Origin: Diplonema papillatum
Lineage: Eukaryota > Euglenozoa > Diplonemea > Diplonemida > Diplonemidae
Length of the DNA stretch: 64,000 nucleotides
NCBI GenBank assembly: GCA_030068145.1
Contig: JAPJBO010000841.1
Span: 1-64,000 of the forward strand
Direction of reading: 5' to 3'
Shown: positions 1 to 64,000 of the stretch, in pieces
Layout of the letters: each line of letters starts with the position of its first letter
Numbering within the stretch: the stretch's first letter is position 1
Made by a program: the position numbers and the translations under genes
Notes under the pieces: model-generated
What the model was told of the DNA's origin: nothing
Seen by the model: the letters and a program-made list of their open reading frames with translations, nothing else
Databases searched by the model: none

Positions 1-2097
1 CTCAATCGCCCGGGAGCGATACCCCGAGGGACCGGTTTTGCGCACAAACAATCCCCCTACAATAGCCAGTGTGCCCGGCCAACTTGCAACGAGGGCCCCC
101 CCGCCAGGGTGGAGGGACCCATCCCGGGGCTAAGTTTCCAGGCTATCCCTCGGGATCTTCTGGATAGACTGAGCCGAGCACCCGAGCTCAACCCGGAAGC
201 CCAATGGGGAAGGCTGGGGGGTGGACGCAGCAGGGAAACCCAGCAGTGGGGGCACGCCTATCGACTAGGTGAACCCCCGATCAGACTGGAACGGGATATC
301 CCCGAGGGGCCCCTGAAAGAAGCGGCGGATCTCATACGTGACCGCCTTGGGTGGGAACCGGACCAGTTGCTGGCCAACTGGTACCGGAGGGGAGTGGGGA
401 TCAACCCCCACAAAGACCAGAGAGAACTGGGTCCGAGGGTAGCGACCATATCGCTCTTGAGCGACACGGTCATGGAATGGGAGAGGGGGAGCCGGAAAGT
501 GAGAACCCCTCTGCCGGTCGGCACACTGTGCCACATGGAAGGCGAGGCCAGGAACCTGTGGACACACGGGATTCGTCCCGATGATGTCGCACGCGACCGG
601 GTCTCGCTGACCTACAGGGCCGTGCGCGAGGCCGCCTCCCAAAGTTTGCAAGGCCGGGACACCCCGCAAGAAACTCCCATACCCCCCCCGCCCAGCCCTC
701 AGGCATCCACTGCACCCCCCCAACATCAGTCCAGCCCCGCGCCACGGACACTTTTGCTTCATCACCAAAGAACTCTACAATCAATCAAAGAATCAGCAAG
801 ACAGCGGCTGATAACCGCGGGGGACGTCGAACAAAACCCTGGTCCCGGCCGCGCGGAGATGAGGTTCGCGACGTTAAACGTAACCAACCTACTACAGTAT
901 CTCCCAGCGGCCGACGCGGTGGAAGCGGATCTTCTCTGCTGCCAGGAGGTGACACTCCTTCCGTGCAAACGGGTGCAGGCGGAGGAATACCTGCGGAAAT
1001 GGTGCTGCCACTGGGGTCTGCCACCACCCGGAAGACTCTGTAGGAACTCCGGTAGTCGCTCGACGATGAACGCCGCGAACGGAGGGCTCTCCACTCTAGT
1101 ACTGAGACCGATACCGGCGTACGATACGATGACGGCGCTCTCGCACGCAGCAATACGGTCCCCGGACCGAGTGAGCCATACGGTAGTAGCAACAGGGGCC
1201 GGCAACACGTTCGTGCACGTGTTCAATGTCTACTGCCCTTCCGGAAACGGGAGGGCGGAGAGCGAGGAGCGTGAGGACATGCTGGAGAAGATCCTCTTCG
1301 CAGCGGCGGATAGCCTCGGTGACGTCCCCATAATGGTGATGGGTGACCTGAACACAGAAGAAGACCGGTCCCCTGTACTGCGGAAGGCACTAAGGAATGG
1401 GTGGTCCGACGCAGCGGAACTGCACCATGCGCGTACCGGTGACACACCACCACCACCGACCTTTACTAGCGCCCGGACATCGGGCACGAGGATCGACCGC
1501 ATACTCCTCAACCGAATAACGACGGGAGCTTTCCGCCAATGCGTCACCACCGCGGTGAACGTGCCGGGACACCGGCTCGTGACAATGACCCTGGACATTG
1601 CGGCGCTGCGCCAAATCGTGTGGCGATTTAAAGTACCGCGGGAAATCTCTACGGAGGGGGGACCCAAGTGGGGCCTCTCGGACACAGAAGCTTACAGGGA
1701 AGCCGTACAGAGACTGGCCAACTCCGATTTCGCAGAACGGCTGGCAGCACAGCGAGTGGAAGAGGCCTGGCTCGAGTGGTCACGAGTCAGTGAGCAGTAC
1801 TTGCAGGATGCCTTCGGAATCCCTGCGGAAGAAAGGGGAAGAAGTACCGGCCGGGGGATAAAGACGTCACCTAAAAGAGTCTGCATCACGGCAAGCACTG
1901 CGAGCGACGGGTCGGGGGCGGCGAACAGCAGACAGCTACGGCTCCGGAAGACCATCCACAGGATGGAACGCATCTGCAGCTACCTTGCGCAACGGCGCGG
2001 GCCGGAGGCAGGTATCCCGTTGCTGGCAGAACAGCAGGCGGCTGGCACAGGCGTGCATGAAAGATGGCCAAGGGACAGAAGGATTCCCGGATCATGA
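1..2097 (+). CDS. LINE A ORF1: AlkB dioxygenase - 2A - APE endonuclease polyprotein (partial at left edge)
   Basis: The frame is open from base 1; the first GTG is at 109 and there is no in-frame ATG before the AlkB domain, so the true start is probably off the window. Numbering from 109 as residue 1: residues 85-172 carry the complete AlkB signature, namely N90-W-Y92, H101-K-D103 (iron), a G-T-L-C-H-M-E-G-E segment leading to W-T-H153 (iron), and R164-V-S-L-T-Y-R170 (2-oxoglutarate). A Pro/Ser-rich linker follows, then the 2A core at 238-246. From about residue 250 an APE/EEP endonuclease has T-L-N, C-Q-E, N-V-Y, G-D-L-N and T-R-I-D plus a late G-H. AlkB enzymes oxidatively remove alkyl groups from nucleic acids; APE nicks target DNA for target-primed reverse transcription. 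2A would release AlkB from the endonuclease during translation. The ORF ends at 2097, out of frame with the RT. Confidence 0.9.
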   Translation, partial: LNRPGAIPRGTGFAHKQSPYNSQCARPTCNEGPPARVEGPIPGLSFQAIPRDLLDRLSRAPELNPEAQWGRLGGGRSRETQQWGHAYRLGEPPIRLERDIPEGPLKEAADLIRDRLGWEPDQLLANWYRRGVGINPHKDQRELGPRVATISLLSDTVMEWERGSRKVRTPLPVGTLCHMEGEARNLWTHGIRPDDVARDRVSLTYRAVREAASQSLQGRDTPQETPIPPPPSPQASTAPPQHQSSPAPRTLLLHHQRTLQSIKESARQRLITAGDVEQNPGPGRAEMRFATLNVTNLLQYLPAADAVEADLLCCQEVTLLPCKRVQAEEYLRKWCCHWGLPPPGRLCRNSGSRSTMNAANGGLSTLVLRPIPAYDTMTALSHAAIRSPDRVSHTVVATGAGNTFVHVFNVYCPSGNGRAESEEREDMLEKILFAAADSLGDVPIMVMGDLNTEEDRSPVLRKALRNGWSDAAELHHARTGDTPPPPTFTSARTSGTRIDRILLNRITTGAFRQCVTTAVNVPGHRLVTMTLDIAALRQIVWRFKVPREISTEGGPKWGLSDTEAYREAVQRLANSDFAERLAAQRVEEAWLEWSRVSEQYLQDAFGIPAEERGRSTGRGIKTSPKRVCITASTASDGSGAANSRQLRLRKTIHRMERICSYLAQRRGPEAGIPLLAEQQAAGTGVHERWPRDRRIPGS
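820..846 (+). other. 2A ribosome-skipping peptide (GDVEQNPGP)
   Basis: The codons read G-D-V-E-Q-N-P-G-P, an exact match to the D-(V/I)-E-x-N-P-G-P core of class 2A peptides, preceded by L-I-T-A-G. Known 2A peptides make the ribosome skip the last Gly-Pro bond, here between residues 245 and 246. It sits exactly between the AlkB part and the first strand of the endonuclease (M-R-F-A-T-L-N-V), so two separate proteins would be made from one reading frame. 2A-like peptides are known in trypanosome L1Tc/ingi and some animal LINEs. Confidence 0.9.
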
Positions 2098-3581
2098 GGA
2101 GGCGAAGCAGCTTCTCACGGCATTGCGGGAAGAGACGAGCAGGCTCCTGACAACCATCTGCGCCGGACGCGCTGAGCCGTCGGGGGTGTTGCGAAAGGGG
2201 GCGGGAGTGACTGCAAATGTTGACGAGATGGACGAGGTGCTGAACACTGCGTGGGACCCTATCCTGCGTAAGTACAAGGACGGGCCAGAGCCGGAGTACG
2301 AGCCGTTTCGGGATCGGTTCCGGGATCACATCGGCCCACATATGATGGAAGCCGGAACAATCACGGGGGAGGAGCTACGAATTCTGCTGAGGAAGAAGCC
2401 GAAGAAAAGCGCGTCAGGGGTGGATGGCTGGCGTATGGCTGAACTGCGGGAGTTGCCGCTCCCCCTGCTGAATGCACTTGCGGACGTCATGAACCTGGTC
2501 GAAGCAACTGGAGACTGGCCGGCAAGCATGACAACTGCGCTGGTGTCGATGGTGCCGAGTCAAGACCCGCTGCACACAAGACCGATAACCGTCACATCCG
2601 CCGTGTACCGCCTATGGGCCTGCCGCAGGCTGGCGGACATAGTACTGTGGCAAGAGGAATGGATCGAAGAAGGACAGAAAGGCTTTCGACCAGGTCACCG
2701 GATCGAGGACGTCTTGATGGAAATTGGGCTCGAGATGGAGGACGCCTTGTTAGACGGGGAGCCGCTCTACGGTGTGGCGCTGGACTTCCGGAAATGCTTC
2801 GACATGGTCCCACGAGAGATAGTACTGCGCTTAGCCGAGGACTTAGGATTGCACAATCGGGTTCTCAAGCCGCTGAGGGCTATCTACAGACTGCTCGCGA
2901 GACGCTTCAAGCTACCATTAGGGGTGGGCAGGGAGTTCAGTGTGACCAACGGTATCCTTCAAGGGTGCCCTGTATCCGTCATACTCATCAATGCCCTGCT
3001 GTCGGTAGTGATGAAAGCGGTCAAGAAAGAAGCGGAGGGTGTGAGTCCAAAGTCATACGCGGACGACGCCACACTGCTGTCCAGGCTGTCGGAGGCCGCC
3101 CTGCAAAAGGGAGTGGACGTAGTAGACGAGTTCTGCACACTCACCGGTATGGAGCTAAACCTCCAGAAGACGGTCGCGTTCTCGACGAGACGTAGGCATC
3201 AGTCGACTCTCAAACTCCGCAGCGTGGATGCGCTGCTGCGGTTTAGCAAATCCGTCAAGTGCCTCGGGGTCCTAGTCTCGACGGCGAAGAATAAGACGGA
3301 AAGGTCCGACTCGGAGAGGGTGGAGAAGGCGGCTGCCCTGGCGGAAGGCCTCCGCCATGCGCCGTTCCGGTACGAAAAGCGGGTCCGGATTGTGCAGTCG
3401 AATGTGCTACCGGCGGCGCTGTCAGGCTGCTCTTTCGCGCCGGTATCGAAGGTGGCGATGAAACGGCTGACGACGTCGGTGATGGGACTGATCTGGGGTG
3501 CCAACCCGAAGCGCGCGAGGGAGATGGTCCTAAACTTTCAGGAGAATGGCCACCTGACGGATCCCGGTACATGCCTAGCAT
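1985..3581 (+). CDS. LINE A reverse transcriptase (fingers and palm)
   Basis: This frame overlaps the end of ORF1 by about 110 bases. It opens with a TTG rather than an ATG, so it is either reached by a frameshift from ORF1 or is the result of a mutation. The RT core is clear: K-K-S-A-S-G-V-D-G-W at the start of the fingers, Y-G-V-A-L-D-F-R-K-C-F-D (motif A, about 2768-2803), N-G-I-L-Q-G-C-P-V-S-V (motif B) and S-Y-A-D-D (motif C, aspartates at 3061-3066). All three catalytic aspartates are present. The thumb region is cut at 3581 by the inserted element and resumes at 4288. LINE B shares the same wording around these motifs, so the two belong to one family. Confidence 0.9.
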
Positions 3582-3615
3582 GCCCCCCCCCCCCCCCCCC
3601 CACACACACACCAGA

Positions 3616-3780
3616 GACAAACCAGACTCACACCGCAGTCCTGTCTGCAGACACTCAGGTTCCGCGCTGATGATGGTCCGCCTTATGTGTCCGTGGCTTA
3701 AAGGACCGAAACACGGCGCAGACGGGACCAGTGCGGTGTTGAGCACATACCCATTCCAAGCACGTTCTTGCAATCCCCCC
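3616..3780 (+). repeat. Left 165-bp direct repeat of the insert in LINE A
   Basis: Starts GACAAACCAGACTCACACC and ends CTTGCAATCCCCCC; identical by eye to 4116-4280. Together with that copy it brackets a 335-bp unique centre. Confidence 0.85.
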
Positions 3781-4115
3781 ATTCCAGTAGGGTACTTCGC
3801 GTAACGCGACTTGCTGCCCTCAGCACGCAGGATTACTTCCTCGCATTCTTTTCCTTTTGGTACTTCAACCATTGGTGCTGCACACGGCAACCCCATGTCC
3901 ACTGTGCTCTGCGGAGTTTACTTCGCAGATTGCCACCGTAAAAAGAAGACAAGTCAGTGCTGCCTAGCGAGTCGCAGTCACAATCAGGGCGAGTGCCCTG
4001 AGTTTTTTAACTGATTGCTCAGACACGGTTGTAGGGGCCTTCTCCCCGTGACGGATTCGCCTGTGCTCTAGTAGCACGGGTGGTCCTGGCTGTGACGAGC
4101 TACGAACAGCCGCCT

Positions 4116-4280
4116 GACAAACCAGACTCACACCGCAGTCCTGTCTGCAGACACTCAGGTTCCGCGCTGATGATGGTCCGCCTTATGTGTCCGTGGCTTA
4201 AAGGACCGAAACACGGCGCAGACGGGACCAGTGCGGTGTTGAGCACATACCCATTCCAAGCACGTTCTTGCAATCCCCCC
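4116..4280 (+). repeat. Right 165-bp direct repeat of the insert in LINE A
   Basis: Second copy of 3616-3780, offset by exactly 500 bp, running into the right-hand C tract that borders the target duplication. Confidence 0.85.
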
Positions 4281-4287
4281 CCCCCCC

Positions 4288-5463
4288 CCTAGCATATAGG
4301 GTGACGACAGCGTTTTACGCGGCGTGCGAGAGGTTGCCACGACTGCTGCCTCTGATGGAGAGCATCCGGGGAAGATACGCCGAGGGGGACCTACCCCTGG
4401 GGCCAGTTGGACTGGCGATGAGGAGCATGGGGAGTGTGGACACGTATGGGGACCCGGGCCCCTGTCTCGCACGCTGAGGAATGGTGCAAGATATGACCCG
4501 TTAGCCTCGGCACCTTCGAAGAGGGGACATGAAGTTAGGGCGGACTTGAGGGCGAAGACGTGGTCCCGACTGGTGGCGAGGCGGCCGGGATTTGAGGGCA
4601 TACAGAGAGCCGACCTGGAGCGGACGAACACCTTCTGGAGGATGCGTGAATGTCCCGCGCACACCGCGAGGCTTATACGTGTAGCGTTGGCGGGGGGGGT
4701 GAACACGGCTGAGTACACGTCGCGGATGAGGCAGGCCGGAGCTGAGCCGCAGGCGCCCAGCTGCAAGCACTGTGGAAGCGGCGACACCGAGGACGAGAAA
4801 CACGTATTCTGGGACTGCGGAGCGTACTCGCACATACGGCGACGAGAGGCACATGCCGAGCTGATGGCAGCCAACCGGGCCGACTGGCCCAGATGCACGC
4901 TGGAACACGGAGTGGTAGTACCCGAGAATGCCCAATTCTCGAGGCGGCTCCAGGAGATGATGGCTGAAATCCTTGCGGAACGGGCTGGGCTCGAAGCACG
5001 TGGCTGGGTGGCCAGGAACCCCACGACCCCCTGGTCGAGAGCGAATGCGATGCCTGCCGAGAAATTTGACCACCCCTTCGCGCGGATTGCCCCGGCATGG
5101 ACGTGGGAGCGGAACAAGACCTGGGGACTACCGACGTTTTATGCGTTGGTAGCGTGGCTGTCGGACATGCAATGGACCGAGAACGGGCAGGTGTCAATGC
5201 TGGAGCTTGCGATCGACTTTGAACTCTTCTCGGGCCTCAGCATGCCGCTGCACGGGAATGCGCCGAAGGGGGTGAGAGAACGGGGAAACGTCCTGCGCTG
5301 CATGATGAGCGCGTTGGACAAGCTGGCGGCACAGCAAGGGCTGGGAAGCTGCATGAGAGGGGAGAGGGTGTGCCCGACGACGTCGCTGTCGTTCATGGGC
5401 ATCACGGGGATATCGGGTATACGGCCCAGGCCACTACGGGGACGATACTTGAGGAACAAGTGA
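4288..5463 (+). CDS. LINE A post-RT region: thumb remnant, zinc knuckle and connector domain
   Basis: Right after the insert the RT frame continues (L-A-Y-R-V-T-T-A-F) to a stop at 4472-4474; an overlapping frame open from 4324 then carries the downstream homology to 5463, so the frame changes near 4430-4475. The protein has a zinc knuckle C-K-H-C...H-V-F-W-D-C (about 4765-4820), matching C-P-Y-C...H-L-F-W-E-C of LINE B, and a segment around V-S-M-L-E-L-A-I-D-F-E-L that aligns with F-V-E-L-A-V-D-F-E-L of LINE B. In LINE B an RNase H domain follows this motif; here it does not, and the reading goes nearly straight to the Cys/His modules. Zinc knuckles after RT are usual in LINEs and are thought to bind nucleic acid. 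Confidence 0.75.
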
Positions 5464-6422
5464 AAGGAAGCGATGTAGGGACGCAGTGCCCGACGTACCC
5501 TGACTGGACGATCGGGAGAGCGGCGAGGTGGGCCCTGCCTGCCCCACCACAACTGCACCCAGACCCCGTGCATATGCCGGGTGTCGGTATAGAGAAGGCA
5601 CTCGTCACGTGCGCGACCCATCACAAAGGGAAGTGTGAGGCGTGCAGAGCACTCGTCCGAAGGGACGTTCCCACGGTAGAGATGTGCTGCCGGCACCATC
5701 ACCACGCGAACGATGGGCAGCCGATCGCGGTGTGCACAGAGCACAGCACGACGAAGTGCGGCGAGTGCAAGACGGCGGCGGCGTGTTGCCGCAGCGGGCA
5801 TCATGCCTGCCGCACGCATGGCAGAGGAACCTGCCAAGAGTGCAAAAGGCTCCCTACGCTGACGCAGAGGCGACCGGCGGCATGTTGCAGCCGCGGCCAC
5901 CACCAGTCCAACAAGCCGAACGTCCAGTCAACCCCCGGACGCAACAAGAAGAAGAGGCCCTCCTCACCCACCCAGGTGGGTGTACAGCGGGAGACGCCAT
6001 TAGGAAAGCGAGCGGCGCGAGCGCCGCTCGCGGCAACGAAAAAGGAGACGGCGGCAACCGGACGGGCGACCAAGAGGCCGCCACCAACGCCAGGAACCAG
6101 CGAACGACCAGCGCTGAAGAAGAGGGTGCTTGGCACCCCGAAGGAAGGCCCGATCGCCGGCCGCAAGCGGAAGAAGACGAAGGCGACCACCCCCGACTCA
6201 GGGGTGCATCGAAGGAAGAAGAAGGTACCGAGGGCAAGCAGCTCTCAGAAACGACCGGGGACCACGGGCACACCAACGCCCTCGAAAGTGAAAAACGGAC
6301 ACACGTGCCCGCCCTCGTACTCGCCGACTCAGTCTCTGGAATCGCAAGAAAGCCAAACCCCGCTAGCTCCACAAATGCTCGACCTTGACGACGCAATGGC
6401 AGGTGACGACGTCAACCGATAA
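5370..6422 (+). CDS. LINE A C-terminal region: three tandem Cys/His modules and a basic tail
   Basis: The frame overlaps the previous one by 94 bases and ends with TAA at 6420-6422. Between 5610 and 5903 there are three modules of the form C-x2-H-x4-C-x2-C-x(5-13)-C-C-x(1-4)-H-H: C-A-T-H...C-C-R-H-H, C-T-E-H...C-C-R-S-G-H-H and C-R-T-H...C-C-S-R-G-H-H. Eight potential metal ligands each suggest two zinc ions per module. A long Lys/Arg/Pro/Thr-rich tail follows. The same module is found twice in LINE B and in its relatives at 33859-34051 and 34094-34690. I do not recognise it as a named domain; nucleic-acid or chromatin binding is an inference from the ligands and the basic tail. Confidence 0.75.
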   Translation: MPDDVAVVHGHHGDIGYTAQATTGTILEEQVKGSDVGTQCPTYPDWTIGRAARWALPAPPQLHPDPVHMPGVGIEKALVTCATHHKGKCEACRALVRRDVPTVEMCCRHHHHANDGQPIAVCTEHSTTKCGECKTAAACCRSGHHACRTHGRGTCQECKRLPTLTQRRPAACCSRGHHQSNKPNVQSTPGRNKKKRPSSPTQVGVQRETPLGKRAARAPLAATKKETAATGRATKRPPPTPGTSERPALKKRVLGTPKEGPIAGRKRKKTKATTPDSGVHRRKKKVPRASSSQKRPGTTGTPTPSKVKNGHTCPPSYSPTQSLESQESQTPLAPQMLDLDDAMAGDDVNR

Positions 6423-6988
6423 CCTGACTTTCAAGGCAGTGCATGTTAATCCATGTGGTTCATGTACTTAAAAGAACTCAATGCTAAACAAACATAACGT
6501 GGGCGGCGCCGAAGCTTTACCAGCTTCAGCTGACACCATTTGCGCACTTAACCATGGTTAAGAAGACGACTGAAAGCACAGACACAAAGATAGCTCAAAG
6601 CATTTGCAAAATAACGCCTCTAGGCAAAAACCCGTTTTCACATTCCTTCCCTGGTCAAGATCTATGGCTGCTCTCTGGGCGCCGGGGATGCTGGACTGAA
6701 AATAATGGCAGCCTTTTGTCGGCCACGTCGGCACAGTCGAAGTCCATCGACCGTCTGCGCGTGACTACCGTGCATACAGACAAGGGAGGGTAGTTCATGA
6801 ATGGGAGGAGCGGAGGAGGCAAATAATACGGCGAAGCGAGAATTTGTCTACGTACTCCTCTTTTTTCTCGCGATAGCTCTCTCCCCTGTTAACAAAACTA
6901 CGCATTTCTTCTACCAAGTCTTGGAAATATCTGCGCCACTCGTACATCCTCACGACACGTGGCTCATGACTCACGATCTACTCGTGAA
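6423..6988. other. LINE A 3' flank and non-coding spacer
   Basis: After the last LINE stop there is no poly(A) and no (CA)n tail that would mark the 3' end. A stretch near 6613-6663 (GCAAAAACCCGTTTTCACAT) recurs in V-ATPase intron 1 near 49110, so part of this is dispersed repeat. ACAAAACTACGCATTTCTTC near 6893 also recurs near 58893. No gene is seen. Confidence 0.4.
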
Positions 6989-7459
6989 ATGGAGTTTGAA
7001 GAAAGGAACAGCACTGTCCAAAGCCCGAATTGCAAGATTGTTGTTAGCAACACACTACCCACGACACTCAACCACACACAGTATTACCTGAATGCTCAGA
7101 ACTATTCCGACGCAGCGCGTGCGTTGTTGGAGAGCGGGGTAGAACCGGGTGGCGAATACAACAACGAACACGATGGGCTTTTTTTCCGATGCAACGTCAT
7201 CATCCACGACAAAGACGCAAAATACTTGTCGATGGAACTTGCCGCCATGAACAAGGCACCCGCGTTCTTGAACCCATCAGACTCGCAAGCGGTGCTGCAA
7301 GGGTGCATGGGTTTGTATTGGGAAGAAGGGAGGAGCTGGAATTACGTCGGCGAAGAAGATTGGGGGGCCACGAGCACGGGGGTTCTGTCGTCGTTCACAA
7401 TCTGCGGAAGTCAACTCGGTTTCGCGCAGGATCCCTACGCGTCGGATCCGTTGCCATGA
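6989..7459 (+). CDS. Possible hypothetical protein or exon, 156 residues
   Basis: From the ATG at 6989 the frame is open to 7459 with a mixed, protein-like composition: segments such as A-L-L-E-S-G-V-E-P-G-G-E-Y, F-F-R-C-N-V-I-I-H-D-K-D-A-K-Y-L and C-M-G-L-Y-W-E-E-G-R-S-W. The opposite strand and other frames look less protein-like. I recognise no domain, and no signal peptide or membrane segment lies in this frame. It could be one exon of a larger gene or a decayed fragment. There is no clear splice context or promoter. Confidence 0.3.
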   Translation: MEFEERNSTVQSPNCKIVVSNTLPTTLNHTQYYLNAQNYSDAARALLESGVEPGGEYNNEHDGLFFRCNVIIHDKDAKYLSMELAAMNKAPAFLNPSDSQAVLQGCMGLYWEEGRSWNYVGEEDWGATSTGVLSSFTICGSQLGFAQDPYASDPLP

Positions 7460-9557
7460 TCTGTCCGAAGCCGCCGACCCGTCACGTTTATACCGCGGAC
7501 GATCGAAGTTCAAACGGCCTCAATACGAGCGTCACGAAGACAGCCTCGCAATCGAAGCTTGGACGATCCGAATGGGCCCAGACGCCCAACATAAACAAGC
7601 AATGCTTGCGACTTGAGCGCATCTCCGACTCTCTTACCGTCAAGTTCAAGGACTGAACCCTCCGTTCAAGTTGTTCCTTTGCACCTTTCCATGGCCGACG
7701 GTCGTCGTTACGGATATGGGTGAAACCGAAGCCGCAAGTCTCTGGAGATCCAAGTCAAAAGCTCTCAAGCGGGACCACCCGCAAACTCCGAAAAAGTGCG
7801 CTTGTGTGCTGCCGGCTGGCCAGCACGTAGCGTCGTACGTTTCGTTTATAGCAACGTTTCCGCTTGAACCCACTCTCCCTCCGTCCGCAAGGGATTTAGA
7901 CAGAATTGTTATGTTAGTTCCTGTCGGAGCGTTTCAAGGGGGGGGATATGACGTTCGCCTGTGAGCGTCTGTTACCAACGCGTTGAGATTTTCTTACAAA
8001 GCAATCTAAGGCATGCCTACGATACGATTGGGGGTATCGCCGGAGTCGCGAACTTTCGGTGCGACTTTGGGGTGTGGGAGTCTGTTTCTACCAGCGTCGA
8101 GTTCACTTCAACGTTGGTATCTTCCTTGAAGCGTATCTTCCGATGCGATCAGAACTTAGCGAGCTGAAAAGGGAAGCGGGCAAAAAAAATCGCCCACAAA
8201 GGACGTTGCGGGTGCGCTGAGCTACCGAACGTTTCCCGTCCCGGCAACAAAGAGGCCTCGGGCCACAGCAATGTAAGCAGGGCCTCCCGAGGAGGTTTGG
8301 TTGCAAAAAAATGCCGCCGGTGAGTCTGATCTCACCTCGAAGCCCCAGGGCACCCGAGAGTTGTCTTATTTCTGACTCGTTCTGTCATCGGCGTTGTTAT
8401 CTTGCCAACTGATGCTTCCACAGCAAACGTTCAAAGTGTCTAAAGTCGTCACACCCCTGTCGACTATTTTCTATGCTCTGTGCCATACTAGACCACCAAT
8501 CTCGAAGGAAACCCAGTGCACAAACATTGCCTTGTTGATGCGATCTAATCCAGTCCACATGAAGTCGAGTCTCCAAATCTGTAGAGGAGCTCGACCATAG
8601 TTCTTTCTCTGGTGGTCGTTCGGAGTTCCACCTTCCGCTTTGTCTTCTTCCTTTGGACTTCGGACGCCTGGAAGGGTTGAACACTGACCGACTACCCCAT
8701 CCAAGGGACCTCGCTCATGAGCTCGAGCTCTGGATAGATCACGGCAAAAGCGGAGCATACCACTCCCCTTTCTTTCTTCTTTAGCTGAGAAAGCTGAACA
8801 GGCTTGACAGGCGGTGTTCTGCCTGAAGATGGGAACAAAGTTCCCCCGTGCCACCTCTGCCTCACCTCTTTCCCGCCAGTTCGCTTCGCCTTTACAGAAG
8901 CTGTGTTGGACAGTTCCTCTTGCCGACATCCTCCAGTCTTTCGTCGTGGCAGTGCACACGGCGACGCAGTGATCCTCTTCTCTTATTCGCGACGCCCTCG
9001 ATCGGACGAGCAAATAGCCTAGTTATCACCACTACGCACCTCAAAAGCTTAAGCGCCTGGCTACCAGCTAGACTTCCCAGAGAAGGCTCATTCGGCAGTT
9101 TGACCGAGGTTGGAGCACAGGCTCTTCCGTGTCCGCCGAGAGCGACTGAGCATTCACTCGAATCCACCGAAGCCTGCTAAAACATAGAGTATACGGCAGG
9201 GTCGTCCCGCCGGCGCTGGTCGCAGCTACTCCGTCAAGCACGAGTGGTTGGATCTGGAGAACTTGGTCTCGACTCGATCCACAGCATCCCAGAGACGTCA
9301 TGTGTGGAACAGGTTGGTAAGATGGATTTCAGCCCAGGGATTACCTCTGAACACCGACTCGGCAGCACTATTCGTAATGGCGACCCGTGTCAGCCTAAGC
9401 ACAGCTGGCTTATGCGAAAGGAATATCAGCATTGCCGACGGACACTGCTTTCCGCGGCAGGCACCCTATCCTTGTACCAGGACCTGTGGCTTACGGCAAG
9501 GTAGACGACATCTGGCGCGGGTAGCGTTGGGCGCGCACTTCAAGAACCGACCCCAGG
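7460..9557. other. 2.1 kb with no supported gene
   Basis: Short open frames exist on both strands (for example 7716-7964 plus and 8471-9013 minus), but none has a recognisable motif or a convincing composition. No tandem repeat or terminal-repeat element stands out. Confidence 0.4.
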
Positions 9558-9833
9558 ATGAAACAAACGGGACAAGAACAAATGGAATCCGCGTCCGAGG
9601 CGTCGCCCGCCAACACAGATGCTTCCGTATGCCTCGGGTGCCACAAACGACCCATCACATACAAAACCCGCACGTGCGACCACTGGGTATTCTGCAAGAA
9701 TTGCGCGATGAAGACTGCTACCGGCGGAAAGTGCAAAGTCTGCCATAAACTGTTCGGCGGACTCGTGCGAATACATCCGTCGGAAGACAAAGAGGAAGAC
9801 GACGATCAGAGTGAAGAAACAGGTGGCGACTAG
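9558..9833 (+). CDS. Small RING-finger protein, 91 residues
   Basis: The ATG at 9558 follows an in-frame TAG at 9522-9524, which supports this start. The whole protein is essentially one C3HC4 RING: C-L-G-C, then T-C-D-H, F-C-K-N-C, and K-C-K-V-C, flanked by an acidic N-terminal part and a Glu/Asp-rich tail (D-K-E-E-D-D-D). RING domains bind two zinc ions and usually recruit an E2 enzyme, so an E3 ubiquitin ligase or an adaptor is the likely role. No second domain is visible; it may be the last exon of a larger gene. No relation to neighbouring genes is evident. Confidence 0.65.
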   Translation: MKQTGQEQMESASEASPANTDASVCLGCHKRPITYKTRTCDHWVFCKNCAMKTATGGKCKVCHKLFGGLVRIHPSEDKEEDDDQSEETGGD

Positions 9834-10455
9834 CACAGGATACCCTGCAGGCTCGGATCAGCGGCCCTGCTTCAAGCAAACTCTCCGGCGGATGGGTGCG
9901 CATACACCTTTCCACCGAAGAAGACGAAAAGCTAAACGACACAGTGGCCCGCGCACAAGGAAGCACACCCAAAAACAATTGCAAGATGTTTTGCGCTCTG
10001 GAATGCCGCTTATGTTGAGCCCCAGCTTTCCAATCCGGGCACAGATCCTCTCGTCCGGGATCTCAAAATCCTCACTCTGGTTGTTAAACAAACCCACAAT
10101 ACCATGGCATGACCAACCAATCCCACACGGGCCGGGAAGAACTGTTCACTCTCGACACTGCTCCTTGCTTCCCGCTGTCGGCAGGAGAGGCGTTGCTCCA
10201 TCCTTTGTTTGCAGCATTTCGTGGTAGAGTGTCGTCGGTCGCTGGGCCAGCGTAAATGAGCCTGGGTCTAGTACTTTTCGTTGGACCGGGTATATAGGGC
10301 CACGGCAGCCGCGCTGGCGCGAGAGTGTCGCAACCGTTAGCCGGGTCCCTGCAGCGGACGTAACCACGCCAACAGGACACCGCCCTTCCGCGCAAAGAAG
10401 CTCCCGTCCGTTTGGGAGCGGGTGGTGGACAGGGGAGGGGGAGGGGCGGGTGCTG
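9834..10455. other. Spacer between the RING gene and the membrane protein gene
   Basis: No supported coding sequence. The last 60 bases before 10456 are G-rich, which may be part of the promoter or 5' leader of the next gene. Confidence 0.4.
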
Positions 10456-11172
10456 ATGTGCTTTGCGAGCTCCGTCAACAATGTGCTCCGGCGGTATCCG
10501 ACGACGGCGTTCGCCTACACGGCCGCGGTGCGGTACACGATTTTTGGCGTCGGGTCGGTCGTTTGCAGCTTCGTCGGCGTCCCCACAGAGCTCGCCCTCG
10601 GCTTCGCGGTGACCCGGCCGCTGAAGAGGGTCCGGCTGCCGCTCGACCTGGCTTCCGCGTACTACCTTTCGCGGCTGGTGCCGACGCTCGCGAAGATCGA
10701 GATCTCGCAGCTGCTGACGGGCGGCCTGCCGCAGGCGGAGCAGCCGGCGTTCTTCACGAGGGAGAAGTACCCGCGGCTGCACGACCTCTGGCAGCGGGGG
10801 GGGGACCTCATCGACAGGTACGGGGCCGCGTACTTCGTGGGCAGGGACTTGGTCGGCCTGCTCGTCGTGACATGGGCGACGTGCATGTTCGCCCTCGACC
10901 CGTTCACCGTGGCGTCGTCGCTGATGAACTGGACGGGCGTCACGCCGGAGTTCGCGGCCACGCTGTCAAGCATCGCCGGCGGCGCTCTCTGCGCTTCGGC
11001 TTCGACCCCTCTGGTCCTGGTTTCCCTCCCCACCGGGGTGCCGTTGTTCGCCGAAAAAGTTTGCGACGTCGACGACTGGGTGCGGCGGAACACCGACTTT
11101 GCTCAGGCCCAACCGCCGCAAGAAGCGCAATCGCAACCGCAGCAAGCCAAAGGCGACAGCAAGCCCCCGTGA
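10456..11172 (+). CDS. Membrane protein, possibly FAM210/DUF1279-like, 238 residues
   Basis: The first ATG in this frame is at 10456. The protein has hydrophobic stretches around V-R-Y-T-I-F-G-V-G-S-V-V-C-S-F-V-G, L-V-G-L-L-V-V-T-W-A-T-C-M-F-A-L and S-S-I-A-G-G-A-L-C-A-S, consistent with an integral membrane protein. It has a Gln/Pro-rich soluble tail. The arrangement L-I-D-R-Y-G-A-A-Y-F-V-G-R-D-L-V-G-L recalls FAM210 (DUF1279) proteins of the mitochondrial inner membrane, but I cannot confirm this. Codon use is GC-rich like the other host genes. No intron is needed. Its last 300 bases are duplicated downstream (11315-11623). Confidence 0.6.
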   Translation: MCFASSVNNVLRRYPTTAFAYTAAVRYTIFGVGSVVCSFVGVPTELALGFAVTRPLKRVRLPLDLASAYYLSRLVPTLAKIEISQLLTGGLPQAEQPAFFTREKYPRLHDLWQRGGDLIDRYGAAYFVGRDLVGLLVVTWATCMFALDPFTVASSLMNWTGVTPEFAATLSSIAGGALCASASTPLVLVSLPTGVPLFAEKVCDVDDWVRRNTDFAQAQPPQEAQSQPQQAKGDSKPP

Positions 11173-11314
11173 TCGAGGCTGTTCCTGGAAACGGAGGGCC
11201 GAAAAGTTGTAGAGTAGCGACAAATCCCGAAGCAGCGCTTTCGCCAGTGGCGTAAGCGTACAGTAAGCGAAGTAGCCTTGTAGGCAGGGACTACTAGGTT
11301 GGGCTCTTCCTGTT

Positions 11315-11623
11315 GTGACGCGGGCGACGTGCATGTGTGTTCGCCCTCGACACGTGGCGTCGTCGCTGATGAACTGGACGGGCGTCACGCCGGAGTTCGC
11401 GGCCACGCTGTCGAGCATCGACGGCGGCGCTCTAAGCGCTTCGGCTTCGACCCCTCTGGTCCTTGTTTTCCTCCCCACGGGGGTGCCGTTGTTCGCCGAA
11501 AAAGTTTGCGACGTCTACGACTGGATGCGGTAGAACACCGACTTTGCTCAGGCACAAGAGCCGCAAGAAGCGCAACCGCAACCGCAACCGCAGCAAGCCA
11601 AAGGCCACAGCAAGCCCCCGTGA
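11315..11623 (+). pseudogene. Decayed tandem copy of the 3' end of the 10456 gene
   Basis: This stretch repeats the last 300 bases of the preceding gene almost word for word (M-N-W-T-G-V-T-P-E-F-A-A-T-L-S-S-I, then L-F-A-E-K-V-C-D-V), including the Gln/Pro tail and the final K-P-P stop. It lacks the gene's first two thirds and has a TAG at 11531-11533 where the parent has CGG (V-R-R versus M-R-stop). It is a non-functional tandem partial duplication. Confidence 0.85.
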
Positions 11624-11756
11624 TTGATTATTGCGAGCCTTTAACCGAATAAACTGCTGGTCGATGCTCCTTTTGCGCTCGCGATGAGTCAAATCACTAG
11701 CCCGACCTCATCATCGTCCATTACATCGCGACCGTCTTCGGACGACGTTAGTCGTA

Positions 11757-11967
11757 AATTTGTTGCATTGGTGTGATTGTCAGGCCTTCGACTACCCTGA
11801 GCAACGCACTATGCACACTCCGTGTCTACGTCACAGCAGATGGAACGCGTCTGTTGCGCCGCCGCGGAGGCCTACGAGTGGGTGTCGTTGTGGCCTCCCG
11901 GCCGGAGCCACCGTTGGATGACCCTTCGCTCGTTTCTTCGCGTTTGCGTCGGTTCGCGCGTCGGATG
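11757..11967 (+). repeat. Dispersed repeat R1, copy 1
   Basis: Begins ATTTGTTGCATTGGTGTG and matches 43760-43967 at high identity, including the run ending TTTGCGTCGGTTCGCGCGTC. The second copy is interrupted by LINE E. No coding function is evident. Confidence 0.8.
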
Positions 11968-12943
11968 GACGTTAGTGAAGGAACAATGTATCCCCACCCC
12001 TGTGGTACTTAGCTCTCACCACTCAGTGAGCCAGGCAGGGCGAGATGCGACAGGCTTTGGGCCTGTATGCCCGGTACGCTTGTATCTCATCTTCTGCAAT
12101 GAAGTTGTGCTGTACAACCTCCAGATCCGACGACGCATCACTGATGACACATCCAATCAGGCTGCCTTACCTGGCCTGATCTGGCCGACATCACCTGCAG
12201 TTACCCAGTCGTACGAAGAGTGTCCCTTCCCGCAGTGGTTTCTGCGTGCGCGGCTATCCTGCGGGTCATGCGAAAACGCCTTTCTTCTCTCCGTCAGCGA
12301 AGTGCTCTCTCCCCCGCTTCCCTTCGGACCTGCCGCCTATGCCTGCGGGCCCGGCCGACCCGGTTTCCTTGTTCAATGCATCTGTTCTCCGAAGGTTTCT
12401 TCAACAAAAAAATCCGCTTTACCACTGGCATTTTCTTTGTCCCGCAAACAACACCGACCACAGGCAAGGGATCTTCTCAGCTAGGATCCAAGGATCCAAG
12501 GATCCAAGGATCCATGGATCCAAGGATCCACAAGATGACGATTCAGAACCGGGAGGCAGCCAGACAGAATCACGGAGAAGAAGTGTGGTGTTGGGCTCGG
12601 AGAGCGAAATTTGGCCTGGTTTCGTCGTGTTGGAAGAGGCGTGTCGTTCGACGCAGTTCTTTCTGCCGGACAGTTGGACTAGATTGCCTGCTACCAACTT
12701 TCCGAGCAGACGCCGACAAGAGCATACCGACATGTCGTACTCCCGGCTCCATGGTTGATCGAAGGTAAAACGTGGGGGGAAATGTCTTGGCCAACTCTAG
12801 AAGCCTGACCAGTATTCATTTTCCGATCCGCCCAGACCTCTTTAACACCATACCCAGCCTCTACATTCAATCCAGTGGCCCAGCAGAGGAAGACACGGCT
12901 CTCGTAATCCGGCAGGATAACGATAAGGGAATAGCAGTCGCCA
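11968..12943. other. Spacer upstream of the THUMP methyltransferase gene
   Basis: Several overlapping open frames exist around 12220-12768, but none shows a recognisable domain. The stretch contains the GGATCCAA tandem repeat at 12484-12531. Confidence 0.4.
12484..12531 (+). repeat. GGATCCAA short tandem repeat
   Basis: Six copies of GGATCC spaced at 8 or 9 bases (GGATCCAA or GGATCCAT units). It is a local microsatellite made of BamHI sites with no visible function. Confidence 0.8.
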
Positions 12944-14395
12944 ATGGCGGGGAAAGGGGAGAACGTCCGGTATGAATACCTCATCACAACGTCTTTCGGG
13001 ATGACCGACATTCTGGCTTCGGAGATTTGTGAGAAGCTCACGGGACGCCGGCACGCGGCCGAGCTGGAGGAAGGCAAGCCGCTGCGCATCGCCGAAGCGG
13101 AGTTGAGGGACGGCCTCAAGGGCAACCTCCAAGACGTGACGATAACGCTGGCGCCCGCCGAGCTGTGCAACGCGGCTCTCCTCTCCGTCGCCGTCCCCGC
13201 GTCTGCCGCCGCAGACCCGCTGCACTGGAGGACGAACCGGGCAGCCGTCGCCATGCGCGAGCTTCGGAGTGCGCACGACGTTGTCCTGCATCACGGCTGG
13301 TTCCCCCTGCCTGAGGCAGCGAACGTGCCGCTTGCCATCTACGACTTCTTGAAGGAGGCCACGTGCCCCATTTCGGTCCCGACGCTCGAATCCGTCAAGA
13401 ACTTCAGGGTCACCTGCGTGCGAGCCGGGAAGCACCCGTTCCATTCATCTGATGTCGAAATGGAAGCGGGCGGCGCGTTCCACGAAAGATACCAGCTCCC
13501 AGCCAAAATGAAGGAGTTCGACCTATGCGTGCGAGTCGACGTCCACGTGAAGACAGTCGTCGTCGGTTCCTTGGTGAACACGGGAGGTCCCCTGTCGAAG
13601 CGTCATCGGCTGTCGTTCGTCCGCACCGTGACGTTGAAACCCAACGTTGCGTACGCGATGCTCGAACTCGCGAAGGTGCAGGATGGCCACTACATCCTCG
13701 ACCCCTTTGTCGGTTCCGGGACGATTCTGCTGGAAGCGCTCGAACTATACCCGGCTGTAAAGTGCTGGGGGCTGGACCGGAGCGCCGCAGCGGTGAAAGG
13801 AACCATGGCCAACGTGAAGGCCTCGCAGTTCCCCTGCGAAGGACGCATCGACTGCGTGCAGGGGAACGCGCGGACGCTGCACAAGTCGTTCGACTTCAAG
13901 TTCGATCGGATTGTGTCAAACTTCCCTTGGGGCGTGAAGACAGCGGTGAAGGCTGACATAAAGGAGCTGTACCAAGGGGCTCTCGCGTCGTGCTGGGGCG
14001 CGTTGAAGGACGACGGCATCCTGTGCTGCCTGGTGCTGCACGACCTCATCACCATCCACCTCCTCCGAGTGTCTGGGAACTGGGATATCCTCCATGCCCG
14101 CGTCATCAAAACAGGGGGGAAGCTGCCAGCTGTCATAGTCGCGCGAAAGCGTGCCCAGCCGAACACGTTGCTGTCTGATCTCCGGCATCAGAGGAACCAG
14201 ATGTACCGCTACATCCAGGACCATCCGAAAAAGGAGAAGGAGGACGAGCAGAAAGAAGGCGACGGCAACGACGAGGACCCGCTGGTCGTCGACGACGACG
14301 ACGATGGCGACAAGTCACCGAAGCTCAAGAAGATGCGGAAGGAGCTCCCGAGCAAAACCCCTACGGCGGGGAAAGGGGGTCCCGCCAGCTTATAG
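12944..14395 (+). CDS. THUMP-type RNA (guanine-N2) methyltransferase, THUMPD3/Trm14-like
   Basis: The 483-residue protein starts at the ATG at 12944 and needs no intron. The N-terminal part begins Y-E-Y-L-I-T-T-S-F-G-M-T-D-I-L-A, as in THUMP-domain methyltransferases. The middle contains L-S-K-R-H-R at the linker to the catalytic domain. The Rossmann methyltransferase has motif I D253-P-F-V-G-S-G-T, which binds S-adenosylmethionine, and motif IV N326-F-P-W-G in the place of the (N/D)-x-P-(F/Y) of the family. The C-terminal 60 residues are acidic then basic and look disordered. Family members methylate G6 or G7 of tRNA; Trm112-dependent activity is known for THUMPD3. Cytosolic or nuclear location is expected. 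The match is good, the exact substrate is not known. Confidence 0.88.
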   Translation: MAGKGENVRYEYLITTSFGMTDILASEICEKLTGRRHAAELEEGKPLRIAEAELRDGLKGNLQDVTITLAPAELCNAALLSVAVPASAAADPLHWRTNRAAVAMRELRSAHDVVLHHGWFPLPEAANVPLAIYDFLKEATCPISVPTLESVKNFRVTCVRAGKHPFHSSDVEMEAGGAFHERYQLPAKMKEFDLCVRVDVHVKTVVVGSLVNTGGPLSKRHRLSFVRTVTLKPNVAYAMLELAKVQDGHYILDPFVGSGTILLEALELYPAVKCWGLDRSAAAVKGTMANVKASQFPCEGRIDCVQGNARTLHKSFDFKFDRIVSNFPWGVKTAVKADIKELYQGALASCWGALKDDGILCCLVLHDLITIHLLRVSGNWDILHARVIKTGGKLPAVIVARKRAQPNTLLSDLRHQRNQMYRYIQDHPKKEKEDEQKEGDGNDEDPLVVDDDDDGDKSPKLKKMRKELPSKTPTAGKGGPASL

Positions 14396-15166
14396 CATAA
14401 GCGGTCCCGCCAGCTGATAGCACGCGAGACGGATAAGGTCTACTGCCTTCCTGAAGATCTCAAGCCTCCTGACGGCACCTTCCCCGACGAGAAGCATGCG
14501 CTGCGCTTCCGGTTACCGTAGGATCCACGTTCCTTGTGTTACGGCACAGAAAGCCCGCGGCGCGTTCCCGGCTAGGTTTTGGGACACGAATTCTAAGAAA
14601 CCGTCACCAGGTTTACCTCGACGATGACAGCAGGCACGCAGTATGCCCATGTTAGCATATTCGGTCCTTGCGCAATTTGAATTGTGGTCGAAGCCCCCCG
14701 GCTGCACTCAGAGGCCCCACACCCCGTTCTGGAAAGGCGCTGAATCTCTTGAGTTGCAACACACGACCTGATTCGATGCATAAAAAGATGCTGCCACGCC
14801 CCGTCACGCACCGACCCCCATCTTTTGTGACCAGCCTTGCCTCCCGGTCACCTCGCCCGATCTGCCTTATCAAACGCCATCGTCTGCTTCTCCCTCGCTT
14901 CTGTTCGTTTCACTGACATTGTTATACTCGTGGTAGCGGTTAGGATGTCAGCAAACCGCTGCTGAACAAAGTTTACACTGTGGCCCTTACGTTGTGCGTC
15001 GCGTGTGGTGTCCTGCTGGCGAACGCATTATGTTGTCACACAGTACACGCGTCCGAGAGATTCAGGCTAGTTTGGCCCAACAATACTATACAGACCGTCC
15101 CGCTCCAGTATCCTGCGGGAGTGGGCGGGTGGCAGGGGACGGCTGGCAGGTCCTTGGCTCGGTCAC
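14396..15166. other. Spacer with a short direct repeat after the methyltransferase stop
   Basis: GGTCCCGCCAGCT occurs twice, 27 bases apart, across the stop codon of the methyltransferase (near 14376 and 14403), a small tandem duplication. Nothing else is supported. Confidence 0.4.
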
Positions 15167-15658
15167 ATGAACGTGCACCCGCTGTTGCCGGGCTTGGAGG
15201 AGCTGCGGGATGAGGAGCCCGTGAACTCGTGGAGTCGGGCGGCACGTACAGACGATTGCGTCGGGAGGAAGTCTGGCTGCATCCCGCACCGGCAGACGAC
15301 GCTGTACTCGTCGTTGTCGGCCGCGCTGGACCACGTCGAAAGCCGCAAATACGGCACCTCGTTCACGACGTCGATGACGCCGTTCATGCGCCGCGACATC
15401 GAAGTCGCATTCGACGAAGCCATGCAGTCGAGCCACGCGGCTCTCGCCCTCCGGTCCACCTCGTTCCTGGACGTCACCGCGGACGCCCCCGCTGCAGACG
15501 AGACTCTCCCGCTCTACAGGTGCGAAAAGGACGGCGTCTGGACGATGGTGGTCAAAGACGCGAAACTCAGCATTTCCAAGTCCGAACACGACCCCGAGGT
15601 CCGGAGCATCTTGGTCGACTACCTCAAAGTCGAAATAGCGCAAAAACACGCCGAGTAG
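15167..15658 (+). CDS. Hypothetical protein, 163 residues
   Basis: The ATG at 15167 opens a GC-rich frame with host-like codon use to a TAG at 15656-15658. The first 60 residues are polar (L-P-G-L-E-E-L-R-D-E-E-P), and the C-terminal 50 look like a small folded unit (L-P-L-Y-R-C-E-K-D-G-V-W, then S-I-L-V-D-Y-L-K-V-E-I-A). No membrane segment, signal or known catalytic motif is visible. I do not recognise the family. It might be the last exon of a longer gene, since upstream sequence is open in other frames. Confidence 0.55.
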   Translation: MNVHPLLPGLEELRDEEPVNSWSRAARTDDCVGRKSGCIPHRQTTLYSSLSAALDHVESRKYGTSFTTSMTPFMRRDIEVAFDEAMQSSHAALALRSTSFLDVTADAPAADETLPLYRCEKDGVWTMVVKDAKLSISKSEHDPEVRSILVDYLKVEIAQKHAE

Positions 15659-17376
15659 AAACAATCAGCATTCAAGCAGCTAGCTTCAATTGCGACCTGT
15701 TCCAGCCAGCAGGATTAGCCGGAGTGGAATCCAATCTGGCCCGGCGCAACACAACCAGAGCGCTTTCCCTTTTCGGGCCCGTGTGCACAACATCGCGAGG
15801 CACGGCTCTGATCCCTCGGCGGTGCGGGGTTGCAGCCGGCCACCTTGCCACCTTGCTGCACTCAGTAAACTGGCCCAATAAATAGGCCACGCGGCTTCGC
15901 CGAATGGAGGTCGAGTGGGCGAACAGTAGAGACGGGACGGTGTACTCTGCTGTCTTGAAGATCAAGACCGGCTGGGGGCTGGGGGCCCGAGTGAAAACAG
16001 GCTGGCGATAGGCCGCACACACATCACAGGGCTTACCCGATTCTTCTCCCCCCATTTTGGGCTCAAGCCTTCCTGACCAGGCCCTAACATGTATGGAGCA
16101 CAGGGCGAAGCATCTACTTCGGTACCACTGGCTCGACCTACAAAAGCACGTTCAGGGAACACACCACGAGGTTTAGTCAGCGGAAAGCCAGCACACCTCC
16201 TGCACTGAGTGAATCATCGAGAGGTGCAAGAAAACGTCTGGGCGTTTCTGGGATTTCGCGCCTTTGCACGCGCACTCTCATCCAGCGTGTGCTTATGCAA
16301 TCGACAAGCTAGCCTAGCGTTTGGTTGCGCGTCTCTTGCCTCTCACCTCGCCTTATCGAATGCATCGAGAGCCCGAAAGCGCGTGCAGGCTACCATTCCG
16401 TACCGTTCCTGGCTAATGCGAGTGCTGACGAATTCGAAATTGATGTTCCAGACTGGTGAGAACCGCTTGTGCAGACTTCGTACAAAGCTCACTCCCGGTG
16501 TATACGATCCCCGAGACCCCAACGATTGGTGAAAACGCCAAGAAGTGCACGCGAACCGTCGAGCGTGCACGCGTTTTCCTCAGGGAGGTGTTGTGTTGCT
16601 CGCGTCCGCGCATTTATCTCTACTTCGGGGGGTTCCAAAATGTGCACCCCCTAATTGAGAATGCGGGGTGAGTAAATGGATTAACAGTGGGTCTGCAGAC
16701 GACCTATTAAATCGGTGGCAATCTACGCGGGGAAGGTGTCCTCGTCACACCAACTCCAGCCTCAACAGGCAACCGGGGACTCCAAAATCTCCCGACCAAA
16801 CCTCGAAATCCAGAAGAGAACCCGTCGACAACCTAACAGGTAAACGAGCAATCCATGGGACTTTAGCAACCCGGTTTCCCGGTTTCAGCAACCGGAGTTT
16901 TCCGGTTTCGGGTTTTCATAAAAAATACAAATAATTTATAGAATTCCATTTCAAGTGGCCCCTGCAGTACTGTACCTGTACTGTACAGTACTGCAGTTAC
17001 GTGGCGCGTCACGGTGCATCACTGCTATTCGAAGCTTGTCACTCACCATCTCCGTAGTTTGATAGACGTGCACACCGCCACCGCAAGCCTATATCTAACC
17101 ATCCCCCTCCGTTTCCTTGTTTGCGTGCGCGGGGCGACGGTCCCAGGCACTCAGACACCCACAGCCACCGCAGAGCCGCCCCAAAACCGGGGTTTTGGCT
17201 GAAACCGGCTTTTTTGCTCGGTCAGACAAAGTGCTAAAAGTCCCCTGGAGCAAACCAAAGCCACGCAGGATTATTAAAGTGTTCAAGTCCAGCGACCCGG
17301 TGATCAATCCGCTGGGCGGGGGGGCGTTGAGGGTGGTGGAGCCGTGAAGGCGCGGGGGGACGGCATCTGAGGAAAA
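15659..17376. other. 1.7 kb without a supported gene
   Basis: Contains a hairpin at 16962-16996 and CCGGTTTC-type repeats near 16868-16910. Open frames here are short and featureless. Confidence 0.4.
16962..16996. repeat. Hairpin with 14-bp arms
   Basis: Arms CTGCAGTACTGTAC and GTACAGTACTGCAG are perfectly complementary, separated by 7 bases. It could be the core of a small foldback element. Confidence 0.75.
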
Positions 17377-19768
17377 ATGGCAGCGCAAATGGCAGAAGAG
17401 CTCCGGATCCTGAAGGAGCAGCTCGAGCAAGGTTTGCTCACCGACGAGCAGTACAAAATGTGCACGTCGAAGGCCGTCGAACGGTATGTGTCCCCACGCT
17501 TCCGCGCTTGGCCCCAGGAGTTCGCCAGGGGTTCTGCGCGGGCACCTCGGCACGTGCCATTCCCTTATATTTAATGGCGTTCTCCTTTTTTCTTTTGTAT
17601 AAGCACCTGCTTTGTAGGAAATGCTTGAGGAGACTGCCAGTTGCGATAGATCAAAGGAGGTAAATGTGCTGTAGCCCACACGAAACACACGTAAATCTGG
17701 GTTTAGTGGCGGGCGTAAGCGTTCAACAAACATTCGCAAAAAAGCGAAACCAGCGAAAAAGGGCTATTTAAATGGCGTTCTTCTTTTTTTAATAATAATA
17801 ATGACACATTTGCAAAAAAGCGAAGCCAGCGAAAAAGGGCTAAGTCGGGAAACCCTGTACACGCGAAGAACGAGAAACATTTGTCGTATCCTTTTCATCA
17901 CCTTTGGTCAGTTGATGCTGATCGCCCGTTTTTTTTTTTGTCCATCAGTGCAACCCCCATCTCCGAAATTTTTGTGACCGTCAACCTGACCTACCTTTCG
18001 GAGAAACTGGCGCCTGCGGCACCAGGCAATGTCACCCGACAATGGTTGCGGTGGCCCTTCACAAGTTGATCGAACAGCTGCTCTGAGCTGCAGCCAGTTT
18101 GGCCCACAACTAGTTGGGCCTGGTGCAGTTTCGACCAAGCGTAGTACCTGCGTATTGGGGTACAGGCCGCTGCGGGTAATTGGTTTGCGAGTACCAGCCT
18201 GACCGAATTTTGTGTGATCGACCAGGACTGTAGGCTTTATCCAGTCGTTCGTAACATGCAGGCACAACATGCAGGAAGGCCCGGAAGAATCCGGAGCCGC
18301 GGGTAGCACCCGAGAGTGCCACTCACATCACCTGAAGTCTGAGCCCGGAACTAAATCCGCACTGACATCCCGCATGTGTCCTGCCAATCCTTTTCCCGAA
18401 GTTACACAGAGCCACATCCCTTACCTACGTTGTTCTGTCGCTTTCACGGACACTCGCTCCACACACGCAGGTACAACGGTCCGGGTGTCGCCAGCAACGG
18501 GGGCAGCGCTGTTGTGCGAGCGCCGCAGCCGGCGTTCCAAGCGTCTGGCCAAGGGTACGAAGCATATCCGCCGCCGCCGCCGCCGGCGGTCGACACGTTC
18601 TCGAAAGGAGGGAAGTGGGGCAAGGACCCGTGGAGCAAAGGCGGCAAAGGCGGGCCGCCGACGGTCATGGGCGGCGGGAAGGGCGGCAAGAAGGGCTACG
18701 AGCCGGCCGGCCCCGTCATGAAGCAGCAGCCGCTGAAGACGTACCCGGCGTTCGACAAGAACATCGACCGCTCCTCGCAGTACCACAGCGAGAGCGCCCG
18801 GACGCTCCTCAACAACCTCTCCGGCCTCTGCCAGCAGCACGGCGGCGAGATGATGCTCGCTCTCGCCATCGGACAACTCTGCAAGGATGTCTCGCAACGA
18901 TTCGCGTACGAGGAGATCCTCGGCAACCTCTCCCCACAGGTATTCCCCCATCGTCTCCTCCCCTCGGGCACACGGTCGTCCTTCCTTTGCAAATGCCGGA
19001 TGAGAGTCCGAGACCAAAACCCGCAGCCTACGTCTATGCAGCTTTTCGCCGGGCAATCGCCCGGCAAGACTGGATGCTGTGCGTCCTAACGTTGTACATC
19101 CCATCATTACATGCCATCGGCTATGAAGTTCTTGCGGGGGAAAATGAGAATGGGCCTCTCAGTGGGACCTCCGGGCATTGCACAGCTCTATGAGGGGCTT
19201 CTGCGACACATCCGAGCCTGGGGTAACCACATAACATGCAGGGTCAAAACCTTGTGTCTTTTTGGAAATGGCAATATTTTTTTTTCCCAGAAAAAAATTG
19301 GGTTTTTTGAATTTTAAAATTGTGGAACAAACTCCGCAGTAATTTTTGATGAAGTTGAGCAAAAGTTTTTTTTTCCAAATTTTTTTTTGGGGTCTGGGGT
19401 CCATCGGCCCCGCGGCAGCGTTTTAAAAAGACACAAGGGTTTGACCCTGCATGGTAACCACATAAAGTTGCTCGAGCATATGTCCACTCGTTCCTTTCTG
19501 TTGTTGATAAAGAAGAGGAGATGGTGCCAGACTGCCGGGCATGCATTCTTCTCCCCCTCTGGTATTTAAAGTGCCGACTCCTGATCCACGAAAAAGCGAC
19601 CTGGTACTCTAAAAAAACAACGCCACACCAACCCCGCGGCAACAGGCTTTCGCAGCGTTCGGCGAAGCTCACCCGGCCGAAATAAGAATCGAGAAGGTGC
19701 AACACGCCGACATGTACCAACCGCAGTGGATGCTCAGCTTGCCGGCCGAGGCCTTCAGGCAGGAGTGA
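17377..19768 (+). CDS. Three-exon gene: SHOCT-like N-terminus, Gly-rich middle, unknown C-terminal domain
   Basis: I infer exons 17377-17483, 18471-18939 and 19646-19768, with GT-AG junctions whose phases agree (intron 1 in phase 2, intron 2 in phase 0), giving 232 residues. Exon 1 encodes M-A-A-Q-M-A-E-E-L-R-I-L-K-E-Q-L then G-L-L-T-D-E-Q-Y, which resembles the short SHOCT helix pair found at termini of many proteins. Exon 2 has Pro6, Gly/Lys-rich repeats (F-S-K-G-G-K-W-G-K) and a helical part (T-L-L-N-N-L-S-G-L-C-Q-Q-H). Exon 3 ends S-L-P-A-E-A-F-R-Q-E. Function is not known; RNA binding is possible from the Gly-rich part but unproven. Intron 2 carries a TIR element (19235-19453); intron 1 carries repeat R6. 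Confidence 0.55.
17587..17735 (+). repeat. Dispersed repeat R6, copy 1 (in intron 1)
   Basis: The reverse complement of 37969-38117 at high identity, covering AAGCACCTGCTTTGTAGGAA through GGTTTAGTGGCGGGCGTAAG. A third, more divergent piece is at 62345-62432. Confidence 0.75.
19235..19453. mobile_element. Short TIR element (MITE-like), copy 1
   Basis: Ends are inverted copies of CATGCAGGGTCAAA followed by similar ACACAAGG/CTTGTGTC sequence. The flanks GTAACCACATAA at 19223-19234 and 19454-19465 are an exact 12-bp duplication. The inside is A/T homopolymer-rich and non-coding. A related 212-bp copy lies at 27450-27661. The inverted ends suggest a non-autonomous DNA element, though a 12-bp duplication is longer than usual for most DNA transposons. 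Confidence 0.75.
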
Positions 19769-21530
19769 GCGCGCCGCGGTCCGGGCGGAGAAGCTCGCGG
19801 GTTTCTGGTTGTCCTCAGCGCGCCATGCGCATTGCGTGACTTGTCTCCGCGCGCGCGAGCGCCCCGAAGCGTGCTTTCGTTGTTGCCCTATCATTTCGGC
19901 TCGTGGGAGAGAAGTCCCGCCGCCGGGGATAGTGGCCGAGCTGCGGCACGCGTCTGCACGTTGCCCTTTTCCCCGGACACAATTCAGCTGCCGCTCTCCC
20001 GCAGAGCTCCTGCTGCCCCGCAGAAGTTCTGCTGCGGTAGCCGCATCTGTCGCATCTATCCGCAGCGCCCGAAAGCACCACCAACACGCTGATACAACGA
20101 TGCGCAGTTGGCGCATTTGCGTACCTCGGATTGTAGAAGGTGGGATGGGATGTGAATCGTCTCATCCTTCTCCGCATTCTTCTTCTGACTCTGTGTGACA
20201 CTAGGGATCAGGTGGGGTGGTCCATTCAGAGTGAATGCACGTCATCCTGGCTGAGGACCCACATGTTTGCCCGCTGTGGGAGTGTACGCTTCCAGTCACC
20301 TGGCACCGGGATCAGGTGGTTCCCCTACACCGGCTGCATTGCTTCGCGGTCTATTCATTAACGTTGTGCCACGAGGGCACCCTGCATCATGCAACGGGGG
20401 GCGCAAGGATTGGCAACGCACTTGGAGCAGGTCGCTGCTTCTCAAATGAGTGGGTGGGAAGGTGCTATTCCTGCCGCGCATCCCGGGGTTTCGTGTTTTT
20501 CTGTTTGCCGCCCTTTGTCTTCTTTTTTTTTCCCCCTTTCCGTTTTCTTTCTTTCGCGCTTTTCTTTTCCTTTTCTTTTTCTTTGCTTTTATTTTGACGT
20601 TCTATGAAGCCTTCTTTGAGCTTCTTTTACCGATCGAGCGTGGACCGTCCTGTTACGGGCCGAATCACATGTTTCCCGTCGTTAGACAGCATGGGCTGGG
20701 GCAGTACGCATGTATGAGTGTACATGCTCTCTTTCCCTCTCGCTTCTGTGCGTCACTGTCTGCATTGTTGGTCGTATGGTTCTGCACCGCCAACCTCGAT
20801 GGTGGCGCCGCGTACGGAATTGGAGCAGTCTTGAAGGCGAAGCGAAGCGTCTGAACAGCGCGCAATGTCACGCTACTCAGCACGTTCGCCCTCGCTTTTC
20901 TGGTGCGGTCCACCGTCGGTCCTGGAAAAAACCGGTCCACGTGCCATGCACAACTCGTGGTGAGTCGAGTTTTCAGTGGCGTGCCAAACACACTGAGCGA
21001 TAGTTGCCGTTTCAGGGTGGGTGTGATGGGGCTCTCTTCGGAGGGGCTTGCGCACTCAAAGATCCACGGGGAAGATGGCGTTACTCGCCTTTGCTCGCGA
21101 AACAGCGTTTTTGGCAAGGGCACTCCCCTCCAGTCTGCCGCCACCGCTTTGCGCGGCTATCACTCCCACGTTCTCGGGACTACCAGTTGAAGTTGCCGCC
21201 TTCTTCACTTCTCCTTTAATCTTCTCATTTCATTTTCCTTTGTTGCGCTTTTTCAGATGTTCTTTTGTTAAACCGCGAGTCAGCTTCGCTGAGTTTCATT
21301 CGCTTCACTTCACCGCAGCCGCAGACGCGACACCAAAATGCCAACCTGACTTGCCAAAGCAAGCAAGTAAAGTGTATACGAAAGAAGCCATGCATGCCCC
21401 CCAAACCCACCCAGTACGTGTTAGCTTTAAAAGAACCCATTCGACGAAGGCCACCCGGAGACTCTAGAATCCCGGATTCTCAAGCGAACTATAACTTTAA
21501 AAAAAACTACGCTGGTGCCAGCCGTAGCCA
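19769..21530. other. 1.8 kb without a supported gene
   Basis: Includes a pyrimidine-rich stretch at about 20505-20600 that creates Phe-rich spurious frames. Near 21437-21510 lies a copy of the leader-like dispersed repeat with TCTCAAGCGAACTATAACT. Confidence 0.4.
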
Positions 21531-21960
21531 CCCAACGAAAGAACCCCAACCCGCCTTAACTGTCAACTGGAGAACTGTCGACCCGATACGTAAATGTACC
21601 GGATCCTTAAAACTCGATGTCCAAGGTTTTGAAAGGAGCACCCAACGGAAAGAGGGAGGGGGGCTTACGATGTTCAAGAAGCGCGGCCGCTGCGCTGGGA
21701 CAATCCGGCGCAAAGCCGAGGTGTTGGAGCCGGGGACGGACGCGGCGGCGGACGACGCCGGCAGCGAAGACGACGCCGAGCCGAAGGACGGCGTGAAGCG
21801 GAGCAGGCGCGAGCTGGCCCAGCGGCAGAAGGGAGGGTTCAGCTTCAAGAGCGAAACGGTGCCCCTGCGGGAGCTGGAGGAAGGTCGGCGCCGGGTTCGC
21901 GGCGGAACTGGAGGAGCGCAAGCGCGAACGGGTGGAAGAGAGCAGGTGCAGCGTCACACA
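21531..21960 (+). pseudogene. Truncated upstream duplicate of the RNF113-like gene
   Basis: The stretch repeats the leader and the first 80 codons of the intact gene at 22276: AACGAAAGAACCCCAACCCG, the GTACCGGATCCTTAAA box, and M-F-K-K-R-G-R-C-A-G-T-I-R-R-K starting at 21670. After L-R-E-L-E an extra base shifts the frame, and homology ends before the CCCH finger. It is a tandem partial duplication that includes the presumed promoter or leader region. Confidence 0.85.
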
Positions 21961-22275
21961 GCTTTGTTTGTGCGTACGTGTGTGAACCCTGTTTTGAGTG
22001 ATTTAGCACAGCACGCTGCCATCCGACACTTTTTGATATAGACAAGCAAGTTTGTTGCCATAAAAAACATGTAGCCGAACCTCACAAAAACAAACAAAAG
22101 GTCGAAAGACACCAATCTGTACGTCTCACGGGATCGTCGGAAACACAAAACACTGCCGTTAACCACATCCAACGAAAGAACCCCAACCCGCCTCAACTGG
22201 AGACATTCTGCTGACCGGATACGTAAAGGTACCGGATCCTTAAACACCCAACGGAAAGAGGGCGGGGGGCTTACA

Positions 22276-23106
22276 ATGTTCAAGAAGCGCGGCCGATGCG
22301 CTGGGACAATCCGGCGCAAAGCCGAGGTGTTGGAGCCGGAAGCGGACGCGGCGGCGGACGCCGCCGGCAGCGAAGACGACGCCGAGCCGAAGGACGGCGT
22401 GAAGCGGAGCAGGCGCGAGCTGGCCCAGCGGCAGAAGGGAGGGCTCAGCTTCAAGAGTGAAACGGTGCCCCTGCGGGAGCTGGAGAAGGTCGGCGCCGGG
22501 TTCGCGGCGGAACTGGAGGAGCGCAAGCGCGAGCGGGAGGACCGGGGGCACGCGGACGCCGGGGAGAAGGTGAAAGGGAGCAAAGGCCCGAAGCCGCTGT
22601 CTTCGACCATCCGGATGGTGACCGTGAACGACACCCGGGCGAATATCTGCAAGCCGTACTACCAGACCGGCTCGTGCAAGTGGGGAGACACCTGCAAGTA
22701 CGCGCACATCCGAGAAGACTACATGAGTGGTGCGGACCTTGACAACGCGTGGGAACGCAAGCAGAACGGCGATGATTCCGACTCCGACTCGTCCGACGAC
22801 CAAAACGACGGGCTGACCTGCCCCCTGTGCGACAAACGGTACACGGATCCGGTTGCGCTGCGCTTCTGCAAGCACGTGTTCTGCGCGGAGTGCGCGATGG
22901 ATCACGACGTGAAGACGGGGAAGTGCTTTCTCTGCGGCAGGCAGACCGCCGGCATCTTCAACGAGGCGCGGGACGTCGTTCGCAGACTGAAGGAAAGCGC
23001 CAACGCGGAAGAGAAGCAAACGCGCGCCGAAGAAGAGGGCGGCGAAGAAGACTTGCTCTTCGACGAGGATGCGGAATTGACCGGTCGCACCACACGCAAG
23101 CACTAG
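22276..23106 (+). CDS. RNF113/Cwc24-like splicing factor (CCCH zinc finger plus RING)
   Basis: The 276-residue protein begins M-F-K-K-R-G-R and has a disordered acidic/basic first third. C125 starts a CCCH finger (C-x8-C-x5-C-x3-H: C-K-P-Y-Y-Q-T-G-S-C-K-W-G-D-T-C-K-Y-A-H) preceded by the family-typical N-I-C-K-P-Y. C182 starts a C3HC4 RING (C-P-L-C-D...F-C-K-H-V-F-C-A-E-C...K-C-F-L-C). This pairing and order are those of Cwc24 in yeast and RNF113 in animals, components of the activated spliceosome that help set the 5' splice site; RNF113A is also a ubiquitin ligase. The tail is acidic. No intron is needed. The 5' half has a broken duplicate just upstream. Confidence 0.92.
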   Translation: MFKKRGRCAGTIRRKAEVLEPEADAAADAAGSEDDAEPKDGVKRSRRELAQRQKGGLSFKSETVPLRELEKVGAGFAAELEERKREREDRGHADAGEKVKGSKGPKPLSSTIRMVTVNDTRANICKPYYQTGSCKWGDTCKYAHIREDYMSGADLDNAWERKQNGDDSDSDSSDDQNDGLTCPLCDKRYTDPVALRFCKHVFCAECAMDHDVKTGKCFLCGRQTAGIFNEARDVVRRLKESANAEEKQTRAEEEGGEEDLLFDEDAELTGRTTRKH

Positions 23107-24221
23107 ACTAGATCCCACGTCGGGGTGGGTTGCAATGACCGTACGTTTTCGGGACGCCTTCTTCGGTGTGCAGCCTGCTAGCCACCGCGGCTTCCAGAGC
23201 AGTAAGAAGTTAGAATGCAGAGAACCTGCGGCGACGGCTCTGCATTAGTCACTCGGGTGCCTACCGTTTCGTACGCACCGTGTCGTGTTTCCGGCGCGCC
23301 AGAGCAGAGTGGGAAGAGTGTCCTCGTCTGGCGAATTGACGACAATGGTTTGCAGACCCGGGTTTGCTGCACTTCTGCACACTAGCACACTAGTGTCCTG
23401 CCCCGAGTGCGAGGCGGAAGGCGTCGATTGATGGGTCTCACCCAAAAATCAGCGAACCGGATTGAATCTGTAGGCCTGAAGGGTGGGCTGCGATTCCATC
23501 CCTGCGGGGCTGCATTAGACGCGAGTCCATCCCTGCGGGGCTGCATTAGACTGCCCTCTCGCATACACCGGACAGCAGCAATCGTCAGCATTGCAGTTCG
23601 CTGGGCTACATGTGTGATCCGCGCCGCTTCCCCCGTGCGGGCAAGTTCGAAAGAAGGGGAGCCCAACATTCATAGCGGCCTTGTCATTCACATCAGTAGC
23701 AACCTTGGCTAGCAAAAGTGAAAGTGTGCGAATACGTCTACACCCGCGACTCCCAGGCTCAATGGTCAGCCGGAGACTCAGAAACACCGGACCTTTCAAC
23801 CTCAAAACCCGCTAGAAACCGAGAGTCAGTGACCACGTCGGGTGCCTTACCGAGAGGGCGCCGACCCCTTTCACCAACTCGTGCCCCAAGAAACTGGCAA
23901 CGCCCGAACCCAAGCCCATCTGCAGTGCCGGACGCTCTGGCGTTTTTGTTTGATGGTGGGATAAAATCTGCGCCCCTCATGCTGTGGCGGCGAAAGTCCG
24001 ACGGAGCGCCGCAGCACCTCAAAACAGTCAAAGGGTTTAGCCCGTAGTCGCTCGTCAGTTCTAGCCTTAAATCTTGCATGTTGCCCAGTTTTGCGTCATG
24101 AACGGCAAGCGGGCGCTCGCCTTCTCCTCGTTTCTCTCGCGCTCTCAAAATGCAGGATCCCGGCGAGCGGCGTGTGTCGTAGATGTCCCCACGCTTCTGA
24201 AAGTGGCACGAACCGCTACCT
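23107..24221. other. Spacer with small repeats before the minisatellite
   Basis: TCCATCCCTGCGGGGCTGCA occurs twice in tandem near 23494-23550. The stretch 23748-23817 (GACTCCCAGGCTCAATGGTC) is repeated near 37284-37345. No gene is supported. Confidence 0.45.
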
Positions 24222-25281
24222 TACCGGACCACCACAGAGATTGCACATGGAAGAACCGGGCATCACCCGAACCTTACTGGACCACCACAGAGATTGCAAA
24301 TAGAAGAACCGGGTATCACCCGAACCTTCCTGGACCACCACAGAGATTGCACATGGAAGAACCGGGCATCACCCGAACCTTACTGGACCACCACAGAGAT
24401 TGCAAATAGAAGAACCGGGTATCACCCGAACCTTACTGGACCACCACAGAGATTGCACATGGAAGAACCGGGCATCACCCGAACCTTACTGGACCACCAC
24501 AGAGATTGCAAATAGAAGAACCGGGCATCACCCGAACCTTACTGGACCACCACAGAGATTGCACATGGAAGAACCGGGTATCACCCGAACCTTACTGGAC
24601 CACCACAGAGATTGCACATGGAAGAACCGGGCATCACCCGAACCTTACTGGACCACCACAGAGATTGCACATGGAAGAACCGGGCATCACCCGAACCTTA
24701 CTGGACCACCACAGAGATTGCAAATAGAAGAACCGGGCATCACCCGAACCTTACTGGACCACCACAGAGATTGCACATGGAAGAACCGGGCATCACCCGA
24801 ACCTTACTGGACCACCACAGAGATTGCAAATAGAAGAACCGGGCATCACCCGAACCTTACTGGACCACCACAGAGATTGCAAATAGAAGAACCGGGCATC
24901 ACCCGAACCTTACTGGACCACCACAGAGATTGCACATGGAAGAACCGGGCATCACCCGAACCTTACTGGACCACCACAGAGATTGCAAATAGAAGAACCG
25001 GGCATCACCCGAACCTTACTGGACCACCACAGAGATTGCAAATAGAAGAACCGGGTATCACCCGAACCTTACTGGACCACCACAGAGATTGCACATGGAA
25101 GAACCGGGCATCACCCGAACCTTACTGGACCACCACAGAGATTGCAAATAGAAGAACCGGGCATCACCCGAACCTTACTGGACCACCACAGAGATTGCAC
25201 ATGGAAGAACCGGGCATCACCCGAACCTTACTGGACCACCACAGAGATTGCACATGGAAGAACCGGGCATACACCCGAAGC
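24222..25281 (+). repeat. 53-bp minisatellite, about 20 units of two alternating types
   Basis: The unit contains GGACCACCACAGAGATTGCA and AGAACCGGGCATCACCCGAA. Units come in an A type (GCACATGG) and a B type (GCAAATAG), with a further C/T variant at GGGCATC or GGGTATC. By eye the order is A B A B A B A A A B A B B A B B A B A A. Because 53 is not a multiple of three, all three frames stay open and produce long spurious ORFs. It ends about 240 bp before the ATG of the next gene. Near-identical units indicate recent expansion or ongoing homogenisation. Confidence 0.95.
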
Positions 25282-25519
25282 CTTATCGGAGCACAGCACC
25301 AGGTGCCAAAAGCACATGGATTTCGTACGAGCCAGCTGTGAGTGCTAATTTCCACACCGCTCTCCGGTCGTGGCAACAACCAACAAGCGTTCATCGCCGA
25401 CAGCACAACTCAAAACACAGGAACCGAAAATAAAAGAAAAAGCGGGGCTGGTGGACGAGCCGCAGACAGAAGATTGGGGAGGTGGACGAGGTGACGAGCA
25501 CCCGCGGGCCGCTGGCGGC

Positions 25520-26899
25520 ATGAGTTTCGATGCCGCGGCCGGCCTGTTTTCGGGCGTCGACGTCAGGGAGGAGCCTCGGAACACGGACTGGCTGCACTTC
25601 GAAAAGTGCCTCGGCGGCCACCTTCGGCAGCTGAAGCGGGTCACCGTCGGCGAGCACGCCGACGTGGTCCGGCGGTGGCTCCGCCGCATCAACAAGCCGC
25701 TCGCCGAGAACCTGCGCCGCCCCGCGTCCCTCTACATCCGCGCCGCCCGCGTCCTGCAGCGGGTCACTCGTAGGTGGCTGGCGGGGCTCGCCGTGCAGCG
25801 GGAGGCAGTGCTCCGGTTGTGGCAGGCGCGGGAGACGCGGCCGGGCGGGCAGCGGTGCATCATCGAAGTGTCCGACGCAGCGAAGGTCGAGGCCATCCGG
25901 AAGATGTGGGAGAAGAAGAGGAGCGCGTTCCGCGTCGCCTTCCGGCGCTGGTGCCGGCAGAACATCGACGTCGACGACCAGCTGTGCTCGCAGATCCGCA
26001 AGCCGATGCCCCTGCTCGCGAAGAACAAGCGCCCCGTCCAACCAGAGATCGAGATCCCGCACATCGCCACCTCGCCGCCGCCAACACCCGCAGCCGACCG
26101 GTCGTTCCCCAGCATCAAGCCGCGCGGAGACACCGGGGGGGGAGTGTCGCCGGGTTCGAAGCCGGAGAAGAGGATGCGGGAGACGGCGAGCGCGCACTCA
26201 TCGCCGGGGAAGGGCAAAAACCCGAGATCGCCGCCGCGGGCGAAGACGACCGGCGGCGCGACGGAGTTCGCGGCGGTGACGTCGCCGCTGCTGCTGCCGA
26301 TGGACATGGAGGAGTTCTCGCGCGCGTTCAGCACCGCGACCAACTGCATGACGCGCACGCTCGTGACCAACCGGCTGACGGTCCACCGAAAAGGCCGCCC
26401 GCAGTTCGACTTCCTCACCGACTTCCGGCCCCCGGAGCAACCGTGGCCGCACCTCATCAGCACTGCGCTTGTGTGCGAAGCGCGGAACAACAGCGCAGTC
26501 TCGTCGACCATGAGGGCCGCCAACGTGCTCTCCACCGGCAAGCATGCGCTCAACCCGGCGTCCGAGACGCTGCGGCGGGTGACGAAGCTGTTCAAAATGC
26601 AGCTGTACGCCCAGGAGGACCTCTTCGAGTTCGTCCTCGGGCTCTTCCGCGCACTGACCGTGACCGAAACCCCGACGCTGGAGGACATCAACGGGCACGT
26701 GCGGTACTTCTTCGCGACCGCGGGCTCCGCCGAGAAGAAGGAAGGCGAAGACGCCGTGGCTGTCGAAGGTTTGATACTCGCCCTGCGAAACTGCTCGAAC
26801 TGGATGCGCTCTCTAAAGCGAGTCGAGCACGACGAAGGATGGAACGACGCAGGTGTGGCGCCGTCTGTTCTCCTCAAAGCCCAGAAAACACCCCCCTAG
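25520..26899 (+). CDS. Hypothetical protein with IQ-like motif, 459 residues
   Basis: The frame is open from 25370, but that position is a GTG; the first ATG is at 25520 (M-S-F-D-A-A-A-G-L-F). The N-terminal half is helical and very basic, with an IQ-like segment A-A-R-V-L-Q-R-V-T-R-R-W-L-A-G and a second Arg-rich helix F-R-V-A-F-R-R-W-C-R. A Pro/Ser-rich disordered linker follows, then a C-terminal domain of about 190 residues (D-M-E-E-F-S-R-A-F-S-T-A-T, F-D-F-L-T-D-F-R-P-P-E-Q-P-W-P). IQ motifs usually bind calmodulin or myosin light chains. I do not recognise the C-terminal domain. The coding part is GC-rich and intronless; the minisatellite lies directly upstream. Confidence 0.7.
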   Translation: MSFDAAAGLFSGVDVREEPRNTDWLHFEKCLGGHLRQLKRVTVGEHADVVRRWLRRINKPLAENLRRPASLYIRAARVLQRVTRRWLAGLAVQREAVLRLWQARETRPGGQRCIIEVSDAAKVEAIRKMWEKKRSAFRVAFRRWCRQNIDVDDQLCSQIRKPMPLLAKNKRPVQPEIEIPHIATSPPPTPAADRSFPSIKPRGDTGGGVSPGSKPEKRMRETASAHSSPGKGKNPRSPPRAKTTGGATEFAAVTSPLLLPMDMEEFSRAFSTATNCMTRTLVTNRLTVHRKGRPQFDFLTDFRPPEQPWPHLISTALVCEARNNSAVSSTMRAANVLSTGKHALNPASETLRRVTKLFKMQLYAQEDLFEFVLGLFRALTVTETPTLEDINGHVRYFFATAGSAEKKEGEDAVAVEGLILALRNCSNWMRSLKRVEHDEGWNDAGVAPSVLLKAQKTPP

Positions 26900-27014
26900 T
26901 TGTGAAAGGACCCTGGGCGGCATAGCGAAAGAAGAAGACCCACCCGTGCGGCACCACAAAGTCTAAAATCACAAATCAAACTTCTGCATGGGGCGCAGTG
27001 TTCTGTCTAAGGGT

Positions 27015-27215
27015 TTAATGGAATTCCGTCAAATCCTTTCAGTTTCAGCCTCATGAATGTCCTCCCCCCCTCAACCCATATACTTCGTTTTTTCGTCGTG
27101 GGTGCCAAAAGACTCCCTTAATCCTGAGACGGCACCGTTTACAGCAGTGGACTACGATGATGGCTGATGATTGGCTGATGATCTTGGATCTCCACGCTCT
27201 CTTGACTAATGACCA
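27015..27215 (-). pseudogene. Diverged antisense fragment of the 18S rRNA gene
   Basis: TTCCGTCAAATCCTTTCAGT and TTCAGCC match the complement of the universal 18S segment that reads GGCTGAAACTTAAAGGAATT, and the following 150 bases continue to track the same part of 18S with many differences (GTGGACTACGATG, CTCTTGACTAATGA). It is an old, non-functional rDNA piece. The outer limits are approximate. Confidence 0.55.
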
Positions 27216-27449
27216 CCGAGAAAGGCAGAACACTGCATGTTTTGATACTCGCGCTGAGTCTTCTTCGACGAACCCCCTCATCATCAGAGGAGAAGAAGAC
27301 AAGCAAGGAATATGACCCCAGGAGCTGGGACGTTTCTATATTTCTCTCTCACACAATGGGGTGGACAAACGAGGGGGCGAATTTACGATGTTTCCGGTAT
27401 CAATTTAGCGACGGGGTGCATTGACCTTGTACAAGTGCGAGGTATGTAA

Positions 27450-27661
27450 CATGCAGGGTCAAAACCTTGTGTCTTTTTGGAAATGGCAAAAAAAAAAGTT
27501 TCCGGAAAAAAAATGGGTTTTTTGAATTTTAAAATTTTGGAACAAACTCTGCAGTAATTTTGATGAAGTTGAGCAATTTTTTTTTTTTCCAACTTTTTTT
27601 TTTGGGGTCCATCAGCCCCGCGGGAGCGTTTTAAAAAGACACAAGGTTCTGACCCTGCATG
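27450..27661. mobile_element. Short TIR element (MITE-like), copy 2
   Basis: Same family as 19235-19453: inverted CATGCAGGGTC ends, GCCCCGCGGGAGCGTTTTAA near the right end and homopolymer A/T tracts inside. Flanks share only GTAA, so the target duplication is short or decayed. Confidence 0.75.
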
Positions 27662-27775
27662 GTAAACCACTTGCGGACGGAGGGGGGGGAGAGTTAATTT
27701 GGAAAAGGGGGGGTCTCCATGACAAACCTCAGGTATCCGTCGGGAGCTCGGAGCAGGACTTCTGCCCGATGAAGG

Positions 27776-29782
27776 ATGCGTTTCAAAGGATTTGTGTCAG
27801 AATTTTCCAATGCAGCAAACGGCGACCACTTTCGACCATTCTTTGGCCTCTCACCCGCGAATTTGACACCCGCGACCTTTCTTGAACTAACTACCACTAC
27901 AGTGGTAAATTCGTCCGTAAAGTGGTTAATCTTTCACGACCTGCGACCATATACGACAAAACATTCATCAGGCGCGACAGACGCCAAAAGAAGAACGAAG
28001 CCGATCGCGCCGTCGATCGTCCCGATGCCAGCTGTGCCGCAGGTCCCGCTGACTCGGACGTCGACGTCGTTCGGGTCGCGGAGCACGAACGCAGGCCGTT
28101 CCGGCAACGCGTCGCCGGCTCACTCCGTCGGCAGCCCGTCTTCGATGCTGAAGAAGCCTTCCTGGTTTGAAGGCAGGCACGCACCCGACAGCCCTTCAGC
28201 CGGCGTGGACGGAGATGAACGGCTCGCAGTGTCGAGCAGCAGCAGCTCGTCTGTTGGGTACAAGTACGCGGTCAAGGTGAGAAGCGTCGCGAGGTTCAAG
28301 CTGGCAGGTCAGGGTGCCGCCGGGAGTGGCTCGCCGAAGACAGTGCTGGCGTCGAGAAGGAGGTCTTCCGAGGAAGGCGAGGGTGGCGGGCTGACGATAA
28401 ATGGGGAAGAGATCGAGTGGGTCGAAGAGCAGGTGTTCGCGGACCCAAGGTCGCCGAAGCTGCCGAGCCAGCGCTGCCCGTCCACCGGCGAGGAGAGTGA
28501 AGCGTCGAAGCCGCAGTACTTGTCTGTCGGAGTCGGACGACCCCCACAGTCTCCGCGGTCTGACGGGGATGACACCCCGCGCCGCATGAAACCGATCATG
28601 CGGGCGACGCATTCCGCCGTTCGCTTTCGCAGGACGCTTGCCATGACGTCGCCCAGCTCGGAAGCCGACGACGAGTGTCCCCAGTTCGCCAACACCCACC
28701 GCGGCTTCGCGAGGGCGAGCTCCCCTCGCAACTCGAACGACAACGACGACGAACCGCGCCTGCACCGGCAGTCGTCCATGCAGCGGCAGCCGTCCCTCAA
28801 CAGGCAGCACTCCCTGCAGCAGCGCCAGCCCTCGCTCCAGAGGCAGAACTCGCTGCACCGACAGCCGTCGTTCCAGAGGCAGCAGTCGATGCAGAGGCAG
28901 CCGTCCCTGCACAGGCACCAGTCGAGAACACCGAACGCCGCCGGGAGGAGCGAGCCGGAGCAGTCCATCTCGCGGAACTCGTCGCAGTTCGGCGTCGTGC
29001 TTCCGAGTCAGTGGCCGGCGAGCAAAGTGATCGCGCTGAGCGAGAAGCCGCGCCTCGTCGAAAGCGAGTCGTCGGACGAGGAAGACGGCGACCGCCGCCG
29101 GCTGAGCTCGGTCATCAGCCAGCTGCTCTCGCGGCCCGTCGTCGCGCCGCACTCGATCCTCGGCGCCGCCGCGTCGCCGGCCATGCACGCCCGCGAACCG
29201 GTCCAGCCGGACGACGGCTCCGAGCTGTCCGCCACGCTCCAGAACCGACGGTCCCCGCGCATGTTCAGCGGCGAAGGGGCGCACTGCACGTCGTCGCCGC
29301 GGGGCGACGCCAGCAGCTGCTTGTCCGACGAAGGGTCGCACTCCAAAGCCGATGCCGCCGAGCTTCCCCGCGGCAACACGCAGTCCCGGATCCCCAGGCA
29401 GCGGTCGCTGCTGCTCTCTCGCGAGCTGTCCGAGTCGGAGGACGACAGCATGATCCTCCCGTCGAGCCTGAAGTCTCTACCCCACTCCCCCTTTGAACGC
29501 CAGCCCAATTCACCGTCGCGTTTGCGTCCCAAACTGAGCGTTGACACCGGCGTCGGCGTGTCGCCGGACGACGCCACCCTGCGAAGCACAGCCGCGACCC
29601 AAAGCTTCCGCAGGATTGTCGACGCGTCGCGCGTGGTCTCCTTCCAGCCGTTGTCTCCGTCGCCCCCGGATTCGCTGCCGGCGAAGCACAGGCGCACGCC
29701 GGGACCTCCCACGTTTGAAACGCCGTCCAAGCATTCTCCGAGGCCGCCTTCCATGCGTTGCGACAGCGATATGTCAAGGTAG
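27776..29782 (+). CDS. Ser/Arg/Gln-rich disordered protein with RQxS tandem repeats
   Basis: The frame is open from an ATG at 27776, but composition turns GC-rich and codon-like only near 28000; the ATG at 28025 (M-P-A-V-P-Q-V-P-L-T-R-T) is the likelier start, giving 585 residues, or the 5' part belongs to an unseen exon. The protein is low-complexity. Between about 28760 and 28925 it has roughly nine head-to-tail copies of R-Q-x-S-(L/M/F) with linking Q/H/N residues. Each is a basophilic kinase site (R-x-x-S) and resembles part of a 14-3-3 binding site, so dense phosphorylation is likely. Further S-P and E-S-D-D-E clusters follow. No folded domain or membrane segment is seen. Function is not known; a scaffold or cytoskeletal regulator is possible. 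Confidence 0.65.
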   Translation: MRFKGFVSEFSNAANGDHFRPFFGLSPANLTPATFLELTTTTVVNSSVKWLIFHDLRPYTTKHSSGATDAKRRTKPIAPSIVPMPAVPQVPLTRTSTSFGSRSTNAGRSGNASPAHSVGSPSSMLKKPSWFEGRHAPDSPSAGVDGDERLAVSSSSSSSVGYKYAVKVRSVARFKLAGQGAAGSGSPKTVLASRRRSSEEGEGGGLTINGEEIEWVEEQVFADPRSPKLPSQRCPSTGEESEASKPQYLSVGVGRPPQSPRSDGDDTPRRMKPIMRATHSAVRFRRTLAMTSPSSEADDECPQFANTHRGFARASSPRNSNDNDDEPRLHRQSSMQRQPSLNRQHSLQQRQPSLQRQNSLHRQPSFQRQQSMQRQPSLHRHQSRTPNAAGRSEPEQSISRNSSQFGVVLPSQWPASKVIALSEKPRLVESESSDEEDGDRRRLSSVISQLLSRPVVAPHSILGAAASPAMHAREPVQPDDGSELSATLQNRRSPRMFSGEGAHCTSSPRGDASSCLSDEGSHSKADAAELPRGNTQSRIPRQRSLLLSRELSESEDDSMILPSSLKSLPHSPFERQPNSPSRLRPKLSVDTGVGVSPDDATLRSTAATQSFRRIVDASRVVSFQPLSPSPPDSLPAKHRRTPGPPTFETPSKHSPRPPSMRCDSDMSR

Positions 29783-29847
29783 CGCTGGGAAGCACGGTGT
29801 CCTTCAGTCGTCTCCTTCCGCCTCACCGGGGGGGCCGCGCTTGAACG

Positions 29848-29900
29848 CTGTTCACAAGTTCCCCAAGACCGCTTCCGTGCGTTGCGACAGCGTTTTGTCG
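29848..29900 (+). repeat. Partial repeat of the 3' end of the RQxS gene
   Basis: CGTGCGTTGCGACAGCG and the preceding CCCCAAGACCGC echo the end of the gene near 29735-29770 (CCATGCGTTGCGACAGCG). It looks like another short tandem copy of a gene end. Confidence 0.5.
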
Positions 29901-29966
29901 CAGTGCCATTGCATCGTACGAACCTGGGGTGATGAATGCTCCCCCTGCGTGTGTGTGTGTGTGTGT

Positions 29967-30016
29967 TACGGACCCGTTTTAACGTGGTGCCTCCCTTCAC
30001 GAAAGTACGACCACGC
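29967..30016 (-). mobile_element. 50-bp LINE 3' end fragment of the (CA)n-tailed family
   Basis: On the minus strand it ends GTTAAAACGGGTCCGTAA followed by (CA)n at 29949-29966. It is only the last 50 bases of the 3' UTR and is bordered upstream by the (CA)n tail of LINE B. Confidence 0.75.

Positions 30017-30096
<80 letters not shown>
30017..30096. repeat. (GT)n microsatellite, about 80 bp
   Basis: Pure GT on the plus strand; on the minus strand it is the (CA)n tail that directly follows the 3' terminus of LINE B. Confidence 0.95.
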
Positions 30097-30097
<1 letters not shown>

Positions 30098-33000
30098 GCG
30101 GACCCGTTTTAACGTGGTGCCTTCCTGTACGAGAGACGTCCACGCTTCTTCCGGTTTCACGTTACTGCAGATGCTCCCCCAGGCTGTGCGTGGGGGTCTG
30201 TGTTTTTCTGTGGGTGATGCCTTTGGCAGCAATGCACGATCTCCAGGCCGCCCGCTGTGCAATCACCGCAGCGTCCCAATCTGTGGGCAGGGCAGAAGAG
30301 CATTCGTGGTCGCAGGCCGTCCCCCTCACGGTGGTGCTGTTTGAACCGGCAACAGGTTTCCGCCGGCAAACGCTTCTTTGTACAGTCCTTGCAGCGTGGT
30401 TTCCGGTGTTGCACACATATTTCTCCAGGGCGGGATGTGTTCACCGCGTCTTCCGGTGCCTTCTTGGGTGGTGACCCTCTGCGAGGTCCAGCGCCTGTTA
30501 CTCTCTCTACCATCTCCACTCTCTGTTTCCAGTTAGTCTTTCCTTGTTCCCATCCTGCAGGGTAGGCTTTCTCCGGCAGATAGGTTGCCGCCCACGTCAG
30601 GTGCTGCGGGTACAAGTTGGTCTCCGCCTGCGCTGTGCCCATCTTCTGCACATGTTCCCGTATGCCTAGGATCACCTCGTCCGTCTCATCCGAAAGTTGC
30701 GCCCGCCGCGACGCTCCCCTTACAACTGATCCTCCGACGGCAGTTAAGATCGTTGTTGTTGCTTCGTGGCCACTGAACCACTGTCGTCCAGTTACCTTCT
30801 TGAATGCTGAGCCTAACTCAATTAGGCTCATCGCTTTTCCGAGTGCGGAGGCACGGAAGGACTGCAGCTCCGCTTCCTGCTGCTCCCGCGTTGGTCGTTG
30901 GCCTTGCACGAGGTCCATTGCCGCGTTGCTCAGAGCATCCGCATCGGTGTTTTGCTCGCGCTTCACGTGTTCTACCCGCAGGGAAAGCCGCTGTCGCAGG
31001 GCCACTATTTTTGCCACCGCTCGCGTCAGCAATGGCTTCAAGTCTTCTGAACACGCCAATTGCCGCGTGGTTTGCCCGACTACCAGCGCCGAGTCTCCGC
31101 GAATTACACACTGCGCTCCTTCCGTTCCTTCAGCATCCTCCAGGAGCTGCAGCCCCGCGAGAAATCCCTCGTACTCGGCCACGTTGTTACTGCGCACGTT
31201 TGGCAGCGGGAGCACTATTTGTGCGTACTTGACGCCCTCCTTGTACAGTACCGCTCCTGCGCCCGCCACGGCAAAGGCAGTCCCGTTGGCCCTCGCTCCT
31301 CCGTCAAAGTAGATTGCAACATCGCAACTAGCTGCGGCGTCTTCTGGCAGAGTCTGTCGTGCTGTTGTGGCCTTCTTCGTGTGTTGTGGCACCGCCGTGT
31401 AGTATCTACTTTTGAGCGTTGGGAGGCGGCGTCCGGTGCGCAACTCGAAGTCCACCGCCAACTCCACAAAGCTTACCCCGAGTTCGTGCCCCGGCGGCGC
31501 CCATTTCAATTCCCTCAGCCAATCCGTGAACGCCATCCACATCTCCGGGCCGTACTTCCACTGGGTGAGTACTGCCGAAGGCGCAACGTCCGGCACAGCC
31601 AGTTTGTGTGGTTCTGCTGGTTTCCATCGTCGCGGATACTCAAGCGTTCGGTGGTGCCGTGTAGACCTGTCCAGCATGTCATCTGCCCCTTGACGTGCAG
31701 ACAGCACCTCCACGAAGTAAAAGTGCAGTTTCTCAAGCAGCTGAAGCCTCTTTCCCTGTTCGGTGGGTAAGAGATTCGGGTCGTGGAAAGCGGGAGCCAC
31801 CCCGCACAACCGTAAGCATGGCGGCCACCTGTGTTGCACGGTTCTTAGCTCCCCGTACTTTGAGCGTATTGTCTCCCAGGCGGGGCATTCCCAAAACAGG
31901 TGTTCCACCGTCTCCGGGACCTGTGTGTCACAGTAAGGGCACTCGCTTGCGTTTAGTCCTGTTCGTCCCGTGACCGGCGTGGCTCCTGCGATTACCGATC
32001 TCAGCAGACCGGCCTGGTACGCGGTGAGTGGTGAGTTCCGCATTTCCAGAACGTGCCTCGTTGCTGCGAAATCGACTCCGCCCTGGACGCCTCCATAGTC
32101 ATTTCCCCTCCTTGTCGCCAGTCGCGCCATTTCCCGCAAACGCAGGGCATGTCTCAAGTCATGTTGCAGGAGGCGCGAATTACCCAGGACCGCTGCATCA
32201 TGCACGACTCCTTCTCCTACCTCATTCACGTACGCGACGCTTGTCGGGGTCACCCACCTCCACTGGAGTACGTTGAGCGCTTCTTTCAGGAAAGCGAAGG
32301 GCCCATGTAGCCTTGCCAGTTCGTCGTTGTGGGCCCATGCTGTTTCCGCCAACGCTCGGGCGTAGTCCCACTTTTGGACCTGTTCGGCCCAGGTTGTGAC
32401 TCTCCTGTAGGCCGGTACGACTCCCGGGTCCAGCCTGTGCCCGTGGTGTAGGATGTGTAGCACTGCTTCCTGAGCTCGTCGTGGCGGCCCCGTCCATACC
32501 GCCTCCGTAAATCCCCTTCTCAAGCGGTCGACTTCCCCTTTGCCAATCGCCGTTACGGCTGCACCGTAGAACCTCTTTGCCCCTGCTGTCATGCTTACGG
32601 CAAGGTCTCGCGCACTAGCCGGTAGCGGGAGGCAGGCCGCTCTCTTCAACACTGTCTCGGCCATCGCGTTTCGCTGCGCCACCCGCTTTGACGGTCGGAG
32701 CGGCTTGCTCGGTTCAACTTGCTTCGTCGTGAGCATTACTCCAAGTACGTCAAAGGTTGTTCGCCTTGCTATCGTCTCCGGCTGTACGTCCGCCTCTTCG
32801 TTCCCTTTGCTCTCGGCGTACACTATCTGCTCCGGAGCGTCCCGCGCAGTTGTGAACCACAGGGACTTCGACTGCGTACACACCTTCATTCCTGTCAGCC
32901 CCGCAAATGTTCCTGACCTCTTGGCTGCCTCTTGCAGCTTCGCGAGGCTCTTCATCAACGCGTAAACGTCATCAACGTAAGACAACGGAATGGTCGCCTC

Positions 33001-33664
33001 GATGTCTGCTACGTGCCGCATCCAGACACTGATAAGAACGTTTATCAGTATCACGCTCAATGGACACCCCTGCATAATTCCATTAGTCGGTACGAAGCCT
33101 TCTCCGACCACGGCTCCAATTCGGAAATGGCGCTGCATGCTGGAGTAGGCCGCTCGCAGAGTTCTCAGCACTGTTGGGTGGAACCCGAGCTCCTCCGCTA
33201 GCCGGAAGGCGATATCTATCGGCACCGAGTCGAAGCACTTCTTAAAGTCCAGCCCAAGACCGTAGAGGGGATCCCCCGTCACGTGCGCCTGCTCTATGAG
33301 ACCTGCGAGGTGCCAGACTAGGTCGTCCGTCCCATGTTTTTTCCGGCACCCGTGCAGCCCGCTGGGCGCTACCTTATCCATCCATTCCAAGGCCTCTTGT
33401 GCACGGATCGCCGCCCAGACTCTGTACAGTACCGGTGTGACAGATATTGGCCGCTGCGATAGCGGGTCTCCTGTGCTCTCGGGCTTCGGCAAGAGGTGCA
33501 GAATCGCGTGCATCAGTTGTTCTGGCCATTGCCCCTCGCTCTCGACTCGGTTCATCGCTTCAGCCATTAGTTGCAGGACTTCGGCGGGTAGTTGTCGTAG
33601 CTCGAAGACACGCCACGCGTGCAGTCCGGGCGAAGAGGTCGTCTTCATTCGCTTGAGTGCTGCG

Positions 33665-33666
<2 letters not shown>
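30097..33666 (-). mobile_element. LINE B: 5'-truncated LINE with RT, RNase H and Cys/His modules, (CA)n tail
   Basis: The element lies on the minus strand between two (GT)n tracts (30017-30096 at its 3' side, 33667-33696 at its 5' side). It begins inside the RT, so the endonuclease and anything upstream are missing, and it ends with a short 3' UTR terminating GTTAAAACGGGTCCGCAA and (CA)n. The RT, zinc knuckle and Cys/His modules are relatives of those in LINE A. The single intact ORF suggests a young copy. Confidence 0.88.
30157..33648 (-). CDS. LINE B ORF: RT - zinc knuckle - RNase H - two Cys/His modules, 1163 residues
   Basis: Residues 1-290 are the RT palm and thumb: L-D-F-K-K-C-F-D (motif A), N-G-I-M-Q-G-C-P-L-S-V (motif B), Y224-V-D-D (motif C). 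A zinc knuckle starts at C570 (C-P-Y-C...H-L-F-W-E-C). RNase H spans about 775-905, with D782 in Y-F-D-G-G-A, then N-V-A-E-Y-E, R-G-D-S-A-L and a late N-T-D-A-D-A-L. Residues about 1078-1145 hold two modules C-V-Q-H...C-C-R-F-K-Q-H-H and C-P-A-H...C-C-Q-R-H-H (30214-30417). A short motif occurs before and after RNase H (F-V-E-L-A-V-D-F-E-L-R-T-G and L-I-E-L-G-S-A-F-K-K-V-T-G). RNase H removes the RNA strand of the hybrid. The start codon is only the first ATG after the truncation, not a true start. Confidence 0.92.
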   Translation of the reverse strand: MKTTSSPGLHAWRVFELRQLPAEVLQLMAEAMNRVESEGQWPEQLMHAILHLLPKPESTGDPLSQRPISVTPVLYRVWAAIRAQEALEWMDKVAPSGLHGCRKKHGTDDLVWHLAGLIEQAHVTGDPLYGLGLDFKKCFDSVPIDIAFRLAEELGFHPTVLRTLRAAYSSMQRHFRIGAVVGEGFVPTNGIMQGCPLSVILINVLISVWMRHVADIEATIPLSYVDDVYALMKSLAKLQEAAKRSGTFAGLTGMKVCTQSKSLWFTTARDAPEQIVYAESKGNEEADVQPETIARRTTFDVLGVMLTTKQVEPSKPLRPSKRVAQRNAMAETVLKRAACLPLPASARDLAVSMTAGAKRFYGAAVTAIGKGEVDRLRRGFTEAVWTGPPRRAQEAVLHILHHGHRLDPGVVPAYRRVTTWAEQVQKWDYARALAETAWAHNDELARLHGPFAFLKEALNVLQWRWVTPTSVAYVNEVGEGVVHDAAVLGNSRLLQHDLRHALRLREMARLATRRGNDYGGVQGGVDFAATRHVLEMRNSPLTAYQAGLLRSVIAGATPVTGRTGLNASECPYCDTQVPETVEHLFWECPAWETIRSKYGELRTVQHRWPPCLRLCGVAPAFHDPNLLPTEQGKRLQLLEKLHFYFVEVLSARQGADDMLDRSTRHHRTLEYPRRWKPAEPHKLAVPDVAPSAVLTQWKYGPEMWMAFTDWLRELKWAPPGHELGVSFVELAVDFELRTGRRLPTLKSRYYTAVPQHTKKATTARQTLPEDAAASCDVAIYFDGGARANGTAFAVAGAGAVLYKEGVKYAQIVLPLPNVRSNNVAEYEGFLAGLQLLEDAEGTEGAQCVIRGDSALVVGQTTRQLACSEDLKPLLTRAVAKIVALRQRLSLRVEHVKREQNTDADALSNAAMDLVQGQRPTREQQEAELQSFRASALGKAMSLIELGSAFKKVTGRQWFSGHEATTTILTAVGGSVVRGASRRAQLSDETDEVILGIREHVQKMGTAQAETNLYPQHLTWAATYLPEKAYPAGWEQGKTNWKQRVEMVERVTGAGPRRGSPPKKAPEDAVNTSRPGEICVQHRKPRCKDCTKKRLPAETCCRFKQHHREGDGLRPRMLFCPAHRLGRCGDCTAGGLEIVHCCQRHHPQKNTDPHAQPGGASAVT

Positions 33667-33696
<30 letters not shown>
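33667..33696. repeat. (GT)n tract between two LINE pieces
   Basis: Thirty bases of GT; the minus-strand (CA)n tail of the piece at 33697-33832 and at the same time the exact upstream border of LINE B. Confidence 0.9.
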
Positions 33697-33832
33697 TGCG
33701 GACCCGTTTTAACGTGGTGCCTCCCTTCACGAAAGTACGACCACGCTCAGTTATGGCTAGGTAACGGCCGATGCACCCCCGGGCTGGGAGTGGGGGTCTC
33801 TGTTCGCTCTTCTGTTTGCATGGTGCTTCGGG
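33697..33832 (-). mobile_element. LINE 3' fragment C2 with (CA)n tail
   Basis: The minus strand ends GTTAAAACGGGTCCGCAA and (CA)n, with the same 3' UTR wording as at 29967-30016. It is non-coding and bordered on its other side by a second, imperfect GT tract. Confidence 0.75.
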
Positions 33833-33858
33833 CATGTGTGTGAGTGCGTGTGCGTGTT

Positions 33859-34051
33859 GTAGACCTGTTTTAATGGTGCAGTTTATACTGGCAACAGGTC
33901 TCCGCTGGCAGGCGCTTCTTCGCACATCCCTTGCATCGGGGCTTCCTATGTAGCGCGCATATTTCGCCGGGGCGAGCCGTGTTCACCGCGTCCTCCGGGG
34001 CCTTCTTCGGTCGCGACCCTCTGCACGCTCCTGCACCCAGAACCTTGTCTA
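33859..34051 (-). mobile_element. LINE 3' fragment C1, diverged, with one Cys/His module
   Basis: The minus strand encodes C-A-L-H-R-K-P-R-C-K-G-C...E-T-C-C-Q-Y-K-L-H-H, one complete Cys/His module, then TTAAAACAGGTCTACAA and an imperfect CA tail at 33833-33858. It is a diverged relative of LINE B cut on both sides by GT tracts. Confidence 0.75.
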
Positions 34052-34093
34052 TGTGTGTGTGTATGTGTGTGTGTGTGCGCGTGTGTGCGTGCG
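34052..34093. repeat. GT-rich microsatellite
   Basis: GT with a few A and C interruptions; the (CA)n tail of LINE D on the minus strand and the 5' border of fragment C1. Confidence 0.85.
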
Positions 34094-34690
34094 TTGCGGA
34101 CCCGTTTTAACGTGGTGCCTTCCTGTACGAGAGACGTCCACGCTTCTTCCGGTCTCACGTTACCGCAGATGCTCCCCCAGGCTGTGCGTGGGGGTCGGTG
34201 TTTTTCTGTGGGTGTTGCCTTTGGCAGCAATGCACGATCTCCAGGCCGTCCGCTGTGCAATCACCGCAGCGTCCCAATCTGTGGGCAGGGCAGAAGAGCA
34301 TCCGTGGTCGCAGGCCGTCCCCCTCAGGTTTCCGCTGTTGTTGGTGGTGTTTCTTGAACCGGCAACAGGTTTCCGGCAAACGCTTCTTTGTACAGTCCTT
34401 GCAGCGTGGTTTCCGGTGTTGCACACATATTTCTCCAGGGCGGGATGTGTTCACCGCGTCTTCCGGTGCTTTCTTGGGTGACCCTCTGCGAGGTCCAGCG
34501 CCTGTTACTCTCTCTACCATCTCCACTCTCTTAGTCTTTCCTTGTTCCCATCCTGCAGGGTAGGCTTTCTCCGGCAGATAGGTTGCCGCCCACGTCAGGT
34601 GCTGCGGAGTTGGTCTCCGCCTGCGCTGTGCCCATCTTCTGCAGATGTTCTCGTATGCCTAGGATCACCTGAAGACGGACGAGGTGATCC
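34094..34690 (-). mobile_element. LINE D: 5'-truncated near-copy of the LINE B 3' end
   Basis: On the minus strand it encodes the same C-terminal region as LINE B with two Cys/His modules and small indels, then the same 3' UTR and (CA)n. Its 5' end shows a short inverted duplication: GGATCACCT at 34662-34670 is followed by GACGGACGAGGTGATCC, the reverse complement of the sequence expected from LINE B. This looks like a twin-priming type of 5' inversion. Another GT tract (34691-34715) borders it. Confidence 0.8.
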
Positions 34691-34715
34691 TGTGTGCGTG
34701 TGTGTATGTGTGTGT
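34691..34715. repeat. GT-rich tract at the 5' border of LINE D
   Basis: TGTGTGCGTGTGTGTATGTG sequence; LINE D therefore has GT repeats on both sides. Confidence 0.8.
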
Positions 34716-34835
34716 AGATCCCGAGAGCCACGGCGAAATAAATTATCCCCGCAGTTGCCGCAAACCGGGCAGTGCGCGTGGAGTCCAGTCGGAGTTAAAG
34801 CTTTTCCGGCGCGGGTTTGCTCGCGTTTTTTTGGT

Positions 34836-34920
34836 TATGGCGCTTTTCGGGTGCGACTCGGGCACACCCTCTTTAGCTCCTTCCGAGGCTGGACCTCACC
34901 GTGTGGAGCGGCCTCAACAG
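34836..34920 (-). repeat. Foldback-family repeat FB, partial copy
   Basis: The complement reads TCCAGCCTCGGAAGGAGCTA and AGAGGGTGTGCCCGAGTC, matching the copies at 39468, 43966 and 59921. Confidence 0.65.
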
Positions 34921-35025
34921 GTTGCACGTTTCGCACCGCCGCCTGACCACCTCACCCCTCCCATTCAACTCCCCCCCTCCGCAACTTTTCGTGTTGTGCG
35001 TTTCCCCCTCGTTTTCCGGGTTACC

Positions 35026-35330
35026 GTAATTGGTTTAATGTTGCACCGGGTAAAACCTCCTCCCAGGTTTTACCCGGTTCGGCATTTTTTTTTTCGGGGT
35101 TTGCGACTTTGCGTACTTTGCAGAACATCGCAACCCTGGTGCTTGCCCGCGCCTTGGGGTGCTCAATACTCAGCTCGACCCCTAAATGCTGCTGTCATAG
35201 GAGGCTGCAGGACCACCACTGGTGCAGTCACCCAGGAGATTACCTGGGAGACCCCCCGGGTGTCCCGGGTTTACCCGGTCGGTCATTTACCCGTTCCAGC
35301 TCTAGTCCAGTTCAACATTATTCCAATTAC
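35026..35330. mobile_element. Foldback element with GTAATTGG ends
   Basis: Inverted ends GTAATTGG and CCAATTAC, with an inner hairpin of 14-bp arms ACCGGGTAAAACCT and AGGTTTTACCCGGT. It shares its right part (CCAGTTCAACATTATTCCAA) with the copy at 39072-39205. It is a non-coding MITE-like element. Confidence 0.65.
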
Positions 35331-36756
35331 GGCAGATTGTTCTGCTCGCCTGACCGACAACAGAGGGGGAAGGGTCCATTTGTCTCCCCAACAAGTTGTC
35401 GTCAGAGTCAGAAAAATCGATCGCTGAAAGCGTATCTTTGCGGAAGCCGTGCAAACCGTGCTCCTAGGCGCACAAACAACAAAAAACCGTTTGTCAAACC
35501 GGCACTCACCGGCTTGCGAAAAAAAAAAAAAAAATTCCCGTCTCTCAGTACACAGCGGCCGACGCAGCGTATCTTGCAGGGGTCTTTGCCTCGAAGGGCA
35601 GCTCGGTGTTGGGGACAACAGTAAATAGCGACCGAAGCCGCAATGCCCACAGCACACCAAGTCATTCTTTTTTGTGTTTCCCCCCCTTCCTCGTATCCCA
35701 CAGCCTCCGTGGAGCAACCAGTATATGTGGTAGAAGTTTGCCGCATACTCCCGCGATCACCTTCGTCCGAATACTATGAACATAGACTACGCCTGCAAAC
35801 GAAGCCCCTGTCCCTACAGGCATGCTAAGAAATTACTGGCACCTGCCAGACGCAAGTCATCAACTTGCACGTTGATTCCGTCCCTGCCGTTTGCACACCG
35901 CCAGTCGGTGCTGCCGATTGGCCGTGGGGTACAGCTTGGGATCAAGTTCATAGCGCTTTCATCCAAGCAATGTTTCTCTGCCAGAGGAAGCAAACTCTCA
36001 CCATGGTCACTGTAGGTTCAAAAATATGGCAGGCCTATCGATCTCAACGCGAGCTTTGCAGCCGCGCAAACAAGAAGAGTGCACAAGGCTCTACGGGAAA
36101 CTCATCGAACACTAACTTCATTCTGGTAATTTCCTTCCTTGTTGCTAGCTGGTGGTTAGTGCTGTGTACCCAGTAGGAGTACCTGGGACCTCGGAGGATA
36201 TACTAACATACGACGCTGTATCCCTGGTACAGTTCCTGTACCATATACGGGGTAGAGCTCCTCCTACACATACTGATGGGATCTAGCAACCGTGCACGCA
36301 CCACACGTAGCACCATTCGTGCCCATTACGGAGCGGCAGTCGCTCAGGGCAAGCGCGACGGCTTGGAGAACCTTACAAACTCGACATACACGCGCCTTCA
36401 GCAACGAAGTGTTGCAGAACAAAGAAAAAGCGCGGAGTATTAATATCTAGCTAAGACTCCGAGTGCTGCTACCCCCGCTTCGGTTGTCGACCGGCTCTGT
36501 GTGTACTCACCGGATGTCAGACGGTCTTCAGCTAGCTGCTCCGTCAGGTCAGATAACGACCGTGCAGCAGCAAGTGAAGCGCAGAATCCCTCCCAACGCA
36601 ACTGAAAAATTTGGCTTCCTTCTCTCTCTCTCTCTCTTCGAGACGCGAAAGATTGTGTTCAAAAACGATCAACAAACAATTCGAGAAGGTTCTTCGCCGG
36701 ATCGTCTTGTCTTGGAGTCGGCGTTGAAAGCGGCTGGCCGCGGACACCTTTTTGCC

Positions 36757-37012
36757 CAGTCCGGCGTTTGTGCAAACCCGAACCTTTTTGTCCAGTCCGG
36801 CGTTTGTGCAAACCCGAACCTTTTGCCAGTCCGGCATTTGTGCAACCCGAGCCGTTTTGCCCAGTCCGGCGTTTGTGCAAACCCGAACCTTTTTGCCGGT
36901 CCGGCGTTTGTCCAACCCGAATCGTTTTGCTCAGCCTGGCGTTGGTGCAAATCCGCACTTTTTGCCCAGTCCGGCGGTTGTGCAAACCCGAATCTTTTTG
37001 CCCAGTCCGGTG
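36757..37012. repeat. 33-36 bp minisatellite, about eight divergent units
   Basis: The unit is CAGTCCGGCGTTTGTGCAAA plus CCCGAACCTTTTTG. Units differ by point changes and one- to three-base indels, so this is older than the 24-kb array. It gives rise to spurious C-rich or Thr/Pro-rich open frames on both strands. Confidence 0.9.
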
Positions 37013-37968
37013 TGGAGCCTCTGGTCGGGTCTCCTAGAAGGCTGGCTTACCGGCCTGTGGTCCTAAAATGCTCGGGAAATTCAAAATAACTGGTCGGATG
37101 CTCGTTTAGGCTGAAATAATGGCTGCAGAATGCAAAACCAAGACAGAATCACCTCCCACAAGGCAATTCCTTAAGGAAAACATCAGAAAACCCAAGCGGG
37201 GCGTCCCCAGAAATCCAAAACTCGGAACCTACCACTCAGGAGCCGTAGTTAAAGTGTGCACGTGTGTCTACATCCCTTTCACTACCCGACTCCCAGCCTC
37301 AATGGTCAACCGAAGACCCTAAAACACCGAACCTTTAAACCACAGCAAACGCTGATAAGTTAAAGCCGAAGAAAATAGGAAAACAATAAAGTAAAACAGT
37401 ATTCAACCGCCTCTGAGTGGTCCATGTGCGTTGGGAGGAGGGATACTAGAAGTTATACACGCGCGCCGTGCGCAGTGGTTTTGGGGCAGGGTGATACGCG
37501 AGTGGTCTTGAGGTCGGTCCATCACTCAAGGCACCGGAGTCCAGTGCGTGCGCCCAACTGTGATGCCAAGCAGTCTTTTTGGTCCTGGCATTCTTTGCAG
37601 TGTTTTGCGAAGCCTAAGAAGGCGTAGGCAGCGTGTTTAGTGGTTGCTCAGAATTCCTAACCCGAAGGAATCGACTGCCTCTAGGGGTCTAGCGCTTGCT
37701 GTCGTTGTTGTGCCGAAGGGTAAAATAAAGGGAGCAGAACGAATCGCCGTCTGAGTTCGAACCAGTACTCCGACCGCAAGACTGTGCACCTCTTGTGAAT
37801 AGCACTCGAACAAGTACCCCGACAGATAGCCTGTGCACTTCTTGCGAATAGTTTCGGGAGTAAACTCGGCTGGTTCGCAAAGAACGAAAAATACTCGAGG
37901 GACTGCCTTGTGCTCATTTCGAAGGAGGCTAGAGGGGGAGAAACCAGTACAACTACAAAGTGGGTCTT

Positions 37969-38117
37969 TTTTGTTGAACGCTTACGCCCGCCACTAAACC
38001 CAGCTTTACCTGTGTTTCGTGGGGGCTACAGCACATTTACCTCCTTTGATCTATCGCAACTGGCAGTCTCCTCGAGCATTTCTTACAAAGCAGGTGCTTA
38101 TACAAAAAAAACCATGG
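37969..38117 (-). repeat. Dispersed repeat R6, copy 2
   Basis: Reverse complement of 17587-17735 with few differences. Non-coding. Confidence 0.75.
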
Positions 38118-38835
38118 TTAGAGTTCCGAGCGGTGTCCGAGAGAGCCGCCCACAGCATCTTTCTTTACTTCAGCCCGCCATGACTTTCTCGACACGTCAG
38201 ACACGTTGGCGACCCTGTTGACCATGTCGGCAGGCCCCAGAGGACGCAGTCGCTTTTGAAGGGTTGACCCTTGATACGTGTCACTTGAAAGGGTTGCCCA
38301 CTGGAAAGCACAGCCTTCGTTTGGTAGGGTGTCTTGTGCCGTTGTTGACGAACTCTCCTATGCGCCGCACGCTTTGGCCTCTCGAAAACACTTCCGCTTC
38401 GGAGAGACTTTCGCGCACCGCGAAGTGAATGAGATTCAGATAGGACCTCTCTAAAGATCCTACACGCACCGCCCCCTCTGTTTTCTTTCTCTCTTTATTC
38501 TTCCAAACCAAAAACCCATTAGACGAAGGTCACCCAAGACTCTATTCCGGAGTCTCGAGCGAACACTCACTCTTAAAAAGTCAAATCCCCAGACCATAGA
38601 CCACGAAAGTATGTTCTAGCGCAGCCCAAGATCAGCTAAACAATCAACAAACAAGTCGACGAATAGAACGAAAATGCTAGCCAACCACGAATACCAAACG
38701 CTTCCGCAAGAAAAAAAAAGTCTGACACTTGGTGTCGTTGGGGGGGGAAAACAAAAGACCAGTCTTTGGGGAAGGTGTCCACAAAAGCTGCTAGCACGTG
38801 CTGGTGTTGGGGGGATCGAGTGTACACGGTGGGGA

Positions 38836-38975
38836 CCAGCCTCGAAACTGGGGTTAAAAAGCGTGTGTACCTGAGTCACGTCCGAAAGTGGGTGGACTAC
38901 ACGCGGTCATGGTTAAGCGGGTGTGGCACCACTCCACAGCTTCATCTCCAGCTTCCAAGGCTGGGATCCACGTCC
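38836..38975. mobile_element. Foldback element FB, diverged copy
   Basis: Begins CCAGCCTCGAAACTGG, contains GAGTCACGTCCGAAAGTGGG, and closes with the inverted CCAGCTTCCAAGGCTGG. Stem halves face each other around a short centre. Confidence 0.6.
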
Positions 38976-39071
38976 GTGTGCTGTGGGCTGATTCGTCTTG
39001 TTTCCCCTGTGAAGTGTGCAACGATGGAGCGCAGGGAACAGGTCACTGGCGTTTGGAAAAACGTTGGGCCC

Positions 39072-39205
39072 GTCATTGGATTGGATCATGTTGAACCGGG
39101 TAAAACCTGGGACATCCCCAACAATGATCCTGGGGGTCCCAGGTTTTACCCAGGTCTTCATGTACCTGTTCCAGCTTTAGACCAGTTCAAAATTGTTCCA
39201 ATGAC
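39072..39205. mobile_element. Foldback element with GTCATTGGA ends
   Basis: Inverted ends GTCATTGGA and TCCAATGAC; the inner hairpin has 16-bp perfect arms GGGTAAAACCTGGGAC and GTCCCAGGTTTTACCC. Same family as 35026-35330. Confidence 0.75.
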
Positions 39206-39467
39206 GGTACTCACGGAAAGAAACACGAGAACTGGAGACTCACTCAGGGGAAATTGGCTCTCTGAAGCCTTAAACTACTCTGGAACTGAGCAGCAATCAA
39301 CTCAACCGGCATCCTTGACCGACCCGCGTTTCGTTCTTCGCTCCTAGAGAGCTGGCAGACTAAGGAATCGCGGAATCGCTGGATGTGAGACCTCGGAATA
39401 AAGCAGCACCGGAGAGCCCCCTTCGCGGTTGCTGTTCATTGCGCAACGACACGCGTCTACACGGCGA

Positions 39468-39632
39468 GATCCAGCCTCAGAGGCTGGAGTTAAAGAGGGT
39501 GTGCCCGAGTCACACCCGAAAAGCGGGTGTGCTACAATCAAAACGTGTGTAAATCCACACCGAAAAGCGGGTAACACCCGCTTTCTTAACTCCAGCTTTC
39601 ACTCCAGCTTCTGAGGCTGGACTTCACCATGT
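39468..39632. mobile_element. Foldback element FB, best-preserved copy
   Basis: Left end TCCAGCCTCAGAGGCTGGAG and right end CTTCTGAGGCTGGA are complementary; the inside carries AGAGGGTGTGCCCGAGTCAC and facing AAAGCGGGTG/CACCCGCTTT blocks. It is a non-coding, MITE-like foldback repeat. Confidence 0.75.
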
Positions 39633-39823
39633 AATGAACTGGCGAGTGCAGCGACCTAACCACCGGTGTTTGGAACCCGAGACGTGGGTGAAACCAGAGC
39701 ACTGGAGACGCACTCGGCAGTCCGGCTCTCTGAAACACTCTAGAACTGGGCAGTGGCTTATATATGGGTCTGGTGCTCGGACCAAGTCCGAGCAAGTCGG
39801 AGCATAGGATAATACAGGGGGTC

Positions 39824-39857
39824 TTTTGCGCACCTCAAATGCGCAAAAAAAAAAAAA
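39824..39857 (+). repeat. Hairpin followed by A-run
   Basis: Arms TTTTGCGCA and TGCGCAAAA around CCTCAAA, running directly into 13 A. One of a series with the same form (see 41272, 52977, 53658, 54354, 56268, 57056). Confidence 0.65.
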
Positions 39858-40460
39858 TATAAATCCGTGCCCGGATCTTGTGTCAAGGTGTACTCCAGTA
39901 CACACATGAACTGTGGGTGGGGCTCCGGGTGTGCATGGGAGGGAGGGCCGGCGGAAGGTTGTGGAGGGTCGAGGGCGGTTGCGGAGGGTCGAGGAGGGTC
40001 GGCAGAGTACGCACATTGAAGCTCCCGCGTGTGCTCGTCGAACTCGCTCGGATCAAGCCTGATTCAGCCTCTCCGACCTTTACAGACTATGCTGTGAAGT
40101 TCGTGGAGCTCCACAGGCTAGGAAAGTTGTTGTCACTGTATCCAGAGGCCGTGTGTTCTGCCTTTGTGAACCCTTGCCTGCCGTGAATGCCATGAGTACT
40201 GCCCTCTTCCACCATCTTGGATAGACACGCCTCACGCTCGCACCACCCGAAACCGAAACGACCCATGACCCCAAGAGCCGTGCCTCCCGCTGTGCCCGAA
40301 TACACCCCGCTTTCTAATAACTATTAGGTTTGAAGCCGTAAGTAAGCCCTGCCCACAGTCCATCGATCGCAAACTGGGACCAGTCAGAGGTACTTTTTAA
40401 CAAGAACATCCTCCTCTATCGGAAACAAGCATTTGCTTTTGTGTGACAGTTCAAAAATTT

Positions 40461-40478
40461 CCGCGCCTGCGGCGCAGG
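40461..40478. repeat. CCGCGCCTGCGGCGCAGG motif
   Basis: First of seven copies of an 18-base GC-rich self-complementary motif set in A/T-rich flanks (others at 40952, 55637, 55887, 57626, 57801 and 57907). Confidence 0.8.
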
Positions 40479-40845
40479 CATAATTTGCATCTGTCTCTGC
40501 GGTGGGTGGTCGGGGCATAGCTAGTTCCCTGTCCCCTAAAAGGTCGAGTGCCTGTCCAAGAGTCTGGACAAGAATTATTAATTCTGGGCCCCTCCAAAAA
40601 GTAAAACAATTCGGCCATAAATTGCATGGCCATAAAATAGAATTCCGCAAATTAAAGGGCCATAAATTGTCAGGGTGTACAAAGCCTTCAGGCCAAAAAC
40701 GTCCAGATGCGCAAAACACCCGTTTTTGGCCAAAATCACGTCTCTGTATTATGCACTGAGTCGGAGCAACCAAAAAAAAAAAAAAAAAACCACAGAATGA
40801 TGCGACAGCTGAGGGCCCAGTAGTAGTGCTACATTACAACAGTCA

Positions 40846-41225
40846 CACTAGCAGTACACAGCACCGGTTACTGCACCTTTGGTCATCGTTGAAGCAACGT
40901 GCAGCCTCACTTTTGGAACCTGTGACTGGCCCAATAGCTTGAAGAAATTTTCCGCACCTGCGGCGCTGGTATTTTTGGCTTGTGTGTTGTTTCATGACGT
41001 GTTGCCAAGAAAGCGAAGACCGTGGCTGTCCACCCTGCTGTTGCAGATTACTGCTAAGCGTTCTTAAATGATCCCGGCACACTGCTACAGTACCCAAACA
41101 CTCGCCTTCTTCGTATGGCTCTTTTGCTTCCGAAGGATAGTCTCTGTGGTGGACAGTAGTGACAGCCACAAAGAGGTGCACCCTGTCGGATACATAAACG
41201 TGCAGTTGTGCCGCAACTGGGATTT
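40846..41225 (+). repeat. Dispersed repeat R3, copy 1
   Basis: Shares TTTTGGAACCTG, GGCCCAATAGCTTG, the CCGCACCTGCGGCGCTGG motif, TTTTTGGCTTGTGT and GTGGTGGACAGTAGTGACA, in the same order, with 55540-55830 and 55836-56110 in V-ATPase intron 3. Non-coding. Confidence 0.75.
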
Positions 41226-41271
41226 TTAGTAACGCCGAGCAACTTATGGACAGAGGAATTTTTATATATAA

Positions 41272-41305
41272 GGCCCTGGAACTGGGCCAAAAAAAAAAAA
41301 AAAAA
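41272..41305 (+). repeat. Hairpin followed by A-run
   Basis: Arms GGCCC and GGGCC around TGGAACT, running directly into 17 A. Confidence 0.6.
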
Positions 41306-41705
41306 CAACCCAACGGCATCGTTGACTGATCCGCGTACCGTTCTTCGCTCCTAGAGAGCTAACAGACTAAGGAACCGCGGAATTGCAGCAAGCCGCCAGA
41401 ATGAGTTGTTGCTACGCGCCTCCCCTGGATCGAAAGGGCAGGTTACTGCCTCATCACCGCACTATGTTTTCTTCTTCATTCTTTTAAAAGATTAAGCCCA
41501 AACCATGCATTCCTTTTTTGGAATAAACACCTGCTTTGCCGGCATTACTCGAGGTGGCCGCATACCCAGTACTCACTCATCATGGATGCTTTTATGATAC
41601 CAAAAGGTTGCGTTCGTCCCAAACTTCCGGAACCTTCTTATGCAATACCGCGCTTGGTTCGGATGCGGTCATAGCAAAAACACTACTCTGCCGCGCTATT
41701 TTTGA

Positions 41706-41904
41706 TACCTACCCCCCCTCGTGTTAGTGTCACCTATCTAAAGGCACTTTTCCTAAAAGGCGACACTAACACGGGAAGCCGTTGGTGAGGATGAGACATT
41801 CTTCATGCAACTACAGGGAACCCTATTGAGAACCGTCTTCCCGTGTTCAGGGCGACACTGACAAGGGCTAACGGAGGCGACACGAACACGAGGGGGGGTA
41901 GGTA
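41706..41904. mobile_element. TIR element with TACCTACCCCCCC ends, copy 1
   Basis: About 30-bp inverted ends (TACCTACCCCCCCTCGTGTT at the left, complement at the right) around 140 bases. GTGTTAGTGTCGCC-like motifs recur inside. A second copy lies inverted at 46490-46692. No coding sequence: a non-autonomous DNA element. Confidence 0.8.
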
Positions 41905-42698
41905 CCTTTGTTGTGCAGAGCTCTGCTGTGAGGCACGCAGAATGTGTGCTGACGGGAACGCCGTCACTCGGACGAGCCGCTGGTGGCTTGAAAGTCACCG
42001 CAGCACGGCTCAAATCGCAAGCCGCCGTGACACAGAGCCAGTCGGCGGCGTGTTGCAGTGTGAGCACCCCCATGAAGCAGTGTCCATGCGCTGTTCGACC
42101 TGGTGGTGGTCGAGCAGAAAAGAACGGCGAAAATAAAATGGAGAAGAAGAACTCCAAGGGCTTCGTCCTCTTCGTCCCCCGGTCCGCTCTGCCCAGGCCG
42201 ACCTGTTTCAATGCAAAAGTCGTCTAAAGTCGCCAGTGTCCAAAAGAGACGCCGCGCCCCGATGCTTAAACCTGATAATTCAGAAGCCACTCAGCCCGCC
42301 GGGTGGCTCTGCAGTACCGCCGAACACGCGACACTTTGCTCCCGTGTATCAGGCTTTCGGTACGTTCTCGTGCACGCAGGGGGTGGTGAAGGCCTGGCAC
42401 TAGAGGAGGATACCACGACCTTAACCGTTGTCTCCGTGTATGTTTTGTTCATATGCTGCCCGATTTCCTTGTTTTTTTTAGTCAACCAACGGACGTTTCT
42501 TTTAAAGACCTATCGACTTCAGTCGCACTGCGTGTTCCCGTTGTTTTCGTTTTTGCCGGGCTTCGCCTGCGGAGGAACTAATGACAGCAGTTTTAACGAC
42601 AGACGTGTCGTCACCGAAACTGCAAGAATGCTGTCGGAAAAACCTGCAGATCAGCGGAAGATCACAATGACGGTGTGGTCCAGCCTCAGAAGCTGTAA

Positions 42699-42716
42699 AT
42701 TTGTTGCATTAGTGTG
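42699..42716 (+). repeat. 18-bp target duplication of LINE E, left
   Basis: ATTTGTTGCATTAGTGTG, identical to 43760-43777 on the other side of LINE E. Confidence 0.85.
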
Positions 42717-43759
42717 TGGGCCTTTGAAGCGTGGATGATGCCTCTCGCGCTGCTCCCCTTGAGGTTCCTGGCTCATGCCAAAGCGCCGCCGCCCGGGTTA
42801 AGGGGTTGCGGCATCAGGCGTGGGCCAGGGCCAGGGAGACTGTTCGGAGGGGTCACCACCCACCGTTCGCGGGCTTCGTTACTTCACTGCCCCCGGCTCT
42901 CCCCGGCCTTCGTCATCCCGGGGGAGGGTTCCACGGCCATCCCCCCCCGCGTGGGGAATGGACTGGTGCTGTGCCGCGGGTCCTTCCGTGCGTCCTCGCG
43001 ACGTCGCCGCTGTCGATGTCGCTGCCGCTGTTGCTGCCGCTGCAGCCGCTGTCGGGCGGTTGGTTGACGATCCCGGTCTGCACCCCGCCCGTTGCGCGTC
43101 GGCTTTCTTCTTCTCGGCGTTCGCTAGGACGTCCCAAAGGTGGCGGCTGCCGCCGCCGCGTGCGCGGCGGTGCGTCGCCCGGTCGTGTCTTGCCCGTGCC
43201 TTCCACTTCTCGCCGCTGTGTTGCCACCCCCGTGGGTAATGGGCCTGGGGTCGGAAGCTGCCGGTCAGGACACCCGCCTTCTCCCAGTGGCCGCTCTGGT
43301 CGCCCCGTCCTTTGTTCGCCATCTTTTTGGGCACGTGCCGTACGGCGGCGACTTCGAACGCCCGCATCACCGCTTCGAAGGCCTCCCGGTTGTTGATCTG
43401 CGGCCGTTTGTTGAGGCCCTGGAGGATGGGTCCCCCGAGGCTGGTGAGGTGGTTGACGCGCATCTCGAGGGCCGGGTGGACGGCTTTCACGCGCGCAGTC
43501 TTGCCCAACCTGCTCAGCGCGGTCCTCATCGCCCACCCTTTCGCGGTTGCCGAGTCGCTGTAGGCCTGTGCCGCCTGTCGCTGTGCGGTGTCCGTGGCGC
43601 GGTTGGACAGTTCGTCCGCATCCTTGTTGAGCTCGCGAGGAATGTGCACCGGCTCGATCGTCGTCCGTCGGTCGTGCAGCTTCGCCAACAGGTTCTGCGC
43701 CTGGTCGTAGTATCGCCGGAGTGTTTCGTTGCACCTCTTCGTGCCCTTTATCTGACCAT
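42717..43759 (-). mobile_element. LINE E: 5'-truncated LINE copy nested in repeat R1
   Basis: A 1.04-kb insertion on the minus strand, flanked by an exact 18-bp duplication, lying inside a copy of repeat R1 that is uninterrupted at 11757-11967. It contains the end of RNase H and the downstream region of a LINE related to LINE B. No poly(A) or (CA)n tail is obvious at its 3' end. Confidence 0.85.
42879..43757 (-). CDS. LINE E coding remnant: RNase H end and connector
   Basis: From the 5' junction the minus strand is open to a stop at 42879. The start reads I-K-G-T-K-R-C-N-E-T-L-R-R-Y-Y-D, then E-P-V-H-I-P-R-E-L-N-K-D-A-D-E-L-S-N, the last RNase H motif, matching V-E-H-V-K-R-E-Q-N-T-D-A-D-A-L-S-N of LINE B. 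Further on, Y-P-R-G-W-Q-H-S-G-E-K-W-K matches Y-P-A-G-W-E-Q-G-K-T-N-W-K. The tail is Ala/Thr-rich and, unlike LINE A and B, shows no Cys/His modules in this frame. There is no start codon because the copy is truncated. Confidence 0.75.
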   Translation of the reverse strand, partial: GQIKGTKRCNETLRRYYDQAQNLLAKLHDRRTTIEPVHIPRELNKDADELSNRATDTAQRQAAQAYSDSATAKGWAMRTALSRLGKTARVKAVHPALEMRVNHLTSLGGPILQGLNKRPQINNREAFEAVMRAFEVAAVRHVPKKMANKGRGDQSGHWEKAGVLTGSFRPQAHYPRGWQHSGEKWKARARHDRATHRRARGGGSRHLWDVLANAEKKKADAQRAGCRPGSSTNRPTAAAAAATAAATSTAATSRGRTEGPAAQHQSIPHAGGDGRGTLPRDDEGRGEPGAVK

Positions 43760-43967
43760 ATTTGTTGCATTAGTGTGATTGTCAGGCCTTCGACTACCCT
43801 GAGCAACGCACTATGCACACTCCGTGTCTACGTCACAGCAGATGGAACGCGTCTGTTGCGCCGCCGCGGAGCTACGAGTGGGTGTCATTGTGGCCTCCCG
43901 GCCGAAGCCATCGTTGGATGACCCTTCGCTCGTTTCTTCGCGTTTGCGTCGGTTCGCGCGTCGTCCA
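43760..43967 (+). repeat. Dispersed repeat R1, copy 2 (after LINE E)
   Basis: Matches 11757-11967; the first 18 bases are the right target duplication of LINE E. Confidence 0.8.
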
Positions 43968-44066
43968 TCCTCAGAAGCTGGAGTTGGAGAGGGTGGGCCC
44001 GAGCCACACCCGAAAAGCGGGTGCCGCACCCGCCTTTTTTAACTCGCGTCTGAGGCTGGACTCCGC
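43966..44066. mobile_element. Foldback element FB, copy near the DeSI gene
   Basis: CCTCAGAAGCTGGAGTTGGA faces GCGTCTGAGGCTGGAC, and AAAAGCGGGTG faces CACCCGCCTTTTTT. Same family as 39468-39632. Confidence 0.7.
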
Positions 44067-44184
44067 CGTGTTCTCCTGCACTGGGGCCATGCCGTTCCGG
44101 CGCAGCGGGTTTACGGCAACGGATTCACTCGAAATTGGAGTTGAGTGGGTGCCGTTGTTCCTCGGTCACAGCAGGAAGCTGGCT

Positions 44185-44340
44185 GGCGGTCGGCTGGGGC
44201 TGGCGGTTGGGGCTGTCGCAGGGGCTGAGCCGTGTGAGAAAGTCGAGGCCCAGAAGCAGCCCAGATTCTTTCTGTGTCGACGCAAGTGCCTTATTCCGTG
44301 TCTGTACGGACTACTCGTACGAATGATTTACCAGTCCCCA
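44185..44340 (+). repeat. Dispersed repeat R5, copy 1
   Basis: Shares CAGAAGCAGCCC, ACAAGTGCCTT-like and ATGATTTACCAG blocks, in order, with 53093-53330 in V-ATPase intron 3. Confidence 0.65.
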
Positions 44341-44560
44341 CTCTTTCCACCGCATGAAGCCTCGCGGGGACGGTCAGCAGGCACCCATCCGAGTCCTGCT
44401 ATGCATCCCCTCGAAAGTCAATCGCGATGCTTTGAGCGTCGGCTTATCAGGCAACACTGCGGTCTCCTCCCCCAAAAACTCACGAATACCACCACTTCTA
44501 AGAGGCAGAAAGCATATCGCCTCTCGCCGTCTGCTAACATGGAGAACGGCTTTTCCACCC

Positions 44561-44592
44561 TATAAAATTTCTCAAGCGAACTTTAACTCTAA
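44561..44592 (+). promoter_or_regulatory. Possible TATA-like box and leader motif of the DeSI gene
   Basis: TATAAAA at 44561-44567 is followed by TCTCAAGCGAACTTTAACTC, 42 bases before the ATG at 44634. A very similar stretch (TCTCAAGCGAACTATAACTT) precedes the RNF113-like duplicate near 21478. Promoter role is an inference. Confidence 0.35.
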
Positions 44593-44633
44593 ATACAGAA
44601 GCCCAGCCTCAAGAAAAGCAAAATACGGGCAGC

Positions 44634-45197
44634 ATGCCTTTTCCGGTCACTCTGCACGTGTACGATGTGACGAACCAGAACGTGACGAAGTACCTGAACA
44701 AGGTGTGCAAGGACAGCGCGAACGTAGGAGGTGCGTTCCACGGGGGTGTCGAGGTGTGCGATATCGAGTATTCGTTCGGGGGGACGTCGGAGGGCACCGG
44801 GGTGTTCATGTGCGAACCGCGGATGTGCTCGAGCCACCGCTACAGGGAGAGCATCTACATGGGCGACACGCAGATGACGGTGGAGGAGCTTGCCGCGATG
44901 GTCGAGGCGATGAGTGCCGAGTGGGACGGGCCGTCGTACAACCTGCTGTCCCGCAACTGCTGCTCGTTCTCCGACGAGTTCTGCGTGCGCCTCGGCGTCG
45001 GGAACACGCCGGCGTGGGTCAACAAGTTCGCGACCATCGGCGCGTCCGCGCGGGACCTCGGCAACTCGAAGCTGGGCGACGCCAACCGCGCGATGGAGGC
45101 GTCCGGCATCCGCACCAAGGCGACCCGGCTGGCCACTGGCATTCACGCCGGCATCTCGGGCGGGCTCGCCGGTATGGGCAAGTTCATGCGCAAGTGA
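44634..45197 (+). CDS. PPPDE/DeSI-type isopeptidase, 187 residues
   Basis: The protein starts P-F-P-V-T-L-H-V-Y-D-V-T and follows the PPPDE fold: catalytic His36 in G-A-F-H-G-G-V-E-V and catalytic Cys109 in Y-N-L-L-S-R-N-C-C-S-F-S, with the F-G-G-T-S-E-G-T-G-V-F segment between. Length is normal for the family. Cys110 stands where many members have Asn (N-C-N-x-F). These enzymes are thiol proteases that remove SUMO or ubiquitin, or reverse S-acylation, in cytosol and nucleus. The C-terminus (G-I-H-A-G-I-S-G-G-L-A) is Gly/Ala-rich. No intron is needed. The last 100 bases and the sequence after them are duplicated downstream. Confidence 0.93.
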   Translation: MPFPVTLHVYDVTNQNVTKYLNKVCKDSANVGGAFHGGVEVCDIEYSFGGTSEGTGVFMCEPRMCSSHRYRESIYMGDTQMTVEELAAMVEAMSAEWDGPSYNLLSRNCCSFSDEFCVRLGVGNTPAWVNKFATIGASARDLGNSKLGDANRAMEASGIRTKATRLATGIHAGISGGLAGMGKFMRK

Positions 45198-45394
45198 GTG
45201 CGCGAATAAGCTTGCCCCGGTCGGAACGAACTGCAGGAAGAAAGCATCCCGCAACTGCCGTTGTCAGGACCTGTGCGTGGCATGTTCTTGCGCGTTGGCC
45301 GGGCGTCCGGTAGACTCGCACCGACGCCCGGCGGCGTCAACGCAATGGAAGCGTTTGGCATCCGTGGACGCTCCGGTGTTGGTGAATTCCTTCG

Positions 45395-45510
45395 GTAGTG
45401 AACTCACTTCACTGCGCGCTGTTCGTCGTGCGCGAATAAAGCTTGCCCTGGCTGTGTGCGCCATCCCGCAACTGCCGTTGTCAGTACCGGCGTGTCACTA
45501 AAGCAAGCGC
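45395..45510 (+). repeat. Third-level repeat of the DeSI 3' flank, repeated again near 46020-46135
   Basis: CACTGCGCGCTGTTCGTCGT and TACCGGCGTGTCACTAAAGC occur in order both here and at 46040-46135. Blocks of the DeSI 3' flank have therefore been shuffled and copied several times. Confidence 0.7.
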
Positions 45511-45562
45511 GAGCCATTCGTCCGCTAGACGTGGGCAACCACGACCGGCGGTGCCAGTCACG

Positions 45563-45815
45563 CGTTGGAAGCGTCTGGCATGCGCACCAAGGCGACCCGG
45601 CTGGCCACTGGCATTCACGCCGGCATCTCGGGCGGGCTTGCCGGTATGGGCAAGTTCATGCAAATGAGTGCGCGAATAAGCTTGCCCCGGTCGGAACGAA
45701 CTGCAGGAAGAAAGCATCCCGCAACTGCCGTTGTCAGGACCTGTGCGTGGCATGTTCTTGCGCGTTGGCCGGGCGTCCGGTAGACTCGCACCGACGCTCG
45801 GCGGCGTCAATCGCG
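45563..45815 (+). pseudogene. Duplicated 3' end of the DeSI gene
   Basis: Repeats 45093-45345, which spans the last 35 codons and 150 bases of 3' flank: G-I-R-T-K-A-T-R-L-A-T-G becomes G-M-R-T-K-A-T-R-L-A-T-G, and the stop region differs (CGCAAGTGA versus CAAATGAGT). It lacks the catalytic residues, so it is not functional. Confidence 0.85.
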
Positions 45816-46489
45816 CGATGGAAGCGTTTGGCGTCCGTGGACTCTCAGGTGTTGGTGAATCCTTTCGGTCGTCCCGCTCGAAATACTCCTTGCGCCGAAC
45901 ATGTCGACGCCGCTGTTCAAGCTCAAGCTCAAGCTTCTGCTCCCCATCCTCCAGCGGCAGGGCCTGCCCCTCGACCTGCGGGTGAGTCTCCAAGGGGCGG
46001 TCTGCCTGCTGGAAGAATACTTCGATGTCGTCTACTGTGAACCCACTTTCACTGCGCGCTGTTCGTCGTGCGCGAAAACAAGCTTGCCCTGGCTGTGCGT
46101 CATCCAGTACCGGCGTGTCACTAAAGCAAGCGCGTTGGAAGCGTGTCCGCACCATGTCAGCCCCCTTTCGTTCCGCCAACCAACATCCAGCCTTCTGGGG
46201 GGGCCACATCCGAGTTTCTTCCACCCCCCCTGCGTATGACTCGAGGTCTGAGTGCGTGTGTCCGGAGAAAAGCCCACCGCACCGTCCTTGGCTTTTTCCC
46301 CGGATCTCCGTTTGGTCTTGTGTCTCGCTGGTGCTTCCGTCTCGGCCGGGCTGCGCCTCCTCTTCGGTTCCGCAACACTTCGTGTCTGTCGTGCGGGGTC
46401 TCTCCCCTTTATGGACCAGGGCCCAATATGGGACCGGTATTAGCACGGTATGGAGACGGTGTGTGCACCATATACACCCAATACCACTC

Positions 46490-46692
46490 TACCTACCCCC
46501 CCCGTGTTAGTGTCGCCTCCGTTTGGCCCTTGTCAGTGTCGCCTTTTTGCCTGAAAACGCGAGGCGACACTAACACGGGAAGACGGTTCTCAATAGGGTT
46601 CCCTGTATTTGCATGAAGAATGTCTCATCCTCACCAACGGCTTCCCGTGTTAGTGCGGCTTTTAGGAAAAGGTGCCTTTAGGTAGGCGACAC
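46490..46692. mobile_element. TIR element with TACCTACCCCCCC ends, copy 2
   Basis: Inverted relative to 41706-41904 and of nearly the same length; shared inner text includes AATAGGGTTCCCTGTA and GAATGTCTCATCCTCACCAA. The right end is eroded. Confidence 0.8.
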
Positions 46693-48025
46693 TATACATC
46701 ATCATGCTATGTGTGGTGGTGGTATGTAGTGCACTGCTGCTAGGTGGTATATACAGGACGCAGAAGGGGTCGTATATGGGTCCATATTGGGGTACTATGG
46801 TTCTTGCACTGTCTGAGGCGCGTTCCGCTTCATTGCTCCTCTTCTCCTTCCGTGCGACAGTTCGCCGCGTTTGTACCACTAGTCCAGATTACGTCCTGTC
46901 GGCCCCGTAGGGCGGGGGACCGCCCTCGCTTCGTTTTTTACTAAACGACGGGCGCTGCTGTTGTTCCGATGCTTTTTTTTTTTTTGTTTCCTTTATGAGA
47001 GAGCAACCCCCTGCTCGTCATCGCCAAAACAATTTGATGCAGCTCCAGGGAAGGTAGGGGTGGACCGACTTGCTGCTTAGTGGTCCCACGTTTTACGAAA
47101 CGCCGGCTCTCTCTTTTGGACGAGGTGAAGTCCCCGTCCAGTGTTCTTGCACTTCCCGCCCCGTCTGTGATGCTCCTAAACACGTCCTAGGCTGCACACC
47201 ACACTGACGCATTAAACGAGTGAGAGCTTTCCGGCTACCGATCTTGAAGAGGGTGGTAAATCGTGATGAGGATCGATGCTTGCAGTTATTCTCCTTGAAC
47301 GAGGAATGCCGGGTGGGAATCGGAACGTACACGTTGGGGAAACTGAACTCGTCCCGACCATTCGCCGGCAGGCGTTACACCTCCTTCTAAAACGGCGCCG
47401 ACTCCTCTTCGCCGTTTCCACTTTTCCATCGCACAACAACCAAATAAGATACTGCCCATCGATGACGTGTTCGGCGCCCGCTTCGTGAGCCAACTCGCGG
47501 GCTTGCGCCCAATTTCGTGTCTTGCTTTCTCTTTTCTTTCGACTTTCTGTACGGTCCTTACCACGAGGGTGCCCAGGGCTGCCGATAGGAGCGAAAGCGA
47601 CACAGATGGTACCCAAGCTCTTGATCGCGCAACTGATCGTGGGGTGGAATCAACGGCAATACGGTGAAGGAAGTGAACTCCGTTGCAAGTTCTTGGTGCC
47701 GCCACATCTGGTGGATTCGGGTTGAACGCGAGGCGTCTCAAGCGACCCCGGTAGGGCTCCTGCTGGAGGCATGTCATCATGGCACCTAGCAGTACCCATG
47801 CGATACTGCGCACTCACGGCATGTAACAGTAACGGACCCTTCTTGCGTTTCCGGTTCATTAGGATGCATATCACCACGTATCGCATACAGCCCGCAGCAT
47901 GTCCGACTAGATGGGCTCCCCGTAGCCTATGCCTCGAGTGTGATCTTCCAGTGATGGTATGCTACACGGGCTAAAACTAACTGAAAGCAACCGAAGGACA
48001 AGAAGGGGGGCACCACAGGAGAACA

Positions 48026-51000
48026 ATGTCTTTGGGACAGCAGCCGACGGAGTCGCAGAAGGAATTCGGCTCCGGTAAAGTAAAGTCGGTGTCCGGACCC
48101 GTCGTCGTCGGAAATGGCATGCTCGGCGCTGCCATGTACGAGCTGGTGAAGGTCGGCGAAGACAAACTCATCGGCGAGATCATCCGTCTGAAGGACGACA
48201 CCGCGACGATCCAAGTCTACGAAGAGACCGCCGGCCTCTCCGTTGGCGACATCATCACCCGATCTGGCAAGCCGCTGTCCCTCGAGCTCGGCCCCGGTAT
48301 CTTCGGGCACATTTTCGACGGGATCCAGCGACCGTTGCGGACCATCTACGAAGTCGTCCAGGACGTGTTCATCCCCAGGGGTCTCGACATGCCCGCGCTC
48401 AAGTACGACGAAGCGTACGAGTTCAAGCCGGAAATGAAGGTCGGCGACCACATCTCTTCCGGCGACGTCTACGCCATCGTCCGGGAAAACGATCTCATCC
48501 CCCAGCACAAAATCATGTTCCCGCCGCCGTCTGGCGACATCGGGTACGGAGGTGTGATCACCGCAATCGTGCCAGCGGGGCAGTACACGAACCGAGACTA
48601 CGTCCTCGAAGTCCAGCTCGACAAGGACGGCACCAAGCGGAAGTTCACGATGGTCCAGAAGTGGCCCGTTCGGACGCCCCGCCCCGTCGCAACCGACGGC
48701 AAGCTCCGAGCCGAGGCGCCCCTCAGAACCGGCCAGCGTGTCCTCGACTCTCTTTTCGCCGCCGTGCAGGGTGGTACCTGCTGCGTCCCGGGGGCCTTCG
48801 GCTGCGGCAAGACCGTGATCTCCCAGTCCCTCTCCAAATTCTCCAACAGCGACGCCGTCATCTACGTCGGGTGCGGCGAGCGGGGGAACGAGATGGCCGA
48901 GGTGCTCATGGAGTTCCCCGAGCTGACCACCAACAAAAACGGCGTCGACTTCCCGATCATGCTCCGGACCGTCCTCATCGCCAACACCTCCAACATGCCC
49001 GTCGCCGCCAGAGAGGCCTCCATCTACACAGGTCTGCCCCCCGCCCTTTCCCTTCTAACACGACCAAAGTTCACCGCAAATTTCATTAGCCATTCCCCAC
49101 ACGAAAAGCCTCCAGGCAAAACCCCGTTTTCACATCTCTTCGCTGCCTCAGCAGTGTTGCCATGGGGCATATTTGCGTACCTGCTGCCACTCCTTAGATG
49201 TGGTAGCCGTTTCTCAGGCTCCCTCTCCGGAATCGAACCCTAATTCCCCGTTACCCGTTCCAGCCACGGTAGTCCAGTACACTACCGTCAAAAGCTGATA
49301 GGGCAGAAGCTCTTGCGGGCTTGCACCGACTTGAAGTCGTGTGCTATCACTCGATTGACCTGATTCATCCACACACCGCTGCTATTGCTAGCGTTGGTTC
49401 TCACCTCGGTCAATTGTATCCACCACAACTGTGGCAACGCGTGGAAGAGCAGCGACGCCGGCGATGCAGATTATCGCCACAGATTCTTTGCATTCTGACC
49501 CAAACTGAAAGACTCGACAATATTCGATCGGACAGGGGGTGAATTGGTTCAAAACGATGAACCAGCAGGTCTTAGAATATTCGTAAGATTTACTATTCCG
49601 ACAAGACACAGTCAGTACCCAGTTGCGCCCCTCGCTAAGATCGCGGATCTTCGAAGAATATTGAACATTTTCCTTCGGCTGCTGTGTCTGGCGAATCCGA
49701 ATGCGTGCAGAAGGTTAACAGCCTTCGTCGCTTTTCCGAAAACACTACTGGCTGCGCACTGTCCTAGTCCCCTTTGACGCCGACACACGCGCACACACAG
49801 GTATCACGATGGCCGAGTACGTCCGTGACATGGGTATGGACGTGGCGATGATGGCTGATTCGACCTCGCGATGGGCAGAGGCCCTCCGAGAGATCTCCGG
49901 GCGTCTGGCCGAGATGCCTGCCGACGGTGGTTACCCCGCGTACCTGGGTGCCAGGTTGGCCTCCTTCTACGAGGTGTGCTCTTCGCTCTTTGTTAGCTCA
50001 TTACGGATTAGACGGAGTCGAAAAAGAGAACTATCTGGCAAAAGGAAAAAAGAAAAAAAAAAAAACCCCTATTCGCAAAGCTTTTGCACTCGACGCTGTA
50101 CCAGAAGATGAAGCCGCTCGTGCAATCGGTGGTCCTCAGGTACAAATTCCAGTTCGGGTGCGGCAGCCGGAGCGGGGCAGCACAGGTAGTGCTTTACGCG
50201 AAGGAATGGCTGGAATCGGGTTCAGGTACGGAGCCCGACGATGAACACCTGCTGCTGCTAGTCGACGTTCTCGCGGCATTTGACACGATACCGCATGAAA
50301 AGCTGGTTCGGACGGTCGAGAGGTTGCTTGGTCCCGAGTGGGCGAGGACGATAGCGAGGGTCATCGAGGATCAGGAAGTGTCGATTGTGCACTATGACGG
50401 TTTCACCCCGCCGGTTGGCATGAAACGCGGCGTTCTCCAGGGATCACCCCTCAGCGTGCTGCTGTACATCTTGTATACCTGCGAGCCTCCCCCCGAGGAT
50501 GAAACACGGGCATACGTCGATGACCTGGTTGCACGTACGACGAGATCACGACTCCAAGGAACGTACAGGGCCCTAAAGAAGTGGGCGACATCGAAAGACC
50601 TGGAGTTGGCTGAGGAAAAGACGGTTGTACTGGCGAGGTCTTCCTTCGCATGGAGCTCGGATCCCATTCGTGAAACCACCAACCGGGCAAGACTGCTGGG
50701 CGTGTGTATCCATGCGGGCGGACGACTGAGTGGGTGCGACAATGACGCCAAGTGCATGGAAAGGCTGGCGCGCCTCGTCGACTTCACAAACTCCCACGTG
50801 TACCGCTCCACAAGGCGAAAATGCGCCTTTTTCAGCAGCCACGTGCTCCCCATCGTATCGATGCACTGTCTTTCGTCATGCTTCGACCCGCGGGCGCCGA
50901 AGCTCGTTGCAGCCCACGCGAGTCTCTTTCCCAAGCATCGCCACAGCAGGGGGATAAAGGATTTCGCGTGGTGCAAAGACGGCTTTGCCTGCCAAAATGT

Positions 51001-54000
51001 CGAGACATATGCGGCGCTACAACGAACGCGGGCGGTACTGGCTCATCGACCTGACGAGGCGAAAAGCGCACTGCCGGTCGAAGGATTCCGGCGAAGGCCG
51101 CCACACCCGACGGTCGAGGGAGAGGACGTTTTGGAACGGTTAGACGCGCTACTGGGGACGGATGAATTCTCGGAGCCGCGGGAAATGGTGGTGGCGACCG
51201 ACGGGGGGTTCCTGGAAGACGAATCACGCGGGTCCGCCGGGGTGTCAATTGGCACGACGTCGTTCGGCTGCATGGTGAGGGGCACGGTGACATCGAGTAC
51301 GGAGACCGAGTTGGCCGCCATCTACCTGCTAGCGACGACATTACGGCGGCGTGAAGTCGCACCCGACCGTGTCACGTGGTACAGCGACAGCGAGGCCGCA
51401 ATCTTGCGTGTCCGCCGCGGAGAGCCCGGCGACCCCGTCGCCAACGCAGTAGGCGAGTACGCGCAGTGCCTTCGATGGAGTAAGGGGCACGCCGACAACG
51501 CCTTCATCAACCGGGCGGACGAGGCGGCGACCCAGGCACTCCGGGACAGAGGACCGGGTCTAAGCATGGAGTTGCTCCACCTTTTAAACGGGGTGAAGTC
51601 TGTGTGCTGTCTCGTGGCTGAGGAGTTCCCGATGCTGGAGAGCCCCATCCGTTTCGTGCGGCGCGTCTGGCGTCACCGCCGCACGAAGACGGCCATGAGG
51701 AGTATCCGAGAGCTGGCATCGGCAAAGACGACAAAGGGAAGCACCCTCGGCTCCCTCGAGACCATACCCGGGGCGGCAGACCTCCTGCAGTCCATCGTGC
51801 GGCGTGCGGTAATGCCTCGAGGCACAAAGGTCAACTGTATACGGTGCGCGGAGATGGCAACCGCCCAGCATGTACTGCTGGCAGACGACGCGACGCACAA
51901 TGATGTGTCTGATATCATGGAAGCATACCCACAAGACCGACCACATCTGAGGCGACTCCTCGAAGACTTTGCGACAAGACGAAGGCCCACAATCCGCCAC
52001 GTGGCCAGGCGCGTGAAAGCGCTATGTGACGACCCGCTCGCGGCTCGTTGGTCATCCCTCGTTTTGAGATATCTCGATTAGTGCATGCTTGATTTGACAG
52101 TGAAAAAGGCGACTAGCGGAAAGGAGAAAGACAGTAAGGAGAGTGGACATTGGGCGGCCGACAAAAAAAAAAGGAAGTGGAAAGAGAAGGGATCGGAGCG
52201 GTAGGGAAAAGGAAGAGTGAATGTCTAACAATATCAACGGAAGGAAGGAAAAAAAAAAAAAAAAAAAAAAAAACGGTCCAGAAGTCCAACAGGCAATGGA
52301 CGATCCAACGGACAGCGAACAAAGGGAAACATAAGGATCGACGCCGGACAAGTCAATGCATGTTCTTGCAAATCAATGCGTTGTTATGTGATGGTAAACC
52401 TGAACGGTGAACAGCTCTTCTCCGCTTCGGGCTTTCTACCGGATGTTCTCTCCATCGAGTGCTCGCAACTACAACTGGAGACTTACTACTCATCCACGCT
52501 CCTTCGAGGCTCCAGCGACTAAGCGGGGTGGGCCGCACATGTCTCGTCGAACATTCGACATTTTGCTGCGTTGCGCAGTACCTTCCACACAACACAATCG
52601 AGGCGCGGAGCTGTCGCAGCCGAATCCGGGCTTATTTATTTTGTTGAGTTACCTCTCGCGAGCCATCGGTCATTTTCACCCACACCCATCAACACAGCGA
52701 GCTGGCCGCGTGAAGTGCCTGGGATCTCCCGCGCGAGAGGGCACCATCACTGTTGTCGGAGCGTATGCCTTTCCACTTGTGTCGAATAGCGGATGCCCGA
52801 AACGCAGCAAATGCACCGTGAACTTGCGTAGATCCTCGGTGGCCGCTAAGTGAGAACAGCCGTGATGGTTCGCGCGGAAAAAGGAAGTACGGGATGTCTC
52901 AAGCAGAACTTCTGCTCAGAGAAGTAGCTTCATATACCCGATGTTGACCCCATACGACCAGGGCATTAGCTTCCCATTCCAAATTCCGTCAGCTGACGGA
53001 ATTTGGAAATCCGGGCGGCTCAAAAAATAAAAAAAAAGAGTGCAAAAAACGACCTTCGATGAAAAAAGTCGTGGGGGTCCGGTGGAGGCGTGGGTTAGGC
53101 CAGCTGTGCCAGCTGGCTGGCGGTCAGGGGCTGGCCATCGGTGGGTCGCCGCTGGGCATGGTGGGCTGGCTGGCAGAAGTTTGGGGCTGCTGTGGGTGCC
53201 GAGTGAGAGAGTCGAAGCTCAGAAGCAGCCCGGAATTCTTGACAGATTCTCTCCGAGTTGACACAAGTGCCTTGTTCCGTGTGATCTCCGGTCTGCATCT
53301 ACTCATGCCAATGATTTACCAGCACACAGTATCTGAGTGGTGGATGAATTTGAAATGGGCTGTTGGCTTCAGGAGTGTGCACCAGGGGGAGCGGGGCGAG
53401 GGTCACACAGATGGCAAACAGTGCCACCAGTACGTTGGTCGATATGTTTAATTTCTCCACCTGAATGTACCGTACCGTTTGCCGGGGGGCGGAGCCCCCC
53501 GGACCCCCCCTTTTGGAAGGTTCGGGTGGCCTGGACGGAGGCTTCTCGATTTCAGAGCGGAAAAAGCAAATTGGCCATTGAGACGGAATTTGGAAAACTG
53601 AGGAAAAATGAAGCTAATAGCCTGCATACGACACATAGGGTTTGTGTCGGTTTCAATTGTGAGGCAAATCCTCACATTTTGAGAAAAGAAAAAAAAAAAA
53701 GGAAAAAAAAGGAGCCCAGCACGAGCTGCTGTTGTTGACAAAAAAAAGTCTGGGGGAGGAAACTGGTGTCACATCCTCTAGTCCACCTTGGAAAACGGAA
53801 AAATCCAAAAGAAATATGCGTTTTTTTCGGGAACCCTGGGGGCCAGTCCCGTGGTGTATGGGTCAAACTGGGTCCAACTGCTGGTGGGGCCTAGCTAAAG
53901 TCTCATCATCAGGAGGGCGTCATAAATACGTCACCAAGAAACATACCCAAAAAAAAATTGCCGCTGCGCGGGGCCAAGAAACTACCCCCCTCTCAAAAGT

Positions 54001-57000
54001 GTATCCAAAAAAAATTTGCCGCTGCGCGGGGCCTGAATCAACAATAATAAGCCAAACCCGTTCTTATATACAAGACGGGGAGGACCCGATCTGAAGCACG
54101 GGGGTCCTCGGTGAAGCACCCTGGTGCAGTCGGTCGGGGGGCCAACCCACTGCACCACGGTGCAACAGCGAACAGAGGCTTTTCTTCCGCGCAAACTGCG
54201 CTTTTTCTGAAGAGCTTCTAGCCGAACCCTGTTTTTACATCTCTTCGAGACAAAAAGTGCTCAATATAGCTTTCCCACCAGAAAATGGCTGTCCCTCACA
54301 TTATTTTCAGGTTGTACACGATTTTGAGGGTCACGCTAATACCCTGATACGACCAGGGATTTATACGCCGGTCTAGGTGGGCGGGTCACCCGTCCATCAG
54401 GGATTTATACGCCGGTCTAGATGGGCGGGTCACCCGTCCATCCTCAAAAAAAAAAAAAAAAAAAAATCCACGGGCTGGCGGGTGTGGGTAGGCTACCACA
54501 GCAGTCATAGGGGGTCATGGGGGGGCCCATAGGGGGGTCCATAGGGGGTCCCAGGGGGGTCATAGGGGGGGGGGTTGTTCTTGGCGTACAATCCCCCTTC
54601 CGTGACGCCAGAATTTCTTGACCAGCTGATGAGAGAGTATCTCATGCTGGATCCGACAGTCAGGAAAAATGACAAAGACGATGCGTCAGAAAGCGAGGAC
54701 TCAGAGCCCGAGCCCGAAGCCGAGGACCCGTTGCGGTACACGAACGTACGCCGAACATTATTGAAGTTCGCAAAGGCTTCGGTGTACTTCGATGCCGTGT
54801 CGGCGGTCCTCGCAAAGAGAGAGCAGTTGGCACGACGCCCCATGCCCTTGTTCTCCAACTCTTCCTTGTAATCCAACTGCTGTGTTTTCCCCCTCACGCG
54901 CCCTTTGCCGGACAACTGCTGGTTCTCCCACCTCTCTGCTGCACCCTCCACCCTCTGGAACATCTGGCTCGGAATCTATACACGGTGCGCAGTGATGCAC
55001 GGTGATGCACAGTGATCCACGCTAGTGCCGTGTGCACAGTGACACGATAGCGCATGGTGGTGCATAGTGATCCACAGTGGAGGACAGTGGTGGCACTAAT
55101 TTTCGGGCCCTCAACGACTTTGCAGGGCTGGCTGGGGTGGCTGGACAGGCTGGACCACCACTGGGGGGGGGGGGGTCTGGGGGGTCGACAAACACGTGCT
55201 CGGCACCCCGGTGCAAAAGACGGGTACCCGTCCATCTACATGGACTATTGCTCTAGGCCGAAATCCCCTTATAAATCCCTGGAATACCAAACAAAAAAAA
55301 AAAAAAAAAAAAAACGGACGGGGGGGGGCCCTGCCTGAAGGAATCAACCACCCCCGGGTGGGCTAGTCTGACACAACTTTGTCAACGGGGGAAAGAAAAA
55401 AAACTATAGTTTTAGCCAGCGGTCAGGTGTCGTGGGTGGTCATGTGGTGGGAGGTTGTGGAGGTTGTGCAGTGGGTGGGTGGTGCGGTGGGCAGTGGTGG
55501 TGGTGGGTATGTAGTGGGCAGTGAGTGGGTGGATGATGCTTCAGCACGGTTACTGCACCTTTGGATCATCGTTCTAGCAATGCACGCCCTCAATTTTGGA
55601 ACCTGCTGCACTGGCCCATTAGCTTGGCAAAAGATTCCGCGCCTGCGGCGCTGGCATTTTTGGCTTGTGTATTGTTTCATGTCTTGTTTTTTTTTTCAAG
55701 AAGACCGCAGTTGTCCGCCCTGCTCTCTGTGGTGGGCAGTAGTGACAACCACAAAGAGGAGCACCCTGTCGGGTACATGAAAGTGCACTTGACTCGCATC
55801 AACATTGCCGCAATCCCTGTGACTACAAAGCGGCTATTCTTGCGGTTTGGATACCTGCAGCGCTGACCCATTAGCTTGAAAAAATTCCGCGCCTGCGGCG
55901 CTGGTATTAGCTTACGTAATGTTACATGTCGTGTTGCCAAGAAGACCGCAGCCCTGCTGTCGCAGATAACCGCCAGGCGACACTTGCCTTCTTCGCATGG
56001 CTTTTTTGCTTCCCGAAGGACAGTCTCTGTGGTGGACAGTAGTGACAACTACAAAGCGGCTGGCAATTCTTGCTGTGTGGCGCTACCTTCGATGAGCAAA
56101 ACCCACTTGCACGTGCCGCATTTCGTCCGAACACCCCACAGTGTCGGTCTGAGCTCCACACGCACCAAGGACCCTGAAAAGTGCTCTGTACAACATTTGG
56201 TAGGATTTTACGTGGGGCTCAGAGCTCAAGCTACTTTCCTGGGCACGGTCCAGGGGATTAGTTTCCGTTGCAGATTTAGACCGACGGTCTAAATCTGCAA
56301 ACCGGACTTGGCCGGGAAAAAAAAAAAAAAGTTCAAAAAACGGTGTTCAAAGTAAATATAGGCGGGGGGTGTGGTGTTTTAGCAGTGTGCTGAAGGTGCT
56401 GGAAGGCTGCTGAGCCTCCGCTGCTGAGACCCAGCCGCTGTTCAATTGTGTTCAGCTTCGGGTCGGCAGCCACTGTGCTTCATTACCGGGCCAAGGTCCT
56501 GTTTGACAGTTGAGTATCCACACACGAGCTAAGAGTTGCCCACATGATAAAGGGGGGCAGAGTTATTTTTGCCCAAATTTTCCGTCTGCTTAAAATAACG
56601 CTAAAAATGTTGTTGTAAACACGGCGGTGCACACCAAAACCGTGGACCTATTATCATAGGAAAATAGGTCCCCAGGTCACCCCCCTTCAGCTGCCTGACG
56701 AGACTGTCTGTTTCCGATTTTGACTGTTTTTGGAGCGCGTCCAACCCCACAGGGAACCCAGAAGCATTCGGAAAACCCCGAAAAGCTTGATCCAGGCTGG
56801 TGTACGTTGAAAAAACGCCCGCAAAATGTGTCGCCAAACTGACGGGGTGACCATAATTGACCCATAAAGGACCCATGAAGACCCCTCTTTTGCCGAACGA
56901 AGTTGTGGATGTGTCGGCCGCCCCAAGACGCCGTACATCGGCGAAAACGGCACCGAAACACCGCCCAAAACCACCCCATTGTAACGGTCTAAATCTGCAA

Positions 57001-60000
57001 ACCCCGGAAGCCTTCAAACTAATACCCTGGCCAGGGGACTTTAAAAACCCGGTGTCCCGGTGTCAGACACCGGGAAAACCCGGTGTGTCAAAAAAAGAGG
57101 AAAAAAAAAAAAAGTCAAAAAAATTCTGGGAAAAAAAAAATTCCAGATTTCTGTTTTGTCACTGTGTAGGCTGGAAATTTTCTCGTGGCGGGAACTACTG
57201 ACGGAAATTTCTCTCGTGACGGGAACCGATGATGGAAATGTTCTCGTGAAAACTACGCGGAAATTTGTTTCGTGGGAAACTGGTGGTGGAATTTTCTCTC
57301 GTGACAGAAAACTGGTGGAAAATTTCTCGAGGCGAAAGCTACTGGCGGAAATTTCTTTGTGGAATACTGTTGGTGGAAATTTTCTCTCACGACAGAAAAC
57401 TGATGGAAATTTTCTCATGGCAGAAACCACCGGCGGAAATTTCTTTCACGGGAAGCTTGGCGGAAAACTTTTCTAACAGAAATTGTTGGTGGAAATTTCT
57501 CGTGGCAGAAACCTGATGGAAAAAATCTTCTCAGAGCAGAAACCACCGGCGGAAATTTCTTTCACGGAAAACTGTTTTGCGATCTTCGTACTTAGCTGGC
57601 TGGCCAGAAAGGCGCCAAAAATTTTCCGCGCCTGCGGCGCAGGTATTTATTTTGGCTGAGTATCTTTTGTAATGGGGCTACCGCATTATTTGCTCTTTCT
57701 GTTCACAGTGTTCCACCGTGGACGAAAACCTGCTGCAGCCGGTGAACAACCAACAAGTTCCCGTCCATCTGTTTAGCTGTAAGTGCGACCGTCAAAATTT
57801 CCGCGCCTGCGGCGCAGGTTTAATTGACATGTCAGCCAACCTAGTTGTGACGAGCCACCCTAGTGCCCATCTGCTTTGATCCGTAAGTGCGACCGTTTAA
57901 AAGTTTCCGCGCCTGCGGTGCAGGGCTCCTTTAAGAAACACAAAACCACAGCCACAAGAAGAGTTGCTGGATCGGTCATCGCCAAAAGGTGGCTCACCAC
58001 CACAAAATATATTGCTGCGCGGGCAGGTCCCCCCACCCGAAGCGTCAAGACAGCCTACTGTGCGAGTCGGGGCCGCTGAATGCCGTGTGATTCCCCAAAA
58101 CCCCGGTTTAGAGCGCAGATTTTCGTCCCAAGGCATCCCTGCTGCCCAAGTGTTGGAAAAATTTGACCTCACACCGGGTTTTTAGCCGACACCGGGTTTT
58201 CCGCCCCAACCCCCAAACTTTTAAAGACCCCTGCCCTGGCACGGTCGGGAAAAAAAAAAAAAACGCCGCAAAAAACAAACAGTGTGTCGCCCCCCGGTGG
58301 TGACTTCGCCGATCCCGTCACCTCCGCGACTCTGGGTATTGTGCAAGTCTTCTGGGGTCTGGACAAGAAGCTTGCGCAGAGAAAGCATTTCCCGTCTGTC
58401 AACTGGTCGCTGTCGTTCTCGAAGTACAACAAGGCCTTGGATGCGTATTACAAGAAGAAAGGTATAAAGGAGTACAAGGAGATGCTCGAAGCCAACAACG
58501 CGAACAAGGACGCGCTCGTGATGCCCGACTTCATTGCCATCCGAAACTCCATCGCCACCATCTTGCAGAAGGACGAGGACCTTTCCGAAATTGTGCAGCT
58601 GGTCGGCAAGGACTCCCTCGGTGAGGAGGACAAAATCACCATCGACATCGGCAGAGTCATCAAGTCGCACTTCTTGCAGCAGAACGCGTTCACCGACTTC
58701 GACAAGTCTGTCCTCCTCGTTTTCCTTTTATTAGTATGCCGCCCACATGACGTGGGCGGCATAGACAGAGTCCGACAACTCTATGGCACCATAAAGTCCA
58801 GAGAATCCATGGCAAAATACCGTCACTAAAAGGCGTGAAAAGACGTTGGAAGTAAAAAATGTTGTCGATAACGACAAGCAAAATAATAAAACAAAACTAC
58901 GCATTTCTTCCCCGGGTTCGGGTTTGCGGGTCCTGCGCTCGCATTGCAACTTAGCAATGCAAAAGTTGGTGCAGAAAAGAAAGTAAAAGACATGGTAAAC
59001 GATGGTAAAAGACATGATAAAAGAGATGGTAACAGATAGCAGGTTCGCAGCGTACCGCGAAACTTACTAAAGGAGGTGAGTTGTGCCACGCGTCTGCCTC
59101 TTTGCTGTCGGAAAGTCAGCGCGCCAGCGATGACAACGCGAACAGGAGGGTTCGGGCCCTGGGACTGGTAAGGCGTTGCGAACCCCGCCCCTGTCACCCT
59201 CCAGGAAACCCGGTCCGAGTCTAGCCAGCCTCCCCTGCCACGGAATCTTTTCGCGTTGTGTTCTCTCTCCGTCTCTCGCAAGTCAAAGACGCACACAGGT
59301 TCTGCCCCTTGTACAAGACGATGTGGATGATGCAGTGCATCGTGGCCTTCTACAACGAGTCACAGAAGGCGTGCGCGACGGCGGGCGCAGGTATCTCGTG
59401 GCGAACGATCCTCGAAACCTTCCAAGACACCCTGTGGGCGGGCGACGGCGAGCCCGACAAGGACAGCGAAATCTCGCAGCCGACGACCCCCGAAAAGACC
59501 GGTCTTGCGCGGTATGCCTTCCTCTACAAAACCAATCTTCGCGCGTCTTCTTTTTTTTGGAACCCCCCCCCCCCCTGAACACGAAACTATGATTTTCCCC
59601 CCTTAGCCTTGTTAAGTTAGGTGACAACACGGTATCTTTAGCCATACTTCAACTTTCTTGGACGGGAGCAACACTTCATTATCCCGCAATCGAACCAGGT
59701 GTGGCACCCAAGCCCATACAAACCCTCTCCAGCAACTCCTGGTTCTCCATCCAACCCTCTATATCTCTCTGTGTCTCCAAGTTCTCCCCTCGTGTCGACA
59801 CCACGACGCGAGATCCGTCGCTGCTAACGAACGACCTTCGGCAAAGCGCATGTGTATACGACCACTGTGCCTTGGTGTTCTGGGTGGTATTAAAGCCTCC
59901 CGGCCGGTACACGGTGAGGTCCAGCCTCAGAGGCTGGAGTTGAAGAGGGTGTGCCCGAGTCACACCCGAAAAGCGGGTGTGCTACAACCAAAACGCATGG

Positions 60001-60962
60001 AATTCCACGATGGCTTGTGCTCCCTCCTTTTTTTGTCTCACACATTCCTTTCGGAGAAGACTCGATGCTAGTGGGTGCGATTGCCTGCCCCAACAGTAAG
60101 CAAAGGTTTCTCTCCTCTTCGGTCCCTGTACTCTCAGCTTCCATGGTCAACGGGATGACTTTGGATTGCCGAACGTTTAAGCCTGAAAATACTCTGAAAA
60201 CGCGACCTGGCTGATCTTCACGCAGCAACAAAACGCCAACCACCAACAGATTGAAGAACTGGGACACAAACACCATGGAGTACTGGGAAAAGCGCGTTAA
60301 GGGCGAGAAGGGACCGAACGCGAGAGCAACGGAGGTGTGCACTTCTTTCCATAGTTCTTTCTCACACCATGAATTCGAGCATCCCCTTCAGCTACTTCGG
60401 GTCGCTGCTATGTCGTTTGGCGAGTCGCAGCGGGGGCGCCACAGCAGGTCCAGAACCTAAACGCTCAGAGTTTCAGTGCTCAATACTCTGTACCGATTCA
60501 ACGCAAATTCGGTGCGTGTCTGCACAAGCCCGACCAGCGTCAAACTCAGCTGGATCGCTAACAGTTCCGAGTCCGTGGCCTTGCCTGCAGTTTCTCAGAT
60601 GGTAGGTACCTCGTCTGCCCGTTCGTGTGTGTTTAGGCAAAAGGCGAGGCATTTGAGCCATATTTTCCTGATCTCTCTCTGCGTTGCACCCCACTTGCCA
60701 CTCAACACTCAACACGACACAATGGTACTTTCAGATGCTTATCCACCCGTTGTTCGGAACCATGCCGACCCCCGAACACCCAACTCTCAACACGCCACCC
60801 GCCACACGCTGTCCAACACGAATTTGGTGTCTCCAGGCCAATTCGACCCTCGACACCTAACACACAATCCAACAGGGGTACATCCAGAAGGTCACATGCG
60901 AGTTCTACGCTGCCGTCAACCAGGCCATCGGAAACGGGTTCCGTCAGCTCATGGGACAGTAG
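48026..60962 (+). CDS. ATP6V1A: V-type proton ATPase catalytic subunit A, seven exons
   Basis: Exons by phase-consistent GT-AG junctions: 48026-49031, 49801-49973, 52698-52762, 58283-58705, 59299-59511, 60250-60334, 60876-60962; 683 residues. Subunit A hydrolyses ATP in the V1 sector to pump protons into vacuoles and other acidic compartments. Exon 1 has the P-loop G256-A-F-G-C-G-K-T and G-E-R-G-N-E-M. Exon 2 has [16 protein letters not shown]. Exon 3 encodes R-A-G-R-V-K-C-L-G. Exon 4 has V-S-P-P-G-G-D-F and [10 protein letters not shown]. Exon 7 ends F-R-Q-L-M-G-Q. Usual length is 610-625; the extra is mostly an acidic stretch in exon 5 and the basic exon 6, plus a longer loop in exon 4. Exons 6 and 7 are the least conserved, so another small exon between them cannot be excluded. 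All acceptors end in (A/C)ACAG or AACAG. Confidence 0.93.
49032..49800 (+). other. V-ATPase intron 1 (769 bp)
   Basis: GT-AG intron in phase 1. It contains a repeat shared with 6613-6663, the antisense 18S fragment, and near 49460-49547 a repeat (ATCGCCACAGATTCTTTGCA ... CAGGGGGTGAATT) that is shared with the tandem array at 62884-63122. Confidence 0.85.
49168..49305 (-). pseudogene. Antisense 18S rRNA gene fragment in V-ATPase intron 1
   Basis: The minus strand reads CCCTATCAGCTTTTGACGGT, GTAACGGGGAATTAGGGTTC, GATTCCGGAGAGGGAGCCTG, AGAAACGGCTACCACATCTA and GGCAGCAGG, all in order and spacing of the conserved 5' part of eukaryotic 18S (around E. coli helices 14-18 equivalents). About 138 bases are present, so it is a fragment without function. 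It is much better preserved than the piece at 27015. Confidence 0.88.
50041..52273 (+). mobile_element. LINE F: 5'-truncated LINE of a different type, with poly(A) tail
   Basis: Coding sequence starts directly after an A-rich stretch (50041-50065) and the 3' UTR ends in 26 A at 52248-52273. RT and RNase H are present; no endonuclease, zinc knuckle or Cys/His module is seen. RT motif wording ([12 protein letters not shown]) and the poly(A) tail differ from LINE A and B, so this is another clade. It lies in sense orientation in intron 2. Confidence 0.8.
50066..52081 (+). CDS. LINE F ORF: reverse transcriptase and RNase H
   Basis: The frame is open from the A tract with no ATG at the expected place; it is the 3' part of a longer ORF, ending at TAG 52079-52081. 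Motif A is L-V-D-V-L-A-A-F-D, motif [12 protein letters not shown], motif C A-Y-V-D-D (Y at 50513). The RT fingers before motif A are missing or very short. RNase H has A-T-D-G-G-F-L (about 51196), E-T-E-L-A-A-I, W-Y-S-D-S-E-A and a late [13 protein letters not shown], so all acidic residues seem present. A C-terminal part of about 150 residues with C-I-R-C...[10 protein letters not shown] may be a degenerate zinc knuckle. Frame integrity suggests recent insertion. Confidence 0.88.
52977..53037 (+). repeat. 32-bp perfect palindrome followed by A-run
   Basis: The left arm TTCCAAATTCCGTCAG and its exact complement meet without a spacer at 52992/52993. An A-rich run follows at 53021-53037. The upstream leader contains GACCAGGGCATTAG. 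Confidence 0.85.
53093..53330 (+). repeat. Dispersed repeat R5, copy 2
   Basis: Matches the order of blocks in 44185-44340 (AGAAGCAGCCC, ACAAGTGCCTTGTTCCGTGT, AATGATTTACCAG) with extra material. Confidence 0.65.
53658..53709 (+). repeat. Hairpin followed by A-rich run
   Basis: Arms TGTGAGG and CCTCACA around CAAAT, followed by an interrupted A-run of about 30 bases. Confidence 0.6.
53943..54034 (+). repeat. Two tandem copies of an A-run plus TTGCCGCTGCGCGGGGCC unit
   Basis: The unit of A8-9 then TTGCCGCTGCGCGGGGCC occurs at about 53949-53977 and 54007-54034. Confidence 0.7.
54354..54467 (+). repeat. Two 44-bp tandem units with hairpin, followed by A-run
   Basis: CAGGGATTTATACGCCGGTC begins each unit (54354 and 54398); each contains GGGCGGGTCACCCGTCC, a short hairpin. 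The second runs via CATCCTC into 22 A. The leader GATACGACCAGGG recalls that of the 52977 element. Confidence 0.8.
54508..54575 (+). repeat. G-rich tract, CATAGGGGG repeats
   Basis: Runs of five to ten G separated by CATA, TCC and TCA. On the sense strand of the V-ATPase pre-mRNA this could form G-quadruplexes. Confidence 0.7.
54590..54871 (+). CDS. Possible captured coding fragment inside V-ATPase intron 3
   Basis: The frame reads [20 protein letters not shown] then an acidic run [14 protein letters not shown] and a helical part [16 protein letters not shown] to a stop at 54869-54871. It has no ATG at its start and lies between simple repeats. Composition is protein-like, but I recognise no domain. 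It could be a retroposed or transduced piece of another gene. Confidence 0.3.
   Translation, partial: NPPSVTPEFLDQLMREYLMLDPTVRKNDKDDASESEDSEPEPEAEDPLRYTNVRRTLLKFAKASVYFDAVSAVLAKREQLARRPMPLFSNSSL
55540..55830 (+). repeat. Dispersed repeat R3, copy 2
   Basis: Same block order as 40846-41225, with the motif CCGCGCCTGCGGCGCTGG at 55637-55654. Confidence 0.75.
55836..56110 (+). repeat. Dispersed repeat R3, copy 3
   Basis: A third copy directly after copy 2, with the motif at 55887-55904. Copies 2 and 3 together form a tandem pair. Confidence 0.75.
56268..56330 (+). repeat. 33-bp near-perfect palindrome followed by A-run
   Basis: Arms TTGCAGATTTAGACCG and CGGTCTAAATCTGCAA around a single A, then about 16 bases and 14 A. 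The leader reads GGTCCAGGGGATTAG. Confidence 0.85.
57056..57116 (+). repeat. Palindrome CCCGGTGTC-A-GACACCGGG followed by A-run
   Basis: Nine-base arms around A; the leader reads CCTGGCCAGGGGACTTTA and an A-run is at 57104-57116. CACCGGGTTTT blocks recur near 58173-58202. Confidence 0.75.
57160..57575 (+). repeat. Degenerate minisatellite, about 30-bp units of GGAAATTTCTC type
   Basis: GGTGGAAATTTTCTCTCGTG and related variants (GGCGGAAATTTCTTTCACG) recur about 13 times with changing spacing. It is non-coding and inside V-ATPase intron 3. Confidence 0.85.
57626..57924. repeat. Three copies of the CCGCGCCTGCGGCGCAGG motif
   Basis: At 57626-57643, 57801-57818 and 57907-57924, each preceded by an AAA(A)TTT or AAAGTTT flank. 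The last two also share the preceding AAGTGCGACCGT. Confidence 0.8.
58735..58763. repeat. Hairpin with 12-bp arms at the start of V-ATPase intron 4
   Basis: Arms TATGCCGCCCAC and GTGGGCGGCATA around ATGAC, 30 bases after the 5' splice site of intron 4 (58706-59298). Confidence 0.8.
59921..59990 (+). repeat. Foldback-family repeat FB, half copy in V-ATPase intron 5
   Basis: TCCAGCCTCAGAGGCTGGAG and GAGTCACACCCGAAAAGCGG match the left half of 39468-39632 almost perfectly; the right half is absent. Intron 5 spans 59512-60249. Confidence 0.75.
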
Positions 60963-62344
60963 ACGGGGTAGTGCCAGCGAAGCTGTTCGAGCTGAGATAC
61001 CCACATCCACCCACACACACACACATAAGCGGCGCAGAACATGGAAGCAGAGGGCAACCCCCCTAAGATTCCAACACTGTCCCTGCATTCCCTCGAGCAG
61101 GTTTGCTGCCAGCATCAAACGTGCACGTGAGGCAGGATTCTGCCCCGGAGCACTAAGCCAAGATCTGCCCCCCGACAGGGGCGGCCGCGGTCGTGGTCCG
61201 AAAAACCGCAGAAAGAAAAAAAGAGAGCGGCCCTTCTTAGACCAGTGGTCTAAGTCCTGTTGACCGTGACGGTGGTGGATGCACAACGAGTACAGCTTTG
61301 TAGCCGCTCGACACAGCACGTCCGCAACCAGTGCGACCGCGGGAGACACACCAACCGACCGTTTGACCACTTCCTACGAGGGAACAAACCAAAAAAAAAA
61401 GAAATGCCAACACCATTTTTTCCCAGTTGATTCATTATAACCAACTCCATATAAGAGGCACCAACTATACACGTACTGCTGCTACAGCAGATACGATCCG
61501 CACGCTAACATATTATACCTCAAAGGAACCTTTACGACAATGGTCACCCGGAGACTACAAAACCCCCGGATCCCTAAGCGAACTCGCACTGAAGGTGTAA
61601 CGGGAGCCGCTGCTTCACGGCTTTTATCACGAGGGCGGCCCTGAGGTTGCCCCCCTCAGGCAGCAACCTTTCCAATACCCTTCAAGCTAAACCATTTTAC
61701 CCCTGCGGCCCTGAGGTTGCCCCCCTCAGGTGACACCACTGGTTTGTCTTTAACCATAACCATAACTACAACCCTCTTACGTCGTCTCTCTTTTTTTTTT
61801 TTTGTTGCTGTTTTTTTTGTTTCTCGTGGCTTCCTTCTTCTGTTTATTTTTATCGTTCAACGCGCAGAAGTTGAGATCTTTCCATCAGCCAAAATCCAGA
61901 TTGGCCGGACGGAGAAAAGGCGTGTACAGAAGACGAAGCCACAACACATCGCAAGACAACGAGACGAAGACCAGACTCAGACTTTATCAACGTTCGGAAG
62001 CCCGCCACGACCCCCCCAGCCGGAGACTTAAACAAACGCCGGCTTCGCTAACGAAACAGTCTCGAAAGTGATCGTACGACTTGCGTTCATTTAACAAACG
62101 GGAAGATCCCCCTGATCGCAACCAAGGGTTTTCCAACCTCGGAGGCTTTTTGCGAAGGGCCGTGGCACTGAACACCCCCCGCCACAACCCGCCTTTGTTT
62201 CACTCGTTTTCCTCACTTTGGGCTCGATACTCCTACCCTCTTCGCCTCCATTCTTTTTCGCTTTACTCTGGGAATTGTTGCAAGGACGTGGGGCGGGGAT
62301 TGGCAGCGGGGGGCAGCGCGGAGGTGAAGGCATCCAGGTCTTCG

Positions 62345-62432
62345 TTTTGTTTTGTTAGACACCTGCTGTGTAGGAAATCTTCGAGGAGGCCGCTGACTGC
62401 ATTGCGTTGTTTTGCCAGCAAAAAAGCTGTTG
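62345..62432 (+). repeat. Dispersed repeat R6, diverged third piece
   Basis: CACCTGCTGTGTAGGAAATC and GAGGAGGCCGCTGACTGC follow the text of 17600-17655 with several changes. Confidence 0.55.
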
Positions 62433-62883
62433 CTCACACAACAACAAAAAATAATCGTTAAAAAGCTTCATGGCAAAACCCGTTCATCATTTCTACCCCA
62501 TTCCGAGCCTCCGCCACCCGGCGACCCCCTGGAGTGCTTCCTTTTCCCTGTCAACACTGGCAAGTGCTGGATCCCATGCTTGTCCTCCGCCCAATCCCGG
62601 TCCCACGTCACCGTCTCGTAAGCGAAGACGCTCACAACAGTCGCGTTCACATTTCCCGCGGTTTTACTCGCCTGCCGGTCTGGCCGGCTCCCCCTCCCAA
62701 CATATTAGTAGCCTCTCAATTCTGAGTTCTCCATTCCCCTCCCAGTTGCGACGGGGGGGGGGGTGCATGTGCAGACCCATGTGTGTTCACCGTCTCATCT
62801 TGCTTCGCTCCACCGATTTTTCTTTTTCCTTCTTCTATTGAGCTTATTCACCTACCTCCCTGCAAGCGACCTGAACTCGATCA

Positions 62884-63122
62884 CGCGGCGATATTCGATC
62901 TTTCGCTTGATTCGATGCAGGGTATCGCCACAGATTCTTTGCATGCTAACTAAAACGAGTACGCGGCGAAAACACTCGATCTTTCGCTCGATTCGATGCA
63001 GAGTATCGCCACAGATTCTTTGCATGCTAACTTAAACGAGTACGCGGCGAAAACACTCGATCTTTCGCTCGATTCGATACAGAGGATCGCCAGCATCCGA
63101 TCAAACAGGGGGTGAATTCTTG
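62884..63122 (+). repeat. Tandem array of about 80-bp units, three copies
   Basis: GATCTTTCGCTCGATTCGAT and ATCGCCACAGATTCTTTGCA recur in three successive units, ending in CAGGGGGTGAATT. The same end sequence lies in V-ATPase intron 1 near 49535. Confidence 0.85.
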
Positions 63123-64000
63123 GCTCGTCTCTTTTTCATTCATTCCCGCGTTTTCGCGCGAGCCGGAACGACCTGGTTCCGGCGGACGTTTTTCGCGGAT
63201 CAATCGCAGAGGAGAGTATCCAGCCCGTTCCCACCCCCGCTCACTCCTTCGCCTTCTTCCTTGCTTCCAGTTCGGTCTTCTTACAGGCATCGGTCAGCAA
63301 ATTCTGGACCCCAAATATTGGACCCAAATTTCGGACCCAAACTTTGGAGTAGTGGGATGTGTTTATCTACGTTCACGAGGCTTGGGTGATCAACCTTCGT
63401 GTTTTTTTTGGGTCGCCACCTATCCGGCAAAAGAAGTCCAAACGAGCAAGAGAGAACGAAAATCGAGGGAAGAGCCACCGCACTCTAGCAAATCCCCACC
63501 ACCGCCCCCACCCCCCCCCGTGTGTGTGTGAGCGCCTTTCTTCAACGAACCAAGGTAACCGACCAAAACAAAACGAGAACCACGCGCTTTTCAACACGTC
63601 CGTTTCCTTTTTCTTTTTCCTGGTTTTCATTTGCGGTTCGCCTAATTTTCTCTTCGTTTTTTTTTTTTTTTTTCGCCTTCACTTTTTCTTATTTTTTTTT
63701 TGTCTGCAGCACCTGGCTCACCGAGGTAAAAAGCCACATCATGCCGTCCGAAAGAAAACGTCCCTTTTTCCTTTTTCTAATTGGCGGAAATGAAGTGCAG
63801 CCCGCCTGCCTTTTGCTCGCGATCAGGGGTGTGGGTGCTGCTTCTATGCGTTGCCGCGCAAGGTTAGCGCTACCGAGTCTTTGCGGGCGATGGTGCGAAG
63901 AAACGACCGAACGCGGGTGTGCTAGTGCTACCAATGCAACTGTATCCAATGCTCAACAGCATGTCACTTGGGCGGCCAGCGGCTCCGGCACCACAACTAA

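Follow-up and report, generated by a model that had tools for sequence, protein, structure and literature searches.

An AlkB dioxygenase domain between an in-frame UGA stop and a 2A peptide in a LINE family of Diplonema papillatum

Orchid (Phalaenopsis) Ty3/Gypsy elements have been described that encode a functional ALKBH5-like m6A demethylase acting on single-stranded RNA, and are thus a case of a retrotransposon having acquired AlkB (PMC9289625). As described there, they are LTR-type elements with an additional ORF, whereas the carriers in Diplonema are an APE-LINE, a second LINE and Helitrons, and in the APE-LINE the AlkB domain follows an in-frame stop and precedes a 2A peptide. The trypanosome L1Tc-type LINEs are likewise euglenozoan non-LTR elements with an in-frame 2A (Heras 2006, cited in PMC4981915), but the description of them in the latter source does not mention AlkB; RNase H is listed for INGI, whereas the Diplonema LINE ORFs are without it by Pfam (2,002- and 2,046-aa ORFs, at E 0.1), in which feature they differ from the ingi/L1Tc type. 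Like the Diplonema elements, DNMT retrotransposons of charophytes and of Symbiodinium, where their copies number in the hundreds, encode an enzyme of nucleic-acid methylation, but they are reported to add cytosine methylation (PMC5890265), whereas the Diplonema AlkB belongs to a class that removes methyl groups. The AlkBs of RNA-virus polyproteins and giant viruses, which appeared as predicted-structure matches, would be further examples of selfish elements with AlkB, although the replication machinery of these carriers is unrelated to that of the Diplonema elements and the likeness seen is one of predicted structure. Neither an AlkB LINE nor an AlkB Helitron was found in the open-access literature searched.

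The window, by which we mean the whole 64,000-nt stretch analysed (C841:1-64000), opens with a member, now decayed, of a Diplonema papillatum family of APE-type LINEs (Table 1). Its positions 1-2097 (+ strand, frame 1) form a single open frame of 698 codons; the longest + strand runs in 200 mononucleotide shuffles of window 1-6500 had a mean of 176 and a maximum of 353. A complete AlkB signature with intact iron and 2-oxoglutarate ligands, a 2A core and an APE endonuclease stand in this one frame, just as the sequence-only reading had it, and the profile search that it proposed recovered the AlkB family, with a Pfam match for the endonuclease as well. The alveolate host that it assumed was mistaken, Diplonema papillatum being a diplonemid (Euglenozoa). 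Since the contig start truncates the copy, its ORF1 and the stop upstream of AlkB fall outside the window. Relative to the intact copy L013, 11 bp and 78 bp are missing and about 700 bp have been inserted, and it is because of the 11 bp missing after 2009 that the reverse transcriptase (RT) has moved into frame 2.

Table 1. Features of the LINE copy at the start of the window.
Feature	Position	Strand	Basis
Tail end of low-complexity linker from the missing ORF1 stop to AlkB	1..108	+	Frame; L013 alignment begins at 3170; 5' part lost at contig start
AlkB (2OG-FeII_Oxy_2) domain, ~175 aa	109..633	+	Pfam, frame residues 110-206, E 1.6e-12; alignments A1/A2; AlphaFold2 model of L009 homologue
N-W-Y, 2-oxoglutarate contact motif	376..384	+	N94, Y96 invariant in alignment A2
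H-K-D, iron ligands one and two	409..417	+	H105, D107 invariant in alignment A2
Distal His, iron ligand three	565..567	+	H157 invariant in alignment A2
R-V-S-L-T-Y-R, 2-oxoglutarate / substrate arginines	598..618	+	R168, S170, T172, R174 invariant in alignment A2
AlkB-to-2A linker, Pro-rich, fast evolving	634..768	+	dN/dS 0.68-0.79 between subfamilies
2A (StopGo) leader and core	769..846	+	Core D-V-E-Q-N-P-G-P at 823-846
Predicted 2A skip site	Gly 841-843 / Pro 844-846	+	2A core motif
APE-type endonuclease	886..1515	+	Pfam Exo_endo_phos, frame residues 296-505, E 2.8e-9
11-bp deficit vs L013; frame shift point	2009..2010	+	Alignment; tblastn frames of P0001, P0003
78-bp deficit vs L013	2146..2147	+	Alignment to L013 5326/5405
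Reverse transcriptase domain (reads in frame 2 here)	2576..3271	+	RVT_1 E 2.9e-21
~700 bp insertion breaking the LINE	3582..4287	+	Alignment to L013; insertion carries 165-bp identical direct repeats 3616-3780, 4116-4280
C-terminal part of LINE ORF, mostly frame 1	4288..5463	+	zf-RVT match under its cut-off
Cys/His-rich C-terminal region, frame 3 in this copy	5436..5831	+	tblastn: homologous to P0005 end
Element 3' part and 3' junction	5832..6507	+	3' ends of 15 copies aligned

The exact AlkB motif occurs at 225 sites genome-wide and the 2A core at 231, with none of either in the reversed controls. The order AlkB-2A-APE-RT is repeated in intact frames of 1,992-2,046 aa; frames of at least 1,980 aa were present in 79 of 119 APE-type matches, a count that covers 119 of the 120 such matches, with classes set by identity band and domains checked in the individually examined loci. 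Pairing was assessed on the first 100 of the 225 AlkB sites and the first 100 of the 231 2A sites: an AlkB motif lay upstream of 82 2A sites, at a distance divisible by 3 (291, 294 or 297 nt) in 80 of these 82 pairs, and 18 2A sites were without one. Contigs C1-C332 carry 91 AlkB motifs, of which 9 were without a downstream 2A. The 2A/StopGo cores of the examined copies read LLTAGDVEQNPGP, LITAGDVEQNPGP and LLSAGDIEQNPGP, in agreement with D(V/I)ExNPGP. APE and RVT_1 share one frame in both ORFs scanned, and the RT has human LINE-1 ORF2p as its best PDB match (E 1.4e-20). Spliced-leader sequence is found at the 5' end of five copies, ahead of ORF1, so that these five were copied from trans-spliced RNA. 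With APE upstream of RT and RNA-derived copies, the family is an APE-type non-LTR retrotransposon (LINE). When three LINE loci were scanned with Rfam for 3' hairpins there was no match, and among 1,166 candidates (~1,101-3,503 aa) for AlkB-LINE proteins beyond Diplonema there were three matches, all from Diplonema.

The AlkB superfamily residues HxD...H and RxSxTxR are invariant in alignment A2, the iron ligands and the Arg pair being intact in 15/15 APE-LINE copies, a non-random set hand-picked by frame length, and in 5/5 second-type LINE and Helitron copies; PF13532 scored above its cut-off in the window AlkB and in the examined LINE and Helitron AlkBs. Three subfamily comparisons gave AlkB dN/dS values of 0.160 (bootstrap 0.09-0.27), 0.157 (0.10-0.24) and 0.235 (0.13-0.44), the codon alignment comprising 170 codons with zero gaps, and these values show purifying selection on AlkB across the subfamilies. 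The corresponding APE values (0.16-0.17) are close to those of AlkB, while RT gave 0.04-0.08 and the linkers 0.5-0.9. Values for close pairs are uninformative on selection (L009-L012, 0.80, 0.20-3.66; L016-L013, 1.04, 0.31-3.50; L016-window, 0.69, 0.10-3.20). Further AlkB-bearing copies in the same genome and selection on the domain, both looked for by the sequence-only reading as signs of a real function, are thus present. A chance fusion, with a LINE inserted 3' of an AlkB gene and the combined frame carried along passively while it decays, might be read into the gene model P0002, whose LINE part is 94% identical to the window's and in which another domain replaces AlkB. However, the P0002 N-terminus and its 2A recur whole in 16 of the 150 matches listed and are therefore likewise a repeated module, and such a fusion is ruled out by the hundreds of AlkB sites, the intact long frames, the three diverged subfamilies and the dN/dS values; we give it practically no credence.

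At all 19 examined loci that retain ORF1, this frame lies upstream of AlkB and in phase with it, with one TGA-CT stop between, and AlkB is thus not the leading part of the polyprotein that it had earlier been taken for; intact elements read ORF1, UGA-CUN stop, AlkB, 2A, APE and RT in a single frame. ORF1 groups sharing the TGA-CT stop are 25-52% identical to one another. When the stop was searched as NNN, tolerating at most two flank mismatches so that more divergent sites escape the count, TGA was found in 64/64 and 45/45 sites; near-identical copies add little here, and the weight lies in the comparison between ORF1 groups. An AUG (Met) before the AlkB core was seen in 0/9 copies. The elements therefore combine a leaky UGA-CU context with an open, conserved downstream frame and no alternative AUG; in human cells the high read-through motif has been reported as UGA CUA (PMC4359377). 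Because an in-frame ORF1 and TGA-CT precede AlkB, with no AUG before its core, the probable route to AlkB is UGA read-through, which would append it to the end of ORF1p, followed by its separation from APE-RT at the 2A. The earlier proposal that 2A lets AlkB act apart would then hold with respect to APE-RT but not to ORF1p, to which read-through would join it.

It is rather unlikely, in our judgement, that AlkB is made instead via non-AUG initiation, re-initiation or a stop-removing intron. Non-canonical introns are reported to occur in diplonemids (PMC12621601), and read-through is itself deduced from sequence; however, TGA-CT ends ORF1 in the AlkB frame across diverged ORF1 groups, and single gaps in the stop-to-AlkB interval have lengths divisible by 3 in 2/2 (L009-L016), 5/5 (L016-L018) and 6/8 (L009-L018) cases. 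The frame evidence over this interval consists of these gap lengths and the ORF1 frame, the total length being divisible by 3 simply through the manner of measurement. The TGA is still present in the five copies derived from trans-spliced RNA. No common RNA structure was found 3' of the stop (z -3.41 to +1.90 across six sequences). A Pfam scan of ORF1 returned chance-level rows and otherwise no family, and its model (pLDDT 61) gave no PDB matches at E <=0.001 and some weak RRM rows; RNA binding by ORF1p is weakly suggested.

The same AlkB domain is present in three unlike transposon kinds, with hundreds of copies in all, the APE-LINE being the commonest. In a tree obtained by quick search, eight element AlkBs form one group with support 99; branches are long among L001-L007, which we take to be host genes, and our conclusion is limited to the grouping of the element AlkBs. 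Between the two LINE types AlkB is 78% identical and RT 21%, indicating that the sharing is limited to the AlkB domain. The second LINE type contains RVT_1 and, by eye and with no profile match, an endonuclease-like motif after RT; it is probably of REL type (R2/CRE-like). In the Helitrons, Rep PF14214 and AlkB PF13532 are joined in one ORF (L023, E 8.5e-38; L022, E 5e-38). A role restricted to reverse transcription is argued against by this presence of AlkB in Helitrons.

AlkB is absent from the related LINE families L029-L032 and L038-L040, as judged from the stretch of 101-154 residues that separates the stop from the 2A. These families have 2A before APE, in which they too are like the L1Tc-type LINEs as described in the source cited above, and since an ATG follows the stop they need no read-through. 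For the domain that replaces AlkB in P0002, Pfam OTU scores were 18.7 bits (E 0.0027), with 20.5 for L021 and 20.6 for L028; all fall short of the cut-off of 23.3, and we have for this reason named the domain OTU-like. By these comparisons it seems to occupy the AlkB slot in some related LINEs. With related families either lacking AlkB or seeming to have the OTU-like domain, AlkB is dispensable for these LINEs.

An AlphaFold2 model of the L009 AlkB homologue (177 aa; mean pLDDT 89.9) gave PDB structural matches to ALKBH2, ALKBH5, ALKBH6 and ALKBH8 with a query TM of ~0.7-0.8, and ALKBH3 was also among the matches. The 108 nearest proteins are 25-43% identical and mostly unnamed, those with names being bacterial AlkB/alkylation-repair dioxygenases plus a few proteins from fungi and protists. 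By profile, the closest PDB entry is human ALKBH8 (3thp, E 9.8e-16), by its title a tRNA uridine hydroxylase and not an m6A demethylase, which tells against demethylation by the Diplonema domain. This match, and the apparent dependence of the LINE on UGA read-through, could be taken to mean that AlkB modifies tRNA wobble uridines in the manner of the ALKBH8 AlkB domain, favouring the decoding of element mRNA and possibly UGA read-through itself. We find this very improbable: closeness of profile is not substrate specificity, no Pfam methyltransferase was present in the ORFs scanned, and at the five loci examined of the other carriers (two of Helitrons, three of the second LINE type) no long in-frame ORF with a start codon precedes the stop, leaving no read-through to serve there.

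The explanation that we favour, and consider reasonably probable as a whole, is that AlkB is a selected accessory domain of the APE-LINE family which, expressed via UGA read-through and 2A, demethylates element nucleic acid. Ribosomes ending at UGA would yield ORF1p alone, and those reading through it ORF1p with an AlkB tail, which 2A skipping would separate from APE-RT. ORF1p may then recruit AlkB to the RNA-protein particle of its own element; there AlkB could oxidatively demethylate single-stranded element nucleic acid (m6A, m1A, m3C or similar) and so counter methylation-based host control, or alkylation blocking reverse transcription or translation. Helitrons may apply AlkB to their own mRNA or single-stranded DNA. 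The domain might instead repair alkylation damage on the single-stranded intermediates of the elements (LINE RNA or cDNA, Helitron strands) and have no part in anti-silencing. Single-stranded nucleic acid is the substrate of several AlkB enzymes, the named near relatives include alkylation-repair dioxygenases, ALKBH2 and ALKBH3 are among the structural matches, and AlkB is found in both RNA-based and DNA-based elements; however, the data analysed gave no sign of unusual alkylation in Diplonema, and related LINEs manage without AlkB, so that we regard a repair role of this kind as doubtful.

Demethylation by a selected AlkB may also be put in a wider form, which we hold only tentatively: AlkB would be a portable counter-defence module, moved among the APE-LINE, the second LINE and the Helitrons since it removes a methyl mark that the host sets on foreign RNA or DNA, with the OTU-like domain as an alternative module at the same position. 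Its dose would be set in two steps, UGA read-through (ORF1p versus ORF1p-AlkB) and then 2A skipping (AlkB versus APE-RT). If this is true, several transposon classes of one protist keep an enzyme able to erase nucleic-acid methylation, methylation restrains transposons in Diplonema, which is directly testable via AlkB, and the LINE is a natural construct with stop-codon read-through and 2A skipping in series.

Counting AlkB matches of all kinds, the genome has at least 150, with 150 of 250 candidates scored. The Diplonema genome paper, which also reports gene replacement in Diplonema, counts a dozen AlkB-type homologues and takes them to indicate regulation by the host (PMC10161547); most AlkB matches in the Diplonema papillatum genome are parts of transposons, a warning for that count.

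The sequence-only reading had placed AlkB, 2A and APE of the window copy in one frame, and this arrangement is confirmed, AlkB and APE being matched by profile in the translated region (see table). The host, however, is not an alveolate as that reading had assumed, since Diplonema papillatum is a diplonemid of the Euglenozoa. All nine matches in a protein search come from D. papillatum; the two nearest are 99% and 94% identical, with 42% and 40% of the query covered. Compared with L013, an intact APE-LINE reference copy, the window copy lacks two short stretches, the first of which makes its RT continue in frame 2; its 5′ end is absent because the window starts where contig C841 itself begins. 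The extra ~700 bp looks, from its sequence, like a small LTR-like element, with a target duplication of ~8 bp as judged by overlap of the alignment ends. A second LINE in the window, showing ~28–40% identity to AlkB LINE relatives, has no AlkB among the PF13532 matches listed for the assembly.

Features of the window copy and of a second LINE in the window
Feature	Position	Strand or frame	Evidence
Open frame	1-2097		698 codons
AlkB (PF13532)	within 1-2097		Pfam E 1.6e-12
2A core	within 1-2097	same open frame as AlkB and APE	
APE endonuclease (PF03372)	within 1-2097		Pfam E 2.8e-9
RT (RVT_1)		frame 2	Pfam E 2.9e-21
Missing 11 bp	after 2009		comparison with L013
Missing 78 bp	2146/2147		comparison with L013
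Insertion inside the LINE, ~700 bp	3582-4287		comparison with L013
Direct repeats in the insertion	3616-3780 and 4116-4280		165 bp, identical
RT and C-terminal region of a second, diverged LINE	31432-33663	-	

The PF13532 search gave at least 150 matches in the assembly (the best 150 of 250 candidates, all 150 scored ones matching); many of those listed sit in open frames of ~2,000 aa, and some are other AlkB genes. The exact AlkB pattern C-H-M-E-G-E-A-(R/S) occurs at 225 genome sites and the exact 2A-core pattern at 231, each reversed control giving none. This copy number and the long frames establish a multi-copy family and rule out a chance fusion of AlkB to a LINE. Among the first 100 2A sites listed, 82 are preceded on their strand by an AlkB motif, at 291, 294 or 297 nt in 80 of the 82 pairs (298 and 280 nt in the remaining two); five of the other 18 coincide with OTU-like copies and 13 do not. 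Nine of the 91 AlkB motifs on contigs C1–C332 have no 2A downstream, and four of these (C6, C65, C142 and C233) belong by identity to a second LINE type. In loci L009–L019 and L024–L026 the AlkB motif, 2A and RT YADD motif share a single frame of 1,843–2,046 aa, and Pfam matched AlkB, APE and RT in both ORFs scanned.

Between the APE-LINE subfamilies L009, L016 and L018, the AlkB dN/dS values (170 codons aligned gap-free) are 0.160, 0.157 and 0.235 (bootstrap upper limits 0.27, 0.24 and 0.44) and lie on the purifying side, the outcome that the sequence-only reading had regarded as a sign of real function. The same comparisons gave 0.16–0.17 for APE and 0.04–0.08 for RT, and 0.5–0.9 for the linkers that flank AlkB. 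Close pairs have wide intervals and are uninformative (L009–L012, 0.80; L016–L013, 1.04; L016–window copy, 0.69). AlkB values are 0.19–0.29 for APE-LINE copies against L021, a LINE of the second type, and 0.23 between two Helitrons. The iron and 2-oxoglutarate ligands (N-x-Y, H-x-D, H and R-x-S-x-T-x-R) are complete in 15/15 APE-LINE copies examined, including the window copy, for which they had been read as intact, and in 5/5 copies of other elements.

AlkB had also been taken as the leading part of the LINE polyprotein, which does not hold, since an in-frame ORF1 and a TGA stop lie upstream. All 11 loci L009–L019 carry this ORF1 of 526–703 codons (counted from the first ATG) in the AlkB frame, and its C-terminal end contains Cys/His residues spaced like zinc ligands and invariant across six aligned sequences. 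A single TGA followed by CT separates ORF1 from AlkB or the downstream frame in 19/19 loci examined that keep ORF1, namely these 11 and eight AlkB-less ones (L029–L032, L035 and L038–L040); outside this set, L024–L026 are incomplete upstream of AlkB (cut or truncated), different sequence occupies that place in L033 and L036, and L034 and L037 show no in-frame 2A. The ORF1s form four groups, L009, L013 with L031 (100% alike), L038 (52% to L013) and L016 with L018 (80%), the remaining comparisons giving 25–38% identity. With the stop codon searched as NNN, the genome sites read TGA in 64/64 and 45/45 cases; since these copies are near-identical, the comparison between ORF1 groups carries more weight. 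In none of nine copies does a Met stand before the AlkB core; the first one comes after H-x-D. Individual gaps in the stretch from stop to AlkB are divisible by three in 2/2 (L009–L016), 5/5 (L016–L018) and 6/8 cases (L009–L018), a rule not kept in comparisons with L013. UGA CUA is described as a high read-through motif in human cells (PMC4359377). From these sequence features we infer a programmed UGA read-through between ORF1 and AlkB; no shared RNA structure was found after the stop. In the AlkB-less families an ATG follows the stop, where translation could start.

The frames of L013 and L016 are 98.6% identical from AlkB onward, and their ORF1s are without a long DNA match; the ORF1 of L013 is that of the AlkB-less family of L031. 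By these alignments, L013-type copies are 5′ mosaics.

Five copies (L015, L017, L018, L019 and, slightly differing, L011) open with a 38-nt sequence that we take to be the Diplonema spliced leader, and then continue with element DNA. Followed by GTA, this leader sequence occurs 218 times in the genome, partly in tandem at ~1,240 bp, as expected of SL RNA genes; a 39-bp exon is reported for these genes in Diplonema (PMC10161547). Judged by this leader, the five copies seem to stem from RNA that had been trans-spliced, and as the TGA is still present in them, it would not have been spliced out as an intron of that RNA. Head-to-tail copies are common, another copy's 3′ end lying just upstream of the 5′ ends of L010, L017, L018 and L019. 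At the 3′ junctions, ACGTGGGYGG is present in 12 of 15, followed by varying hairpin-like sequence, which suggests site-specific insertion at some repeated sequence; an Rfam scan of three loci gave no match.

The AlkBs of the APE-LINE, the second LINE and the Helitrons form one clade in a quick tree (support 99). Among the matches listed (best 150 of 294 candidates), sorting by identity band puts 120 in the APE-LINE, 22 in the second LINE and eight in the Helitron type. In the Helitron ORFs L023 and L022, AlkB is N-terminal and occurs with Helitron Rep PF14214 (E 8.5e-38 and 5e-38, respectively). The second LINE, which we take to be of REL type from motifs after its RT (without a profile match), combines AlkB and RT with an OTU-like domain that scores under the cut-off of Pfam; its AlkB lies in open frames of 4,080–4,088 aa on contigs C6, C364 and C1171. 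In both this LINE and the Helitron, AlkB has its own ATG, without an in-frame ORF1 upstream. Between the two LINE types, protein identity is 78% for AlkB and 21% for RT, and long DNA matches (>150 bp, E 1e-20) cover AlkB only (~340–520 bp, 78–81%). AlkB seems to pass between these element types as a module.

Transposon-borne methylation enzymes are a known kind: an active m6A demethylase is described in orchid Gypsy elements (PMC9289625) and DNMTs in dinoflagellate and charophyte retrotransposons (PMC5890265), and trypanosome LINEs are described as carrying 2A (PMC4981915). No AlkB LINE or AlkB Helitron was found in the open-access literature searched. What is notable here is the occurrence in three element classes, together with two predicted recoding events in series, read-through and 2A. 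The Diplonema genome paper mentions a dozen genes of AlkB type and reads them as pointing to methylation-based regulation (PMC10161547).

The L009 AlkB domain model (mean pLDDT 89.9) has ALKBH6, ALKBH2, ALKBH8 and ALKBH5 as its nearest solved structures and a pithovirus and a megavirus protein as its nearest viral models. By profile, human ALKBH8 (E 9.8e-16) ranks first among PDB chains. Among proteins of suitable length, the 108 nearest share 25–43% identity and are mostly unnamed, the named ones being bacterial plus a few from fungi and protists. The function of this AlkB is a predicted one, structure, profile and relatives pointing to no single substrate. The earlier interpretation is partly supported as a whole; within it, the element may use AlkB to strip methyl marks, with 2A setting it apart from integration.

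Related LINEs seem, by their sequence, to have an OTU-like domain in the place of AlkB. At least 150 of 1,063 candidates match this module, and 16 of those listed span the full query through 2A; frames reach 1,871 aa, and the LINE part was read in the gene model P0002 alone, which is 94% identical to the window LINE from just before 2A. The C-terminus of another gene model, P0015 (DIPPA_14024), is an AlkB-LINE fragment with ligand motifs, either an exaptation or a gene-model artefact. P0004 and P0014 are named tRNA (carboxymethyluridine(34)-5-O)-methyltransferase by NCBI; Pfam finds AlkB alone in the former, the latter contains the run of AlkB, C2H2 and OTU-like sequence known from the second LINE type, and the name is probably wrong.
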